59,446 nt of DNA from Candidatus Woesearchaeota archaeon. GTDB lineage: Archaea; Nanobdellota; Nanobdellia; Woesearchaeales; JAFGLG01. Position 1 is the first letter of the stretch, and the number at the start of each line of letters is the position of its first letter. The position numbers were made by a program, and so were the translations under genes. The notes under the pieces were generated by a model. The model was not told where the DNA came from. It saw only the letters and a list, made by a program, of their open reading frames with translations, and did not search any database. The stretch lies in the NCBI GenBank assembly GCA_016928155.1, contig JAFGLG010000008.1:1-59446 (forward strand), given 5' to 3'. Below are positions 1-59,446 of this stretch, one piece after another.

Positions 1-90
1 TATCAGAGAGCATCCCCTTTGTCAGCCAGAAAATCACTCATCCGGACTTTGACCTGATGCCACTAACCTACATCCATGACAGAGCCGGTC

Positions 91-1053
91 TTAGGGTCTT
101 ATATTGCCATATTCATCCATAAAAAGCCCTGCAATGCCCTCATCATGCACTATTATCAGATTCTCGTCATTGCGCTCATCAGCATTGGCTGTCGGATTGA
201 AGGAACCTGTGATGACAGTCTTGCTGTCAATGATGAAGACCTTGTGGTGCATTGTATTCGGATTCGTGTCCTTATAGACTGTGATGTTGGACTGATTGAG
301 CTTCTGGAACTCAGAATACTGAGAGATGCCCCTTGATTCAAATAATCCTTCAACGTGGATGCCATCACTGTGCTTCTGGACAAGCATGTCCCCTATCAGA
401 TCATGAGTGAAAGAGAAGGTCATGAAGTAGATGGATGATTCTGCTTTACCAAGCTCAAGGATCACCTTGTTTGCACACCAGTCCTCTGGACAGAAATAGA
501 CCTCAATAGGAATGTTATTGATGCTGAACTCATGGATGCCTGAGATGTCCTCCTGATAATCCCATAGCTCCTTGAACTCTGCTTCGAACACAGCTGCCAT
601 CGACTCTGATTCGAAGACGACAACATTATTGTTGTTCCTGTAATTCCCATTCTCTGTCGGGTTCATCGAACCGGTCCAGACAATCCTGCCGTCGAATATG
701 CAGAACTTGTTGTGCATCAGGGAAGAGCGGTTGTCGCTCCGCTCAAAGTCCAGACCGATCCTATAATCTGTGTCAGTGAAAAGCTTCACATCAGCTGAAG
801 CAGATCTCTCTTCCAGCGCGGATATAATATCCATGAGGTTCAGCTCATAGAATGCACAGTGAATCCTGTGCGCATGAGCAATGTAATCCCTCATATACGC
901 TGAACAGTTGTCAGCAGGACAGAAATAGACCTTTATGGGGGAGGTGTATTCCTTGACAACATTGGATGTGATGATTTCTACATCATGATCCTGGAAGTAG
1001 ACAAAAGAGAGTGCAATCAAGACAATAATCACAAGTAAGGGATAGGTTTTCAT
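91..1053 (-). CDS. Secreted or membrane-tethered phospholipase D-family protein with two HKD motifs
   Basis: This 320-residue protein has a hydrophobic N-terminus (residues 4-19) that looks like a signal anchor. Two PLD half-domains follow. The first carries HNKFCIFD (H114, K116, D121) and the second HHKVFIID (H269, K271, D276), each followed by a TGS(M/F)NP strand. Two HKD motifs in one chain normally form one active site for phosphodiester hydrolysis. In archaea and bacteria such short secreted forms include Nuc-like endonucleases and lipid-acting enzymes, and the substrate cannot be told here. Paired cysteines precede each half (CPADNC, CPEDWC), unusual for cytoplasmic PLDs and consistent with an extracellular, disulfide-stabilised protein. 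A TATA-like GATTTATTA lies about 26 bases upstream of the ATG, so the mRNA is probably leaderless. It reads towards the left window edge. Confidence 0.85.
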   Translation of the reverse strand: MKTYPLLVIIVLIALSFVYFQDHDVEIITSNVVKEYTSPIKVYFCPADNCSAYMRDYIAHAHRIHCAFYELNLMDIISALEERSASADVKLFTDTDYRIGLDFERSDNRSSLMHNKFCIFDGRIVWTGSMNPTENGNYRNNNNVVVFESESMAAVFEAEFKELWDYQEDISGIHEFSINNIPIEVYFCPEDWCANKVILELGKAESSIYFMTFSFTHDLIGDMLVQKHSDGIHVEGLFESRGISQYSEFQKLNQSNITVYKDTNPNTMHHKVFIIDSKTVITGSFNPTANADERNDENLIIVHDEGIAGLFMDEYGNIRP

Positions 1054-1117
1054 CTAACAAATCAGAAATCAGCTGTTAATAAATCTTTAGCATGCAATGC
1101 CGAAAATGATACAATGA

Positions 1118-1255
1118 TCATGCCCGTCTTATCTTGGCAATCCTGTTCCTGTCACGCGCCCTCTCATTGATAAGATCCTTCCTGCAGTCAACACACCATT
1201 TCCTAAGCTTGTTGTAAGTGGCAATCTCACTGCCACACCTTTGACAATTAATCAA
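1118..1255 (-). CDS. 45-residue zinc-ribbon mini-protein with TTG start
   Basis: A short frame encodes 45 residues with CQRC near the N-terminus and CVDC 17 residues later, a classic treble-clef/zinc-ribbon spacing, followed by a basic helix rich in Arg and Lys. The start must be TTG at 1253-1255 because an in-frame TAA immediately precedes it. Seven G residues lie 5 bases upstream and can serve as the ribosome-binding site. A TATA-like ATATTTATATAG at about 1310-1321 would give a leader of some 35 bases. The composition suggests a nucleic-acid or ribosome-binding accessory protein, but I do not recognise a named family. Conservation would decide whether it is real. Confidence 0.6.
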   Translation of the reverse strand: MINCQRCGSEIATYNKLRKWCVDCRKDLINERARDRNRIAKIRRA

Positions 1256-1382
1256 TTAAACCCCCCCTTTGCCCTAGCTCGCAATATCAGGGTGTGGGAA
1301 AGGAAGAATCTATATAAATATTGTTGTGATTAACTATTTTGTAGTAGTATAACATATAGGTTGAAAAAATAAGTTTAGAAGC

Positions 1383-1940
1383 CTATAATCGCTCCATCAG
1401 GCGTATTGATCTCACAAAAGAATTCCTGACCTCAGGATAGGACTTCTCAAGAGACTCAATCAATCCATGGAATGCCAGCCTTCTCCCCTTCCTGAAACCC
1501 TTCCCACCTGACAGGAAAATCAGGTCATCATCAGGTACACCGGCAAAAATCCTCACTATATTCCCGGGGAAAACAGCGGATCCCCCACTGAATACACTGC
1601 TTAGGAAATATGATATGTCGTCGTCAAGGCTCCATTCGAGGACAACAGCATCAAACCTGGCCAGATCCCTCCTGAAAGATGCAGAGCGAAATATGGCTTC
1701 CCTGTCCCTGACATCATATGACCGGAAGGTCCTGAATGTTATGTCCAAAGGGAGCATGATAAGCTTCTGGAAGTAATGCTTTGCAAGGGAACCGACGACC
1801 AGCACCTTCTGGCCTCTCCTGAACCTCTTCCTTAGGGCTCTCTTTATCCTCTTCTCGCATACTGCAGAGAAACAGCTCCTGCAGAAGCCTTTCCTCACAG
1901 ATTCCCTATTGCATCTCTGGCATTTCAACCTAGCTGGCAT
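1383..1940 (-). CDS. Ctu2/Ncs2-like protein with N-terminal zinc ribbon and degenerate PP-loop
   Basis: The 185-residue product begins with CQRC and CRSC, then a basic helix and a strand-loop KVLVVGSLAKHYF. This order (zinc ribbon, basic helix with K/R, beta strand, nucleotide-loop position) is the N-terminal layout of the TtuA/Ctu1 (Ncs6) tRNA 2-thiolation enzymes. Here the SGGKDS pyrophosphatase loop is replaced by GSLAKHY, so the catalytic PP-loop is lost. That matches Ctu2/Ncs2, the non-catalytic partner of Ctu1 in wobble-uridine 2-thiolation. The protein is short and lacks the C-terminal cysteines. Two TATA-like boxes lie upstream (2019-2029 and about 1970-1980). The distal one sits next to the ATTACT/AGTAAT palindrome. 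A run of six T residues at 1361-1366 (read as T on the minus strand) is a likely terminator. Assignment as a Ctu2-like protein is moderate. Confidence 0.55.
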   Translation of the reverse strand: MPARLKCQRCNRESVRKGFCRSCFSAVCEKRIKRALRKRFRRGQKVLVVGSLAKHYFQKLIMLPLDITFRTFRSYDVRDREAIFRSASFRRDLARFDAVVLEWSLDDDISYFLSSVFSGGSAVFPGNIVRIFAGVPDDDLIFLSGGKGFRKGRRLAFHGLIESLEKSYPEVRNSFVRSIRLMERL

Positions 1941-2036
1941 TTTCGTGGATTACAGTGAGAACATGAGGGGGTTTTAAATCTTTTTGTGTTTACTACCTTT
2001 GAGGACTGAATTGTCGAAATATTTAAATACCAGTAA

Positions 2037-2056
2037 TGATTACTATGCAGTAATGG
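2037..2056. promoter_or_regulatory. Palindrome ATTACT-ATGC-AGTAAT, copy E of a recurrent operator
   Basis: A perfect 6-4-6 palindrome (2039-2054) sits just upstream of the minus-strand TATA box GTATTTAAATA at about 2019-2030. A third half-site, ATTACT on the minus strand, lies between it and the TATA box. The same palindrome in 8-4-8 form occurs before both lysozyme-like genes at 20911 and 21144 and before a small membrane protein at 15024. It would control the Ctu2-like gene or an RNA from this region. Confidence 0.5.
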
Positions 2057-2080
2057 GGTTGGGGGTTTCAAAATCATGCT

Positions 2081-2188
2081 ATCACCTCTTTTCCTCTGCA
2101 AATGCCTCTTCGCGGGGGCATTTCCAGAGGTTTTATGATCACCTCTTTTTCCCATGAAGATTCCCTTGCGGAATCTTCTTGGGTTTTA
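2081..2188. repeat. Two tandem hairpin units with identical flanks but different stems
   Basis: Two units of about 55 bases follow each other. On the plus strand each reads ATCACCTC, a T-run, a hairpin, then TTTTA. Hairpin one (2093-2130) pairs CCTCTG and AAATGCC with GGCATTT and CAGAGG around one C-C mismatch. Hairpin two (2151-2183) pairs CCCA and GAAGATTCC with GGAATCTTC and TGGG around one T-T mismatch. Both are 13 base pairs with a single internal mismatch, yet the stem sequences are unrelated. On the minus strand each hairpin is followed by AAAAGAGGTGAT, which contains a full Shine-Dalgarno sequence. They lie downstream of the Lon-like protease gene and upstream of the Ctu2-like gene. 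Possible roles are a terminator pair, an RNA control element or a small RNA. Confidence 0.55.
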
Positions 2189-2292
2189 ACAACTGCCTGT
2201 CAGGAATCTGCATGGATAATATCAGATAGGATAAACCAGATAGGATACTTGACCAGAGCAACCATTCTGATCCTGCAGTAATCAGAGAAAAA

Positions 2293-4059
2293 TCAGACCA
2301 GCTCTTTCCTGATGGAAAAAACCGCAGCCAGAAGGAAACCGACAGAGATGCCAAGCAGGAATATCATAAGCATCTCAATCCTAGGCCACCTGATGCCTGG
2401 TTTTGCCGACTGCCTGAGATACATATCAATATTGCTCAGTTCAAGGGCATACTCGGAATAGAGGAGAGCAGAGAAGATATCCTCTTCCTCAAGGTCCTGG
2501 GCGTATTCAAAATAACTGTAACCAAGAATCGGAAAATTACCTTTTGCAGACTGATCAGCAATAATCCTCTCTGCTGCATCAAGCTTGAGATGAAGCAGAT
2601 CAGGTGTCTTGTTCTCACCTATGCCTATGGTCGAAAGGACAATGTCAGCCTCAGCCTTTGCCTTGGATGCCTTGAAAAGGCAGAGCTCATACTCCTCATT
2701 CAGCTGATCCACCTTCGCCAGATCAATCACCTCAGAAGTCTCATCCAGAGAATCAGGGAGGAAGAAACGTACATAAGCAAGCCTCTCCTCAGCCTCAGAT
2801 ATCTTATCCTGACAGGTCCTTGACAGCACACTGACGTCAATCTCTAACTCCTTGCCTTGCTGCCCGAAGAAATGCGACCATGAGACAGCGCTGAAATACC
2901 TCTCATCAGCATGGGTGGCCAAGGTGACCGCTGACCGGGTGTCATTCTTGATCAGGCTCTCCCTGGAATCATCCAGCAGAGACTGGGCATCGACAAGGCG
3001 ATCCCTGACAATTATGTAAGCCTCCAGATCAGAAAGTGTCAGCAAAGGCCTGCTCTCAAGATCGCGGCTAATCGAGTCAATCCTGGCCTGGACCTCTTCC
3101 TGGAACCTGACAATCCCATCATAAGACATGTTATTATAGAGGTTAAGCAGGACACTTGACTGGAGAGAGGAGCCGTAGCAGAAAGATGCAGAGCTGTAAT
3201 AACTCCCTTTCGAATCCGCCAGGATGGAATTGTTGTTCAGCTTCTCAGCCTCCTGCATGAATTTCCAGAAATCAACAGAAACATTGCTGACCTCAGTGAA
3301 GTATTCAGGAGGAGATATGCCAAGAGACCTGACCTCCCCAAGACGGGAAGATGCGCGGTCGCACAGCATGGCTGCAAGTGATGACATCACCTGCTCATAC
3401 TTCGGATCCAAAACTATCCCTACAACGCCGTCATGCTTCCTCTTCCCTGTGATGAAACCATAAATCTCATCGAGAGTAGCCACCTCAAGGACCTCGACCC
3501 CGAGCTCTGCCCCATACTGGAACAGGTCAAGAGTGATATTGTCCTCCTCATACTCGGTCTCGCCCATGGGCACCATCACATTCTTCAGGCCTGCAGCAGC
3601 TGCAGCCTCAATCTTCTGCTTCAATCCACCGACAGGGCCGATAAGCTCACCGGAATTTATTGTGCCTGTCACAGAAAATGTATCAGGGATCTCAAAACCC
3701 TCAAGGCCTGCAAGAGTTATCAGGGCAAGGGCAGCACCTGCACTGGGACCGCCGATTATGGGAGATGATGCCCTTATAGTATAGAAAAAATCATGCTTCG
3801 AGCAGTCCTCCCCAGAGAAATCACATGCAATCTGATTGGCAAACCGCGTGGATATCTGGGTGTCAAGCTGGGTGAGGGGGTAAGAATCAATGAAAATCCT
3901 GCCGGTGCCAGGCTGCATATCAAGGAAGAGGTCAGCTCTCCTGCCGTTCATATCAGCACCATCCCTGGAAACAGCCAGGAGATTCATGTGAAGATGCTGG
4001 GCAGCAGCAATATCAAGCAAGAAAATGAATACAAAAAAGGATATCACCAGCTTTTTCAT
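2293..4059 (-). CDS. Secreted/membrane Lon-fold serine protease (archaeal COG1750 type)
   Basis: Residues 1-20 form a signal peptide (MKKLVISFFVFIFLLDIAAA). A Lon-type proteolytic domain follows, with the nucleophile in GGPSAGAALA (S106) and the general-base lysine in GGLKQKIEAA (K148). The 42-residue spacing matches the Ser-Lys dyad of Lon proteases. There is no AAA+ ATPase domain, so it should act ATP-independently outside the membrane. Residues about 220-540 are predicted mostly helical and could form a stalk or substrate-binding module, and a membrane helix (about 558-582) ends in a short basic tail. The archaeal family is known but its substrates are not. It starts at the ATG 26 bases below a TATA-like AATTATAAA, so it is probably leaderless, and a TTTTT run follows its stop codon. 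In this window it is a candidate for quality control of surface proteins. Confidence 0.85.
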   Translation of the reverse strand: MKKLVISFFVFIFLLDIAAAQHLHMNLLAVSRDGADMNGRRADLFLDMQPGTGRIFIDSYPLTQLDTQISTRFANQIACDFSGEDCSKHDFFYTIRASSPIIGGPSAGAALALITLAGLEGFEIPDTFSVTGTINSGELIGPVGGLKQKIEAAAAAGLKNVMVPMGETEYEEDNITLDLFQYGAELGVEVLEVATLDEIYGFITGKRKHDGVVGIVLDPKYEQVMSSLAAMLCDRASSRLGEVRSLGISPPEYFTEVSNVSVDFWKFMQEAEKLNNNSILADSKGSYYSSASFCYGSSLQSSVLLNLYNNMSYDGIVRFQEEVQARIDSISRDLESRPLLTLSDLEAYIIVRDRLVDAQSLLDDSRESLIKNDTRSAVTLATHADERYFSAVSWSHFFGQQGKELEIDVSVLSRTCQDKISEAEERLAYVRFFLPDSLDETSEVIDLAKVDQLNEEYELCLFKASKAKAEADIVLSTIGIGENKTPDLLHLKLDAAERIIADQSAKGNFPILGYSYFEYAQDLEEEDIFSALLYSEYALELSNIDMYLRQSAKPGIRWPRIEMLMIFLLGISVGFLLAAVFSIRKELV

Positions 4060-4101
4060 ATATATAAACTGGCGCCATCCATTTATAATTGTTGCGGAAA
4101 A

Positions 4102-4560
4102 TCAGTCCCTCCTTGTGTTCATAAGATAGATGACAAATATCACAAGCAGAGCCAGCAATACAGTCTCTACAAGGATTACATTATTCCTGAAATCGACCGG
4201 TGCAGGACTCTCAATGACAGCCCTCGTCCTCATATAGCTCGCAATCTCAGCCATTGTGGCACAATCATAGGAATCTGCGCAGACACCGTAATCAGACTCT
4301 ATCCCGCAGCAGATCCCATCAGCGCAATCATCTGCTGAAGTACACAAAAAATCCATGGACTGACAGCTATCCATACACAATCCCAGATCCTTATCAGGAT
4401 AGATTATACAACATTTCCGGCCATCACAATCTGTGTCAGAGCCGCACAGATCATCCGGATCAACATTAGATACGACAAAGGCATTGATCGAAGCCCCAAG
4501 AAAGAAGACAATGCTAAAAAGGGATACTGACAAAACAACAAACATGACTTTCCTATCCAC
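4102..4560 (-). CDS. Cysteine-rich protein between two membrane helices
   Basis: The 152-residue protein has an N-terminal hydrophobic helix (about residues 5-25), a loop of about 90 residues with some 12 cysteines in pairs (CGSDTDC, KCCII, CCGIES), and a C-terminal helix (about 128-147) ending in a short basic tail. The cysteine pattern suggests a disulfide-knotted extracellular domain held by one or both helices. I do not recognise the family. I place the start at the second GTG because GGAGGT lies 7 bases upstream of it, whereas an earlier GTG overlaps that site. It is followed, after 42 bases, by the Lon-like protease gene in the same direction, but the protease has its own TATA box. Confidence 0.7.
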   Translation of the reverse strand: MDRKVMFVVLSVSLFSIVFFLGASINAFVVSNVDPDDLCGSDTDCDGRKCCIIYPDKDLGLCMDSCQSMDFLCTSADDCADGICCGIESDYGVCADSYDCATMAEIASYMRTRAVIESPAPVDFRNNVILVETVLLALLVIFVIYLMNTRRD

Positions 4561-4708
4561 AGTAAACACCTCCTTTTAGTGGATCATAGTGATATAATAA
4601 AATTACTCTTTCCCTGAATATAAAGTTTGCGCCATAAATCAGTATTTCCTTGCCATCCACAACAGCATCGGCTATCTTCTCCCAGGCAGGTCCCGGACTT
4701 ACAGGCAC
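4553..4708 (-). CDS. Possible 51-residue small protein upstream of the cysteine-rich gene
   Basis: A frame opening with GTG at 4706-4708 is preceded by GGAGGT at a spacing of 7 bases and by an in-frame stop two codons upstream. It encodes a mixed sequence containing AWEKIADAVVDGKEILIYG and ends in a stop that overlaps the GTG start of the downstream cysteine-rich gene by a few bases, an arrangement typical of translational coupling. Against it, a TATA-like CTTTATATTC (about 4616-4625) inside the frame could be the promoter of the downstream gene. I recognise no family. It is real only if conserved. Confidence 0.35.
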   Translation of the reverse strand: MPVSPGPAWEKIADAVVDGKEILIYGANFIFRERVILLYHYDPLKGGVYCG

Positions 4709-4889
4709 TGATCAACCTCCAGGTCCTAATCCACCCCCCATGCATACAGATAACAGGCATGCAGTCAAAAGATATCAAGAATCCTATTCATGACTACCAG
4801 CTGACCTCCTAATATAAAAAATCTGGCATGCACTGAAACCAGACACAATATTTTTAAATGAATACAGGATAGAGCATTATGGAAAAATC

Positions 4890-5564
4890 ATGAAAAAGCT
4901 GAAAGAATACATCGACAGCCTCAATCCCCAGAAAGCCCTCTGGACAGTCATCGGCCTCATACTTCTTGCAACAATATTCTGGTCATCATACAGCCTGCAA
5001 AGAATGTTCTTTGATTCCGTCGACAAGATAAACATCTTCATAAATGACAACCCCCTAATTGGAATCCTGATATTCATAGGACTGGCAGCAATATCAGCAA
5101 TGTTCTCACCATTCAGCAGCGTACCCCTCATACCTTTTGCAATACTGATCTGGGGAGAGGTTGGGACTTTTTTCCTACTCCTGACCGGCTGGCTCATCGG
5201 GGGATCGATAACATACATCATCGGAAGATATGCAGGAAGGCCCATAGTCACAAAGCTTCTATCAGAAAATAAGCTTGACTATTTCCTCAGGAAAATACCC
5301 CGCAAAGCAGAATTCTGGCTGGTGCTATTATTCAGGCTTTCCATGCCAGCAGAAATACCGGGCTATATCACAGGGATACTGAAAATACCATTCTGGATGT
5401 ATTTTGTGGCATCGATAATAGGAGAAGGGGTGATAGCAGTCGGATCAATCTATGCCAGCGAAGCACTCATAAATGCAGACCCAATCATGTTCATTGTCGC
5501 AGCAGCAGCAATAGTAGGATGGATGAGCATATTCTTCTACCATTTCAAGAAAGCATTAGCCTAA
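4890..5564 (+). CDS. VTT/DedA-like (TVP38/TMEM64) membrane protein
   Basis: The 224-residue protein has about five or six hydrophobic segments and the signature order of the VTT (SNARE-associated) family: FSPFSSVPLIPFAILIWG, then a Gly-rich GWLIGGSITYIIGRYAG, then a re-entrant-type FRLSMPAEIPGYITGIL. Relatives (DedA, TMEM64, TMEM41) are implicated in lipid scrambling or undecaprenyl-phosphate transport. In archaea a role in polyprenyl lipid recycling for glycosylation is plausible but unproven. TATTTTTAAATG at about 4850-4860 lies 25-30 bases before the ATG, so it is probably leaderless. An earlier ATG at 4879 opens a four-codon frame and was rejected as the start. It is transcribed divergently from the cysteine-rich gene. 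Confidence 0.85.
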   Translation: MKKLKEYIDSLNPQKALWTVIGLILLATIFWSSYSLQRMFFDSVDKINIFINDNPLIGILIFIGLAAISAMFSPFSSVPLIPFAILIWGEVGTFFLLLTGWLIGGSITYIIGRYAGRPIVTKLLSENKLDYFLRKIPRKAEFWLVLLFRLSMPAEIPGYITGILKIPFWMYFVASIIGEGVIAVGSIYASEALINADPIMFIVAAAAIVGWMSIFFYHFKKALA

Positions 5565-5793
5565 TATGATAATATTTTTATAGAACAAAAACTACCATTA
5601 ACTAATGCAAAAGATCATCATCAATATCATCTTCCAGGCATTTTTCAGCTTTTTCTGATACTCATCGGCCTGATATAAATCCCTTCTCTGATATGGCCTG
5701 AAAAACCATGGTCCTGGGATGAACATCAGGATTTGAAAAACATCACAACAGCAGCCAGATCAAAAACATATCAACAAATATGGAGGCAATAAA

Positions 5794-6051
5794 ATGAAAT
5801 ATTCAAACCTATACCATAATCCAGCAAACATGGGACACCAATGCCCGCTGCTGACAATGAAAATCGCAGACCCGGGAGAGCCAATGAGAGGAGATGTGGA
5901 GAGGGCTGACTGGCACCCTGACATACAGCCAGGATGCAGAGAAATAACAGGAGCTGTATGCTACCTGTTCCAAGCCTACAATGGACAACCAAGAATAGAA
6001 AAAGCAGATGAATGCCCCATACTGCAAAAAGCAAAAGACCTGCTGTGCTAA
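5794..6051 (+). CDS. Small cysteine-containing protein of unknown function
   Basis: The 85-residue product has five cysteines, including CPLL near the start and CPILQKAKDLLC at the end, no signal peptide and no membrane segment. A good ribosome-binding site (GGAGG, 8 bases before ATG) supports this start and argues against the longer frame on the opposite strand. Spaced cysteines could bind a metal or a cluster, but the pattern does not match a zinc ribbon that I know. It stands alone about 230 bases after the VTT gene. Confidence 0.6.
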   Translation: MKYSNLYHNPANMGHQCPLLTMKIADPGEPMRGDVERADWHPDIQPGCREITGAVCYLFQAYNGQPRIEKADECPILQKAKDLLC

Positions 6052-6075
6052 TCCGGCAGATCATTCATTTTTTAA

Positions 6076-6249
6076 TCATTTTGCATAGTTATTGAATATC
6101 CAACCGATTGCGACAACAATCAGGATAATCGGTATCCAAGGAACTTTCACCACAAAGAAACCCAGGTCATTCAGCAGCCATATGATCCCGATCACCAGGA
6201 CAATAACTGCAAAAGTCGGGAATCTCCTAGCCGGATTTATGTATTTCAT
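6076..6249 (-). CDS. 57-residue two-helix membrane protein
   Basis: The chosen start (ATG at 6247-6249) is preceded by a full Shine-Dalgarno GAGGTGAT. A frame extending 13 codons further upstream has no such support. The protein has a short basic N-terminus, a membrane helix (about residues 10-27), a proline-containing turn and a second helix (about 34-52). Such LiaF/DUF5668-like double-helix proteins are common small membrane proteins in bacteria and archaea, and the resemblance here is only in layout. Its role is unknown. Confidence 0.65.
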   Translation of the reverse strand: MKYINPARRFPTFAVIVLVIGIIWLLNDLGFFVVKVPWIPIILIVVAIGWIFNNYAK

Positions 6250-6307
6250 GCATATCACCTCATCATGGGAATTGATCCAGATTATCATACATCATAATGA
6301 CACATCA

Positions 6308-6366
6308 CTAAAAAATGCACTTACTAAAAAATACACCCACTAAAAAATATACTCACTAAAAAAGTT
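6308..6366. repeat. 16-bp tandem repeat forming a series of T6 tracts downstream of zupT
   Basis: Units beginning CTAAAAAAT repeat with a period of exactly 16 bases (6308, 6324, 6340, and a shorter one at 6356). Read on the minus strand they give four T5-T6 tracts directly after the zupT stop codon. Archaeal RNA polymerase terminates at T-runs, so this is probably an iterated terminator between zupT and the 57-residue protein gene. Confidence 0.7.
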
Positions 6367-6368
6367 TT

Positions 6369-7184
6369 CTATAAAAACAACAGCAGACTCAGAGCCATGG
6401 TCCCCATGCCAGCCAAAAGCCCATATATGGAAAGATGATGCTCACCATATTCATGAGCTGCAGGAAGGAGCTGATCGAGAGAGATAAAGACCATTATGCC
6501 TGCAGCAACCGCAAAAAGCATGCCAAACACAATCCCATTGAATAAGGAATACAAAATCGTGAAACCCACAAGAGCACCAATTGGTTCTGCCAGGCCTGAA
6601 AGGAAAGAATAAAGAAAAGCCTTCTTCCTGCTGCCTGTGGCATAGTATAATGGGACTGAAACAGCAATCCCTTCAGGTATGTTATGCAAAGCTATTGCAA
6701 AAGCAATCATCACACCGAGGTGTATATCATTGATAGCGCTTGCGAATGTAGCAAGGCCCTCTGGAAAATTATGCACAGCAATGGCCAGTGCTGTGAGGAT
6801 ACCCATCCTATAAAGGCACCTCCTGCACTTCCTGTCAGGCTTACTTCTCATCTCCTCAACCATATGGATCTCATGGGGGTTCTCAAAAGTCGGGATAAGC
6901 CTGTCAATCAAAGCAACAATAAGCATACCACCAAAGAAAGATGCGACTGTGATCCATGTCCCTGCAACAGTTCCAGACGCTGATATAAGGCTTTCCCTTG
7001 CTTCAGCGAATATCTCGACAAAAGAGACATAGATCATGACCCCGGCAGAGAAACCCAGAGCAACAGAAAGAAACTTAGTGTTCGTCCTCTTGGCAAAGAA
7101 TGCAATTGCACTCCCGATGCCTGTTGCCAGACCTGCAAAAAGTGTCAGAGAGAATGCAAGAACCAACGTGGATGTCTCAATCAT
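6369..7184 (-). CDS. zupT: ZIP-family zinc/divalent metal transporter
   Basis: The 271-residue length and eight hydrophobic segments match ZupT. The two metal-site motifs are present in the usual helices IV and V: HNFPEGLATF and HNIPEGIAVS. ZIP proteins import Zn(II) and other divalent metals into the cytoplasm. The start codon overlaps the last codon of topA by 4 bases, so it is co-translated with the zinc-finger topoisomerase, a sensible pairing for zinc supply but not proof of a link. The intracellular loop before HNFPEG has CRRC, which may bind metal. A T-tract array follows its stop. Confidence 0.92.
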   Translation of the reverse strand: MIETSTLVLAFSLTLFAGLATGIGSAIAFFAKRTNTKFLSVALGFSAGVMIYVSFVEIFAEARESLISASGTVAGTWITVASFFGGMLIVALIDRLIPTFENPHEIHMVEEMRSKPDRKCRRCLYRMGILTALAIAVHNFPEGLATFASAINDIHLGVMIAFAIALHNIPEGIAVSVPLYYATGSRKKAFLYSFLSGLAEPIGALVGFTILYSLFNGIVFGMLFAVAAGIMVFISLDQLLPAAHEYGEHHLSIYGLLAGMGTMALSLLLFL

Positions 7185-9448
7185 CTGCCATTACCAGCAT
7201 TATTATTCTTACCATCGCTATTATTATTGCCATTATTATTCCCATTCTCAAGCCTTTCAGTATGCCTGCAGCCAGGATATTTGGAGCAACCCAGGAAACT
7301 CCCATAAACAGATTTCCTCAGGATCATATCAGAACCGCACTTCGGGCACTTCTTCTCAATCTTGCCTGATTCCATATCCTTTATCTCCTGCTTAGCCTGC
7401 TGAGAGAGCTGCTTGGAAGGACACTTATCATTCAAGCAAAGCTCCTGGGTCTTCTTGCCTGAACCGATGATGATCATGGGATAATGGCAGTGCTCACACT
7501 CCTTCTTAGCAGACTTGACCTTGCCGAACTTCGGGAGCGAGAAAGTGGTCTTGCAATCAGGATACCTGTCACATGCGATGAACCTGCCGAACTTCCCGGT
7601 CCTCTGCTGGAGAGTGCCCTCCTTGCAGACCGGACAGGAGCCGATGAAAGCCTCCTTATTCCTTGTCTCCTTGTAGGCATCAGCAAGCTCTGTACCAATC
7701 TCCTTCTCCTTCTTCTTGAAATCAGCCAAGACCTTGGTCAGGACATTCCTGGCATCATCCAGTACCTCCTGGCCTTTCTTCTGCTTCTCCCTGATGCTCT
7801 CCATCTCGTCCTCAAACTTCCTGGTTAGGGCCTCATCGAGGATCTCAGGACTATATTTCTGGAGTGTCTCGACTGTGCGGATGCCGAGCTGGGTCGCCTT
7901 GATAGATTTCTCGACGACATAACCCCTATCATAGAGAGAGTCAACGATGCCTGCCCTCGTAGCCTTTGTGCCGAGGCCCCTCTTCTCAAGCTCCTTTATT
8001 ATAGAAGCCTGAGTGTATCTCTTAGGAGGCTGGGTCTCCTTTGCCAGCTCATCAATGCTATTGACAATGATCTCATCACCCTGTGCGACCTTGGGCATCT
8101 CCTCTTCCTTGAATGTGGCAAAAGGGCCATAATAGACATGCCATCCTTTCTCAATGGTCCTTGTTCCCTTTGCAATGAAAATCTCCTTGTTGACGTCAAT
8201 CTTGATGTTAATCGTCTCCCTGACAGCAGGATCAGCAAAAGTGGCCATGAATCTCCTGGCAATGAGGTCGTATACTTTCTCCTCCCTGCCGCCCACCTTT
8301 GGGGCAATGCCTGTCGGATAGATTGCCGGATGCGCAGGATCAGTCTTCTTGCCATTATTAGGGACCAAGGACTTCCTCCTGAGAAGCTCGCTGCACAGCT
8401 CCTTATACTTGGACTGCCTGGCAAGATTGGTGAGAATACCAGCATAGCCTATCTCCTTTGGCAATACCTGGGATGAGGTCCTCGGATAAGAGATGTAACC
8501 TGAAGAATAGAGCTCCTGGGCAATCTCGAGAGTATGCTTTGGCGAGATATTCAAGGTGCGGTATGCCTCTGTCTGCAGTGTCGTCAGATCAAAAGGCGTG
8601 GGAGGAGCCTGATTGAAAGTAGAGGTCTTTGTCTCAGAAACCAGGGCTTTCCTGCCCTTGACATTCTGCATCACCCTGTCAGCTTCATCCTTGTTCCAGA
8701 ACTTATCCTTCTCATGGAGCGCGATGATCAGCTTCTCCTTCTCCTTCGGGGTGTAGCCCCTGAGCTCAATCTGCCAATACGGCTCAGGCCTGAAAGCATT
8801 TATCTCCAATTCCCTATCGACAATAATCTTCAAAGCAGGACCCTGCACCCTTCCGCTGCTCAGGATCTTGAACATGCCAGTCGAGTGCTTCACAGCAAGG
8901 CTCAAGGCGCGGCTGAGATTGATACCATAGAAGAAATCAAGGACATGACGGGTCTCGCCGGCATTGGCCTGGCCCCACTCAAGAGTCGGCCTGATTTCCT
9001 CATAAGACCTTATCAGATCAGGCTTGGTCAGAGTAGAAAATTTCATCCTCTTTGCATCATCCTTGTTGCAGATGAACTTCAGGATGTTATGGCCGATGAC
9101 TTCGCCTTCAATATCAAAATCAGTAGCAATGACAAAAGTATCAGCATCCTTGGAGAGCTTCTTGATAGTGTTAAGATACTTCTTGGTGAATGCAGAAGAC
9201 TTGCTTATCTCAGAAGTCGGCTTCCAGGCAACATCAAAGACAGGATAAGTCCATTTACCCTTGTTCCGTTCAGCAACACCAAAGAGATGGCCTACTGCGG
9301 CGCAGACAACAATATCCTTCTTGCCATGAGTGATCTTATAATAAGGGACACCCTTGAAGGACTCCTTAATCGGCTTCCCGCTGGCCAATGCATCTGCTAT
9401 CTTCTTAGCAGAACTGGGCTTTTCAGTGATAATCAGCTCGTAGGACAT
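7181..9448 (-). CDS. topA: DNA topoisomerase I (type IA), archaeal, with zinc fingers and Asn-rich tail
   Basis: The 755-residue protein relaxes negative supercoils by single-strand passage. The TOPRIM domain has the metal-binding motif ATDFDIEGE (D110, D112, E114). The active-site tyrosine lies in GYISYPRTSS near residue 320. HVLDFFYGINLSRAL and SSGRVQGPAL are family signatures. C-terminal four-cysteine fingers follow: CPVC with a later C-x5-C, a middle CEHC module with further cysteines, and CPKCGSDM with C-x5-C. The last 20 residues are mostly Asn and Gly, an unusual low-complexity tail. TATA-like CTTTTTAAATT about 26 bases before the ATG suggests a leaderless mRNA shared with zupT. Confidence 0.97.
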   Translation of the reverse strand: MSYELIITEKPSSAKKIADALASGKPIKESFKGVPYYKITHGKKDIVVCAAVGHLFGVAERNKGKWTYPVFDVAWKPTSEISKSSAFTKKYLNTIKKLSKDADTFVIATDFDIEGEVIGHNILKFICNKDDAKRMKFSTLTKPDLIRSYEEIRPTLEWGQANAGETRHVLDFFYGINLSRALSLAVKHSTGMFKILSSGRVQGPALKIIVDRELEINAFRPEPYWQIELRGYTPKEKEKLIIALHEKDKFWNKDEADRVMQNVKGRKALVSETKTSTFNQAPPTPFDLTTLQTEAYRTLNISPKHTLEIAQELYSSGYISYPRTSSQVLPKEIGYAGILTNLARQSKYKELCSELLRRKSLVPNNGKKTDPAHPAIYPTGIAPKVGGREEKVYDLIARRFMATFADPAVRETINIKIDVNKEIFIAKGTRTIEKGWHVYYGPFATFKEEEMPKVAQGDEIIVNSIDELAKETQPPKRYTQASIIKELEKRGLGTKATRAGIVDSLYDRGYVVEKSIKATQLGIRTVETLQKYSPEILDEALTRKFEDEMESIREKQKKGQEVLDDARNVLTKVLADFKKKEKEIGTELADAYKETRNKEAFIGSCPVCKEGTLQQRTGKFGRFIACDRYPDCKTTFSLPKFGKVKSAKKECEHCHYPMIIIGSGKKTQELCLNDKCPSKQLSQQAKQEIKDMESGKIEKKCPKCGSDMILRKSVYGSFLGCSKYPGCRHTERLENGNNNGNNNSDGKNNNAGNGR

Positions 9449-9556
9449 GGAAGCAGAAAAAAATGGTTAATTTAAAAAGGTTTTGAGCCCTTGATATATG
9501 CAAATACAGGGCTTTCAGCAAAAATTTATAAATGAAATCTGGGAAATATTGAGAAA

Positions 9557-9854
9557 ATGGAATTTCTGGCAAGCTATCTATCACAATACCCAATATGGCT
9601 GCTTGGAGTGATATTCAGCCTAATGGCCGGACTTGCAACAGGAGTAGGCGCCCTGCCAGCTTGGAGCAGGTATTGTGTTAGTATTCCAGGCGATACTCCC
9701 ATGGGCGCTCGCGTTCGCAGCAGGAGCAATGCTCTGGGTGATCAGCGATGAGATAATACCTGAGACGCTCAGGAAAGGATTCGCAAAACAGGCAACCTGG
9801 GGGCTGATGATAGGTTTTGTGATCATGATGTTCCTGGATGTAGTGCTAAGCTAG
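9557..9854 (+). pseudogene. Remnant of a second ZIP-family metal transporter (internal deletion plus frameshift)
   Basis: The first 35 codons from the ATG encode a normal ZIP N-terminus ending in LMAGLATGVGALPA. The frame then shifts by one base near 9660. In the new frame the sequence continues as LGAGIVLVFQAILPW and ends AGAMLWVISDEIIPET ... MIGFVIMMFLDVVLS, the typical C-terminal helices of the same family. About 150 residues between them, including both HN-x-PEG helices, are missing. A TATA-like AAATTTATAAATG is still present upstream. This looks like recent decay of a paralogue of the intact zupT next door. Confidence 0.8.
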
Positions 9855-9865
9855 AAAAATCCCAT

Positions 9866-9904
9866 AGAATAAATGAATAGAATAAATGAATAAAATAAAT
9901 GAAT
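9866..9904. repeat. Three 13-bp tandem repeats at a convergent gene end
   Basis: AGAATAAATGAAT occurs twice and AAAATAAATGAAT once, head to tail, between the ZIP remnant and the stop codon of the lipoprotein gene. Read on the minus strand the array is rich in short T-runs, so it may terminate the lipoprotein transcript, much like the 16-bp array at 6308. Confidence 0.7.
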
Positions 9905-9908
9905 AAAA

Positions 9909-10709
9909 TCATGTCTTGCAGTAACCGTCCCTGCAGCCCTTATCACACCATTCCCTCTCTTTCTTCATCACTGCACCATCGCAGTAGAACTCATAGAGGA
10001 AATTGGGATTATCAATATCACAGTAATCTACAAACTTCTTGCCGTTGGTAAAAACATGCCCTTTGACAGTGTAATTCATGCCATCAGAATCAAAGCATAA
10101 GACATCATCAGGTGCCTGGTTGCATTCATTTGTCATATAATCAGACCCATCTGTGAGATCAACCGTGAAAACTTCTGAGACCGCAGCACCGCCCTGATAC
10201 CAATCATTCAGCAGTCTTGCATAATACACCTTGCCTGGCTCAAAATGAAGAGTGGTATTGGCAGGACAATCACTGCATATAAGAAAGTTCTTGTGCTTCT
10301 CGATCAATCCGTTGTAAGTGTCAAAATCAGTGAATGTAAAATTATTCTCAGAAAGCTGGAAGATGGTCTCTTTCTGGATGAGCTCGAATCTGTATGACAG
10401 GCCGACAGCCTGGCGCCCTTTCTCGCATGCAGGATAGATCCTGAATTCCTTCAGGTTCTCATCTGTGAGAAACTCGTACTCCTTGATGAGATCATCCTGG
10501 CCAAAGCCAGTTGTGTTGTCATCTGAGACATTAGTAAATACATCAACCCCATTAGGGATTCCTGTCTGATCATCACCTGAAATGTTGTCTGCGGTGATGG
10601 GAACAACAGGCTTGCAGGCTGTGAAAAGAACCAGCACCAACAATGATAAAGACAATAGGGATAACATTCCTGATGACAAAATATCGGATGACAATCTTCT
10701 CATAAACAT
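9909..10709 (-). CDS. Lipoprotein-like surface protein with cysteine-rich end
   Basis: The protein starts MFMRRLSSDIL and has a hydrophobic stretch ending in LVLFTAC, a lipobox-like sequence with the cysteine as the putative lipidated residue. An acidic Thr/Asp/Asn-rich linker follows, then a domain of about 200 residues with sequons and paired cysteines, ending in a compact CDKGCRDGYC knot. I do not recognise the family, although the terminal DKGC-x3-YC pattern is frequent in DPANN surface proteins. I choose the ATG at 10709 because the TATA-like TTTATATAC at about 10736-10744 lies some 28-30 bases upstream. The GTG at 10730 is too close to it. Confidence 0.7.
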   Translation of the reverse strand: MFMRRLSSDILSSGMLSLLSLSLLVLVLFTACKPVVPITADNISGDDQTGIPNGVDVFTNVSDDNTTGFGQDDLIKEYEFLTDENLKEFRIYPACEKGRQAVGLSYRFELIQKETIFQLSENNFTFTDFDTYNGLIEKHKNFLICSDCPANTTLHFEPGKVYYARLLNDWYQGGAAVSEVFTVDLTDGSDYMTNECNQAPDDVLCFDSDGMNYTVKGHVFTNGKKFVDYCDIDNPNFLYEFYCDGAVMKKEREWCDKGCRDGYCKT

Positions 10710-10816
10710 CACCGAAGCTTCAAGCAGCACAGAGGTATATAAATTTTTTTGATACTTTTAAACTGGCTGAAGCTTACCCAGAAAGTTTTAAATAGCCAGA
10801 AAGAGTGTTGTCCTGC

Positions 10817-11791
10817 ATGGAAGTTAAAGATGTGGCAGCAGGACTGAGGGATCAGATCCTCGGCCGGACAGGCAACAATATCCTGTTCAATGGACCAAAG
10901 AGGATTGACAATGCCAATTTCCGGACAATAGAGAAAATAACCGGGAAAGAGATAAGCTGCTTTGTCGATGGCGGGAACCTTGACATCATCAGGTCAAACA
11001 GCATCAATCTCCAGCTAGTCAGGGCCTGCGGAGCTGTCTTTGAGGGAAATGTGAGGAAAGACATCATCAAAGAGGAATTCTTTGTTCTGACAAGAACAGA
11101 AATAGAAGGAGAGGACATGAGATACATCGCAAAATGCTACGGGACCTTCAATGAGGAGTTCATCTTCGATGCATATGAGCCGACGCTCCGCGAAGGCAAC
11201 TTCAGGGTCGAGATATCAAAGATCGGCGAGACAGTACGCAGGTATTTTGAAGTGATATTCATGTCAAAGATAATCGAGAGGATACCCGGCATGGCATATC
11301 TTGTCAGGGACGGGAAGCTCAGGGCTGAGATTGTCGGCGAAGAGAAGCATTGCTCGACATTGCTCTCAAGAGCAGATGAGAAAGGCATCATACTGGCCGG
11401 AGTGGCGAAGACAAACAGCATAATAACAGACCATGGGATCCCTGCTTCAAGCGCACTGATTAAGAGGGCGCCGCCAGGCAGATGGCAATACCTGCTTGAG
11501 AGCGGAAGGATCAGCAGCCATATGGCAAAGCTCAACGAGAACAGCAGGCATGTCCTTTATGTAGAGTCGACTGATGATGCATTCAGCATGCTGGCAGAGA
11601 ACTCATCTGATGCGGCATTCCCCGGATATCCTTACGGCCTTGTGATGGCAGACAGGATGGCAAGAGTCAGCTTCAATGAAGGGGAATACTACAAGACAAG
11701 GCTTATGGCAGAGATGGGGAAGGACTGGGAGAGAATCAAGGACATGATGACAACAAGAGACGCCCATGACATACTGGACAATATGGGCTGA
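10817..11791 (+). CDS. nurA: NurA-domain nuclease
   Basis: The N-terminal CFVDGGNLDI motif supplies the first metal-binding aspartate of NurA 5'-3' nucleases, and the C-terminal FPGYPYGLVMADRMARVS is the diagnostic PYP-x-ADR-x-A block of the family. The length (324 residues) is typical. NurA works with the HerA translocase in DNA end resection beside Mre11-Rad50, but none of these genes is adjacent here. The start is the ATG at 10817, about 28 bases after TTTTAAATA. A GTG 12 bases earlier would give four extra residues but lies too near the TATA box. Confidence 0.85.
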   Translation: MEVKDVAAGLRDQILGRTGNNILFNGPKRIDNANFRTIEKITGKEISCFVDGGNLDIIRSNSINLQLVRACGAVFEGNVRKDIIKEEFFVLTRTEIEGEDMRYIAKCYGTFNEEFIFDAYEPTLREGNFRVEISKIGETVRRYFEVIFMSKIIERIPGMAYLVRDGKLRAEIVGEEKHCSTLLSRADEKGIILAGVAKTNSIITDHGIPASSALIKRAPPGRWQYLLESGRISSHMAKLNENSRHVLYVESTDDAFSMLAENSSDAAFPGYPYGLVMADRMARVSFNEGEYYKTRLMAEMGKDWERIKDMMTTRDAHDILDNMG

Positions 11792-11857
11792 TGCCGGCTG
11801 ATTCCCATCTCTGAGTAGCTAAAAAACATTAAATACCCGACGCAGTTGAGCACCCAT

Positions 11858-12856
11858 ATGTTCGATGTCATCACAGTAGGAAGCGCAACAGTCGATGTGT
11901 TTGTCGACACTGAATCTGAACTCATCAAGATAAGGACACCAAAACATCTCGAAGAGCTGATAGCATATCCCTCTGGATCAAAGATCCTCATAAGGGACAT
12001 AATATTCATGACCGGGGGCGGGGGAACCAACACAGCAGTGAGCTTTGCCAGGCTAGGGCTGAAGACAGCATACTTCGGGAAGATGGGTGACGACGACAAT
12101 GGTAAAAGGATACTGACAGAGCTCAAGAAAGAGAAGATAGAATTCGTCGGCTATGTGTCCAAGAAAAAAGAGGACAGGACAGCATATTCCATAATACTTG
12201 ATTCCATAGAGCATGACAGGACAATATTGGCATACAAGGGATGCATGAACTCCTTCAGCATGGAGCATACCGACAGGAAGAAGCTCAAGGCAAAATGGTT
12301 CTATTTCTCCAGCCTGGTGGGAGATGCATTCAAGACACAGGAAAAGCTGGCAGAATTTGCAAAAAAGAACGGGATAAAAGTTGCATTCAACCCAAGCAAT
12401 TACCAGGCAGAGAAGGGGCCGCTCTTCCTGTCCAGAGTGCTCAGGAACACAGAAGTGCTCATACTGAATGATGAAGAAGCCGGACTGCTTGTCCGCGGAA
12501 GCATCAAAGAGATGCTTGTCAAGCTCAGCAGGCTTGGCCCCAAGATTGTCGTGATAACAAAAGGGAAGAAAGGATCAGAAGCATATGACGGAAAATACCA
12601 TTATGACCTCAAGGCAAGAAAGATAAAGGTTGTCGAGACAACAGGAGCAGGGGACTGCTTTGCCTCGACCTTCATTGCAATGCTGATAAAAGGCAGGGAT
12701 GTCAAGAGCGCAATGAAGCTTGCGCAGATAAATTCGGAGTCAGTCATACAATACAAAGGAGCAAAAAACAACCTTTTAAGCTATAAAAAACTTATAAATT
12801 CATCTAGAAAAACAAAAATAAGCATAAAAAAATCCATTTTGAATCAAAAAATGTAA
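11858..12856 (+). CDS. PfkB-family sugar kinase
   Basis: The 332-residue protein opens with the ribokinase-fold strand MFDVITVGSATVDVF, has the glycine-rich substrate signature TGGGGTNTAVSFARLG, and ends with the anion-hole motif TTGAGDCFASTF, in which D266 is the catalytic base. PfkB enzymes phosphorylate sugars or nucleosides with ATP. The aldolase immediately downstream suggests a phosphofructokinase-like role in glycolysis, but ribokinase or nucleoside-kinase activity is equally compatible. The last 40 residues are Lys/Ser-rich and look unstructured. The ATG at 11858 is 26 bases from the TATA-like CATTAAATA, so it is probably leaderless. The TTG four codons earlier is unlikely. Confidence 0.88.
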   Translation: MFDVITVGSATVDVFVDTESELIKIRTPKHLEELIAYPSGSKILIRDIIFMTGGGGTNTAVSFARLGLKTAYFGKMGDDDNGKRILTELKKEKIEFVGYVSKKKEDRTAYSIILDSIEHDRTILAYKGCMNSFSMEHTDRKKLKAKWFYFSSLVGDAFKTQEKLAEFAKKNGIKVAFNPSNYQAEKGPLFLSRVLRNTEVLILNDEEAGLLVRGSIKEMLVKLSRLGPKIVVITKGKKGSEAYDGKYHYDLKARKIKVVETTGAGDCFASTFIAMLIKGRDVKSAMKLAQINSESVIQYKGAKNNLLSYKKLINSSRKTKISIKKSILNQKM

Positions 12857-12944
12857 AAAATCACCTCAATTCTTTTCAAAGCAGCCAGAAAAATTTTTAA
12901 ATAAGGCACCCATAAGATGAATCAAGAGGTATAGAGGAGCTCCC

Positions 12945-13064
12945 ATGATAGGATATGACAGAAGGAATATTGCTGACATTGAGAATGAAAAAACAGGATA
13001 TGCCCGAGAGTGGGGTTTCGTGATTGTAATCCTGATCCTTGGGATCATACTCATACTGATGTAA
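12945..13064 (+). CDS. 39-residue tail-anchored-type membrane protein before the aldolase gene
   Basis: A strong GAGGAG site 5 bases before the ATG opens a 39-codon frame. The first 25 residues are hydrophilic and charged. The last 15 (about WGFVIVILILGIILILM) form one membrane helix, a C-tail-anchor layout. Its stop is 14 bases before the aldolase ATG, whose own AGAGG site overlaps this gap, so the two are probably co-transcribed from the TATA-like ATTTTTAAATA at about 12893-12903. No family is recognised. It is easily missed because of its size. Confidence 0.7.
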   Translation: MIGYDRRNIADIENEKTGYAREWGFVIVILILGIILILM

Positions 13065-13078
13065 AGAGGCGCATAGAT

Positions 13079-13864
13079 ATGGTGAACATACATAAGATTG
13101 TACCCAACAAATGCCTGTTTCTTGCATATGACCAAGGGCTTGAGCACGGGCCATCAAGCGACTTCAATGAGACCAATGTCAACCCGGAATATGTACTGGA
13201 CATCGGAGTGAAGGGAAAATACAACGGCCTCATCCTGCTGCCAGGAGTTGCAGAGAAATACAGCCAAAACTTCCTAAAGAAAGTGCCGCTAATCGTCAAG
13301 CTCAACGGCAAGACAGACATAGCAAAAGTGGACCCTTACTCAGCGCAGATATGCTCAGTAAGCAGGGCAATAAAGATGGGAGCAGATGCTGTCGGATACA
13401 CAGTCTATGTAGGAAGCGCTTTCGAGTCCACGATGTTCAAGGAATTCTCAAAAATAGTCGAAGAGGCGCATGACCATGGGGTGCCAGTAATAGCATGGAT
13501 GTACCCCAGAGGAAGATTCGTGCACAACATACTTGACACTAATGTGCTTGCGCATTCAGCACGTGCAGGGCTTGAACTAGGCGCAGACATACTGAAGCTC
13601 AACAATAATGACGACCTCCCAGGGCTGAAATGGGTTGTCAAGAGCGCAGGAAAAGCGAAGATCGTGTTCTCAGGAGGGTCAAAGCTCTCAGAACCGGACT
13701 TCTATAAGCACATAGAGTTCGGCATGAAAGCAGGAGGGACAGGTGTGGCGATAGGAAGGAACGTATGGCAGGCAGAAGACCCGCTTGCAGTCACAAGGAA
13801 CCTGAAGAAAATAGTCCTAGAAGGTAAGAAAGCAGAAGATATCATAAGGGAGGCAACCATTTGA
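13079..13864 (+). CDS. fba: Class I fructose-bisphosphate aldolase, archaeal (DhnA) type
   Basis: The 261-residue TIM-barrel protein matches the archaeal class I aldolases: AYDQGLEHGP at the N-terminus, IAWMYPRG in the middle, and the phosphate-binding FSGGSK and GVAIGRNVWQ near the end. The Schiff-base lysine is K173 in GADILKLNNN, the position of K177 in the Thermoproteus tenax enzyme. It cleaves fructose 1,6-bisphosphate to DHAP and glyceraldehyde 3-phosphate, or runs in reverse. The start is the ATG at 13079 with AGAGG 8-9 bases upstream. A longer frame from 13010 runs through the preceding small gene and is wrong. The stop overlaps the next start as TTGA. Confidence 0.95.
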   Translation: MVNIHKIVPNKCLFLAYDQGLEHGPSSDFNETNVNPEYVLDIGVKGKYNGLILLPGVAEKYSQNFLKKVPLIVKLNGKTDIAKVDPYSAQICSVSRAIKMGADAVGYTVYVGSAFESTMFKEFSKIVEEAHDHGVPVIAWMYPRGRFVHNILDTNVLAHSARAGLELGADILKLNNNDDLPGLKWVVKSAGKAKIVFSGGSKLSEPDFYKHIEFGMKAGGTGVAIGRNVWQAEDPLAVTRNLKKIVLEGKKAEDIIREATI

Positions 13865-13974
13865 AGGAAGTGAGCAGTTCCTGCCCACACTGCAGACAGC
13901 CGATAAACGGAAGGGTCTGCAAGGATTCCGTCGCGATATACTGCCATTGGTGCGGCAGCAGGGTAAGGATATGA
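13861..13974 (+). CDS. 37-residue zinc-ribbon mini-protein coupled to the aldolase
   Basis: TTG at 13861-13863 overlaps the aldolase stop codon (TTGA), the signature of translational coupling. The 37 residues contain CPHC, a middle cysteine in GRVCKDS, and CHWC, so two CxxC knuckles 17 residues apart in a typical zinc-ribbon arrangement with basic ends. An alternative GTG start three codons later would keep both knuckles. The function is unknown. Possibilities are an RNA-binding helper or a metal-sensing partner of the aldolase operon. It lies 12 bases from the convergent methyltransferase gene. Confidence 0.65.
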   Translation: MKEVSSSCPHCRQPINGRVCKDSVAIYCHWCGSRVRI

Positions 13975-13985
13975 AAACCCGAGCA

Positions 13986-14936
13986 TCAATTCTCTACAAC
14001 AAATATATCCCTTGACAATGACCTGTGGACAAAAATCCTGAAATGATGCAATATCTTCAGGTTATGCTCATTCATTAGGTCTGCTGCAGAGGCATTATGC
14101 GGGAAGACAAGCACAGCCCTTTTCCTTAAATTCCTGCCAAGGACCCCGAGGAATCCTGAATAAAGCTGATGGCGCGGCAATGTGAGCTTAGTGCCCTTGC
14201 CGTAAGGCAGGTCAGTGACTACATAATCGACCTCAGGCATGGTCAGTGCATCGCGCTTCTCGAGCGTGAACACTATCCTGAAATGATGCAGATTCTTCCT
14301 GGATGCATCAATGTACTTGTCGTCGATGTCATAACCCGCAGGATGCAGCCCCATCAGGCCTGCCTCTATCAGGATGCCGCCTGAACCGCAGAAAGGATCA
14401 AGGATCATGCTGCCCTTTTTTGCACCGGAGAGATTGACCAATGCCCTGGCAAGCTTCGGCTGCATGGATGTCGGAAGACGCACAGGCCTGAGATGAGGAC
14501 GTCTTGCAGAGAATGACTCTGTGAGATCAGATTCATGCAGAGCACATATCACTTTCTTTGGGAAGATGAAGAAAGTAAACAATGCAGAAGGGCTGCTCAG
14601 GCTGACTTCAGGAGCCTCAAGCCTGCGCCAGATCCTGCCTGCAAAAAACTTCTCGTCATAGCCCATTCTGCAGTATCTCTTCATCCTGACAGCAAAGCTC
14701 TTCCTGCAGTGCCTGCTGAAGCTGAAGCCCATCATCTTCTTCTCCAGATCCTTATGAGAGGATTCAAACAAGAACCTGTATATCGAATGCGTGAAAGCCA
14801 GTCTCCTGGAGAGGTCAGGGGCATCAGTGATCAGGATATTTTCAATCAGCACAGATGATTTATTGCCTGAAAGGGCGAGCACTTCAGCCCTGGCAAGATC
14901 CAAGTTCTCCTTTGATAACAGGAAAAGGCGTTTCAT
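13986..14936 (-). CDS. THUMP-type RNA methyltransferase, probably tRNA guanine-10 N2 (Trm-G10)
   Basis: The first 150 residues form a THUMP-like RNA-binding region. The C-terminal half is a Rossmann methyltransferase with DPFCGSGGILIEAGL (SAM-binding motif I), AGYDID (motif II) and VVTDLPYGKGT, the D/N-P-P-Y-type catalytic motif (here DLPY) of N2-guanine methyltransferases. This layout and length fit archaeal Trm-G10, which makes m2G or m2,2G at tRNA position 10. Other Trm11/RlmL relatives share it. CTTTATATT about 26 bases upstream of ATG indicates a leaderless mRNA. It is next to a tRNA gene and to two PP-loop enzymes. Confidence 0.85.
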   Translation of the reverse strand: MKRLFLLSKENLDLARAEVLALSGNKSSVLIENILITDAPDLSRRLAFTHSIYRFLFESSHKDLEKKMMGFSFSRHCRKSFAVRMKRYCRMGYDEKFFAGRIWRRLEAPEVSLSSPSALFTFFIFPKKVICALHESDLTESFSARRPHLRPVRLPTSMQPKLARALVNLSGAKKGSMILDPFCGSGGILIEAGLMGLHPAGYDIDDKYIDASRKNLHHFRIVFTLEKRDALTMPEVDYVVTDLPYGKGTKLTLPRHQLYSGFLGVLGRNLRKRAVLVFPHNASAADLMNEHNLKILHHFRIFVHRSLSRDIFVVEN

Positions 14937-15023
14937 GACAGCTGTTCAGTGCAGGGCAATATAAAGGTTGATAAAGGTTGATAAAGTCTGAGATGTTTAT
15001 TTTCTATATTAACAATTATTATG

Positions 15024-15043
15024 TTATTACTTGTTAGTGATAA
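15024..15043. promoter_or_regulatory. 8-4-8 operator copy A
   Basis: TTATTACT-TGTT-AGTGATAA, with one mismatch between the half-sites, is followed by ATAATCGAAAAGCTTAAATA. The spacing to the TATA-like box and the shared AATCGAAAA match copy B at 21144 almost base for base, which fixes the direction of the promoter as rightward, towards the small gene at 15160. A five-base hairpin TTGGG-ATA-CCCAA follows at 15064. Confidence 0.6.
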
Positions 15044-15159
15044 ATAATCGAAAAGCTTAAATAGTTGGGATACCCAATAAGACATAGTCCAAGATAGGTC
15101 CCATATAACAAATAGAACATTTATAAATAGAACAAGAAAAAATGAGGGTCTGAAAGACG

Positions 15160-15309
15160 ATGAACGAAACACTGCTCCCATTCATGTACTTAGCCGTAGC
15201 AATGCTCGGCTTCTTTGTCGGCAGAGTGCTGACAGCGATACAGTATGAAGCATTCAAGTCAATTTCTAAGAAGAAAGAAAAATCAGAAAGTACGGTAGCC
15301 GGGAATTGA
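15160..15309 (+). CDS. Possible 49-residue single-helix membrane protein
   Basis: The frame opens MNETLLPFMYLAVAMLGFFVG, a membrane helix (about residues 5-26), and ends in a Lys/Ser-rich tail. A TATA-like CATTTATAAATAG at about 15119-15130 lies some 30-40 bases upstream, and operator copy A with its own TATA box lies further up. The last 19 bases overlap the 3' end of the convergent tRNA-Gly gene, so either the frame is real and antisense to the tRNA end, or the transcript is non-coding. No good Shine-Dalgarno is visible. Confidence 0.45.
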   Translation: MNETLLPFMYLAVAMLGFFVGRVLTAIQYEAFKSISKKKEKSESTVAGN

Positions 15310-15374
15310 ACCCGGGCTTCGACCTTGCTCCAAGATAATGGGAGGGTCGAGTCATACCGTTAGACCACTACCGT
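15291..15374 (-). tRNA. tRNA-Gly (anticodon CCC) with a 13-base intron
   Basis: Read on the minus strand, acceptor ACGGTAG pairs with CTACCGT (7 bp), with discriminator A. The D arm contains GTCTAACGGTATGAC. Anticodon stem CGACC pairs with GGTCG, and the T arm is CCGGG-TTCAATT-CCCGG. Twenty bases separate the two anticodon-stem strands instead of seven, so about 13 are an intron, at the canonical site after position 37. CTCC and GGAG within that stretch can pair to give a bulge-helix-bulge-like splice structure. The exon loop then reads C-U-CCC-A-A, anticodon CCC, and the D-arm resembles other glycine tRNAs. The A-U first pair is unusual. CCA is not encoded. Both ends are overlapped by protein-coding frames. 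Confidence 0.82.
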
Positions 15375-16691
15375 GCCAAGCTCTTCCTTGAGAATCGACC
15401 GGATTTTAAATTTTATCTTTCTTGGCATGTCTGCAGGATAGACCCTGAAGAACTTCTTCATGAGATAATCCTCTTTTGCCATGGCTTCCTTGAGATATCT
15501 CTTCCTGAATACATCCATAAGATAACCTTTTGCGCCATTCCTGTAAGCCATGAGGAAGGCAAGCATCTGCTGCTCCCTGGCCTCAGGAGTCTTCTCATCA
15601 GCATCATCCAGCCTCCTTGAGAAAAGGCTGAAAGAATCTCTATTATCCCTTGAAAGCATGCTCTTCCTGAAACCTATGGTTCTGGGATTGACACCCAAGG
15701 CCTTCAGGAAGATGAAATTCTTTGCGCAGGAAGAGCACTCATGACACCACCTCTTCTCTCCCGTACCAGTAAGGCAATCACAGCTGAACTGATGCTTCGC
15801 AATATCAGGATAACGCGTGTGCAGAACCTTCATCAGGAATATATTCGCCATCGGCCTGATGACACTTGTCACCCTGACCCTGCCTGATGTCATCCTCTGT
15901 ACCATCCTGTCCTGCACTGACTGCCAGTGGGAGGTCTGGTCAAATGAAGGATTCATCAAACCCCTGCTGCCCATCAGCCTGAAATCCAGGTCCTGCTGAT
16001 TCCCGAGCACGACATAACCTGATCGTGTGGCATGCGTGAAAGGAAGCATCATGAAAGCGAAGCCAGTCATCATATGCATATAAGGCAGACAGGTCTCAGG
16101 AACATCCCAGAACTCGAAATCATTGAAACCCTCAAGCTGGTTGTCGACGACAAAACCACCTGCCTTGAACCTCTTCCTGAAAATACCTATCAACCTTTTC
16201 TTGTAGATGTTCTCCTGTCTCACGAGATGGCCGTTTATGTAGACAACAGCAGGATCGAGGCCTATCTCCCTACAGAGAGCAAAAGAAAGCAAGGAATCCT
16301 TGCCAGCAGAGAGAGGGATGACTGCCTTCTCCTCTGGATCAGGGAGGTATGAAGGAGAAATGGTGTCTCCTGAAAAAGTGTACTCCATCGCATTGAACCT
16401 CTCCAGCACAGCCTCTGCAGACTGCCTGTAATCCTCAGTGGATTCAGGGATGCTCTTCCTCATCAGCTCCAGATACCTGTCAAAGAAAAAAGGCCTTGGA
16501 GTCGAGTATTCCACTTTCCTAATCCTGCCAGATGTGATGGGGCCTGCAAGCGTGAGAAGCGCAGCCAATTCCTGAAACAAAAACTTATTATCAGGATAAT
16601 CCTTCCAGACACTGCCCGGAAAAGAGAGGGAAAAATCCCTGCCATGCACAAACCGCAATCCACGGGCAGCATTCCTTATGTCAAGCTCCAT
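15360..16691 (-). CDS. PP-loop (ATP pyrophosphatase) family protein of unknown specificity
   Basis: The 443-residue protein has a clear PP-loop VIPLSAGKDSLLSFAL near residue 130, followed by VVYINGH, and a cysteine cluster CDCLTGTGEKRWCHECSSC at about 308-326 that probably binds zinc. PP-loop enzymes adenylate a substrate oxygen before attack by ammonia or sulfur, and relatives act on tRNA, nucleotides or peptidoglycan precursors. The ATG at 16691 is about 28 bases from AATTATAAAA. A TTG three codons earlier is less likely. Its stop codon lies inside the D-arm of the tRNA-Gly gene on the same strand, so the mRNA and tRNA must share sequence and probably a transcript. The location between a tRNA and a ThiI-like gene hints at tRNA modification. 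Confidence 0.75.
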   Translation of the reverse strand: MELDIRNAARGLRFVHGRDFSLSFPGSVWKDYPDNKFLFQELAALLTLAGPITSGRIRKVEYSTPRPFFFDRYLELMRKSIPESTEDYRQSAEAVLERFNAMEYTFSGDTISPSYLPDPEEKAVIPLSAGKDSLLSFALCREIGLDPAVVYINGHLVRQENIYKKRLIGIFRKRFKAGGFVVDNQLEGFNDFEFWDVPETCLPYMHMMTGFAFMMLPFTHATRSGYVVLGNQQDLDFRLMGSRGLMNPSFDQTSHWQSVQDRMVQRMTSGRVRVTSVIRPMANIFLMKVLHTRYPDIAKHQFSCDCLTGTGEKRWCHECSSCAKNFIFLKALGVNPRTIGFRKSMLSRDNRDSFSLFSRRLDDADEKTPEAREQQMLAFLMAYRNGAKGYLMDVFRKRYLKEAMAKEDYLMKKFFRVYPADMPRKIKFKIRSILKEELGTVVV

Positions 16692-16706
16692 AGAACACAA
16701 AATGAA

Positions 16707-17324
16707 TCAATCATTTTTATAATTTGCTGAGGAAGCGGCAACAAGAGCATCGACATCGAGCCTTGACTCCTCAGACTCGACATCCTCAAGCCTGGAGCCT
16801 GTCATCGGGTGCTTTGGCCCGAGTACAGAGCACATCTCAGGACCCTTTGAAACATCATATGTGCCAATCCTCTTGGCAAATGATATGATCTCATTCTTAT
16901 CAAAACAGAGAACAGGCCTGACCATCTGGATCCTCACAGCAGATGTCGTGGACTTAAGATTTGAGAGGGTCTGCGATGCCACCTGACCTATATTCTCCCC
17001 AGTAATCAGGAAATCAGCGCCAATCCTGTGCGCGAGCTGCTCAGCAATCCTGAACATCATCCTCCTCGTCAGGAGATAGAAAAAACGATGGGAGCACTGC
17101 TTAGCGATCTCGGCCTGGATAAAACCAAAAGGAAGAACAATGAAATCAGAACAGCCTATCTTCCCAGCCAGGATCCTGGATTTCTTCTCTGCAGTGTCAT
17201 CAGTCAAGGGCTCAAGAGAGAAATGGACTGCAACAACCTCAAACCCCTGCCGTCTCATCATGTAGCCGGCGACAGGGCTGTCAAACCCTCCGGACATGAG
17301 CAGTAATCCTTTCATGGCACCCAT
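16707..17324 (-). CDS. ThiI-like PP-loop protein without THUMP domain
   Basis: The 205 residues correspond to the C-terminal adenylation domain of ThiI: LLMSGGFDSPVAGYMM (PP-loop), a central FLITGENIGQVASQTL block, and EMCSVLGPKHP carrying the cysteine where ThiI has its catalytic persulfide residue. ThiI makes 4-thiouridine at tRNA position 8 and supplies sulfur for thiamin. The N-terminal ferredoxin-like and THUMP RNA-binding domains are absent, so another protein must recognise tRNA, or the substrate differs. ACTTTATAATC lies about 26 bases before the ATG. The downstream PP-loop gene begins 15 bases after its stop. Confidence 0.82.
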   Translation of the reverse strand: MGAMKGLLLMSGGFDSPVAGYMMRRQGFEVVAVHFSLEPLTDDTAEKKSRILAGKIGCSDFIVLPFGFIQAEIAKQCSHRFFYLLTRRMMFRIAEQLAHRIGADFLITGENIGQVASQTLSNLKSTTSAVRIQMVRPVLCFDKNEIISFAKRIGTYDVSKGPEMCSVLGPKHPMTGSRLEDVESEESRLDVDALVAASSANYKND

Positions 17325-17342
17325 AACCCATTGGGAAAGAAA

Positions 17343-18971
17343 TCAGATTATAAAGTTTATGATAAAGCCTATGATCCCTGCAAGGGCAAGATATGACAGG
17401 CAGGGGACAAGATTCCGCCTTATGATGGAGCCCTCCCTGTGATGCAGGCCGACAGTCGCTGAAGCTGCAACAATATTGTGGATTGCAATCATGTTGCCGA
17501 CAGCAGAGCCAACAGCCTGCAGGGAGATTATGAGCACAGGGGAAAGTGAGAGAAGCTTAGCTGTGTGGAACTGGAATCCCGAGAAGAAAAGATTGGAGAC
17601 AGTGGATGAGCCGGCCATGAAAGAGCCGAGCCCGCCGATAAAAGGAGAGATGAAGACCCACGCAAAGCCCACTGTCGATGAAAGGAATGATGCCATCATT
17701 ATGGGCATAGAATCAAGACCAATGGAATTCATGTGGGAGTTCTGGAGGAGCTGGACAGTGGCAACAATGAAAATGAGTGCGACAAAAGGCACACCTATCT
17801 TATGCAATGACTCGCCAAAAGCCTCAGAAAGCTGATGCCCAGACATCCTGAAGAAAAAGAAGATGAACAATGCGACAACAATGAAGATGAAACCAGGGAG
17901 ATAGAAAGGAGCCAAAGAATGCGAGATCCCGGTCCCCATGATGGATGAGAAACTGACACTTATGCCCTGCAAAAACCCCTTGATGCCCAAAGAATCGAGC
18001 CTTGTCAGGATAAGCAGGACGCTTATGAGAAGATAAGGAAGTATTGCCCTGAAGACATCATATGAGCCATATGATCTCATCTTGAATGCCTTCTTCTTAG
18101 AGAAATGATAGACCTTCTCCGGAACCAGGAAACCCCTTTTTGTAGTCGACACAAGAATCATCATGCCAATCATGCCGCCGACAAGGGAAGGGAACTCAGG
18201 ACCGAAAAGGACAGCTGTGAGAAGATAAGGCAGGGTGAAGCAGAGACCGGCCCAGACAGAAAAAGGCCACAGGGCCAAGCCCATAGACCATGACTTCTCC
18301 TTGGAAAAATACCTCATGAATACAACGACAACCATCAGGGGAACAAAAGTGCCGATGATGAAATGAATCAGGGCAGAGAGCATCGTGACCTTTGAGAGGA
18401 AGACAGGCAGCGTATAGCCGAAGGCATCAAGCTCGAGCTGAGCAGCAGCGGAATCAAAGACAGATCTTATGCCGATGATTATCGGAGTCCCGACAGCACC
18501 GAATGTGACAGGGGTTGAGTTTGCGATGAGAGCAGAGACCACAGCAGCTATCGGAGAGAACCCCAAAGTCACAAGCAAAGGGGCAGCAAGGGCAGCAGGA
18601 GTGCCGAAACCGGCAGCGCCCTCGATGAAGCTGCCGAAGATCCAGGCGATAAGCAAGAGCTGGATCCTCTTGTCAGGAGTTATCGATGAAAGATATGAAT
18701 CGATTATCTCAATGGCTCCTGCCTTCTGCATGAGCCTGAGGAAGAATATCGCTCCGAAGATGATTATGATTATCTCTATCGACACAAGAAGGCCCTTGAT
18801 TGTGGATGCGCCGATGACACTGAACGGGGATTTCCAGAAAAAAACCAGGATAAGAATCGTCGCAATATATGTCAGTGGCATGGCCTTGAGAGCAGGCCAC
18901 TTCCAGAAAACCATCAGCAGGAATATGAGAATTATTGGTACGAATGACAGGAAAACAAGCAAAGGCTCCAT
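17343..18971 (-). CDS. lctP: L-lactate permease (LctP family)
   Basis: The 542-residue polytopic protein has the family length and hallmark segments, including [20 protein letters not shown] and [27 protein letters not shown]. LctP carriers move lactate or glycolate with protons. Direction is uncertain: a fermentative cell would export lactate, whereas uptake would feed pyruvate metabolism. ATTTTTAAACTG about 26 bases upstream of the ATG lies in the 38-base gap to the lysozyme-like gene, so it has its own promoter although co-oriented. Neighbouring lactate enzymes are not visible. Confidence 0.93.
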
Positions 18972-19009
18972 AACCTGAAAAATTGAAGAACAGTTTAAAA
19001 ATGTTATCT

Positions 19010-20869
19010 TCAGAGAGCATTCCTTGCCTTATGGACCCTGAGATACAATTTCTGACCGGGGAGGATATTATCACCGACAGCACCACCTCTCACATCAACA
19101 ACATCTTTCCCGGCCACTTCAGCAAACCTGTTTCCATTAGAATCATCCAGATTATTGAAATCCCTTGCAATCCCAAAAGGCCATTCACCAGACTGCACAA
19201 TGTGCCTTAATACGATAGTGCCGTTTGGTTTTGTCCTGATATAATCAAATCCTGGCAATGACATTAAATCACTAGCTCTTCCAGGCCTGGATCCGGATTG
19301 TGATGCTGATGCAACGACAGGCACCTCACCATTGACTTCTGCTGAATACATCGCAGCATAATTTGCTGCAGTCTTCTCTGAATATTCACGGATACTACTT
19401 CTACACGACACTGTGAAGTCATTTTCAGCCCTATTAGAAAGCCAGTACCTCGCTGCTTTCCTTGCATGACTCGGCATGTGATGAGCAGTAGCTATGTATT
19501 TGACAATATCATCCTTGTTTGAAGACCAGACACCAGAAAGCGTTGCCAACTCACTCCTGTTCAGAGATCTTATCATATCTGCAAGATTACTGATCGCAAA
19601 GAGATAAGCAGCCTTGTGATGATCATTGCCTCTCAAGTTGATCACACTCCCCGGAATCTGCATCCCACTTGGCAGAGCCGGATTCACAGAGGAAGCACCA
19701 TCACCAGTCCCTGCATTTACAGCAAATGAAGTCCATTGGTATAGACCGAAAGAGGCATATCTGTCATGCATCGCAGGTATCATCTCAAGATACTCCCTGC
19801 CAGCATTCCTCAGGATGAAATCAATAACTGCCTTGTTCAAGTTGCCATCCTTCCCCGGCATAAGCTCAGTGAGAGCATAGCTCAGAAGATCGTGCTCTGT
19901 GAGACCTGCGCTTATTTCCTTCAGCACATCCAATTGATCATCACTCAATCTTTTCCTGCTCTTGACAGTATTCCAATCAATATTATCCCTCACTTCCTGC
20001 ATAGCTTTCCCACATTCACCAAGATAACTTTCAAGTGTCATGGTATGCTTTATCTTTCCACTCTTGTATTCAGCAACATGGGACTTCCAGAACTCATATA
20101 CTGCAGGACTGACCTTCTGCCCATGATTTCTGCACCATCCCTCCTTCTTCGCCAGCATCCTGTCCAGCTGGGCATTGAAATCAACTGAGACTGTTGGGGA
20201 TATAACTCCTGAAAGGCCAGTGTAAAGAGACCACAGTGAACCATCAAGGATATTCCTCCCTACAAGAGCACCAGGTGTGACAGGGTCTCCATTCTGCTTC
20301 ACAGGGTATTCTGGCATAGTCCTATCCTCCATCTCAGGAGGAGGCTGTCCAACCACTTGCTCTACACCAGGAGGCCTCTCAAAAGGCCTCTCAAAAGCAG
20401 AGATTATCCTCTTAGCATCATAGCTGAAGTTCGACATGGCATCCTTAACATAGCCAGAAGAAAGGGCAATGCCCAAACCAGCAATCATCACACCTGTCCT
20501 GAGGCATGAGAGAAGGCTGACTTTCTTACTTTGCTGCTGCCTACGCTTCTGCCACTGCCTTATCTTCCCTGACAAGGGGACAGCGACATACTTGTTGCCT
20601 GCGACAAGGCCTGCGGAAAGGGCTGCATAAGTGCCGGCCATAGCAACTCCTGTATGCGGGGACTCGACTGAACGGTTGACAAGCTCAAGAAGCTGATCAG
20701 AACCGACCAGATAAGCAGTATTCAGGGCTGTCCATGCAAGAGTTGGATCAATATAACTGTCCAGACTGACTTTCCAGCCGGACCTGTAATCCTTGATCCT
20801 CTTGCTTATTTTATAGGTCTTATGAACTGTAGATTCCAGTATTCTGAAAACAACCTCTCCGAGATCCAT
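19010..20869 (-). CDS. Lysozyme-like protein with C-terminal LysM-like domain
   Basis: I recognise no exact family. Counted from the chosen ATG at 20869 (619 residues), a hydrophobic helix lies at about 118-140. A helical domain at about 315-400 contains [11 protein letters not shown], with a candidate catalytic glutamate (E335), followed by [10 protein letters not shown], resembling the Glu then GL(Y/M)Q order of lysozyme/lytic transglycosylase folds. The end carries [16 protein letters not shown] ... [12 protein letters not shown], which fits LysM, a chitin- or peptidoglycan-binding module, with an insertion. A longer frame adds 13 residues, but its ATG lies upstream of the TATA box GTTTATATAC (20891-20900), so the ATG 26 bases after that box is better. 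An 8-4-8 operator sits immediately upstream. It is divergent from a second peptidoglycan-directed gene. Confidence 0.65.
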
Positions 20870-20910
20870 GAGGATAATATGCAAAAGGATGTATATAAAC
20901 TTTTTCATAT

Positions 20911-20930
20911 TAATTACTGATTAGTAGTAA
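20911..20930. promoter_or_regulatory. 8-4-8 operator copy C
   Basis: Read on the minus strand the site is TTACTACT-AATC-AGTAATTA, one mismatch per half from the consensus TTATTACT-N4-AGTAATAA. The right half lies 27 bases before the end of the TATA box, against 28 in copy B, so it would control the LysM/lysozyme-like gene. Confidence 0.6.
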
Positions 20931-21143
20931 TAGATTTTATTTTCTATATTGAATCTTAATACCCATTATAAACTACATCCATGATAAACTTAGAGTATCT
21001 GATTGTGCGATTCCCTCAAAAATCTTTGATTTTTGGGGCCCTAAAATTGCAAAGCTATTTTATGGTTTGGAATTAAAAATGACGCCCTGAAGAGCAGGGC
21101 ATTAAACCCCTTGAAATGACAAACGTCATTTTCAATAAGATAG

Positions 21144-21163
21144 TTATTACTTAAAAGTAATAA
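21144..21163. promoter_or_regulatory. 8-4-8 operator copy B (perfect)
   Basis: TTATTACT-TAAA-AGTAATAA is a perfect palindrome. It is followed by AAAATCGAAAATTTTATATA, where ATCGAAAA is in the BRE position and TTTTATATA is the TATA box of the transglycosylase gene starting at 21207. Confidence 0.7.
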
Positions 21164-21206
21164 AAAATCGAAAATTTTATATATCTCAGAATCCGGAAAC
21201 AATGGA

Positions 21207-22571
21207 ATGCACACAAGAAGGAAATTTCTGAGGGATGGCATAGGCCTAGTTGCTTTGCTTACTATGGCCCCGTATGAGATACTTGCAGCAGAACCCAAAC
21301 ACGGATATGCAATACAATACCAGGCAAGCAAGGATTATGGGAGCGCAAAAAAGACCTATGAAAGCCTTACAAAGCTTTTCCCAGACCAGAGCTTCATCTT
21401 AGCCCACATGGACGGCCTGTACAAAGTGCTGAACAACACACCAGCCGACGGCCGGTTCAGGAGCTGCGCAGACACACAGCGCGAGAAGAAGCTCGAGGAC
21501 ATACTGCTCTCTGCGCACGGCATCCGGCTGGAAAGCGAAGTGAAACCGCTCAACATAGACCATGACAGCGACTTCCTGCCTGTGGACATCAGCGACTGCA
21601 AAGAACCGAACGGATACTATGTGATGATCGCATCCAACTCAAACGACTCATATGTGGAGGACAATGTGAGAAGGCTTGCGGAAGCCGGATTCATGAACAT
21701 CAGGCTCATGCCGACAAGACAGAACAGCACAGAATTCACAAGGACCCTTGTCGGAGAGTATGCAGAAGACGAAGGAGCAGAGTCAGCAGCGCTCAGGCTC
21801 TTCAGGATAAAGAGAGGGGAAGAATACTGGCTTGACGACGTGAACATAGTCGGGATCCGCGGAAAGAGATTCAGCTGGATCAGGCCAATGCAGAACCCGG
21901 ATACAGAGAGGATATCCAAGACAAAAGCCGGGCAGAAGAGGATTGGAGGCATATCCATGGAAGAATTCTTCACAAGGGAAGTGGACAGGTACAACATGGA
22001 GAACGGCACTGATTATGACCCCTTCTTTGTAATGGCCTTGGCATACACGGAATCAAAATTCAAGCTTGATGCAACAGGATACAAGCTTGTGAAGGGAAGC
22101 GACGGCAGGCTGAAATATCATCTGGCAAATGGGGAGAGAGTGCCCACAGCAAGAGGCCTGATGCAGGTAAGCATAGACAACCTCAAAAAATACCATGTCA
22201 GGGACTGGAGAGACCCTGGCCAGAACCTGAGGGCAGGCCTGAGCCATATCCAGTATGCTGAAGAGATGTTCAATGATATGTTCAGGGGATTAGGCCAAGG
22301 ATTTTATCAAGGCTGGAGAAAAAACAGGGAGAACAGGATGCTGGTCCTCGGAGCAGCCTATAACGGGGGCGAATACAGGGTTAAGAATATACTTATGGAA
22401 GCCAGGACCCATAAGCTTGATCTGATACTAAGCGATCTTCCTGCTGAAACAAGAAGGCATATAATGACTTTGACAGAACAATATAAGATGCTAAAAGACA
22501 ATAAAGAGGGCACAATAGCATCAAATGAAGTATACCAAAGGACATTCAGGATTCCGGATCCAGTAATGTAA
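21207..22571 (+). CDS. Tat-exported lytic transglycosylase (SLT fold) with SPOR-like domains
   Basis: The N-terminus TRRKFLRDGIGLVALL is a twin-arginine signal, cleaved after about residue 28. Residues about 33-85 and 136-205 resemble SPOR domains (YAIQYQASKDYGSAKKTYESL and YYVMIASNSNDSYVEDN), which bind peptidoglycan glycan chains. Residues about 265-420 are an SLT domain: MALAYTESKFKLDATG with catalytic E282, TARGLMQVSIDNLKKY, and AAYNGGEYRVKNIL, the three standard GH23 motifs. Such enzymes cleave the MurNAc-GlcNAc bond of bacterial cell walls. Pseudomurein lacks that bond, so the expected target is bacterial. The ATG follows its TATA box by about 28 bases (leaderless). An ATG 5 bases upstream reaches a stop after nine codons. 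It carries a perfect operator upstream and is divergent from the LysM gene. Confidence 0.88.
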   Translation: MHTRRKFLRDGIGLVALLTMAPYEILAAEPKHGYAIQYQASKDYGSAKKTYESLTKLFPDQSFILAHMDGLYKVLNNTPADGRFRSCADTQREKKLEDILLSAHGIRLESEVKPLNIDHDSDFLPVDISDCKEPNGYYVMIASNSNDSYVEDNVRRLAEAGFMNIRLMPTRQNSTEFTRTLVGEYAEDEGAESAALRLFRIKRGEEYWLDDVNIVGIRGKRFSWIRPMQNPDTERISKTKAGQKRIGGISMEEFFTREVDRYNMENGTDYDPFFVMALAYTESKFKLDATGYKLVKGSDGRLKYHLANGERVPTARGLMQVSIDNLKKYHVRDWRDPGQNLRAGLSHIQYAEEMFNDMFRGLGQGFYQGWRKNRENRMLVLGAAYNGGEYRVKNILMEARTHKLDLILSDLPAETRRHIMTLTEQYKMLKDNKEGTIASNEVYQRTFRIPDPVM

Positions 22572-22588
22572 TGACTTCTTAGTGACAA
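22569..22588. promoter_or_regulatory. Weaker 8-4-8 operator copy D
   Basis: TAATGACT-TCTT-AGTGACAA keeps the 8-4-8 layout with two mismatches per half, overlaps the transglycosylase stop codon, and is followed by an ATTTATATATAAG TATA-like box at about 22600-22612. It could drive the short structured RNA that follows. This copy is the least certain. Confidence 0.35.
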
Positions 22589-22645
22589 CAAAATAGAAAC
22601 ATTTATATATAAGTTATATCTACTACATAGTAACAAATTCAAATA

Positions 22646-22706
22646 CCCAAGGGCTTTTTCAGATCTTCTGAAAACCCCCCAAAACCTGGCTCTTGGGGAT
22701 TTTTTT
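22646..22706 (+). terminator. Structured element ending in T7: terminator or small RNA
   Basis: CCCAAG (22646-22651) can pair with CTTGGG (22692-22697), enclosing an 8-bp hairpin TTTTCAGA-TCT-TCTGAAAA, and a run of seven T residues follows at 22700-22706. It lies between convergent genes and may end the transglycosylase transcript. Because a TATA box with operator copy D lies 40 bases upstream, it may instead be a small RNA of about 75 bases with its own terminator. Confidence 0.5.
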
Positions 22707-22737
22707 CTTTATCTAAGCAAACAAGACTGACCTGCCA

Positions 22738-23652
22738 TCAGCCTGCGTCCCATTTGTCCATGATATCAGAATGGATGGCCAGGGCCATATCAATCACATT
22801 GTGCGATATGCCGGAATGGGTGACGATGCCGACCAGCTCGCCATTGGCCACCACAACAAGCCTCCTCACATTATGGGTGCGCATGAAATTGCCAAGCTCA
22901 TCAACCTTAGACTCAGGAGAAACAGTGATCAGGGGCGTGCTCATGACTTCAGAGACTCTAGTCTTCTTCGGATCAAGCCTCCTGAAAAGCACCTTCGAAA
23001 TCAGATCCCTCTCAGTTATCATACCGAGAGGACTGTCAGAATCATCCACCACCACGACACAGTTCGTGGATGTGTCAAGTATCCTCAATGCCGCATCATA
23101 GACGGACCCATCAGGCTTCACTGTCTGCATGTCAGTCGACATGATCTCCATGGCCATGTGCTTTATGTCAGGCCTGTCCCTTGTATGGCCGCCGAGCTCA
23201 TAGAACTCCCCTGAGATCTCGTGGAAATCATCCAGGGAAATATCAGACTGCTTCAGCTTCGCATTCAGCTTTTCCAGATAATCTATCGTCGCATTAGCTA
23301 TATCAGTCTGGGTGACAAGGCCCAGAAGCATATTATGATCGACAACAGGGAACCGCCTGATGCTCTTCTCCTTCATCAGCTTTGACACCCTTGTGAAAGG
23401 CATCTCAGGATCGATTATCATCACAGGGCTAGTCATGACCTCCTCGACAGATACCTTGGAAGGGTCCCTGCTCTTGACAATGACTTTGGTGAGCACATCT
23501 GTCTCAGTGATTATGCCCTCAGGTATGTCATCCTTCATGATGATCACACAGCTGATCCTGTGGTTCTTCATAACCTTGACAACATCATCCACATTCGCCT
23601 CCCTCGGCAGGATGGCGATATCCCTAGTCATGATATCCTTTACCTTCTTCAT
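22738..23652 (-). CDS. Protein of four CBS domains
   Basis: The 304-residue soluble protein consists of two CBS pairs (about residues 1-125 and 165-295). Each repeat has the pattern V-x-DIM/EVM, GI(I/V)T-x-(T/S)D, such as IPEGIITETDVLTKV and SPLGMITERDLISKV. CBS pairs bind adenine nucleotides or related ligands and act as energy or metabolite sensors. There is no catalytic domain attached, so it should act on a partner. Its ATG overlaps the stop of the beta-helix membrane protein gene (ATGA), which makes it the last cistron of the surface operon. It is therefore a candidate intracellular response element for the receptor-like protein encoded just before it. Confidence 0.92.
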   Translation of the reverse strand: MKKVKDIMTRDIAILPREANVDDVVKVMKNHRISCVIIMKDDIPEGIITETDVLTKVIVKSRDPSKVSVEEVMTSPVMIIDPEMPFTRVSKLMKEKSIRRFPVVDHNMLLGLVTQTDIANATIDYLEKLNAKLKQSDISLDDFHEISGEFYELGGHTRDRPDIKHMAMEIMSTDMQTVKPDGSVYDAALRILDTSTNCVVVVDDSDSPLGMITERDLISKVLFRRLDPKKTRVSEVMSTPLITVSPESKVDELGNFMRTHNVRRLVVVANGELVGIVTHSGISHNVIDMALAIHSDIMDKWDAG

Positions 23653-26600
23653 TTTATCACTTCCTTGACAACATCATCGACAAACTCCCTCTTCCAGCCG
23701 ATGTCATAGAGCTTCTGCCTGATGACCTCACCTGAATGGCCGAGCTGCCTGAGATCAAGTATATAAGACTTAAGCCTAGCCCTGTCCTGGTCTATCGGCA
23801 TGGACTCCTTTCCGGCCTTCATCGATATATGCCTCTTCAATATGCCTATCATCTCGGCCCTGCCTGTCACATCCTCCAACTCCATGGCAAGCGCCTCGTC
23901 GCCCAGATCCTCCTTTGCCCACCTGTAGAAGTCAGATTCATCCAGGAACTGCTGATTAAGGTGCTGCTCAAAAGTGAAATCACTCATGGTCACAAGAGCC
24001 ATGTAGAAGTCCTTGATGTTCTTGATGGACCTTCCGTCATTGAGCACAAGATGCTGCGACGGATGGAGATCCTTTGGCTGGAACTCGTCAAACCTCTCTT
24101 CAGGAAGCAGGAAAGATGACTCCTCAGGCTGCTTTGAAGCAAGGACATAATATGCCAAGCCGCCGACAAGTGCGCCCAGCAGGACAACTGACAGGATTAC
24201 CCATAGAAGTGACCTTGACTTCACCGACGCAGGCTCCTCCTTCGCAGGACCTTCATCCTTCTCAGGCACGACACCACTTTCAGGCTGCTCCCTCGTGCCT
24301 GTGATCACAGTAGGCTGCTCCTTCACTGATTCCGGAATCCCCTTATCCCCTGAAGTTATCGCAAAATATGAAAAGCCGTCAGTCTCAGCCATGTAGAAAT
24401 GATAGTCTGAATCCTGGGTCACATAAGACGTGGGCAGGCGCACCCACCCGTCATTGAAATACCTGTTCAGATATACCCTCTTCTCGTCAAAATCATTCAG
24501 GCTGAACCACAATTTCTTGACCCTGAACTCTATCCTGATATCATCCATGTCGCTGTTCATCAGATTCGAAGAGGATATCCTGAGATATTCGAAGACATCC
24601 TCCAGGACAGGTACAGATGCAGGCAATCCCTCCACCTTCTCCATTGTTATGGTGATGCCACGGAGAGCCTTCAGAGGAATGAAAGTCAGCCTAGTGACAG
24701 CCAGCTCAGCATTGTCCACATTGAATACACCCTGGATGCCAGCCTCGATGGAATCCCATCTCCTTGAAGACCTTGAAGGAACTGTCTCGACATATTTCAT
24801 CACAAGCGGAGAGCCGCCCTTCATGACAAGGGGGGAACCTCCTCCGGAAGCTATATCATCAATTATGACAAGTGAGCTGGAGAACCTCTCCACACCAAAG
24901 GACCGGTTATCATACACTTTCACAGAGCAGTTCCATGTGTCACCCTTAGAAGTCAGGTCGGCAGAGAGGACATCGCTCGCGTTGCTCACATCCTGCCTGA
25001 CACCATCCTTCCACCAGTAATAATACACCGTCATATTGTCGCCGTCTATATCATTGATATTATTCTCCTTGCATGCAAGGCTGTCCTTATTGTAAGCGTG
25101 GCCGGAAGAAGAAGATAACGATGGAGCGGTTTGGGTTGGGGGTGTGTTTAGAATCTCCAAGAAATTCTGAGCACTCACTCCATCGTTACCATCAGAGTCA
25201 TAGCAGGACACATTCCAGGGATGGATGCCCTGCTTCAGCCTGAGGCTGAATGCGAAAGGGCTGCCCTCATCGACAAGCGTGCTGTTCCTGTATACGATCC
25301 CATTCACTGTGTCATTCAGGAACCATGTGCAGTTCGCCGGATTGATATGATTTGATGTGTTAGAAGTGAAATTGTAGATGTACTGCCTTGGCTTGATTAT
25401 CTGATGCCTTGCATCCCATGCATCCACACAGAAAGTATTGTTCACAACAGCATTCTGGCTGTAGAAAGGACCGTTCTTCAGACGGCTGTTATGGCAGATG
25501 ACAGAATCCCTGACCATGTTGCCTGATCCAGAGCTGAAATAGAAACCAAAAACTGTGTTCCCTGATATGTTTGCAGAGGATACATTGTTGGAACCTGCAC
25601 TGAAATAGAACCCATACCGGTTATCATATGAATAAGAGCCGGTGAAACTATTGCCTTCAGAACCTGATCCCAGAAGGAAGCCGGACTCATTATTGCTGTA
25701 TGACCCTGATCCATCAACAGTGCTGTTCAGGGAGGCTGAGAATACAAATCCATGCCGGTTGCCATAAGCCTCTGACCCTGATATGTAAGCCCTGTGGCTG
25801 TCAGTGATATTGAATCCGAGGACATTATCATATGAGATGACATCTGTGATGTCTGCGTCGTCACATCCTGACATGAGCAGACCATTATTATTGCTGTAAA
25901 GGCCAAGCCTTGAATATGTACCTATACCGCTCAATAAGCACCTGATGCCATGAGCCCGATTATCATACGAATCAGTATCAAGTATCCTGACCCTGCCAGA
26001 AGATGAGACGCTGATGCCATCAGAGTTATTGTAGATGAAAGAATCATCAATGGTCGTGTTGAGCGCATCATCAAGCATGATACCCTCATCTGCGCTGTCA
26101 AAAACCCATGTGCCAATGATCTGATTCCTATGTGAACTCTCCAGCAGGACACCCATACCATTCCCTGAAATGAAAGAATTTCTCACAATGTTCCCATGGC
26201 TATCCACTGAATAGAACCCAAGATCAGATGAACCATGAACAATCACATTGTCAAACATGTTGCTTCCACTCCCCAGCAGATATATGCCTTGGGACATGTT
26301 CATGACAGTGCAATCAGAGAATTCATTGCCGGAGGATGTGCCGACGACAAACCCCATATACCCGTGACTCACATCAATACCCTGGAAATCATTGCTGGAG
26401 CTGTTTTCCAGAATGACCCCGTAGGTGTTCGATGTCATGGCCATTCTGCTGAAATCATTGGTGCCTGAACCATTATCCAAATAGAGACCATAGGTGCTGC
26501 CATTGACGGACTCATCCTCAAAATCATTAGTCCTGCAATGATCCAGGTAAGCGCCATAAGCGTTTGACATATAATCATTTCCTGTGAATACGCTGCCAGT

Positions 26601-27191
26601 GCAGTTTGACAGAAACAGCCCAAAATCCTGCCCTTCAAAAGAGCAGCCTATCACTGAGTTCATATCGCTGTCCTCGCAGGACAGACCTTTGCTGTTGCTG
26701 CCCGAGACAACATCAAGAAACACATTCCTGTCTGAACCTCCGGATAAGGATATGCCTGACCCTGAGTTGTTCACAAGATCGCTTGAGTTCAGGATATTAT
26801 AAGTGCTGTTGAACAGCACGAAACCATCATTGTTATCATACGCCCTTATGCCATGGAACTCATTATCAGAGCTTGAATCCAGGAATATAGCGGAGTCAAA
26901 ATACCTGAAAGTGCAGTCCTTTACCGTGATGTTGGTCCTGCTGTGCAGGTAGATGCCGAATCCTGACCAGGCGCTGCCGCTGAATTCAGACCCGTTGCAG
27001 TCCAGGACAATATCATCTGATGTGAAATTGAAAATCCCATTACCATCAACATCAGAGATGTAATAAGGCGTTGAACGATAACAGACAGTATCTGAAGAAG
27101 ATACCATGGTGTTGTCAGCCGACGGCGTGATGCAGGCGAATACAGGAGTGACTAGCAGAACTGCCAATGCCAGCCATATGACCTGTCTCAA
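23649..27191 (-). CDS. Beta-helix surface receptor-like protein with PGF-pre-PGF domain and cytoplasmic tail
   Basis: The 1180-residue protein has a signal peptide (to about residue 19), then about 600 residues of NosD-type right-handed beta-helix repeats full of N-x-S/T sequons. An Ig-like stretch, the tandem motif GGGSPLVMKGGSPLVMK (about residues 786-802) and a domain of about 165 residues follow. This domain ends GFSYFAIT and matches the archaeal PGF-pre-PGF type. No PGF-CTERM anchor follows. There is a membrane helix (about 1020-1042) and about 135 cytoplasmic residues: a DUF5752-like helical domain (IKNIKDFYMALVTMSDFTFEQ) and a terminal module of about 40 residues with GW-x-REFVDDVV. 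The TTG start overlaps the previous stop as TTGA. A sensor linking surface contact to the cytoplasm is a reasonable inference. Confidence 0.82.
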   Translation of the reverse strand: MRQVIWLALAVLLVTPVFACITPSADNTMVSSSDTVCYRSTPYYISDVDGNGIFNFTSDDIVLDCNGSEFSGSAWSGFGIYLHSRTNITVKDCTFRYFDSAIFLDSSSDNEFHGIRAYDNNDGFVLFNSTYNILNSSDLVNNSGSGISLSGGSDRNVFLDVVSGSNSKGLSCEDSDMNSVIGCSFEGQDFGLFLSNCTGSVFTGNDYMSNAYGAYLDHCRTNDFEDESVNGSTYGLYLDNGSGTNDFSRMAMTSNTYGVILENSSSNDFQGIDVSHGYMGFVVGTSSGNEFSDCTVMNMSQGIYLLGSGSNMFDNVIVHGSSDLGFYSVDSHGNIVRNSFISGNGMGVLLESSHRNQIIGTWVFDSADEGIMLDDALNTTIDDSFIYNNSDGISVSSSGRVRILDTDSYDNRAHGIRCLLSGIGTYSRLGLYSNNNGLLMSGCDDADITDVISYDNVLGFNITDSHRAYISGSEAYGNRHGFVFSASLNSTVDGSGSYSNNESGFLLGSGSEGNSFTGSYSYDNRYGFYFSAGSNNVSSANISGNTVFGFYFSSGSGNMVRDSVICHNSRLKNGPFYSQNAVVNNTFCVDAWDARHQIIKPRQYIYNFTSNTSNHINPANCTWFLNDTVNGIVYRNSTLVDEGSPFAFSLRLKQGIHPWNVSCYDSDGNDGVSAQNFLEILNTPPTQTAPSLSSSSGHAYNKDSLACKENNINDIDGDNMTVYYYWWKDGVRQDVSNASDVLSADLTSKGDTWNCSVKVYDNRSFGVERFSSSLVIIDDIASGGGSPLVMKGGSPLVMKYVETVPSRSSRRWDSIEAGIQGVFNVDNAELAVTRLTFIPLKALRGITITMEKVEGLPASVPVLEDVFEYLRISSSNLMNSDMDDIRIEFRVKKLWFSLNDFDEKRVYLNRYFNDGWVRLPTSYVTQDSDYHFYMAETDGFSYFAITSGDKGIPESVKEQPTVITGTREQPESGVVPEKDEGPAKEEPASVKSRSLLWVILSVVLLGALVGGLAYYVLASKQPEESSFLLPEERFDEFQPKDLHPSQHLVLNDGRSIKNIKDFYMALVTMSDFTFEQHLNQQFLDESDFYRWAKEDLGDEALAMELEDVTGRAEMIGILKRHISMKAGKESMPIDQDRARLKSYILDLRQLGHSGEVIRQKLYDIGWKREFVDDVVKEVIK
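24789..24845 (-). other. Tandem GGSPLVMK motif coding segment
   Basis: Two adjacent copies of GGSPLVMK are encoded here, just before the PGF-pre-PGF-type domain. Matching motifs are encoded at about 27868-27905, 40470-40525 and 49855-49915 in three other surface-protein genes of this window. It is listed separately because the motif, not the surrounding domain, is what they share. Confidence 0.75.
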
Positions 27192-28105
27192 TCTTTCATC
27201 ATCTCATCAAGCTTCTTGTCAATCTCGCCGATCTCCTTATGGGCCCTTGAACGATAACTGTAGATATAAAAACCGAGCATTCCTGCAACAATGACAACAG
27301 CCAACAGGACCCACAGCCAGTCCATGCCCTTTACAGCCTCAAAGAATCTCGGAACAAGCAATTCCTTCTCCATCTCCCTGACAGTCAAGCCCTGCTTCGA
27401 GACCTGATATCCTGCCTTCTTCGCGTTCAGCAGGATCTGGCCCTTCTCCTTTGACTTTGTGCTGTACATGCCATCTTTATCAGTAACAAAAGAATCTTTC
27501 CTGCCGCTCGGGTAAATCATGACAATCTCTGCTCCAGACACAGGACTGCCCGCATCATCTGTGATGATTATCGTCATAAGATCACCGATTCTGATCTCTG
27601 AAGGCGCATCAATCACCAATACCGGCAGGCTGCATGAGCCGCAATCCTTTGCGCATCCTGCACAGCCCTCATCCAGACTGCAAATGCTGTCACCGCATTC
27701 AGCAATATGATCATCCTTGACAGCATCTCCTGTGATATCCTTCTGAGGCGCAGGCGGGGACACAGGAGGCGGCACAGGCTCTTCTGGCTGACAGACACCG
27801 CAATCCTGAGGACATTTGGCACATGTCTCGCCGGTCTGGCAGTTCCCATTGCCGCATACTACTATGAAACCTGCTTTCAAGACCAATGGAGACCCACCAT
27901 CACCAGAGGGGGTTGTATCATCCCCTGCAGGAACATAGCCTCCGCCCATGAAGACACCCAGCTCCTCATCGCCGGTCTGGCCATGATAGAACTGCTCATC
28001 GCCAGTGTTCGGGATGATAAATTCCGGGTCCATGGCTGAAGCCATGAATGTAAACAGCAAAACAGCCAAAACATACACAATCCAAATCCTTTCTTTTGTT
28101 CTCAT
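27188..28105 (-). CDS. Membrane-anchored Ig-like protein with cysteine motifs and GGSPLVLK
   Basis: The chosen ATG (28105) overlaps the previous stop as ATGA and gives a signal peptide RTKERIWIVYVLAVLLFTFMASA. A longer frame would place 31 implausible residues before it. Features in order are a Gly/Asp-rich segment with GDGGSPLVLKAG (about residues 68-79), two cysteine motifs (CGNGNCQTGETCAKCPQDCG and CGDSICSLDEGCAGCAKDC) of a known archaeal surface pattern, a beta-sandwich of the carboxypeptidase-regulatory/Ig kind (about 168-245), a membrane helix (about 260-285), and a charged tail IGEIDKKLDEMMKD. The 305-residue protein has the layout of an anchor for the secreted adhesin encoded upstream, which lacks a membrane segment. 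It ends in a TTGA overlap. Confidence 0.75.
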   Translation of the reverse strand: MRTKERIWIVYVLAVLLFTFMASAMDPEFIIPNTGDEQFYHGQTGDEELGVFMGGGYVPAGDDTTPSGDGGSPLVLKAGFIVVCGNGNCQTGETCAKCPQDCGVCQPEEPVPPPVSPPAPQKDITGDAVKDDHIAECGDSICSLDEGCAGCAKDCGSCSLPVLVIDAPSEIRIGDLMTIIITDDAGSPVSGAEIVMIYPSGRKDSFVTDKDGMYSTKSKEKGQILLNAKKAGYQVSKQGLTVREMEKELLVPRFFEAVKGMDWLWVLLAVVIVAGMLGFYIYSYRSRAHKEIGEIDKKLDEMMKD

Positions 28106-31100
28106 GGTCCTGGTATCCCACATACTGTATGAGATGAGATTGTTATCACAGCAGTGCCATTGTAGAAGCATGGCTCGTGCAGCGAGGTGCTGTAACAAAT
28201 GTCACCTTCTACCATACTCCCTCCATCACATTCACCCGGATTGAAGAAACCGCTATTTGATATTACAGTTTCCCCCACTTTGAGATTCCCTGTCTTAATG
28301 GTTACATTGCCGTCAATATCGTCGATATACAATCTCGTGGTGCCGCCAGCCAGGAAGACCAAGGGAGAGTTGGAGCTGTAGTTGGTGGCATATACTGTGC
28401 CCGAAATGTTGGCATCACCCATGACATCCAGTGCATTAGCAGGATACCCGTCTGACTGCGAGCCGCCAATCCAGAGACCTCCTGATGACAGATTGAACCT
28501 GTACTTAGCATTCCCACCGGAATTTTGGATGCTAAATTCTTCATATGTACCTGTCTGTATTGCACCTGCATTCTGAATCAGCTGACTACCCATATCAAGC
28601 GTACCACCCAATAACAGACTACTGGCTGTGAGCCAAGTACCATCAAAGCCAAAATTCGCCACATTCTGGATAGCCCCATTTCCGGGATATAAACCTGCAG
28701 CAAAATACACATTATCCCCAAAAGAGGCGTTACCTGAAACTGTCAGTCTCTCAGAAGGAGTATCAGTGCCAATACCGACATTCCTGCCCAGATCAGCAGG
28801 ATACATATTATTGCCTGAGATGTTCCAATCACCATCATCCGCACCAGAAGGCCAGCTGATCTGACAATCACCATCCAAGCAGAGCTCTGGAGTATAAATC
28901 TTACCAGAAGCATCAGAAACATTGATGTTTCCATTCACATCAAGCTTTGCAGAAGGCGAAGAAGTGCCAATACCGACATTGCCCTCATTCTCAATCACCA
29001 ACCTTGGGAATAACAATGATGTCGAATTACTCTGAATAAAAGACAGCTTAGTCCCATCATTCTCAATATCCCAATTGTGCCTGTCAGCCAGATCCACCTC
29101 ACTCAACCTAATAGTAGGACTAGTACCTGCAGTAATATGGATACTCTCCTCAGGCGTTGACTCACCAATACCAATCCTACGATTAGACCCATTAAAATAC
29201 ATTCCCGCATCAACCCCCATAGGTATTGAACCGCTGCCCTCAACATGCAATGTCGGACGGACATCCAACCTCGCCACAGGAGAATCAGTGCCGATACCTA
29301 CATTGCCATCATCCCCAATATAAACCTTAGTATCACCAGAAGTCTGCAAACGCAACGGACTGTTGCTGCTCACATTACTAGCAAACAAAGTGCCAGAAAT
29401 ATTCACATCCTGCGGATAACCCACCCTCGGAACAATCTGCGAAGAAGTATTAGTCCAAGGAGAATCACCGCTCGGCCAACCAGTCTGACAATCACCACCC
29501 AAACAAAGCTCATGAGTGTAAATCTTACCAGAGGCACCGCTTACATTGATACTGCCGTTCACAAACACACCAAGCCCCCCTTCAAAATAACCAGAATAAC
29601 CATCCGGGCTGACAACAAGACCATGCACACCAAATGTCTCTCCAGAAGATGCACTTGCATTGCCAAAAACACCTGCAGAACCATCAGTCGAACCTGCTGA
29701 AATACCCATCACACCATATCCTGACCTTGAACCAATTTTGGAACTTTCATCACAAAAACCATACACACCTGCACTGCCATTGGCTGTCTCTGCACTCGAT
29801 TCTCCCATCACACCATACACAACAGCATTACCTGTCACAACCCCTTTCACTCCGGCCACATCCGGATTTGTGCTCCCGGTTGATCCATAGACACCATAAC
29901 TATTGCTGCTGGACCCGGCAACACCAACATCATTTATACTATTCCCAGAAACACCATTACCTGAATCGACTAAAGACTGAAGGCCTCTAGTATAAACAAA
30001 ATGACCAAATCTTGTTGAGTTTGCGTTGGAATTCGTGACATCCTTGCCGATCGCTATCGCATAATTAGCATTCGCCACAGCACCATCACCGATAGCGATT
30101 GAATACATACCAGATGCAGTAGCGTCACCAAAGGCCATTGAAGCGGTATTTGACGCATAACTCGATGAACCTATCGAGATAGAATCAGACCCGCGAGCAA
30201 CGCTCAAGCTCCCAATAGAGATAGCATCAGTAGCCAATGCATCAGCATTCCAACCCAGTGCAACTGACCCAGCAGTACCATTAGCATCTGATTGAGTGCC
30301 CAAAGCGAGATTATGACTACCCTCTGCAAATGTGCTATAACCCAAAGCTATCGTACCTGTCCCTGAAGCATTTGCATCAAGCCCAAATGCCATCGCAAAA
30401 TCACCTGAAGCCTGCGCATCACTGCCGATGTAAAATGATTCTGGCATAGTGATGTTGCCTGAGACATTGATGCCATCATCAGTGTCCAAAAGCTTCCCCA
30501 CTGTAATCTCCGAATTACTACCCCACAAAGCATAATAATCCGCTGCCCCAGAACCACTTACATTACCATCGCCTCCACACAAGCCATTATCCTGAGTACA
30601 TACGGGGCTGCCATTTGCTTCAACAACACCATCACTCTTCACCAAGAATCTCGTCTCAGTGTTGTTATCAGTTACCTTAAGCATATCATAAAGGGCAGCA
30701 TAATCACCACCAACAATCTCCTGATATGCCTTGCCATCACTCTGAATATTAATTCCCGCTCTATCATTAATATCACTATCATTGAAAACCTCGGCCAGTG
30801 CACCAACATAACTATTTTCACCTTGTTTTTCTACATCTATGAACATAAAAGCAGAACGCCTAGTCGGATTCTTAAAACTATCCAACTCCACATAATTATA
30901 ATCATTCAAAGAACCATCAGCACTAACCCCAGCAACATATCCCACATATTCAGAATCCCCTGTCTCATTATCATATTTCCATGTTGTAAAACCCTCAAGA
31001 TTACCACCCCAAGAATTCTGCCAAGTTGAAGGATTACCAATATGCACATTGCCTTTGCTATCCACCAACTGCAAAATCTTGCTCTCATTATCCCTAACCT

Positions 31101-33348
31101 CAATAATATTATCTGTCTGCCCATCAGCAGCTTCAAAAACTCCAACCTGAGTATCAAAATCCCCCTTAACATCAAGCTTTGCAGAAGGTGATGAGGTGCC
31201 AATACCGACATAACCTTTGCTTTCCGTCCCATTATGAGCCAAAACAACATTACCATCAGTAGAACCATCACCACCGGTAATATAAACATCACCACCAACA
31301 CCAGATGCAGAACCAGGCTCAATAATAAGATTACCACCGCTACCAAAAGAAGAAAATGTCTTAATCCTACTATTAGAATTCTTAAAAGCAATATCACCAA
31401 CAATCTGCAATCTCCCCTCAGATCCGTTAAAAGTCAGATGCTCAGCATAAGACAGATTTTCGGCATCCTCCCAATAAGCAAGCCTACTTGCCATACCTGA
31501 ACCACTTACATTACCATCGCCTCCACACAAGCCATTATCAGCAGTGCAAACCTCACTGCCATTCACCCACATTCTGGAGTTAGCACCGCTGACATTGACA
31601 TTACCATTGATGTCCAATCTCTGTGTCGGATCCTCTGTACCGATGCCTATATACCCATGATTATCTGCAGTCATAACCACACTATTATCCACTACAACAT
31701 AAACCTCCCTGGCATCACTATCCACACGAAGCCCATCCGTGTTACCAATAGTGGTGACATCCCAAACACCAGAGGATTTGCCAAAGGTGATTGAACCATT
31801 GTTCCTAATGCCACCACCAACAACTAATCTCTCAGTAGGATTCAATGCACCAACACCTACATTGCCAGTGGCATCATCAACATAAACCCTCGTAATCCCA
31901 CCAGTCTGCAGCTGCAAAGGACTGTTGCTACTCACATTACTCGCAAACAAAGTACCACTGATATTCACATCCTGCGGATAACCAGCCCCAGGAACAATCT
32001 GCGTACTCGTATTCGTCCAAGGAGAATCACTGCCAGAACCACACAAGCCATTATCAGCAGTGCAGACCTTACTATCATTCACCCAAGCATAATCACCAGT
32101 GATATTAGCCTGACCCTCAACATGCAACTTCTGCGAAGGAGAAGAAGTGCCAATACCGACATTAGAATCACCGTCAGCATACAACAACATTTCAGACCCC
32201 CTAATATCATAAATCCAAAAACTCCTAGAGTCAAGATCACTCTCATTATCAACCCAAAAACCGACCAAATAAGCATTCTGCCAAACATCAGAAGAATCCC
32301 CATAACCAAAAGCTATCTCACTGCCAGCACCCTCACCCAAACCCGGCACCTTAGCACCAAAATAAGACTCAGACCACTGACTACCAGAATCCTCATAAAC
32401 CAAAAGCTTCTCCCAATCCTGAGCCATTATCCCAGATGGCAAAGTCCCATCACCGACAATCACACCACCATTAACATCCAACTTCGCAGAAGGAGAAGAA
32501 GTACCAACACCAACATTGCCCTCTTTATGCACAGTCAACAAGGCATCCCTTGAATCTGTGCTATTGTAAATAATCGAAAAGCTATCAGGAGAAACATATT
32601 CCCCCAGCCCAGCAAACCAGTCCACTCCTTCAGGGTTCTGAATCCTCAAACCAGCACCAGCACGAGTATTACCCCTCTGCAAAATCAACTCAGGACCCAA
32701 AACATAACTCGATGGAGCAAAGGTATCATTAACCAAAATCTTAGCACCAGAACCCATAACATCAAGCTTCTCAGAAGGAGAATCAGTACCAATACCCACA
32801 TTCCTGCTCAGATCAGCAGGAAACATGTTATTACCCGAGATATTCCAGTCGTCATCCCCGAAAGGTGGGCAGTTCGTGCCATTGGCTAGGCAAGCAGAAA
32901 CTCCATTGACCTGAAGATCAGTATCTGAACTTATAATACCAGCAACATCAACATCACCGACAGCAAAGATATCGCTGAAGAGGCCTGAGTTAATCTCGTG
33001 GACTTCCCTGAGGGAACCGCCCCGATATTCACAGATGTATGAAGGCGTGCCAGTCATTCCTGTTATGTTAACACTGGCATAGCCCACACCATAAGCATCA
33101 GTAGTGATCGCCTGCGAATCTGACAGGAGAACACCTGTGCAGTCAGCTGAAGTCGTCAGGTTGAATACATAATCAAATGCTGTATTCGAGACAACCTTGC
33201 CTGCGGAAAGTGGCCTGACATAAAAAGAGAGGGAGCCAGCTGCCGCTATGGGCAGTATCAAGAGGACAGCAAATACCATAAGAAGCAGGAGCTTTGAGCT
33301 GAAAAGAGCTAACTTTGCAGCCATCCCGATGGTATTCTTTCCTCTCAT
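28102..33348 (-). CDS. Giant secreted adhesin with phage tail-fibre and YadA-head-like repeats
   Basis: After a signal peptide (about residues 8-38) the 1748-residue protein is built of repeats. Phage tail-fibre-type units (NVGIGTSSPSAKLDVNG, at least eight times) alternate with short CLGGDCQTGWPSG-type cysteine loops. A central block (about residues 940-1090) has YadA/Hia-like left-handed beta-roll repeats such as GTIALGYST and SISIGSSSYAS. Tail-fibre GVYG repeats follow. These folds are normally trimeric and receptor-binding. There is no C-terminal membrane helix, so another protein must hold it. I place the start at the ATG with GAGGTG 6 bases upstream. A GTG two codons earlier overlaps the regulator stop. 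Sequence blocks are repeated at DNA level, and the central coding strand differs visibly in composition from its neighbours, hinting at acquisition or recombination. Confidence 0.82.
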   Translation of the reverse strand: MRGKNTIGMAAKLALFSSKLLLLMVFAVLLILPIAAAGSLSFYVRPLSAGKVVSNTAFDYVFNLTTSADCTGVLLSDSQAITTDAYGVGYASVNITGMTGTPSYICEYRGGSLREVHEINSGLFSDIFAVGDVDVAGIISSDTDLQVNGVSACLANGTNCPPFGDDDWNISGNNMFPADLSRNVGIGTDSPSEKLDVMGSGAKILVNDTFAPSSYVLGPELILQRGNTRAGAGLRIQNPEGVDWFAGLGEYVSPDSFSIIYNSTDSRDALLTVHKEGNVGVGTSSPSAKLDVNGGVIVGDGTLPSGIMAQDWEKLLVYEDSGSQWSESYFGAKVPGLGEGAGSEIAFGYGDSSDVWQNAYLVGFWVDNESDLDSRSFWIYDIRGSEMLLYADGDSNVGIGTSSPSQKLHVEGQANITGDYAWVNDSKVCTADNGLCGSGSDSPWTNTSTQIVPGAGYPQDVNISGTLFASNVSSNSPLQLQTGGITRVYVDDATGNVGVGALNPTERLVVGGGIRNNGSITFGKSSGVWDVTTIGNTDGLRVDSDAREVYVVVDNSVVMTADNHGYIGIGTEDPTQRLDINGNVNVSGANSRMWVNGSEVCTADNGLCGGDGNVSGSGMASRLAYWEDAENLSYAEHLTFNGSEGRLQIVGDIAFKNSNSRIKTFSSFGSGGNLIIEPGSASGVGGDVYITGGDGSTDGNVVLAHNGTESKGYVGIGTSSPSAKLDVKGDFDTQVGVFEAADGQTDNIIEVRDNESKILQLVDSKGNVHIGNPSTWQNSWGGNLEGFTTWKYDNETGDSEYVGYVAGVSADGSLNDYNYVELDSFKNPTRRSAFMFIDVEKQGENSYVGALAEVFNDSDINDRAGINIQSDGKAYQEIVGGDYAALYDMLKVTDNNTETRFLVKSDGVVEANGSPVCTQDNGLCGGDGNVSGSGAADYYALWGSNSEITVGKLLDTDDGINVSGNITMPESFYIGSDAQASGDFAMAFGLDANASGTGTIALGYSTFAEGSHNLALGTQSDANGTAGSVALGWNADALATDAISIGSLSVARGSDSISIGSSSYASNTASMAFGDATASGMYSIAIGDGAVANANYAIAIGKDVTNSNANSTRFGHFVYTRGLQSLVDSGNGVSGNSINDVGVAGSSSNSYGVYGSTGSTNPDVAGVKGVVTGNAVVYGVMGESSAETANGSAGVYGFCDESSKIGSRSGYGVMGISAGSTDGSAGVFGNASASSGETFGVHGLVVSPDGYSGYFEGGLGVFVNGSINVSGASGKIYTHELCLGGDCQTGWPSGDSPWTNTSSQIVPRVGYPQDVNISGTLFASNVSSNSPLRLQTSGDTKVYIGDDGNVGIGTDSPVARLDVRPTLHVEGSGSIPMGVDAGMYFNGSNRRIGIGESTPEESIHITAGTSPTIRLSEVDLADRHNWDIENDGTKLSFIQSNSTSLLFPRLVIENEGNVGIGTSSPSAKLDVNGNINVSDASGKIYTPELCLDGDCQISWPSGADDGDWNISGNNMYPADLGRNVGIGTDTPSERLTVSGNASFGDNVYFAAGLYPGNGAIQNVANFGFDGTWLTASSLLLGGTLDMGSQLIQNAGAIQTGTYEEFSIQNSGGNAKYRFNLSSGGLWIGGSQSDGYPANALDVMGDANISGTVYATNYSSNSPLVFLAGGTTRLYIDDIDGNVTIKTGNLKVGETVISNSGFFNPGECDGGSMVEGDICYSTSLHEPCFYNGTAVITISSHTVCGIPGP
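30551..30591. repeat. 41-bp exact direct repeat inside the adhesin gene (copy 1)
   Basis: The 41 bases are identical to 31499-31539, about 950 bp away, and a third similar block lies near 32040. They encode the recurring short cysteine loop (VCTQDNGLCGGDGNVSGSG type). Such exact repeats allow slippage or recombination that changes the number of tail-fibre units. Confidence 0.8.
31499..31539. repeat. 41-bp exact direct repeat inside the adhesin gene (copy 2)
   Basis: This is the partner of the repeat at 30551-30591. A further near-identical block of about 65 bp links about 29350-29420 with about 31919-31984. The pattern shows that units of this gene have been duplicated recently enough to remain alike at DNA level. 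Confidence 0.8.
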
Positions 33349-33350
33349 TT

Positions 33351-33611
33351 TCACACCTCTTTCCTGATCATCTGCTCAAGGAATCTTGTCTTTTCATTAT
33401 TAGGCCATTTGTAGGCCTTGAATTTCGAGACTTTCATGACTTCAACAAGATTCAGGGACACAAGCTTATTCACTATCCTGAATATTGTTGAGACCGGAAC
33501 GCCAGACTTCTGGGAGATCTCCCTCAGATAGAACTCGTGCGACTTGTGGTCCATGAATAATCTTATCACTGCCAATATCTTTGCGTCGAAGAGCTCTTCC
33601 AAAAGTCCCAT
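33351..33611 (-). CDS. Winged-helix transcription regulator heading the adhesin operon
   Basis: The 86-residue protein has the helix-turn-helix YLREISQKSGVPVSTIFRIVNKLVSLNLVEV followed by a short wing (KVSKFKAYKWP), typical of TrmB/ArsR/MarR-like archaeal regulators. It has no ligand domain, so it probably acts as a simple dimeric repressor. The ATG follows the TATA-like ACTATATAAAC by about 28 bases, and the palindrome TTCTA-TTTA-TAGAA sits directly upstream of that box, which suggests autoregulation. Its stop lies 2 bases before the adhesin ATG, so it is co-transcribed with the whole surface operon. Confidence 0.85.
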   Translation of the reverse strand: MGLLEELFDAKILAVIRLFMDHKSHEFYLREISQKSGVPVSTIFRIVNKLVSLNLVEVMKVSKFKAYKWPNNEKTRFLEQMIRKEV

Positions 33612-33645
33612 GCAAAGCGAAATCCATATATGGGTTTATATAGTT

Positions 33646-33659
33646 TTCTATTTATAGAA
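33646..33659. promoter_or_regulatory. Palindrome TTCTA-TTTA-TAGAA before the regulator promoter
   Basis: It lies immediately upstream of the TATA-like box of the winged-helix gene, the usual place for an archaeal activator or autoregulatory site. A second copy is at 33915-33928. Confidence 0.55.
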
Positions 33660-33793
33660 CAATACATTTTTTATAAAAAATCCAACTGAAATAAATTCTT
33701 TATTTATAAAACATTAAATTGTTTGAAAAATAAAAATGTATTTCATAAAAAGAATCAATTGAAATTATTGTTTATATGGTTTATAGTAATATT

Positions 33794-33807
33794 TTTCAAA
33801 TTTGAAA
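33794..33807. promoter_or_regulatory. 14-bp perfect palindrome TTTCAAATTTGAAA, copy 1
   Basis: An identical palindrome lies at 34063-34076. Both are preceded by extra T residues and followed by C, so 18-19 bases are shared. They are candidate operators or architectural-protein sites within the AT-rich region. Confidence 0.55.
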
Positions 33808-34062
33808 CGATATTTTTATAATAGAAAATGATGTTAGGCACTATTGTATCTGTTCTGAACAACCTCCTAAAAATTATCATACAAGAAAGACTTGACGTAT
33901 TGAATCATATAGTTTTCTAATAATAGAACAACATATAATAAATGAAAATAAGAATCAAAAAAAAGAGATTAATAATAAAATAAAACATTAATTATTAATT
34001 GAAAAATTGTTTCAAAAAAGGAATAAATAAAAAAATATGTTTATAGAGGCAGATAACTCATT

Positions 34063-34076
34063 TTTCAAATTTGAAA
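34063..34076. promoter_or_regulatory. 14-bp perfect palindrome TTTCAAATTTGAAA, copy 2
   Basis: This is the second copy of the palindrome at 33794, 269 bases to the right, just beyond the stop codon of the subtilisin gene. Confidence 0.55.
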
Positions 34077-34144
34077 CAATTAACCAATAATAGAAAATTA
34101 TTACCTTATTTGTTCCAATAATGAAATAATAAACCAGAAAAGGA

Positions 34145-37100
34145 TTATTTCTTCAGCTTCTTGAACTGGTCATGCTTCTGGATGACTTCCTCATATGACT
34201 TGGGCATCGAGACCTTGTAATCCGGGCTCTGCTTGATGGCCTTTATCACAAGATCCTTCCCCCAGCCGGCATCCACCAGCACATCCCTTATCTTGGATGG
34301 TGTGTGGCCCCTGGCCAGCTGGAAATCCACATAAGCCTGAAGCTTCTTGGGAGGGACAGTGGTCTCCCTTATGCTGATCTTGGAAGAGAGATCCCGGTTC
34401 TTGAACTCTTTCTCATCTTTCGGGGTCATCTTTTGCTCATAGACAAAATAAGACAAGATTCCGACGACAATCAGCACCAGGAAAACAATCATCCAGGTAA
34501 TGGGCTTGAAAGTGAAACCCGGCCAGCTGAGATGCCATCCGTCCCTGACAGCATTGCCAGAGACATTATTCATGGATGAATTGGCTGTGGCATTAGAGGA
34601 AGCGCCGACATCAGAATCATTGCCATCAGACTTCAGAGCCACTGCAGCTGCAGGAGGATCATCCTGTTTCCCAGCAATACAGAAATAAGAGAAACCCGGG
34701 GGTGCTGCACTGTAATGATAATAATATGCATCAGAGCTGAACTGCGAAGTGTCCAGCCCGACCCATTCATCATCAACCATCCTGAAAAGGCTTATGTCCT
34801 CAGGCTTATGATCTGACGGTACCCAGCTCTTCTTCACCCTGAAAGTTATCTGGGTCTCAGTTAGGTCATCATCATCAAAATTGGTTGTCTTCATGAAAAG
34901 ATACTGGTAGGCATTCTTCAGGGGAGCGACTCCATCAGGTGCACCATTATAAGAGAAAACCCTCAATGCGACATTCGAAAGCTCCTTGTTAGGCTTGAAC
35001 TCCACCTTGGTATAAGCCATATCATTTGAGCTGAAGGTCATATCCTCCCAGGTGTCCGCAAGTATCTTGCTGAAGATCTGCTCTTTCTTGTCAGAAGGCA
35101 AACCACTGCTTCCTCCACCACCGCCTCCGCCTGATGATGAAGTCGTCTTGCATCCGGAATCCTGTTTGTCAGTGTCACCATCACAGTCATTATCTTCTCC
35201 ATCACTGCACTCATCAGTGCCTGATTCAGTGTCGCCGGGGTTTATATCATCATCATTATCATCGCAGTCCTTCTTCGATGTGTATTCGCACCAAAGTATG
35301 TTCGCAGAACCCCAGTCATCACCATCATTGTCAACACAGGATGGTTCCTCAAGGTCAAACTCATAGGAGTATATCCTAGAATGACCAAGCATATCCACTG
35401 CGGTTATTGTAAGATCATAAGAACCTGGCTTGAGATTGTTCTTTGTCACTGAACCGGACAGGGCTCTTGAAGCAATTGTGCCAGCTGAATTATGCGAAGG
35501 AAAAGTGCAATTCAGCTTATATGAGACATTAGAATATTCATTAGATGTGAAGTTTATCCTAAGATCTGTTGTGTTGTCCTCATCAACATCCATCTCATGA
35601 TCATCAGGCGGGAAGATGACAAGCACGGGACTTTGGGTATCATTGACTGTGAATGGGTAGGTTGTTGAATTGGCGTTGTCATACAAGTCAACAAGATAAA
35701 GTGTGATATTATGCGGTCCGTTCTCCAGGATACCATTGGCAAAAGTTGTGTTCATGAAAGTGCCGTCAAGCACAGCAGAGAATGACCTTGCCGGATTGCC
35801 GCTGTTCAGCCTGAGAACCGGACCTTCATCCAATGTGTAGTTTGCATAAACATCCTCGCCGATGGTGAAAGCCATGCCCACATTTGTGCCGGTGTATACA
35901 GTAGAGTTCGGTGAAACCCAGGTCACATTGCCCACAATACTATCATCATAGAATACAATTGAGGAGAGATGATCAAATCTTACAGATGTTATATCACCAG
36001 TGCTTGTATAGCAAGGAGCTGGATCAACTGAGCACAAATCAAGTGGGTCACATTCAGTATCATTGGTGCAATAATCTATGAAATCGAAAGGCTGGAGGGA
36101 CTTATTGACTGAAAGATTTCCAGTATAAGCATCATCTAGGAGGAAATCCTCAAAATTATCGAATGAGAGGATGAGCTGTGGTTCCTTGCCTGCAGCCAAT
36201 AAAGAATCATTCAGCTCTTGATCTGAAGTGTTTATGACAAAATCATTGCTCCATGAAGCAGCTAATCCGTCAAAGTTATTTATCAATACAGTTATTATCT
36301 GGCTGACATTAATGTCAATATACATATCATAAGTGCCATTGACCAGCATTGTCCCATCCAGTGCAGCAGAATCATCATGCTCTGTGAGGATTATACCCAA
36401 GGCACCGCTTGCATCTGTCAGATCCTGCAAGGTCTGGTTGACATCAATCTCAATATTAGCAAAAATTGTTATATCCTCTGAGCCTATGTTGCCAGCAGAA
36501 TCGTTAGCAAAGAATTGTATCATATTCCTTCCGGCAAATAATCCTGGAATCGGCGTCCAACCTTCAAGATCCAGATCAGTCCTGCCATTGAATTCATACC
36601 AAATCTTTTCTGGGCTCAAATCAGTGACATTATAAGTTATGTTTGCTGTTGAGGTTGAAATTGGGGCATTATATGAAGTTCCGAGAGCATCAAGGAAAAT
36701 ATCCGGAAGCACATCATCAAAATAATAGATTATGCTTACAGCTGCATTGTAATCAATATTACCCAGAATATCCTCAGCCCAGACATAGAATGAATGGTTG
36801 CCGGCAGTTGACTCATTGTGCGTCAAATTCTTCATATAAGTCATGCTGCCATCTGTGTCTGAAGTCGGGGCCTCATAAAACTTATAATAATACCTGGAGA
36901 TGTTTGACATGTCAGTCGCTTCCCAGGTGAATGTGAAGAGCGGAGAGTTAGTCCAGGATGATGGGAAGACTTCAAGATCAAACACTACTGGGATTGAGGT
37001 GTCTTTTCCAAACTCAAAAGTCCCGGAATAACCAGTATCATTGTATTCGTCAGTGCAGGAGATGTTCCAGGAATAATAACCATCAGCGCCATCAAAGACA

Positions 37101-38488
37101 AAATTATTAGGACCTGGAAAGAACTCAAGTGTCTCATTCAGCGTCCCATTAATGTATAATGAACAATTGACATAATCTGAATCACTGTCTGAAATGTTGA
37201 AAAAAAGACTGATATTATCCTGAGCAAGAGGGATCCCATCCGGAGAGACAAGAGATACAATAGGCTGATAATATGCTACAGCAGCCAAGACATCAATCCT
37301 CGGGAAGCTCATGCTGTTTGCAGAATCAAAAACAGGCACGCCAGTATTCTTCAAGATATCCTCTTTCTCATCAGGAGTGAGAGCCATGCCATACTTGAGA
37401 CCATAATATTGCGACATCAAGGCCAATGCTGCAGAGACATGAGGAGCACTCATCGAGGTGCCGTTCATCTCCTGATAATTATTAGTTAGATAAGTTGAAT
37501 TTATGATTCTTCCTGGTGCAAAAAGATCCAAAGAGATGTCTCTGCAAGTAAATGATGAAATTAGATTATCTTCATCTACAGAACCGACTGAAACAACATT
37601 CTCAGCACAGGCAGGATAGGTCATTGATGAAGCATCACAATTATCAAAAGCATCAATGTTCCCCGCAGCTGCAACCAAAGATATGTTGGCAGCATGGGCT
37701 GCATCTATATTATAATCAAAAAGACCTAAGTTAGGAGCACAGTCATCACCAAGGCTCATAGATATCACTGTGATGTTATACAGATCTATATTCGAAACAC
37801 ACCAGTCAATTCCCAGGGCAATATCTGTTCCTTCACCTATACCGCTTGAATCCATAACCTTGACTGCCACAATGCTTGCACCGGGGGCCACACCTTTCAG
37901 GTTTCCATCTGCGGCGATTATGCCAGCAACATGGGTGCCGTGGCCATTATCATCAGAAGCATTAACTGATTCATTATTTCCCTGACAGCAATCATCTGAA
38001 CAATAGCATTTCTGGGCAATCACCTTGCCTGCAAGGTCAGGATGATCATCCTGGACACCTGTATCAATGACACACACGGAATAGCCAGCGCCCGTTATGT
38101 CCTGGCCAGATTCCTGAAGAGCCCAGACCTCATCAGCATTTATCTGAGGCACTGAATCTGAAAGCAGTATATGGAATGTGCCAGACCTATGAACTTCAAC
38201 ATCGGGGTCATCCATGAGCTCCCGATAAGCATCCGCTGTGACCATGGCAGTGAAGCCAGGAACAGACTTGAAGTCACGCCTTGACTGGATCTGGTCATTG
38301 ATCTGCAGAGCAGAAACAGTCTGTGGAGGAGCCCTCACATGAGCCACTCTCATTCCCTTGACTGCATCTGGCTGGACATCTTTATAATAGACAATGACTG
38401 GGATAAGGTCATCTGCAGAGGCAAATGAGGCACCTAATAGGATAAGCATCAATACTACCAGCCCATAGGTTTTACTGGAAACCTTCAT
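34145..38488 (-). CDS. Membrane-anchored subtilisin-like serine protease with PGF-pre-PGF-type domain
   Basis: After a signal peptide (to about residue 25) and an I9-like propeptide (to about 110) comes an S8 catalytic domain with the triad D142 (VIDTGVQDD), H183 (NGHGTHVAG) and S345 (NGTSMSAPH). Several Ig-like domains (about 410-1080) follow. A calcium/metal-binding MopE-type stretch with DGEDNDCDGDTDKQDSGC comes next, then a Gly-rich linker and a PGF-pre-PGF-type domain ending GFSYFCIAG. A membrane helix (about 1340-1362) and a cytoplasmic tail complete it. The tail contains the same GW-type module of about 40 residues as the beta-helix receptor and ends HDQFKKLKK. It would cut proteins outside the membrane. 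With 1447 residues it is far larger than a plain subtilisin. A likely substrate class is the neighbouring surface proteins. Confidence 0.9.
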   Translation of the reverse strand: MKVSSKTYGLVVLMLILLGASFASADDLIPVIVYYKDVQPDAVKGMRVAHVRAPPQTVSALQINDQIQSRRDFKSVPGFTAMVTADAYRELMDDPDVEVHRSGTFHILLSDSVPQINADEVWALQESGQDITGAGYSVCVIDTGVQDDHPDLAGKVIAQKCYCSDDCCQGNNESVNASDDNGHGTHVAGIIAADGNLKGVAPGASIVAVKVMDSSGIGEGTDIALGIDWCVSNIDLYNITVISMSLGDDCAPNLGLFDYNIDAAHAANISLVAAAGNIDAFDNCDASSMTYPACAENVVSVGSVDEDNLISSFTCRDISLDLFAPGRIINSTYLTNNYQEMNGTSMSAPHVSAALALMSQYYGLKYGMALTPDEKEDILKNTGVPVFDSANSMSFPRIDVLAAVAYYQPIVSLVSPDGIPLAQDNISLFFNISDSDSDYVNCSLYINGTLNETLEFFPGPNNFVFDGADGYYSWNISCTDEYNDTGYSGTFEFGKDTSIPVVFDLEVFPSSWTNSPLFTFTWEATDMSNISRYYYKFYEAPTSDTDGSMTYMKNLTHNESTAGNHSFYVWAEDILGNIDYNAAVSIIYYFDDVLPDIFLDALGTSYNAPISTSTANITYNVTDLSPEKIWYEFNGRTDLDLEGWTPIPGLFAGRNMIQFFANDSAGNIGSEDITIFANIEIDVNQTLQDLTDASGALGIILTEHDDSAALDGTMLVNGTYDMYIDINVSQIITVLINNFDGLAASWSNDFVINTSDQELNDSLLAAGKEPQLILSFDNFEDFLLDDAYTGNLSVNKSLQPFDFIDYCTNDTECDPLDLCSVDPAPCYTSTGDITSVRFDHLSSIVFYDDSIVGNVTWVSPNSTVYTGTNVGMAFTIGEDVYANYTLDEGPVLRLNSGNPARSFSAVLDGTFMNTTFANGILENGPHNITLYLVDLYDNANSTTYPFTVNDTQSPVLVIFPPDDHEMDVDEDNTTDLRINFTSNEYSNVSYKLNCTFPSHNSAGTIASRALSGSVTKNNLKPGSYDLTITAVDMLGHSRIYSYEFDLEEPSCVDNDGDDWGSANILWCEYTSKKDCDDNDDDINPGDTESGTDECSDGEDNDCDGDTDKQDSGCKTTSSSGGGGGGGSSGLPSDKKEQIFSKILADTWEDMTFSSNDMAYTKVEFKPNKELSNVALRVFSYNGAPDGVAPLKNAYQYLFMKTTNFDDDDLTETQITFRVKKSWVPSDHKPEDISLFRMVDDEWVGLDTSQFSSDAYYYHYSAAPPGFSYFCIAGKQDDPPAAAVALKSDGNDSDVGASSNATANSSMNNVSGNAVRDGWHLSWPGFTFKPITWMIVFLVLIVVGILSYFVYEQKMTPKDEKEFKNRDLSSKISIRETTVPPKKLQAYVDFQLARGHTPSKIRDVLVDAGWGKDLVIKAIKQSPDYKVSMPKSYEEVIQKHDQFKKLKK

Positions 38489-38838
38489 AACACACCCATT
38501 TTTTCTTTTTACCTACCTGTATACTATTTTATATACTAATGATGTAAATTGTGGTTATAAGTATTATATAAATATTTCGCTTTTTCTCTCCCCAATCCAA
38601 AAACAGGAAATATTCACTTCTCCCCAGAAGCGATAGAGGTATTAATACTTTTCTTTTGCTTTAAAAAGGAAGAATCAGTCTCAAATCTGTCTCAAGTCTC
38701 TATTGAGACTGTCTCAAGATTGTCTCATTGAGACCCCATGATTTCCAGTGGAACACCCCCTTATTTCTTATGGAAATGGAACTTGAAAGCCCTGTATGGT
38801 TTTTAGGTTTATTGTCTCAACATGTTGGAAAATTTGTC
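38489..38838. promoter_or_regulatory. Promoter region of the subtilisin gene and start of the TGAGAC cluster
   Basis: TATA-like ATTTATATAATA (about 38562-38573) and GTATATAAAATAG (about 38522-38534) lie upstream of the subtilisin ATG, which has a GGGTGTG site. The left-hand part next to the coiled-coil gene contains eight copies of GTCTCA/TGAGAC between 38678 and 38841. No further gene is seen. Confidence 0.55.
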
Positions 38839-39468
38839 TCATGAGACAGAATTGCTTAAAAGCTCTGATTTAAGCTTTATAGGCTCTTTAGTGACTGTCT
38901 CAGGATTCTGGATGAGTTCTCTGAGCTCATTGTAATATCTATAGAAAGAGGCCTTGGAGCAGAACTGCTCAATATCCACAATCTGGGCCTTAAGCTCTGG
39001 AAGAGTCAGATCCTTGGCCTTGAGGGTCTCAATAATCTTTGTCTTGATAATCTTCTTGCGGTTCTTGTCAATCTTCTTGTAATACTCAGCCTTGAGTCTC
39101 ATGTCAGGTGATGGGAGCGGCTGAGACTGGACCTGGATGGGTTGCTGAGACAATGGCTGAGACTGAACATTCAAGGCCTGTGAGACAATGAGCTGTGCCT
39201 TCACATCTTCGACAAGGGACTGCATTGATGCTCTCAGGCCCGCAAGAAAGGCTTCCTGCTCCTTGGCTATCCTGAGCTGAGCCCCCTTTAGCCCGAGGTC
39301 AAGCTCTGCCATCCTGAGCTTCAATGAATCCATAGCAGACTGGAAAGAATCAAGCTTCTCATTGCTCTTTGAGATATCCTCCTTCACTTTTGTAAAAGCC
39401 TCCTTGATAGCTTGTCTCTCATCCATGGTCTCAGCTGAGACAGACAGGTATATATGGATTCCTGAGAC
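38678..39468. repeat. Cluster of 19 GTCTCA/TGAGAC sites spanning one gene and its flanks
   Basis: Exact hexamers begin at 38678, 38689, 38704, 38711, 38722, 38729, 38814, 38836, 38842, 38897, 39026, 39096, 39122, 39146, 39158, 39181, 39428, 39436 and 39463. By chance fewer than one would be expected in 790 bases. Some pair into palindromes: GTCTCATGAGAC (38836-38847) over the stop codon, and GTCTCAGCTGAGAC (39428-39441) directly between the TATA box and the start codon. They occur in both coding and non-coding DNA, so they are not just a protein repeat. The likely reader is the DNA-binding protein encoded inside. Confidence 0.85.
38839..39426 (-). CDS. Coiled-coil protein with C-terminal helix-turn-helix-like domain
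   Basis: Residues about 1-80 are a heptad-rich coiled coil. Residues about 81-112 are a Ser/Gln/Pro-rich linker (SQPLSQQPIQVQSQPLP). Residues about 118-180 are basic and helical, with LTLPELKAQIVDIEQFCSKASFYRYYNEL resembling a helix-turn-helix with the recognition helix at SKASFYRYY. The ATG at 39426 lies 26 bases after the TATA-like CATATATACC, and a perfect GTCTCAGCTGAGAC palindrome fills the space between. A longer frame upstream of the TATA box is rejected. The gene is embedded in 19 TGAGAC/GTCTCA sites, suggesting that the protein binds them to control itself or to build a nucleoprotein structure. I do not recognise a named family. It is the only evidently cytoplasmic protein between the large surface genes. 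Confidence 0.75.
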   Translation of the reverse strand: MDERQAIKEAFTKVKEDISKSNEKLDSFQSAMDSLKLRMAELDLGLKGAQLRIAKEQEAFLAGLRASMQSLVEDVKAQLIVSQALNVQSQPLSQQPIQVQSQPLPSPDMRLKAEYYKKIDKNRKKIIKTKIIETLKAKDLTLPELKAQIVDIEQFCSKASFYRYYNELRELIQNPETVTKEPIKLKSELLSNSVS

Positions 39469-39886
39469 AAAGCACAATAATCCATTTAAATTTAAGATAT
39501 CAACATGCAAGTGGTGAGAGATTATATATCATTTATCAATACAATGAAAGGATTAATCAGAATGAGAAACTGATTATAAAAACATAAATACAGGACTTAA
39601 GATATTCGACTTCTCATTCGACTCTAAATAGGTCTATAACAGGGACATCACAAAGGTCTGAATTAAGTATCAATAAATCCTATAAAAACCATTGGGTGAG
39701 TAGTATTAGCATTACTTCTCTACATTCCCTGCCAAGCTGTGAGCTGATCAAGAAAATTCAAGAGGCCCTGATCGGATTTGCTAAGCAAATCCGGATAAGA
39801 CAATATCTTTTCTCTTGAATTATACCGCGGAGAAAGAGGCAGGGCAAAGACAAGAACAAATACAAAAATAAACGAAAATAGAAAAA
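39427..39886. other. Gene-free stretch downstream of the giant beta-helix gene, with a structured element
   Basis: The right part next to the giant gene is T-rich on the minus strand (39843-39886) and likely terminates it. The left part holds the promoter and TGAGAC sites of the coiled-coil gene. Between them lies an inverted repeat structure at 39755-39821. I see no credible coding frame. Confidence 0.5.
39755..39821. ncRNA. Possible small structured RNA or 3'-UTR element
   Basis: AATTCAAGAG (39755-39764) pairs with CTCTTGAATT (39812-39821) as a 10-bp outer stem. Inside lies a perfect 9-bp hairpin CGGATTTGC-TAA-GCAAATCCG (39773-39793) and a short GATA/TATC stem, giving a three-way fold of about 67 bases. 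It is 66 bases beyond the stop of the giant gene. No promoter is evident, so it may be a processed 3' end or a terminator rather than an independent RNA. Confidence 0.4.
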
Positions 39887-42800
39887 CTATTTCTTGAGCT
39901 TCTCGAACTCCTTATGGATGTGATGCATAGGGTGCCTCTCTTTCTTATGCATGACAAATGCTGCGACAATGCCCACAAGGACCAGTGCCAAGACAATCCA
40001 CAGAGCAAGCATGTTTGTCTTCTTGGCCGGAGCCTTCTCCTGAACTGCAGGAGGCTGTTGTTCTGCTTCTGGCTCAGCAGGCTTATCTGCCGGCTTATCA
40101 GCAGGTTCGGAAGGCTCCTTAGGAGCAACACTTGGCTCAGCAGGCTTCGCCCCTGCAGAATCATCCTTCTTTGCCGAAATCTTCTGGAAGGTCAGGTCAA
40201 AGTTGAACCAGCCAACACGATCCACAGTCAACGCAAGATCATAGACATCATCACCATTGAAGTCAAAGTTAGCAGTCTCACCCTCATTGATGACGGTCCT
40301 GAACGAAGAGGACTGTATCTGGACCTCGACACCGCCATTCAGCTTCTTGACGACCTGCACAGTATGCCAATCGTTGTCTATCATGAAAGTCACCCTGTCA
40401 GCAGAAGAGACAGTCTGCTTCACTGGCTCGCCTGTCTGGAACTCCTCATTGATGTCATAAGTGTTAGAGACAGCACCTTTCAGCACAAGAGGCGAGCTGC
40501 CACCTTTCATGACCATGGGGGAGCCTCCGGTTGATGATGAAGGCTTGCTTCCAAAGATGCCAAACAAGGAAAAATGGGTTATATTAGCCCAGACATAATT
40601 ATTTGTGGTGTTGACACCTCCCTCTGGAGGATTGAAGATGTGCCAAGCTCCTGTGTCATTGTCAAAATACTCTATCCTGAGCGAACTCTCTGTGAATCCT
40701 GATGCTGCAAGCTCCTCGTCAGTGTACCAGATCTTCAGGATCCACCACGTGACATTCATTGAGGTATTGTCCGGAGTGACATCCACATACTTGCCGAATG
40801 GCGCCAATGAATAACCAGAAGAGCCAGTCGGATTACTGTTATAGAAGCTAATCTGCACATCACCAGCATATGGAGTCCCTGTGTGGATATCAACCTCAAC
40901 ACCATAAGACTGATTCCCTACAGAATCATTGCCGCTGGTTGTGTCAACTGGGAACTCAATAACACCCTGCTGGGAATTATTGAACACAACACCAGCAACA
41001 GTTATGGTGCAGTTCTGCTGAGTTATTGAACCACCTAATGGGAGGATGTAACCCTCCAGAATGATGATATCATTATTCCTGCATGTGACATCATCAGTCA
41101 ATACCCAGTTGACAGAACCTGTTGATATCTGGTCAAGCAAACCATAATCACCATTATCCAACAAATTGCCGTTCTCCAACTCCACATGAGAACTTATGAG
41201 ATGCAGACCTGTTGTGGCACATTCAGGATTGTTCATATGGTTGTCGCTGAAATCAGTATCAGAGATGTACAATTGCGAACCATCGACAGTTGCACCATGG
41301 CAGTTTCCATAGACAGCTGAATCACTTATGCTGGAATCAGTACCCTGAAGGTTCTGCATGTACATACCATACCAGTTATCATGGTATGAATCCTCGACCA
41401 TATCAAATTCGCCTGCAGAGCCTGCATAGAAACCCCAATAACAACCTGAGACCTCATTGCCACTAAGGTAGTTACCTACACTACCAGGACCAATCTTGAT
41501 ACCATAAGTGTTGCTCATGATACCACAATCTAGGGTATTGTCAAGCACATCTGTGTACTCATCCATTATCTGGATGCCTATCGTGTTTGGATTGGTGCCT
41601 GTGATATCATTTGATTCTATAGTGTTGTATGATGTGGATCCCCCTTCAAGCAGTATTCCCTTGCTGCTGAACTCAGTGATATTATTATCCATAACATCAC
41701 TGAAACCGACATTCTGGAAATAAACACCGATATTGGCATCCTCTATTGTATTGCCTGAGATGGTCATGCCCTCTGAATTCAAGACATGCACGCCATCACT
41801 AGAGCTCCTCAGGATTGTGTTGCCAGAGACTGTGACATTATCCTCATCCTCCAGGAATATGGCATTACCTGTGTTGTCAGTGATCAAGTTATTGGATATC
41901 TGATGATCTGATCCTCCCCAACCACGGATACGTATACCATCATTAGCATTGTTGATGATATAATTGTTCAGTATCCTGAGCTCATTGCAACCATAGGCCT
42001 GAATGCCATAACCAGTGCCGTTAGTGATGTTATTGTACCTTATGGTTAGGACTTCAACACCCTCGGCATAGATCTGCCTGATATCACCGCAATTGTCATC
42101 GATGTTATTGTGTTCAATCATATTTGAATCGCTATACATGACATTGATTGCACCATTCCTGTTGCCATGCATGTAGATGCCGCTGATGGTGTTGGAATCA
42201 GAATAATATGTGACATAGATACCAGCTTCAGAGCCAGACCCCATCATATTATTATCAGCAAACTCACCACCAGTTATCTCATTATTGTCGCTATCATAAA
42301 GGTAGAGGCCGGACGCTGTGTTATTATACACAAAGTTCCCATTGAATCTATTCCCATCGCTAGCCTCTAATCTAATACCACGCTGGTTAAATGAAACATT
42401 ATTGCCGATGAGGTCTGAATCTGATACATTATAAAATGAAATACCAGTCACATCCCCCACATTATCATGCACATAATTATCCTGCAATGTATTGCCGGAG
42501 GAATGCACGACCTGGATGCCAGTCGCGAAATTTGTTATCTCACAGTTCTCCACAGTTATCCCGGAATTGCCCATTATCGAGATGCCTTGAGCATAAGCAT
42601 TACCGGTGATGCTGTATCCATCACAATCTATTATTATATCATCTGCATCCACTATCAGGCCATCACCATCGCATGCTATGTCACCAGGCAAGGTGAAATC
42701 AGATGTCACACTCATGCCACAGATCTTAACATCCCTTTCCAGATACTGTGATTCTGTGTGCCCAAAAGCATCTGCAGCAACCACAGATATGTTGATGCTT

Positions 42801-45800
42801 GGATAATCCCCAGTGCTCGTGGTATAATTGAAATCGCAAATCCCATCAGTAGAACTTATCTTTTTGTTGAGGGTCCCATTTATGTAGAGGCTGCAGTTGA
42901 TTCCCAAATGCAAGGTGGTATCATTCCATTCTGAATATATCTCGATAGTATCACCTACTGAATAATCAGGCTCATCAGATTCTAGGTCCAGATTCACAGG
43001 AGCAGACTTGTCAAGAGCAGCATATATGGTCTTTTGTGTCTCTGCCTTGCCTGCATTGTTGACGCTGTAGAAATCAAGCGAATGATTCCCATCTGTTGTG
43101 ATTGGTAATATTGTCGGATTCTCTGTGCTCTTTTGCCAAGCACCACCATCAACGCTGTAATTAGTGTAATCTATGCCAGTCACACCCTGATCAGTAGCAT
43201 TCAAAGTGACATTGAAGTCAGCAGTCTGCCATCCTGGTATATAATATGCCTGTGTGTAAGGGACTGATGTGTCGACAAGGAAACTGATATTCCCTGTCAC
43301 ATTTTTACCAGGATAATCCCCACCATAATCCCATGCAATAACATAAAGGTTGTGATTACCATCACCGAGGTTCACATCTGTGAAATTGCATATGGTAATC
43401 TCTGGCTGACCATCTACACCGTAGCAGTCAGTCTCATTTATTATTGCAAGCAATTCCCCGTCAAGGTAAGGCATTATATTGCTAATAGGAGTGCCTGTGC
43501 CATTGAGCTCAAACCAGACCTGGGTAACATTCTCTGAGTAAATTGAATTATTGGTCGGGAATTCAAATGAAAGTGTAGGACTCACATTATCAGTCAATGT
43601 ATAACCTGAGAAGCCATACACATCAAAAGTAAGATTCCCAGTGATGTTGACAGGGAAATTCACTGGGTCAAAATAAAGATCATCATAACCCACAACATAG
43701 GTCACAGAACCACTATCAAAACCAGCTGCACCACCATCCGGGATAATCACAGGCGTCTCGGTGAATGGCAAGTGGAACATTGATATTGATGTGTTAGTGT
43801 CCAGCTCCCCAAAGAATGTTGTGTTAACATATATATACCCATCACCAAAGCTGTAAGGGATCGGAAGCTCCATATCCAGAGCTGCAGGGAGACCCATCAA
43901 TCTGAAAGCTATTGACTCATCCTCAAAATCCAGTGATGCAAATTCAAGCAGAATGAAAGTCGTGAATGTCTCAGGACCCCAGAATCCCCCATTCATGCAG
44001 GAAAGATTGGCCTGAATCTCCAATACAAGATTGACGTCAGTGAAATCTGTGACTTGATTCAGATCTGTGGTGGCAGGACCAAACTGCAAGCAAGGCTCGC
44101 CTTCCATCTCGAACACACCAAGGTCATGGATGAGCACAGCAGAGAATGCAGGATTGCAGGTCTCATTATAAGGGTAGGTTCCAAGCATTGACCAGTCAAC
44201 ATCACAGATGCAGTCAGCTGAATCAGCGCAAGAATCATCTGAATTATTATACATGTTGTTCTCGTTACCAAAAGCATCAATGGCAAAAATCATCAAGCTG
44301 CCAGACTGAACAGGGCTCTGAGGATCATCTGGAATCAAATCAAGCTCATCAAATTCTCCTAGAGTGCAGTTTCCATAAAATAGATCCCCACCCAAATGGG
44401 TCAGATTGAAGATCTCATCACAGTCGCTGTTAGGCAGATTTGTCATTGGATTCCCATCCATACCCATCATCTGAGCCTGGACCAATCCAACAAGAATATC
44501 ATCAGTCACATTTACCAAGACATGGACAGTATTATCATCAGGACTGAAGAAGAAATCAGGATTATCTAATATATCATGCGGCTCTGGGATGGTCTCATTC
44601 TCACCAGGATTCCAGTGATCGATCACAGTCCTCCAAGCAAAGTGCACATCAGGCCTTGTGAAGTCAGCCCACACAGTGAAGTTACTCTCATCTGTTGCAG
44701 GTGTATTATTCACATATGCTGTGGCTGTGAAGATGTTCTCACCTTCAGACATCATGCTCTTGTTCATCAGACAGTTCAGATAGAAATCACCCTTACCAAA
44801 ATCAAACATCATAGGAGCAGGATCAGGCCATCCGATGCAGACACCATCATGTGTCAGATTGACAAGATAAATTCCGTTGCTTGAAGCATTGACATAAAAA
44901 GTTAAGTTATAAGGCTGATCCATGGAATTACCGATGCCAACCCAAGTCTCATTCTCGAAGAACTCTCCAAACTCGTCTTCTCCATCGAAATAGGTTATAT
45001 CAACAAAGGCACAGACAGGGGGTGATGAATAGGTTTCCCAGCCATATGACATGTTGTACGCAAAGCTGTCAGTCACATTATCATTATCTGAATCTGTACC
45101 GGGAACAAAGGTCGGACAGGAAGCGTGACCCCAGAAATTACCCTCAGAGCCATTAGAAAGCTCAATCTGGGATACAGAGGTCACCTGCCAGTTGGTGTTA
45201 TCATATATATTATTGTGGAATATCAGCATGTCTGTAACTGAATTGCCAATATTAAGCCCATTCACATTATTGTATAATGTATTGTTCATGATGGTGGAGT
45301 ATGTGACAGAATCAACATAGATTCCGTTGCTTCCACAGTCATGGACGATATTGTGCTCAATGAAACCATTAATCGCATAGGAGACAAAAATCCCATTATT
45401 TGACATATTATAAATGGTGTTGCCCTGGATCATATCCCCAGAATATGAATCATACAAATTAATCCCATTGGTGCCGTCAAAAATCTCATTGTTTATTAAC
45501 CTAATCCAGTTCGCTGACTGTCTTGAGAAGATCCCGTCATTACTCAGATCTTGGATTATGCAGGATTCAACTGTCAGATAATCACCGCTGTCTGCCATCG
45601 GATCATCATTGTTGATCCCATAATCGAAAGTGCTTATTGTGCAGTTCCTTATCGTCACATTATCAGATCCCGGCAAGACCGAGATCCCGTTCCCTGAATA
45701 AGACCCATCCCCAGTCAATGAGTGACCTGCGCAGTCAACAACAAGATCGCTGCCATTTATGCTCAAAGCAGTGTCATTGCATCCCAACAAATCATCCTGC

Positions 45801-48800
45801 AAAACAACTGATGTGATTATCGTCTCGCCACAAACGCACACAGGATAATCATAGTCAAGAGTTGTCATCGCAAAATCTGTGTAATAAGGCAAAAGACTGC
45901 CTTTGCTAATGCCCAAATTCGCATTACAGAGATAACCACCCCAGAAATTCAGTGTGGCATTATTGCCGGATCCGCTGATAACATCCAGATCATAAAGTGT
46001 GTTGTTGTATAACCAGTTTTGGTGCAGGATATTTGAATTGCCGCTCAAATAGACACCATAATTGTTCAAGCTTGCCGAATTATTGAAGATCGTGTTGCCG
46101 CTCGAGCCTGCATCAAGCGAAATCCCCATGTTGTTCCCATTCAGCTGATTATTGGTGATATCATTATTGTTACAGGATGAAGCTGAACCAAGGTAAATGC
46201 CGCTCTGCCCGTTGTTATCTGCAATATTATTCTCAATTAGGTTGTTATTAGAACCATCGCGCAAGATAATCCCTTGATTAGCATTCGAGCTCACGATGTT
46301 ATCCAATATATTACTGTCCGAGCTGGATTTGAATGATATTCCCTCAGTGAAGTTAGTTATGGTACAGTTCTTAATTGTTATATTATCAAAACCAGCGGAA
46401 TTATTGATACCATAACCTGAACCGCTGCCTGTGATGGAATGACCATTGCAGTCGAGAACTATATTGCTTGCATTTATGACCAAGCCATCACCAAAGCAGG
46501 CAAGATCAATTGAAAGGAACCAACTGGATGTGACCTGATCACCACAGGAGATATCGGGTATATTATCAATGCTAAAATTACTATAATCCTGTGAATGGGT
46601 GAAGTTAGAGCAGAGACCGCCGTCATCACAGCAGAGAATCAGGAAATCATAGATGCCATCATCCACAACAGAGGTGTTCCAGACATGCCATTCTCCAGCC
46701 ATGCTGTCATTGATGCTCATGTTGAAAGAGTGATCTGCATTCAGCAGTGAAAGATTGTATGTGACTGCATCTCCGTTAGGATCGATGCATGGAGCCCATG
46801 AGATGTTGATCATACCATCATATGTCCCATTCATGGGGCTGAAGAATGATGTCGGTGTCGGAGGCAGAGCAGGCAGGTCAGAGAAAAACATATCCTCGCT
46901 CTCGCAGACACTTGAGATGCCATCATCAGCGCAGACTGTAACATTCAGGCCATCGCTAAAGGCGATGTTATTCCTGGCAAAATGCACATGGACATCAGGG
47001 CAGCCGGACTGCGAAACAACGCTCCAGCCACTGGAATCACCGCGATACCAGCTGTTGGTATTGTTGCACAAAGACGAAGGCCTATACTGGAGCTCCCAAG
47101 CCCTGGACGATACAGCATTCTGGGACTGGGTGGCTACTACCCAGAAATCGCCTGACACATTGATATTTTTTGTCCCGATAGTGCCGTCAGGATTCGTTGA
47201 AAGCCTGATAAGATGATGGCTCGAATTTGATGTATGGACATGATGAGGGACAGCGCCAAGAGCAATGCTGCCTACAAGTTCAGCGTCTGCATCAGCGCGC
47301 CAGTCGCTCTGGAAATAAGTTGAATCGTGGCCCTGCCCGACAAGATAGACGACAAAACCCTGTGTAGAGCCCGGTTTCTGGTCGACATCAAGCTCGACCC
47401 AGAAACTCGTGTTCTCAACCATAGTGAAATTATTCACGAAATGCATGATGTGATAATTCCTCCTGTGGAGATCAATTGGCGACGGAGCATTGTACCAGAA
47501 AACATCATCAGATCCAAATGAGATCTGAGGATAGAGGAAATCAGGCCTGAGGAAATCTGACCTGTACAGGATATCAGAGAGGTTATCCATAGGGCCCTGA
47601 ACAGGATAAGAGGCGCATGAGCCATCAACATAATACTGCCAGCAGAAAGAATCAGGGTTGATGCCTTCTACTGAATAATTGGCTGTAATGTCATGGGATG
47701 AGTTGATTGTGGAGTTGATATGATATGAACCGAAAAAGAGTATATCAAGCGCAGGATCCAGCGAAATGCTGGTAATATCCAAATAATGTACAAATGGGTT
47801 TATCGAGAAAGGCACAGTGACTGAATCCTCACTCATCGCGCCAAAATCATTGTAGAACTCTGCAGTGTTATTCGAAGTCATGTTATCCAGAGCAGTGAAA
47901 TTGATGAAAACAATGAATGACTGATTCTCACCCAGACCGGTAAGGTTCCATGCGAGCATACCGATAGTCCTGTTGTCGATCATGAAGGACTCATTGCTCG
48001 CAGAAGAGAAATTCAGCACAGCAGGATCAAAATTATCCCTCAGAGAGAAACCCATGAAAGGACCAGACTGATTATTTGTGATGTTGAGCATGAAAGTGAC
48101 AGTGTCACCGACAGTTATATTGCCTCCGTTCAGCAGAGTCTTGTTCAGGATGAAGAATCCTGCCGGAGGGGCACCCATGTTCAGATAATAATCCTCTGTC
48201 TCGCCGTCCTCAAAGCACAAGCCAGGACCAGAGCCGTCATAATTCATGGAAGGTGTCGGAGAAAGAGTCATCCTCATCCACATAGGTCCTGATTCAGGAT
48301 CAAAAGGGAGGAAAACTGTTGTGTTGAAAGTAAGAGTCACAGGGCTAGCCTGGCCGCCGACATAGACAAGCTGGTTCTGGACAGCCCATTCAGGGGCATC
48401 ATCAGGGAGATAACATGTGCTGTTATCAGCCCAGTCACCATCCCTGTTCCAGTCAAACCAAGCATTGAAGCTATAGTTGGCATACAAATCATCAATAAGA
48501 TTCGTTATGGTCACATTGAAGGAGAAGTTTGTAGGAGTGCAATTCATAAGATTCAGAGTCGGATAGAGCAGGCCATCATCAAAGCCGTCCTGGTCAGGGC
48601 TGTCGACAGAAGGGTCGATGTTGATCATCATATCCTGGTCAGGCATAAGATCCGCGTCAGCCTCTATTGTCACATTATCGCCAAGCCATGTCCAGAGATA
48701 TGAACCAGAATGACAAGGACCGTATGGGGCACCAAGAGTGAAATCAAAGACAGAAGGGTAAGCTGCAATTATCCCAGGAGGATAAGCTGTCATAGGCATT

Positions 48801-49189
48801 GCAAAATGATTCGAAGAGTCAGGTGCATCGCCGAAGTCAGCAGGACAGGCTGTGGTGTTCTCCATCCAGCAATCAGGATCATCACAGTCCATGAAGCCAT
48901 CAGCGTCGTTATCGAATAAATCACTGCATGAGGTCTCCACAGCTTCACAAAGTTGACCCAATGGTCCACCAACTTGTGCAAGGCATTCGTCATCCGCGCA
49001 GTCTGTAAACCCATCAGGCTCATTGTCGATAGAGTCATTGCATGGACCTACGCCTCCCTCCAGTGCAAGTGCAGAGCTAACGCTAAGGGCTAAAATGACA
49101 AATGTAAGAATGGCGAGAATCATCCATCGCGGGATTGAGAAAGAAGATTTAGCGTTGAAGCAACTAATGCTATCTGTATCATTCCCCAT
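39887..49189 (-). CDS. Giant (3100-residue) multi-domain beta-helix surface protein
   Basis: A signal segment (about residues 20-42) is followed by two cysteine/aspartate repeats (DGFTDCADDEC, DGFMDCDDPDC). A GEVED-type domain (FNAWFDWNRDGDWAD ... ETEDYYL), a DUF11-like domain (GDTVTFMLNITNNQSG), lectin- and FN3-like regions, and three separate right-handed beta-helix blocks of NosD type (about 890-1130, 1160-1400 and 2080-2480) follow, with Ig-like domains between. A C-terminal module resembles that of the next gene: FGIFGSKPSSSTGGSPMVMKGG, a second SPLVLKG, a beta domain with EGETANFDFNGDDVYDLAL, a Pro/Ala/Glu/Lys stalk, a membrane helix (about 3066-3088) and the tail FEKLKK. Sequons are abundant. 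The AAGAGGGG site 6 bases before the ATG supports the start. Likely roles are adhesion or carbohydrate binding. Confidence 0.82.
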   Translation of the reverse strand: MGNDTDSISCFNAKSSFSIPRWMILAILTFVILALSVSSALALEGGVGPCNDSIDNEPDGFTDCADDECLAQVGGPLGQLCEAVETSCSDLFDNDADGFMDCDDPDCWMENTTACPADFGDAPDSSNHFAMPMTAYPPGIIAAYPSVFDFTLGAPYGPCHSGSYLWTWLGDNVTIEADADLMPDQDMMINIDPSVDSPDQDGFDDGLLYPTLNLMNCTPTNFSFNVTITNLIDDLYANYSFNAWFDWNRDGDWADNSTCYLPDDAPEWAVQNQLVYVGGQASPVTLTFNTTVFLPFDPESGPMWMRMTLSPTPSMNYDGSGPGLCFEDGETEDYYLNMGAPPAGFFILNKTLLNGGNITVGDTVTFMLNITNNQSGPFMGFSLRDNFDPAVLNFSSASNESFMIDNRTIGMLAWNLTGLGENQSFIVFINFTALDNMTSNNTAEFYNDFGAMSEDSVTVPFSINPFVHYLDITSISLDPALDILFFGSYHINSTINSSHDITANYSVEGINPDSFCWQYYVDGSCASYPVQGPMDNLSDILYRSDFLRPDFLYPQISFGSDDVFWYNAPSPIDLHRRNYHIMHFVNNFTMVENTSFWVELDVDQKPGSTQGFVVYLVGQGHDSTYFQSDWRADADAELVGSIALGAVPHHVHTSNSSHHLIRLSTNPDGTIGTKNINVSGDFWVVATQSQNAVSSRAWELQYRPSSLCNNTNSWYRGDSSGWSVVSQSGCPDVHVHFARNNIAFSDGLNVTVCADDGISSVCESEDMFFSDLPALPPTPTSFFSPMNGTYDGMINISWAPCIDPNGDAVTYNLSLLNADHSFNMSINDSMAGEWHVWNTSVVDDGIYDFLILCCDDGGLCSNFTHSQDYSNFSIDNIPDISCGDQVTSSWFLSIDLACFGDGLVINASNIVLDCNGHSITGSGSGYGINNSAGFDNITIKNCTITNFTEGISFKSSSDSNILDNIVSSNANQGIILRDGSNNNLIENNIADNNGQSGIYLGSASSCNNNDITNNQLNGNNMGISLDAGSSGNTIFNNSASLNNYGVYLSGNSNILHQNWLYNNTLYDLDVISGSGNNATLNFWGGYLCNANLGISKGSLLPYYTDFAMTTLDYDYPVCVCGETIITSVVLQDDLLGCNDTALSINGSDLVVDCAGHSLTGDGSYSGNGISVLPGSDNVTIRNCTISTFDYGINNDDPMADSGDYLTVESCIIQDLSNDGIFSRQSANWIRLINNEIFDGTNGINLYDSYSGDMIQGNTIYNMSNNGIFVSYAINGFIEHNIVHDCGSNGIYVDSVTYSTIMNNTLYNNVNGLNIGNSVTDMLIFHNNIYDNTNWQVTSVSQIELSNGSEGNFWGHASCPTFVPGTDSDNDNVTDSFAYNMSYGWETYSSPPVCAFVDITYFDGEDEFGEFFENETWVGIGNSMDQPYNLTFYVNASSNGIYLVNLTHDGVCIGWPDPAPMMFDFGKGDFYLNCLMNKSMMSEGENIFTATAYVNNTPATDESNFTVWADFTRPDVHFAWRTVIDHWNPGENETIPEPHDILDNPDFFFSPDDNTVHVLVNVTDDILVGLVQAQMMGMDGNPMTNLPNSDCDEIFNLTHLGGDLFYGNCTLGEFDELDLIPDDPQSPVQSGSLMIFAIDAFGNENNMYNNSDDSCADSADCICDVDWSMLGTYPYNETCNPAFSAVLIHDLGVFEMEGEPCLQFGPATTDLNQVTDFTDVNLVLEIQANLSCMNGGFWGPETFTTFILLEFASLDFEDESIAFRLMGLPAALDMELPIPYSFGDGYIYVNTTFFGELDTNTSISMFHLPFTETPVIIPDGGAAGFDSGSVTYVVGYDDLYFDPVNFPVNITGNLTFDVYGFSGYTLTDNVSPTLSFEFPTNNSIYSENVTQVWFELNGTGTPISNIMPYLDGELLAIINETDCYGVDGQPEITICNFTDVNLGDGNHNLYVIAWDYGGDYPGKNVTGNISFLVDTSVPYTQAYYIPGWQTADFNVTLNATDQGVTGIDYTNYSVDGGAWQKSTENPTILPITTDGNHSLDFYSVNNAGKAETQKTIYAALDKSAPVNLDLESDEPDYSVGDTIEIYSEWNDTTLHLGINCSLYINGTLNKKISSTDGICDFNYTTSTGDYPSINISVVAADAFGHTESQYLERDVKICGMSVTSDFTLPGDIACDGDGLIVDADDIIIDCDGYSITGNAYAQGISIMGNSGITVENCEITNFATGIQVVHSSGNTLQDNYVHDNVGDVTGISFYNVSDSDLIGNNVSFNQRGIRLEASDGNRFNGNFVYNNTASGLYLYDSDNNEITGGEFADNNMMGSGSEAGIYVTYYSDSNTISGIYMHGNRNGAINVMYSDSNMIEHNNIDDNCGDIRQIYAEGVEVLTIRYNNITNGTGYGIQAYGCNELRILNNYIINNANDGIRIRGWGGSDHQISNNLITDNTGNAIFLEDEDNVTVSGNTILRSSSDGVHVLNSEGMTISGNTIEDANIGVYFQNVGFSDVMDNNITEFSSKGILLEGGSTSYNTIESNDITGTNPNTIGIQIMDEYTDVLDNTLDCGIMSNTYGIKIGPGSVGNYLSGNEVSGCYWGFYAGSAGEFDMVEDSYHDNWYGMYMQNLQGTDSSISDSAVYGNCHGATVDGSQLYISDTDFSDNHMNNPECATTGLHLISSHVELENGNLLDNGDYGLLDQISTGSVNWVLTDDVTCRNNDIIILEGYILPLGGSITQQNCTITVAGVVFNNSQQGVIEFPVDTTSGNDSVGNQSYGVEVDIHTGTPYAGDVQISFYNSNPTGSSGYSLAPFGKYVDVTPDNTSMNVTWWILKIWYTDEELAASGFTESSLRIEYFDNDTGAWHIFNPPEGGVNTTNNYVWANITHFSLFGIFGSKPSSSTGGSPMVMKGGSSPLVLKGAVSNTYDINEEFQTGEPVKQTVSSADRVTFMIDNDWHTVQVVKKLNGGVEVQIQSSSFRTVINEGETANFDFNGDDVYDLALTVDRVGWFNFDLTFQKISAKKDDSAGAKPAEPSVAPKEPSEPADKPADKPAEPEAEQQPPAVQEKAPAKKTNMLALWIVLALVLVGIVAAFVMHKKERHPMHHIHKEFEKLKK

Positions 49190-49291
49190 GTTTAACCCCT
49201 CTTTTTAGTGATAATAATAAGGGTCAAAATTGGAGTTTTGTTTATAAAGGTTTTGGATTGTATATAAATGGTATATAAAAGAAAGAAAAAA

Positions 49292-52200
49292 TCATTTCTT
49301 TAGCTTCTTCATCTCCTGATCTATCTCCTTAAGAAGGCCATGATGCTCTTTCCTGTGAAAATACAATACAAGGGCTCCGGCCAACAACAGCACAGCCAAG
49401 ATCATCCACAATGCCCTGTAATCCCTGATCTTCTCTGATACAGGTGCAAGAGCATCCTTCAGCTGGTCTGCCTTGGCAGGCTCAGACGGCTTAGCAGCTG
49501 ATTCAGCAGGCTTATCAGCAGGCTGGGCTTCTGGCTGTGCATCACCCTTGCTGACAGAGATCTTCTGGAAGGTCAAGTCAACACTATACTTGCCAAGCCT
49601 TGCAAGTGTAAGGGCAAGATCATAGACATCATCATTGTTGAAGTCGAAGTTGGCTGTCTCACCTTCGTTAATGATGGTCCTAAAAGAGGTGGACTGGATC
49701 TGAACCTCAACACCGCCATTGATGGTCTTGACTACCTGGACCATGTGTTCCTGGCCATCCAGAGTGAACTTGACCTTATCAGCAAAAGACAAGGTCTTTG
49801 TCACAGGCTGGCCTGATTCCAAGTCAGATGTGATGTCAAAATAACTCGGCACAAGACCCTTCATGATGAACGGGGAACCGCCGCCTTTCATCACGACCGG
49901 AGAGCTGCCGCCGGATGGAAGCAAACTGCCGAATATTCCGAAAATAGAGAAGTGTGTTATCTTGGCCCATACATAATTCTCGGCAGTATTCACACCACCT
50001 TCAGCAAATGACTCCCACTGGCCAGTATTGTTGTTATAGTACTGGATCTCCAGAGAACTCTCTGTCAGACCAGCAGCAGCAACTTCCTCGTCAGTATAAT
50101 AAATCTTAAGGATCCAAAAAGAGAGGTTGTCTTCAATCGTTGGATCAACAGTCACATCAACCCACAGTCCAAGCTCCTCAAGCGCAAAGCCAGATCCTAC
50201 TGGATACTGATTATAGAAGTTGATATCAATCGAACCACTTGCAGAGCTGTTAGTATAGATCTCAGCCTGGATGCCATAACCTGGCTCACCTATTGTTCCG
50301 ACATAGATACCAGAGCCATTATCAACTGTATCAACATCAAAACCAATGGTGCCAACCTGACCAGCAGAAAAATTCATCTCCTGACCTTCAACTGTAATTG
50401 TGCAGTTGTCCGGGGTAATCACACCACCTAACGGAATGATGAATCCTTCTTCAATCCAGATATCATTATCTTTGCATAGAACATCTTTTGTCACGACCCA
50501 CTCTATAGTACCTATAGAATAATATTCATAAATACCATAATCTCCATTATTTATGAAATCCCCATTGAGAAGATTAATGTGGGAATTATAACTGTAAAGC
50601 CCAGTAGCTTCAGGAACTTCAGCCATAGCCTCGAACTGAGATTGAGTGTTGAATCCTAATTTTGTAATCCTTGCAGGGAAGGATTTTTCTTGAGATTCTC
50701 CTGAATACCCCAATGATTCAAGAACCAGACCACAATTTTGGTTGTCATTGAAATCTGTATCTGACATTGTGTAATCTTCAACCCATTCTAAATCAACTCC
50801 AACACAATTGTCATGAATGTTATCATTACTTTCTGTGATAAGATAACAATCATCAGCATACAATCCAATGTAATTGTTATATATATTGTTGTCTGAAAGA
50901 GTTGTTCCGACCACTTGCATCGGGAAAGTCTCGATAGACCAAGAGGAACCATATTCTGTAGTCAAATCCCAACCTGAATCACCTGATTCGACATCATCTG
51001 ACCAGACCGTGGATTCATCCACGACCAGAGCAAAGTCATCCAATACAACACCTTTGTAATTGACGCTGCCGTCACCATAGAAGTAGAATCTTATATCCAG
51101 GGTATCACCCACATAAGCTGTCAGGTCTATGGAATAAAATGTCCACTCTTCGTTCACATCTGAGAATGTCTCCAATCCAGACCATCCATCAGTGTATATC
51201 TCAAAAGACCCGTAATCACAACAGGATTCTGTGTTAAACCAAGCCCAAAAATCAAATGAGGCATTTGTAGCGTCAGTCAAGTCAATCGTCCGTGTTATCC
51301 AAGTCTCCTGCCCACCATAGTCATCATGAGACCACCAAGCATGACTTCCTGAATGAGATTCATCAACAGGGGACACCCCATACAAATCTTCCAAATACAT
51401 ACCATAATTATTGTTATAATAATCATTATTATCAACCACAAGATCACTGAAGGGATAACCATCTCCACTGCACCAACCATACCCACTGGCAAAAAGGCCA
51501 TAATCACATTCTGAAACATCATTACCTGATACGTAGTTCCCTTCAGGGGCAAACCAGCAGCTGAATACATTGATACCTTTTGATTCCATATTGTCACATA
51601 TTATCGTGTTATCTGTGATCACATTTCTAGGTGTGCCAGCAACAATACCACCATAACCATAAGTACCGTTCACAATGTTACCGCTGATTATGTTGTCCCC
51701 TCCTTCATTCATCTCATTATGACCAGCCACCCTTATCTCCCAGTTATTGTTATATGACAAGTAGTTATTGATAATCCTATTTTCGAAAGATTCTGAGAGT
51801 GAGATACCATTGTTTCCATTATCAACCACTGTATTCCCATGGATAAGACAGTTGTCCTCGTATGCGAGCTCTATCCCTCCACATCCATCACTGCATTCAA
51901 ATGCATTGCCAATGACCTCATTGCCAGTGATCACATGGTTTGAGCGGAGCTCAGTCCCAGAGCCATCTATATATATGCCTGAATACCAGTTGTCATAGAC
52001 CTCATTGTCTGTTATTTTAATGGAATCACTATCAAGTATATAGATACCCCAGTCATTATCATATATCTCATTGTCATCTATTTTGGAACTAAGTACATTC
52101 TCAAAATGGATGCCTGACATGGCAGTCCTCTCAACACCATTCAAGTATATGTCATTCTGCTCAATGAGGTGACCTTGGGAATCATATGCAGCAATGCCTG

Positions 52201-54169
52201 TCTGCCAGCCATGGATGTCACAATTCCTGACAGTCATGCCATCATATCCATCATTTAATATCCCGGTATAACCCATTGTCTGGATGTCAAAGCCCTGGGC
52301 TGACAATGGGATAATACCACCAAGAGATATGGCTGAGCTATTGCAATCAACCGTGACTCCATCAGCACCGATAATCAGGCCATCAGAATCCGAGCATTCC
52401 AAATCTCCTGTGAGCATTATATTACCTATTACTGTGTCGCCGCATCCGCAATCACCATAAGAGCCGCCGCAGAAAGTCACCTCGTTCTCTTCGATGAAGA
52501 GAGGACAATTCTCTGCAGCAATGTTGCCGAAACCATTTATGGTCCCCCACACATATATTGAGTTGTTTATGCAATAAACAGGCTCGGTCACATGCCAATT
52601 AATCGTGAATCCTGAATTGTCATACATGCCATAAGGATCCGGGCCTTCATCATTATCATAGCCATTGTTGATGAAATCACCGTTATACACATCTAAATGC
52701 GAGCCATAATCAGCATACAGACCATAGCTACCCTCACACATAAAACTGGCAGCATCTGGATTATTATCATAAAAATCAGTATCGGCAATCTCAAGCTGGC
52801 TATTGCCTGTTGCATATGCACCGATGCAGTTCGCATAGACCTGTGAATCAGTTATCAAAGGAGTCTCCCCCTCACCGCCAACACCATTTATGTATACCCC
52901 ATATATATTATCATGATATTCATCATCATCGACGGTGAAATTATAGACACCAGACCAGACATTGAGGCCATACTGATAACCAGAAACATCATTGCCTGAA
53001 AGATAATTATCTTCTGGGACTGAGCCACCAGTGCAGCGGAGGTCTATTCCATAAAGATATGTGCCTTCAGTATCGCTCGTGATAGTATTATCAGTGAACC
53101 TGTTGCCTTCAGTCTTTGTGGCAATGCCCAACCTGTTGCTGTCAAGGGTGTTACCGCTCACATTGTTATAACCGCCAAACTCAGCAGAATATGGGGATGT
53201 GATAATAATCCCACCCCAGCCATTGTCTAGGATTGTATTTGTGAGTACCTTGTTATGGTTTGATGTGACCAACATAATCCCGTGATAATAGTTCTCCCAG
53301 ATATTGTTATCCTGGATCAGGCAGTTGTCCTCATCCTCCAGTTCGATAGCTGCACATGTGTTGGAGCCATCACCACAGGTAAAAGAGAGATTATTCCTAA
53401 GTATATTATGATCAGACTCGCCTGAGCCGTCAATATAAATACCCTGGAGACCAGTACTCTCTATTGCATTATCCTGTATGGTGATCTCATCGCTGTCAAC
53501 CACATTTATGCCATAATAGACATCATGCAAGTCGTTCTGCTCAATAGTGCCCTGCTCGATATTTGACATATAGATTGCAAAGCGGTCTACAATATAGATG
53601 GTGTTCTTTGTCACAAGAGGATTATCCAGCCAAGACATGTAAATACCATCCTGAGACATATCATGGATTGTATTATTCTCAATTATATCATCCTGAACAG
53701 TCTGATAAAGATATAGGCCTGTGGACCCATAAGCAATAGTATTATGCTGGACCTTCAGCCAGTAATCAGAGCCCATGCTAGCCATGATGCCATACTCATT
53801 GTATGTCAGGGTATTACCAATTATTGTATCATTCTCTGCTTCATAGTTCAGATAAACACCATTTGAGAAGTTAGAGATGAGGCAATTCGCAATTACAACA
53901 TTTGAGGCAGATATGTCAATTCCGTTATAAGCATTCGAACCAACAATCGAATAGCCAGCACAATCAAGCGTGACATCATCAGTTGCAATCAATAGTCCAT
54001 TGCCAGCACATCCTACCAACTCATCACTTTCATTCAATGTCCTGGATCCAACCAGCTCATACCCGCAGCCACAGGGTGTTGTGGCATCGCAAGTCGCAGG
54101 TTGCGCAAAGGCGTATGAAGCGAATAGCAGTGTAAGAACTACGATGGATATGGCTAGCTTAGAATTCAT
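49292..54169 (-). CDS. 1625-residue beta-helix surface protein, paralogue of the giant protein
   Basis: The ATG at 54169 has GAGGTG 6-7 bases upstream and gives the signal peptide NSKLAISIVVLTLLFASYAFA. A longer frame adds 14 residues and is rejected. Two beta-helix blocks (about residues 35-480 and 600-960) carry repeated N-x-(I/V)-x-x-N-x-(I/V) turns, and between 960 and 1100 there is a jelly-roll-like insert (DATNASFDFWAWFNTES). The C-terminus repeats the module of the giant protein: THFSIFGIFG, GGSSPVVMKGGGSPFIMKG, EGETANFDFNNDDVYDLAL, a Pro/Ala/Lys stalk, a membrane helix (about 1578-1597) and the tail QEMKKLKK. The adjacency and likeness indicate tandem duplication of the anchor module with divergent heads. 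Confidence 0.85.
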   Translation of the reverse strand: MNSKLAISIVVLTLLFASYAFAQPATCDATTPCGCGYELVGSRTLNESDELVGCAGNGLLIATDDVTLDCAGYSIVGSNAYNGIDISASNVVIANCLISNFSNGVYLNYEAENDTIIGNTLTYNEYGIMASMGSDYWLKVQHNTIAYGSTGLYLYQTVQDDIIENNTIHDMSQDGIYMSWLDNPLVTKNTIYIVDRFAIYMSNIEQGTIEQNDLHDVYYGINVVDSDEITIQDNAIESTGLQGIYIDGSGESDHNILRNNLSFTCGDGSNTCAAIELEDEDNCLIQDNNIWENYYHGIMLVTSNHNKVLTNTILDNGWGGIIITSPYSAEFGGYNNVSGNTLDSNRLGIATKTEGNRFTDNTITSDTEGTYLYGIDLRCTGGSVPEDNYLSGNDVSGYQYGLNVWSGVYNFTVDDDEYHDNIYGVYINGVGGEGETPLITDSQVYANCIGAYATGNSQLEIADTDFYDNNPDAASFMCEGSYGLYADYGSHLDVYNGDFINNGYDNDEGPDPYGMYDNSGFTINWHVTEPVYCINNSIYVWGTINGFGNIAAENCPLFIEENEVTFCGGSYGDCGCGDTVIGNIMLTGDLECSDSDGLIIGADGVTVDCNSSAISLGGIIPLSAQGFDIQTMGYTGILNDGYDGMTVRNCDIHGWQTGIAAYDSQGHLIEQNDIYLNGVERTAMSGIHFENVLSSKIDDNEIYDNDWGIYILDSDSIKITDNEVYDNWYSGIYIDGSGTELRSNHVITGNEVIGNAFECSDGCGGIELAYEDNCLIHGNTVVDNGNNGISLSESFENRIINNYLSYNNNWEIRVAGHNEMNEGGDNIISGNIVNGTYGYGGIVAGTPRNVITDNTIICDNMESKGINVFSCWFAPEGNYVSGNDVSECDYGLFASGYGWCSGDGYPFSDLVVDNNDYYNNNYGMYLEDLYGVSPVDESHSGSHAWWSHDDYGGQETWITRTIDLTDATNASFDFWAWFNTESCCDYGSFEIYTDGWSGLETFSDVNEEWTFYSIDLTAYVGDTLDIRFYFYGDGSVNYKGVVLDDFALVVDESTVWSDDVESGDSGWDLTTEYGSSWSIETFPMQVVGTTLSDNNIYNNYIGLYADDCYLITESNDNIHDNCVGVDLEWVEDYTMSDTDFNDNQNCGLVLESLGYSGESQEKSFPARITKLGFNTQSQFEAMAEVPEATGLYSYNSHINLLNGDFINNGDYGIYEYYSIGTIEWVVTKDVLCKDNDIWIEEGFIIPLGGVITPDNCTITVEGQEMNFSAGQVGTIGFDVDTVDNGSGIYVGTIGEPGYGIQAEIYTNSSASGSIDINFYNQYPVGSGFALEELGLWVDVTVDPTIEDNLSFWILKIYYTDEEVAAAGLTESSLEIQYYNNNTGQWESFAEGGVNTAENYVWAKITHFSIFGIFGSLLPSGGSSPVVMKGGGSPFIMKGLVPSYFDITSDLESGQPVTKTLSFADKVKFTLDGQEHMVQVVKTINGGVEVQIQSTSFRTIINEGETANFDFNNDDVYDLALTLARLGKYSVDLTFQKISVSKGDAQPEAQPADKPAESAAKPSEPAKADQLKDALAPVSEKIRDYRALWMILAVLLLAGALVLYFHRKEHHGLLKEIDQEMKKLKK

Positions 54170-54380
54170 GTGTGCACCTCTTTTGTCTGGCATATAATCC
54201 TGACTCCCCACTTATATGGGATTACAGGAGAATAATAGGGGATGTATTTAAAAAGATTGTCAAATAAGGCAAGAAATAGATTATTTGGATATATATAGGC
54301 TTATATGACAGTTTAAAATTGATTAAAATAGAAAGAAATCCAAGAAAAAAAATAAAATTTGGATCTGGAGGGCTATGGCC

Positions 54381-55724
54381 TTAATAATAGGTCTCAGCTT
54401 CGTCTTCCTCTTCATCATCTGATTTCAGCTTTGTGAAGCCGATAATCAAACCAAGGATGATAAGCAAAACGACCAACACGATAAGACCGACTTCCAATCC
54501 CTTCTTCACTGAGTCCCAACCAGCTGACTCGCCCTTCACGACATTCGCGTTAAGGCTGATCTGCTGTGACTCTGAACCGCTTGTGATGGTCACAGTGAAA
54601 GGATGCGGACCTTCAGGTGCATCGTCGTTTGCTGTGAGGTAGACATACACTGTCTTTGACTCGCCGCCGTTCAAGACAAGCACATTCGCTGGGCTGATCT
54701 TGACTGTGGCAAAGTCTGCCCCGTCAACAGAGATTGTGTATCCCTTGCTCTGCGTACCCTCATTTGAGAGTGAGATAGGATAGACAACTCCGCCTTTTCC
54801 CTTTGTCAAGTCCTGAGACTCTGCACCGACTGTGATGACGGTCTTCTCCTTAACTGCAGCAGCTGGACCAGCTCCGCAGGTGTCAGACTCAACCACATAG
54901 ATCTTGAAATCCTTTGAGGTTGTGTCATAACCATCGTCGAAGTCGACAGTCACCCTGACTGTGTACTCGCCTTCCTCAGCGCAATCCGGAATCCTCATGT
55001 AGAGCTCCTCTGAGGAGACTGAGTCTTCAGACTCAAGCTCGTCAATATAATCTGTAGCGCTGATACCAAGAGCAGGTATGCTGACCTTGACCTTGACTGA
55101 ATCCTCGTCCTTCTCTCCAAGGTTCTGGACCCTGACAACAGTCAGAAGCGCCCTTCCGGCCCTGACTTCAGAGTCAGGCGTGAAGGTGACATCCCTGATC
55201 TTCACGCTGTGCCTCAATGCATCAACGTGCAGGTTATAGTTGTAGACCTTGATCGCGTCAAACCTGTCGCCAACAATAACCCTCAGCTTATAATCGTCTT
55301 CCTCTACCAAGTCATTCAAGCTCAAGCTCAAAGACTTCGTGTAGATCGTCTCTGCCTGGACATCGAACACATCTGTGCTGTCAACCAGCTTCTCGTGCTC
55401 GTTTCCGAAAACTGAAGCAGAAACCTCGACAAAATCATTGTCCTCATGACATAATAGCTTAACTTTGATATCCAAATTCTGATCTCTCTCGAAGTTCGTA
55501 TTGATGTCGACACCATTCTCTACAATGTCACCATCAATCTTGACCCAGAGGACTTCGCATCCTATGAGGTCGCCTTCGTTCCTTGCATCCTCTGTATCAG
55601 AGAGGGTGCCGTTATATTCAGAGTCACCATCGACCCTGACTGCGCTTGCAATGCCGCTGACTGCAACTAAAGCAATCAAAAGAATACCCAGCAAAGCAAA
55701 TGCCTTTAAAGTGGTTTTTGCCAT
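54381..55724 (-). CDS. Putative S-layer-type surface protein with C-terminal membrane anchor
   Basis: The 447-residue protein has a signal peptide ending in SGIASA, an N-terminal beta domain with conserved GDLIGCEVLWVKIDGD, a CARDB-like domain (about 165-285), another beta-sandwich (about 300-400), a membrane helix (about 410-432) and a very acidic cytoplasmic tail (DDEEEDEAETYY). This layout is what is usually annotated as S-layer protein in Woesearchaeota-like genomes. Signs of strong expression are a canonical TATA box at 55831-55841, a leader of about 85 bases with a perfect GGAGGT 8 bases before ATG, and a visibly biased codon choice compared with the repeat proteins beside it. It probably forms the main lattice to which the long proteins of this cluster attach. 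Confidence 0.8.
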   Translation of the reverse strand: MAKTTLKAFALLGILLIALVAVSGIASAVRVDGDSEYNGTLSDTEDARNEGDLIGCEVLWVKIDGDIVENGVDINTNFERDQNLDIKVKLLCHEDNDFVEVSASVFGNEHEKLVDSTDVFDVQAETIYTKSLSLSLNDLVEEDDYKLRVIVGDRFDAIKVYNYNLHVDALRHSVKIRDVTFTPDSEVRAGRALLTVVRVQNLGEKDEDSVKVKVSIPALGISATDYIDELESEDSVSSEELYMRIPDCAEEGEYTVRVTVDFDDGYDTTSKDFKIYVVESDTCGAGPAAAVKEKTVITVGAESQDLTKGKGGVVYPISLSNEGTQSKGYTISVDGADFATVKISPANVLVLNGGESKTVYVYLTANDDAPEGPHPFTVTITSGSESQQISLNANVVKGESAGWDSVKKGLEVGLIVLVVLLIILGLIIGFTKLKSDDEEEDEAETYY

Positions 55725-56043
55725 TCTATTCTACCTCCAAATCCAAATTTTGATTGTGTTTCTGGTGAAAAACTGATATATTCCACCCACCAAACAGGGT
55801 GTAATACCATGCCAGAGTAAATGTTGGTCCTATATAAATTTTGTGATTTTTTAGTATAGTCCAGTAGTTACAAAATAGGACTATTATTGAATAATAACTG
55901 AATTGGGACCTGTATTAGCCCTATTTAAAAAGGCTTTAAAGGCCCTAAAACAGCTGTATTCACTAATACAACACAAAACCCATATTGACCCTCTTTTTTA
56001 AAACATGCTTGAAAAAATGAAAAACAAGACAATCAAAAAACAA
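55725..56043. promoter_or_regulatory. Promoter and long leader of the S-layer-type gene
   Basis: Read on the minus strand, the TATA-like AATTTATATA (55831-55841) is followed by a leader of about 85 bases and GGAGGT (55733-55738). Further upstream, the palindromic ATTATTGAATAAT and a TGTATT/AATACA hairpin lie before the end of the large cysteine-rich gene. No other gene is visible. Confidence 0.65.
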
Positions 56044-59000
56044 TTAATCCAGACACTGGGAGATCATCATAGCTGGTTCCTGCTCAGGCTCATCACCCAG
56101 GACCTTGAACTCCCTATGCCTGATCCTGCTGTAATCATCATTAGAGACAACAAGCCTGACATCATAAGGCCCGGATTCAGCAGCCATCGGGATGTCCAGA
56201 GCAATGAACTTCGAGACCATGTCGCCCACACCCAGCTTATCTATCATGAAGCTCCTTGTCACAGCAAGATCCTGGACAGTGGTCCTGACCACAAGATCAT
56301 CCAAGGGTTCAGCGCCGACATTGCTCAAAGAGACAACCATCCAAAGCTGGTCGCCAGGCCTGACAATATCCTCATTGATGAAATTGAACTGCTGGACATA
56401 GATATTGGACCTGTCCTCCATATCCTGATGAGGGCCGACATAGATGACAACCGAACCTGAGCACATATCACCGTCGACATCAGTCGCAGTGAAAGTGACA
56501 GTGTAGACATCCTCATCCTCAAACACATGGGTGGTGTCCCTGACAAGCCTTATCTTGCCGTCGTCAAAGTCCCACCTGTACTCGAAAGGATAATTGCCGC
56601 CCTCGACCTTCGCGTCGAAGAAGACCTTCAGAGGAGCATCACCGCTGAGCGGATCAGCGACTATCTGCACAGTGCACTGAGTATCAGGCCCGTGCAAAAT
56701 GGTTATCTGGCAATCAGTCATGTCTGAAGCTGAAAGCTCGCCGTCAGTGGCTGTTATCCTGACCCAATAATGGCCCGGATAGATATCAGAGACATTCCAG
56801 ACATACAAGCCGTCATTCTCCTCATTGTCAGCGATGGTCTTCCAGATATCCTGATCAGCGCTGTACTCCAGCTTAATCTTCAGCACATCGTCATTGTCTG
56901 GATCAGTGGCAAGCCATGTTATATCAACTGTGCCCCAGACAACATCACCGCACTCAGGAGTCACCAAGATGACCTGAGGAGGCTTGTTATATCCTCCGAC
57001 AAAGACATTGACGACCTGCTCATCATAATCCATATCAAGATCATAGAGCCTTAGGGTCATCTGGCCGGAGCCTTCCTGGACAGCATTGACTGTCAGGGTC
57101 TTGCCGGCAAGCAAAGCATCGAAAGAATCGCTCTGCTCAAAAACAGTCCATGAGAGATCGGATCCTGAATCCTCAAGATCGAACTCATGCTGAGAGAGAT
57201 CGATGACAGATGACACGATGCCATCCCTGAAACTCAAGTTCACGTCTTCAACAGGCGGAATGATCTCAGGAGGATTGTTCCTTATCATGACATCAGCCTG
57301 ATACTGTCCTCCGGTATTGTCTGTGAAGTTGAATGCAAATGTAAATATCTGGCTCATGCCCAGGAAGTCATGGGTCAAAGGTATCGGGGTCAGCGCATAA
57401 TAGAATGTTGTCTCATCATGCGGCCTGAACTCATAGAGACCAACCCTCCCTCCTGGAGGAGAGACAAGGACCATCTCAGTCACGACACCGACATTCGTGA
57501 TGTTGCTGTTCCAGAGATCGATCACAGAGAAGCTGACAAACATGTCCTCTCCCCTGAAAAAATCATAGTCTTCGTCATTATAAGTCGATTCATTGTAGAC
57601 TGCAAGGTCGACAATATCATATCTCCTCTCCCAAACCTCATAAGAGTATCTCGGATAGGTATCAAGGTCAGAATAAAGGCCTTCCTTGACTGCAGTGGCA
57701 TAAACAGTGAAGTTGCCCACCACTTCCTGCAGATCCTTTGCCTCACAGGCACCTGTGATATGATCCGTTATGCAGTTATTGAACTGGGCATCATCAGGAT
57801 AGTACCATATAGTTACATGGGCATCAGTGACAGGATTGCCGAAGTCATCCTCAACATGGACAGTGCATGACTGATTATTGCCGACAATGACCCTAGGGAA
57901 GCACTCAATGCTTGTCACATTGAGGAAGCAACCCTCATCGATGATACCATCGCAGTCGTTATCCACGCCATCACAGAGCTCAGGAGCACCCGGATAGACA
58001 TCAGTCCTGGTGTCATCGCAGTCCCAAGGACCGCACTCTTCTACTGAACCAGTGCCGTTGTAGCCATCACCATCAGCATCAATGCAGTTAGGGCCTATAG
58101 GCTCACACCAATAGTTCTCATCAGCATTGCCCTGGCCGTTGTAATAACAATACTCCTCGACAGTGCAAGTCTCATCAACCTGCCAAGGACCAGTGCTTCC
58201 TACACAGGAACCGACATCATTGCAAGCATAAGTTGTGTATCTCAATCCAGTATCATCATCCGGATCACTGCCCCACGGGCAAGAATATTCCACAACAGCT
58301 GCTGCACAGACATCACCCTCAGTAGAGCAAGCGCTCCAAAAAGTGTATGTTCCGTCAGGCAAGCAGACATTTGACATCGTGCCTGCACACAGGCCTGTGC
58401 CGCAAGACTGGGATTGAGTTGTACCTGGATAGATGTTTGGATTATTGTCATCACAATCTATAGGGCCGCAGACGCCGCCCTCTATGGAAAAACCATCATT
58501 GTCATCATCAGTGCAGTTCAATCCTTCCCATGCGCAATAGTAATTAGCATCCCCATTGCCCAGGCCGTCCCAGTAGCAGAACTCATCCTCGGTGCAGGTC
58601 TCATCAACCTGCCAAGAACCAGTATCATCCACACAGATTCCATCAACATCGCATGCATAAGTCGTGTATCTCACACCTGTATCATCGCCAAACTCATGGC
58701 CCCAAGGACAACCATACTGGGCAAACGCTGCAGCGCAGGTATCACCATAGCTTGAGCATTCGCTCCATGAAGTATATGTCCCGTCAGGCAGGCAGATGTT
58801 CGACCTCTCCCCTGAGCAGACACCTGTGCCGCAAGGCTGGGTCTGGACAGTGCCCGGATATATGTTAGGATTGTTATCATTGCAATCAACAGGGCCGCAG
58901 ACGCCGCCCTCTATGGAATAACCATCATCATCATTATCCGTGCAATCAGACTGGCAATAACCTTCTACGCAGATCTCGCCAGGAGGACAGATACCACAAT

Positions 59001-59446
59001 AATAGCATCCGCTCGGCGAGTCGCCGCATTCAAAGCTGCCGCAGTCATTAGGTATGTCCATGTACAGGCAGTCAAGAGTCACATGACAACTGTCTGCTGT
59101 GCAGACATCATTATCATTGCACAAAGCATCATTAGGATCATGATCGCACCTATCTTGTGCTTCGTTGCATGAATCATCAGTACAGCCCACAATGTCAGAG
59201 CAATCCCTCGCAGCGCCTGAGTGGCATGAACCGCCTGCACACTGGTCGTTTACAGTACACCACTGACCATCACTGCATGGGTTATTGTTGTTCTTGTACT
59301 GGCAATCCAAAGTCACATGGCACACATCATCGGTGCAGACATTATTATCATTGCACAAAGCATTATTAGGATTATGATCGCACCTGTCCTGCGCCTCGTT
59401 GCATGAATCAACAGTGCAAGAGACAGAATCAGCACAATTCCTGGCA
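56044..59446 (-). CDS. Cysteine-rich, MopE-repeat and PKD-domain surface protein (5' end outside window)
   Basis: The frame is open to the right window edge, so the start is missing. At least 1133 residues are present. The visible part begins with tandem cysteine-rich repeats of about 80 residues (CTDDSCNEAQDRCDH, DGQWCTVNDQCAGGSC), then two long repeats with DDDGYSIEGGVCGPVDCNDN and NPNIYPGT, and a MopE-type metal-binding unit CDGVDNDCDGIIDEGC. An Ig-like domain, a cadherin/Ig-like region, a PKD domain (FEYRWDFDDGK ... VYTVTFTATDVDGD) and a CARDB-like domain follow. The end, FKVLGDEPEQEPAMMIS, lacks a membrane helix, unlike its neighbours. It may be released or bound by others. The 5' part of the gene lies beyond the window. 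Confidence 0.85.
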   Translation of the reverse strand, partial: ARNCADSVSCTVDSCNEAQDRCDHNPNNALCNDNNVCTDDVCHVTLDCQYKNNNNPCSDGQWCTVNDQCAGGSCHSGAARDCSDIVGCTDDSCNEAQDRCDHDPNDALCNDNDVCTADSCHVTLDCLYMDIPNDCGSFECGDSPSGCYYCGICPPGEICVEGYCQSDCTDNDDDGYSIEGGVCGPVDCNDNNPNIYPGTVQTQPCGTGVCSGERSNICLPDGTYTSWSECSSYGDTCAAAFAQYGCPWGHEFGDDTGVRYTTYACDVDGICVDDTGSWQVDETCTEDEFCYWDGLGNGDANYYCAWEGLNCTDDDNDGFSIEGGVCGPIDCDDNNPNIYPGTTQSQSCGTGLCAGTMSNVCLPDGTYTFWSACSTEGDVCAAAVVEYSCPWGSDPDDDTGLRYTTYACNDVGSCVGSTGPWQVDETCTVEEYCYYNGQGNADENYWCEPIGPNCIDADGDGYNGTGSVEECGPWDCDDTRTDVYPGAPELCDGVDNDCDGIIDEGCFLNVTSIECFPRVIVGNNQSCTVHVEDDFGNPVTDAHVTIWYYPDDAQFNNCITDHITGACEAKDLQEVVGNFTVYATAVKEGLYSDLDTYPRYSYEVWERRYDIVDLAVYNESTYNDEDYDFFRGEDMFVSFSVIDLWNSNITNVGVVTEMVLVSPPGGRVGLYEFRPHDETTFYYALTPIPLTHDFLGMSQIFTFAFNFTDNTGGQYQADVMIRNNPPEIIPPVEDVNLSFRDGIVSSVIDLSQHEFDLEDSGSDLSWTVFEQSDSFDALLAGKTLTVNAVQEGSGQMTLRLYDLDMDYDEQVVNVFVGGYNKPPQVILVTPECGDVVWGTVDITWLATDPDNDDVLKIKLEYSADQDIWKTIADNEENDGLYVWNVSDIYPGHYWVRITATDGELSASDMTDCQITILHGPDTQCTVQIVADPLSGDAPLKVFFDAKVEGGNYPFEYRWDFDDGKIRLVRDTTHVFEDEDVYTVTFTATDVDGDMCSGSVVIYVGPHQDMEDRSNIYVQQFNFINEDIVRPGDQLWMVVSLSNVGAEPLDDLVVRTTVQDLAVTRSFMIDKLGVGDMVSKFIALDIPMAAESGPYDVRLVVSNDDYSRIRHREFKVLGDEPEQEPAMMISQCLD

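Follow-up and report, generated by a model that had tools for sequence, protein, structure and literature searches.

A phased TGAGAC array, its coiled-coil winged-helix protein gene and two Orc1/Cdc6-type boxes at a predicted replication origin locus of a Woesearchaeota genome

Described systems and the locus studied here

The origin recognition box (ORB) is the classical box bound by archaeal Orc1/Cdc6. In ParMRC (R1 parC) and TubZRC, short helically phased repeats lie near a self-encoded DNA-binding protein. The published ORB expression for Methanomicrobia is TCCA[GC]T[GT]GAAA[CT][AG]A[AT]GGGGT (PMC4164010). In multi-origin archaea such as Sulfolobus an initiator gene adjoins each origin; oriC3 uses the winged-helix protein WhiP and has no ORB or miniORB (PMC4010727). 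UBP-ucm of Sulfolobus origins is a case in which a second DNA-binding protein besides Orc1 matters at an ORB origin; UBP has hundreds of genomic binding sites and is not described as origin-encoded (PMC12141716). KfrA (RA3, R751) combines a coiled coil with an N-terminal HTH, has a single repetitive operator of five 9-nt repeats at its own gene, and acts in DNA maintenance (PMC7783346). Replication origins and chromosome partition of DPANN archaea are little studied, and a literature search found nothing specific on either in Woesearchaeota.

The host of the locus described here belongs to a large order of Woesearchaeota-type archaea, and the locus lies in a stretch of 59,446 nucleotides, called the window. 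Its boxes match published ORB expressions, as in archaeal oriC (Sulfolobus oriC1, haloarchaeal and methanogen origins), but orc1 is not adjacent, and a phased array of TGAGAC sites, accompanied by a gene for its own protein, flanks and abuts the ORBs. By layout the locus looks like a replicator-initiator pair such as oriC3-WhiP, in which a winged-helix protein is likewise encoded beside its own site and separately from orc1; unlike oriC3, it has ORBs. A second DNA-binding protein would act here besides Orc1, as in UBP-ucm, and this one is encoded at the locus itself. The single repetitive locus at the protein's own gene, known from KfrA, is present as predicted sites. However, the domain order of KfrA, HTH and then long helix, is reversed in the AlphaFold2 model of the array protein, which has a C-terminal winged helix, and the locus is chromosomal and archaeal with 11-bp phasing and ORBs. 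Compared with ParMRC and TubZRC, it has no motor gene, its repeats extend beyond the promoter and ORBs are present.

The array, the encoded protein and the boxes in the window

Positions 38678-39468 (791 bp) contain exactly 19 TGAGAC/GTCTCA hexamers on both strands. The whole genome carries 849 such sites in 1,483,426 bp. This density predicts 0.45 for 791 bp, and 19 or more have a Poisson probability of 1.5e-24. TGAGAC is the most clustered hexamer of the window, with 19 per 800 bp; the runner-up, an unrelated hexamer, reaches 11. The hexamer is not equally dense across the genome, and same-strand triples with gaps of at most 30 bp occur at the array locus only. The count of 19 and the chance expectation below one given in a preliminary description of this DNA are therefore reproduced, and the two perfect palindromes it reported are real. 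One of them, GTCTCATGAGAC (38836-38847), spans the stop codon of the array gene, and the other, GTCTCAGCTGAGAC (39428-39441), lies between a TATA-like box and the ATG.

The array gene is a type A member of its family and encodes 195 residues on the minus strand (38839..39426, ORF with ATG at 39426). Residues 3-86 (39169..39420) form a long N-terminal helix or coiled coil in the AlphaFold2 model, with pLDDT of about 97 over residues 1-80. A Ser/Gln-rich linker, residues 87-107 (39106..39168), follows as low-confidence coil. The C-terminal winged-helix domain, residues 108-185 (38872..39105), is a conserved block with weak Fur matches and Foldseek matches at the wHTH level. It contains the recognition helix CSKASFYRYYNELRE (38917..38961) of the type A class, in which V150, F161 and Y162 are invariant; the class of this helix predicts the class of the DNA sites. 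No curated family covers the protein. Pfam, NCBIfam and PDB sequence searches gave no family above cut-off, returning coiled-coil noise and weak Fur matches, and Foldseek on the model gave generic winged helices, none below 0.001. The Fur winged helix is weakly matched by 12 of 24 members (best 2.3e-5, below the Pfam cut-off). Membership of the Fur family was rejected, since these matches stay under the cut-off and the model is without a dimerisation or metal domain.

The 19 sites fall into four groups. Block II has six sites (38678, 38689, 38704, 38711, 38722 and 38729; 38678..38734) with same-strand pairs spaced 11 bp, and abuts the proximal ORB. Block I has three (38814, 38836 and 38842; 38814..38847) and contains the stop-codon palindrome. 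Seven more lie within the CDS (38897..39186), and three lie in the promoter region (39428..39468), including GTCTCAGCTGAGAC. The linker and the end of the coil encode four GTCTCA, read as VSQ, QSQ, LSQ and QSQ. In total the CDS holds 8 sites, compared with 2.6 +/- 1.3 after within-gene synonymous shuffling, and none of 20,000 shuffles reaches 8; the codon usage of neighbouring genes predicts 1.6 (p 5e-5). The sites are thus kept by codon choice, as the preliminary description had supposed; for a share of the excess, repeat expansion of the Ser/Gln linker may be responsible instead of selection.

The main clue overlooked in that description is a pair of ORB-type Orc1/Cdc6 boxes inside the array, which points to replication-origin biology. 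Array spacers contain ORB-type elements such as CTCCAGTGGAAATGAAGGGGTG. ORB 1, TTCCACTGGAAATCATGGGGTC (38732..38753, minus strand), has one mismatch to the published ORB expression and a PWM score of 28.7, and its end overlaps the next GTCTCA. At up to three mismatches to that expression the window gives 1 match, compared with 0.09 expected. ORB 2, TTCCATAAGAAATAAGGGGGTG (38754..38775, minus strand), is in tandem at 22 bp from ORB 1 and has the best PWM score of the window, 32.7; it is the single match of TCCANNRGAAANNNNGGGGTG in the genome. The two ORBs (38732-38775) are placed between block I and block II. Orc1 very probably binds at the boxes. Both the phased block and the ORBs sit 3' of the array gene. 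An AT-rich stretch (38480..38640) lies beside block II, with 76% AT in 38480-38579, and is a possible unwinding element or the promoter of the subtilase gene. A consistent AT peak was not found across type-A loci. Large predicted surface proteins flank the locus on the minus strand, a 1447-aa subtilase (PF00082; 34145-38488) and a 3100-aa repeat-rich protein (39887-49189).

Conservation of the array, its protein and its boxes

With a profile built on the HTH part, the family is detected in 90 of the 182 genomes of the order with at least 90% completeness. It is nearly always in single copy, and half of the genomes examined lack it. A survey of the phylum beyond the order gave only weak matches. 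Homologues across many families of the order share about 20-38% identity, and named relatives are mostly from Woesearchaeota and 'Nanoarchaeota' MAGs, including the complete GW2011_AR15 genome (CP010425). A plasmid search found no homologue. IMG/VR viral contigs contain two short relatives that have TGAGAC sites; 98 stretches of these contigs show the array pattern, and the array gene is present in only one.

The array can be found from DNA alone. When 193 genomes were searched for TGAGAC triples spaced 11 bp, 24 matches appeared in 11 genomes and none with the reversed-pattern control, and the homologous gene is present at all 24 loci. Of 22 type-A genomes, 21 contain a looser pattern, each at a single place, and in 20 of them this place is the array gene. 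In named type-A loci TGAGAC reaches 5.7/kb around the gene and 0.28/kb in the rest of the same loci, and the dominant same-strand spacings are 11, 22 and 33 bp. Related genomes are thus not lacking the sites, and the earlier suggestion of a multi-site nucleoprotein element read by its own product is supported by the clustered sites that homologues in other families of the order share.

The recognition helix and the site vary together. The type A helix CSKA[TS]FYRY, which is that of the window, pairs with TGAGAC arrays. The type B helix CSKS[ST]FYR[LI] pairs with TGGGA[AC] arrays (6.3/kb, compared with 0.9/kb elsewhere). Five or more TGAGAC occur in 26 of 30 named type-A loci and five TGGGA[AC] in none of the 30; at least five TGGGA[AC] occur in 38 of 40 named type-B loci, and five of those also have at least five TGAGAC. 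Triples of TGGGA[AC], again searched on DNA alone, are found in 19 genomes at one place each, with a family gene there in all 19. A third helix class, CGRT[AT]FY, pairs with TCCGGAC or GGTTCG arrays (L222-L230 and L239), several of them at an 11-bp lag. The helix classes are old clades, so the correspondence represents few independent changes, not dozens. Direct recognition of the array by the encoded protein is by far the simplest account of it. Since TGAGAC goes with this homologue and TGGGA[A/C] with a paralogue of different helix, the array is taken as the cognate site set of the array protein, and from this pairing of sequences the protein almost certainly binds TGAGAC directly.

The boxes are conserved together with the type A array. 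With the published expression at up to three mismatches, an ORB lies near the gene in 26 of the 30 named type-A loci and in 21 of a further set of 25, which overlaps the first. There are no matches elsewhere within these loci and none in 55 type-B loci. Nor did the type C loci that were checked show an ORB; the general job of the family therefore reaches beyond ORB loci. The ORBs of type-A loci number one or two and are intergenic in most cases. Across whole genomes, strict ORBs are very rare (0-3 each), and those of type-A genomes are mostly at the array locus; four genomes that have type B alone carry them 100-220 bp upstream of orc1. Over 0.8 Mb of a complete type-A genome, only the array locus and the region upstream of orc1 score as ORB with a weight matrix. 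In 15 of 41 ORBs the box runs straight into a GTCTCA site of the array, with the junction GGGGTGTCTCA. This fixed geometry suggests contact between Orc1 and the array protein. Exceptions occur on both sides: arrays at L097 and L105 have no recognisable ORB, and ORBs at L092 and L093 have few exact TGAGAC. One genome has a type A gene (L080/L120) with neither a TGAGAC array nor an ORB, an apparent joint loss of both site types.

The place of the array does not follow the promoter. Of the 30 named type-A loci, 23 have it upstream of the gene. In L084, L085, L112, L113 and L116 it lies beyond the gene's 3' end, and the upstream region has no more than one site. In L084, which has a DUF192 neighbour, and in L112, L113 and L116, where the neighbour is a second HTH gene, the regulator gene alone is inverted and the place and orientation of the array are kept. 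In L084 and L085 the ORBs and the array are downstream together, so what is conserved is the pair of site types and not a promoter. The array is therefore not just an operator, and the dense autoregulatory array proposed in the preliminary description does not hold as stated. Its comparison with parS/ParB does not extend to membership: the protein has no ParB homology, the listed Pfam and NCBIfam matches of 24 members do not include ParB, and genes for ParA, ParM or TubZ were not seen among the neighbours. Beside the array gene there is no ParA-type ATPase; the recurrent neighbours are DUF192, HTH, XerA and methyltransferase genes.

Origin status, mechanism and rival explanations

In the genome of the window orc1 is at C9:180573, and the gene adjacent to the array is that of the array protein. 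By weight matrix, orc1 has linked ORBs in all genomes checked, type-A genomes included, and TGAGAC arrays are absent from these. The type-A locus is thus a second ORB locus, not a moved one, and we rejected an origin that has left orc1. An apparent decay of ORBs in type-A genomes gives p 0.004 with a matrix trained on type-A boxes and p 0.11 with a neutral core; as significance depends on the training set, we do not claim it. In a type-B genome (G009; L282-L321) the strand-averaged skew at third codon positions falls to one clear minimum, which coincides with the orc1-linked ORB (764 kb), and peaks near 145 kb. This is a textbook single-origin profile, and the method works in the order. The type B locus of this genome is at 437 kb and was rejected as the terminus. 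In G118, the only type-A genome sampled, the same skew is flat and uninformative. Plain GC skew was uninformative as well, and that of the window has no switch at the array locus.

We favour, as the probable reading, an Orc1-binding, origin-type locus in which a dedicated coiled-coil winged-helix protein coats phased sites flanking the ORBs and modulates initiation. The two tandem ORBs would be bound by Orc1/Cdc6, and the product of the adjacent gene, a long coiled coil with a winged helix, would bind TGAGAC. Same-strand sites recur every 11 bp, one helical turn, so that many protein copies would sit on one face of the DNA. They would line up on both sides of the ORBs, and their coiled coils could join blocks I and II in a single compact complex, in contact with Orc1 at the fixed junction. 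The likely job of this complex would be to help or restrain initiation at the predicted origin; the next possibility is origin anchoring or segregation. The array and its conservation, near-uniqueness and phasing, the match of helix to site, the ORBs and their abutment are read from the DNA; we infer direct binding, Orc1 contact, bridging and origin firing, and with them a role of the protein in initiation control or origin positioning. Autoregulation probably accompanies the array where sites overlap the promoter. The locus is a concrete, testable origin candidate in uncultured genomes. Its dedicated, origin-linked protein would follow a readable DNA code, in which three helix classes match three site classes at 11-bp phasing, and an assay of the fixed junction between Orc1 and partner would need two purified proteins and a short DNA.

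As the chief rival, the array complex could instead position or segregate the origin as a centromere, like ParB-parS, KfrA or ParR-parC, either by bridging alone or together with a partner whose gene lies elsewhere. A coiled coil with an HTH, a near-unique locus and one phased array per genome near ORBs would fit this, as would type B paralogues near a XerA-type recombinase, and KfrA of plasmid RA3, which has a coiled coil and a single repetitive operator at its gene, supports plasmid maintenance (PMC7783346). However, the recurrent neighbourhood has no ParA, ParM or TubZ gene, half of the order lives without the array gene, and the abutment of ORBs suggests Orc1 rather than a motor; we hold a centromere to be unlikely. 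We give still less weight to a plain autorepressor, in which the array gene is controlled by its product at a multi-site operator and the Orc1 boxes are a second regulatory input. The upstream arrays in 23 of the 30 named type-A loci and the three promoter sites of the window are what it would predict, but not the five loci with the array beyond the 3' end, nor the kept orientation of the array relative to its neighbours where comparable, nor the position of the window's phased block and ORBs 3' of the gene.

Regulation of the surface-protein gene is very improbable. Block II, between the array gene and the 1447-aa subtilase gene, is about 190 bp upstream of the subtilase start and could control its promoter; the neighbours, however, vary between families (DUF192 and others), and the array and ORBs stay. 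Chance, or a functionless low-complexity repeat expansion, is scarcely credible: some of the sites in the CDS do fall in the repetitive Ser/Gln linker, but the array is conserved across many families at about 20-38% identity, phased, matched to the recognition helix and absent from the controls.

Beyond the origin-type reading of the window, we tentatively propose an unnamed order-wide coiled-coil winged-helix family that places phased arrays at special chromosomal loci of Woesearchaeota-type genomes, with one branch for ORB-bearing origins and another, which has a site class of its own, near XerA beside directional AAGTGAG. It may be a previously unknown DPANN system for origin control or chromosome partition, free of ParA and ParB.

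Two minor observations concern viral contigs and type B loci. The relatives on two IMG/VR contigs labelled viral (L189 and L188) have 14 and 5 TGAGAC sites and no ORB; these contigs may be host fragments or mobile elements. Type B loci (L098-L116) show a conserved order of methyltransferase gene, TGGGA[AC] array, B gene and second coiled-coil HTH gene, often with a XerA-type tyrosine recombinase gene. At about -400 to -1200 from the B gene of these loci, AAGTGAG occurs three to seven times at intervals of 60-200 bp, and nearly all copies point the same way. These sites are polar and may be KOPS-like or initiator-like. They lie on the methyltransferase side, and where the B gene is inverted they keep their orientation relative to the array.
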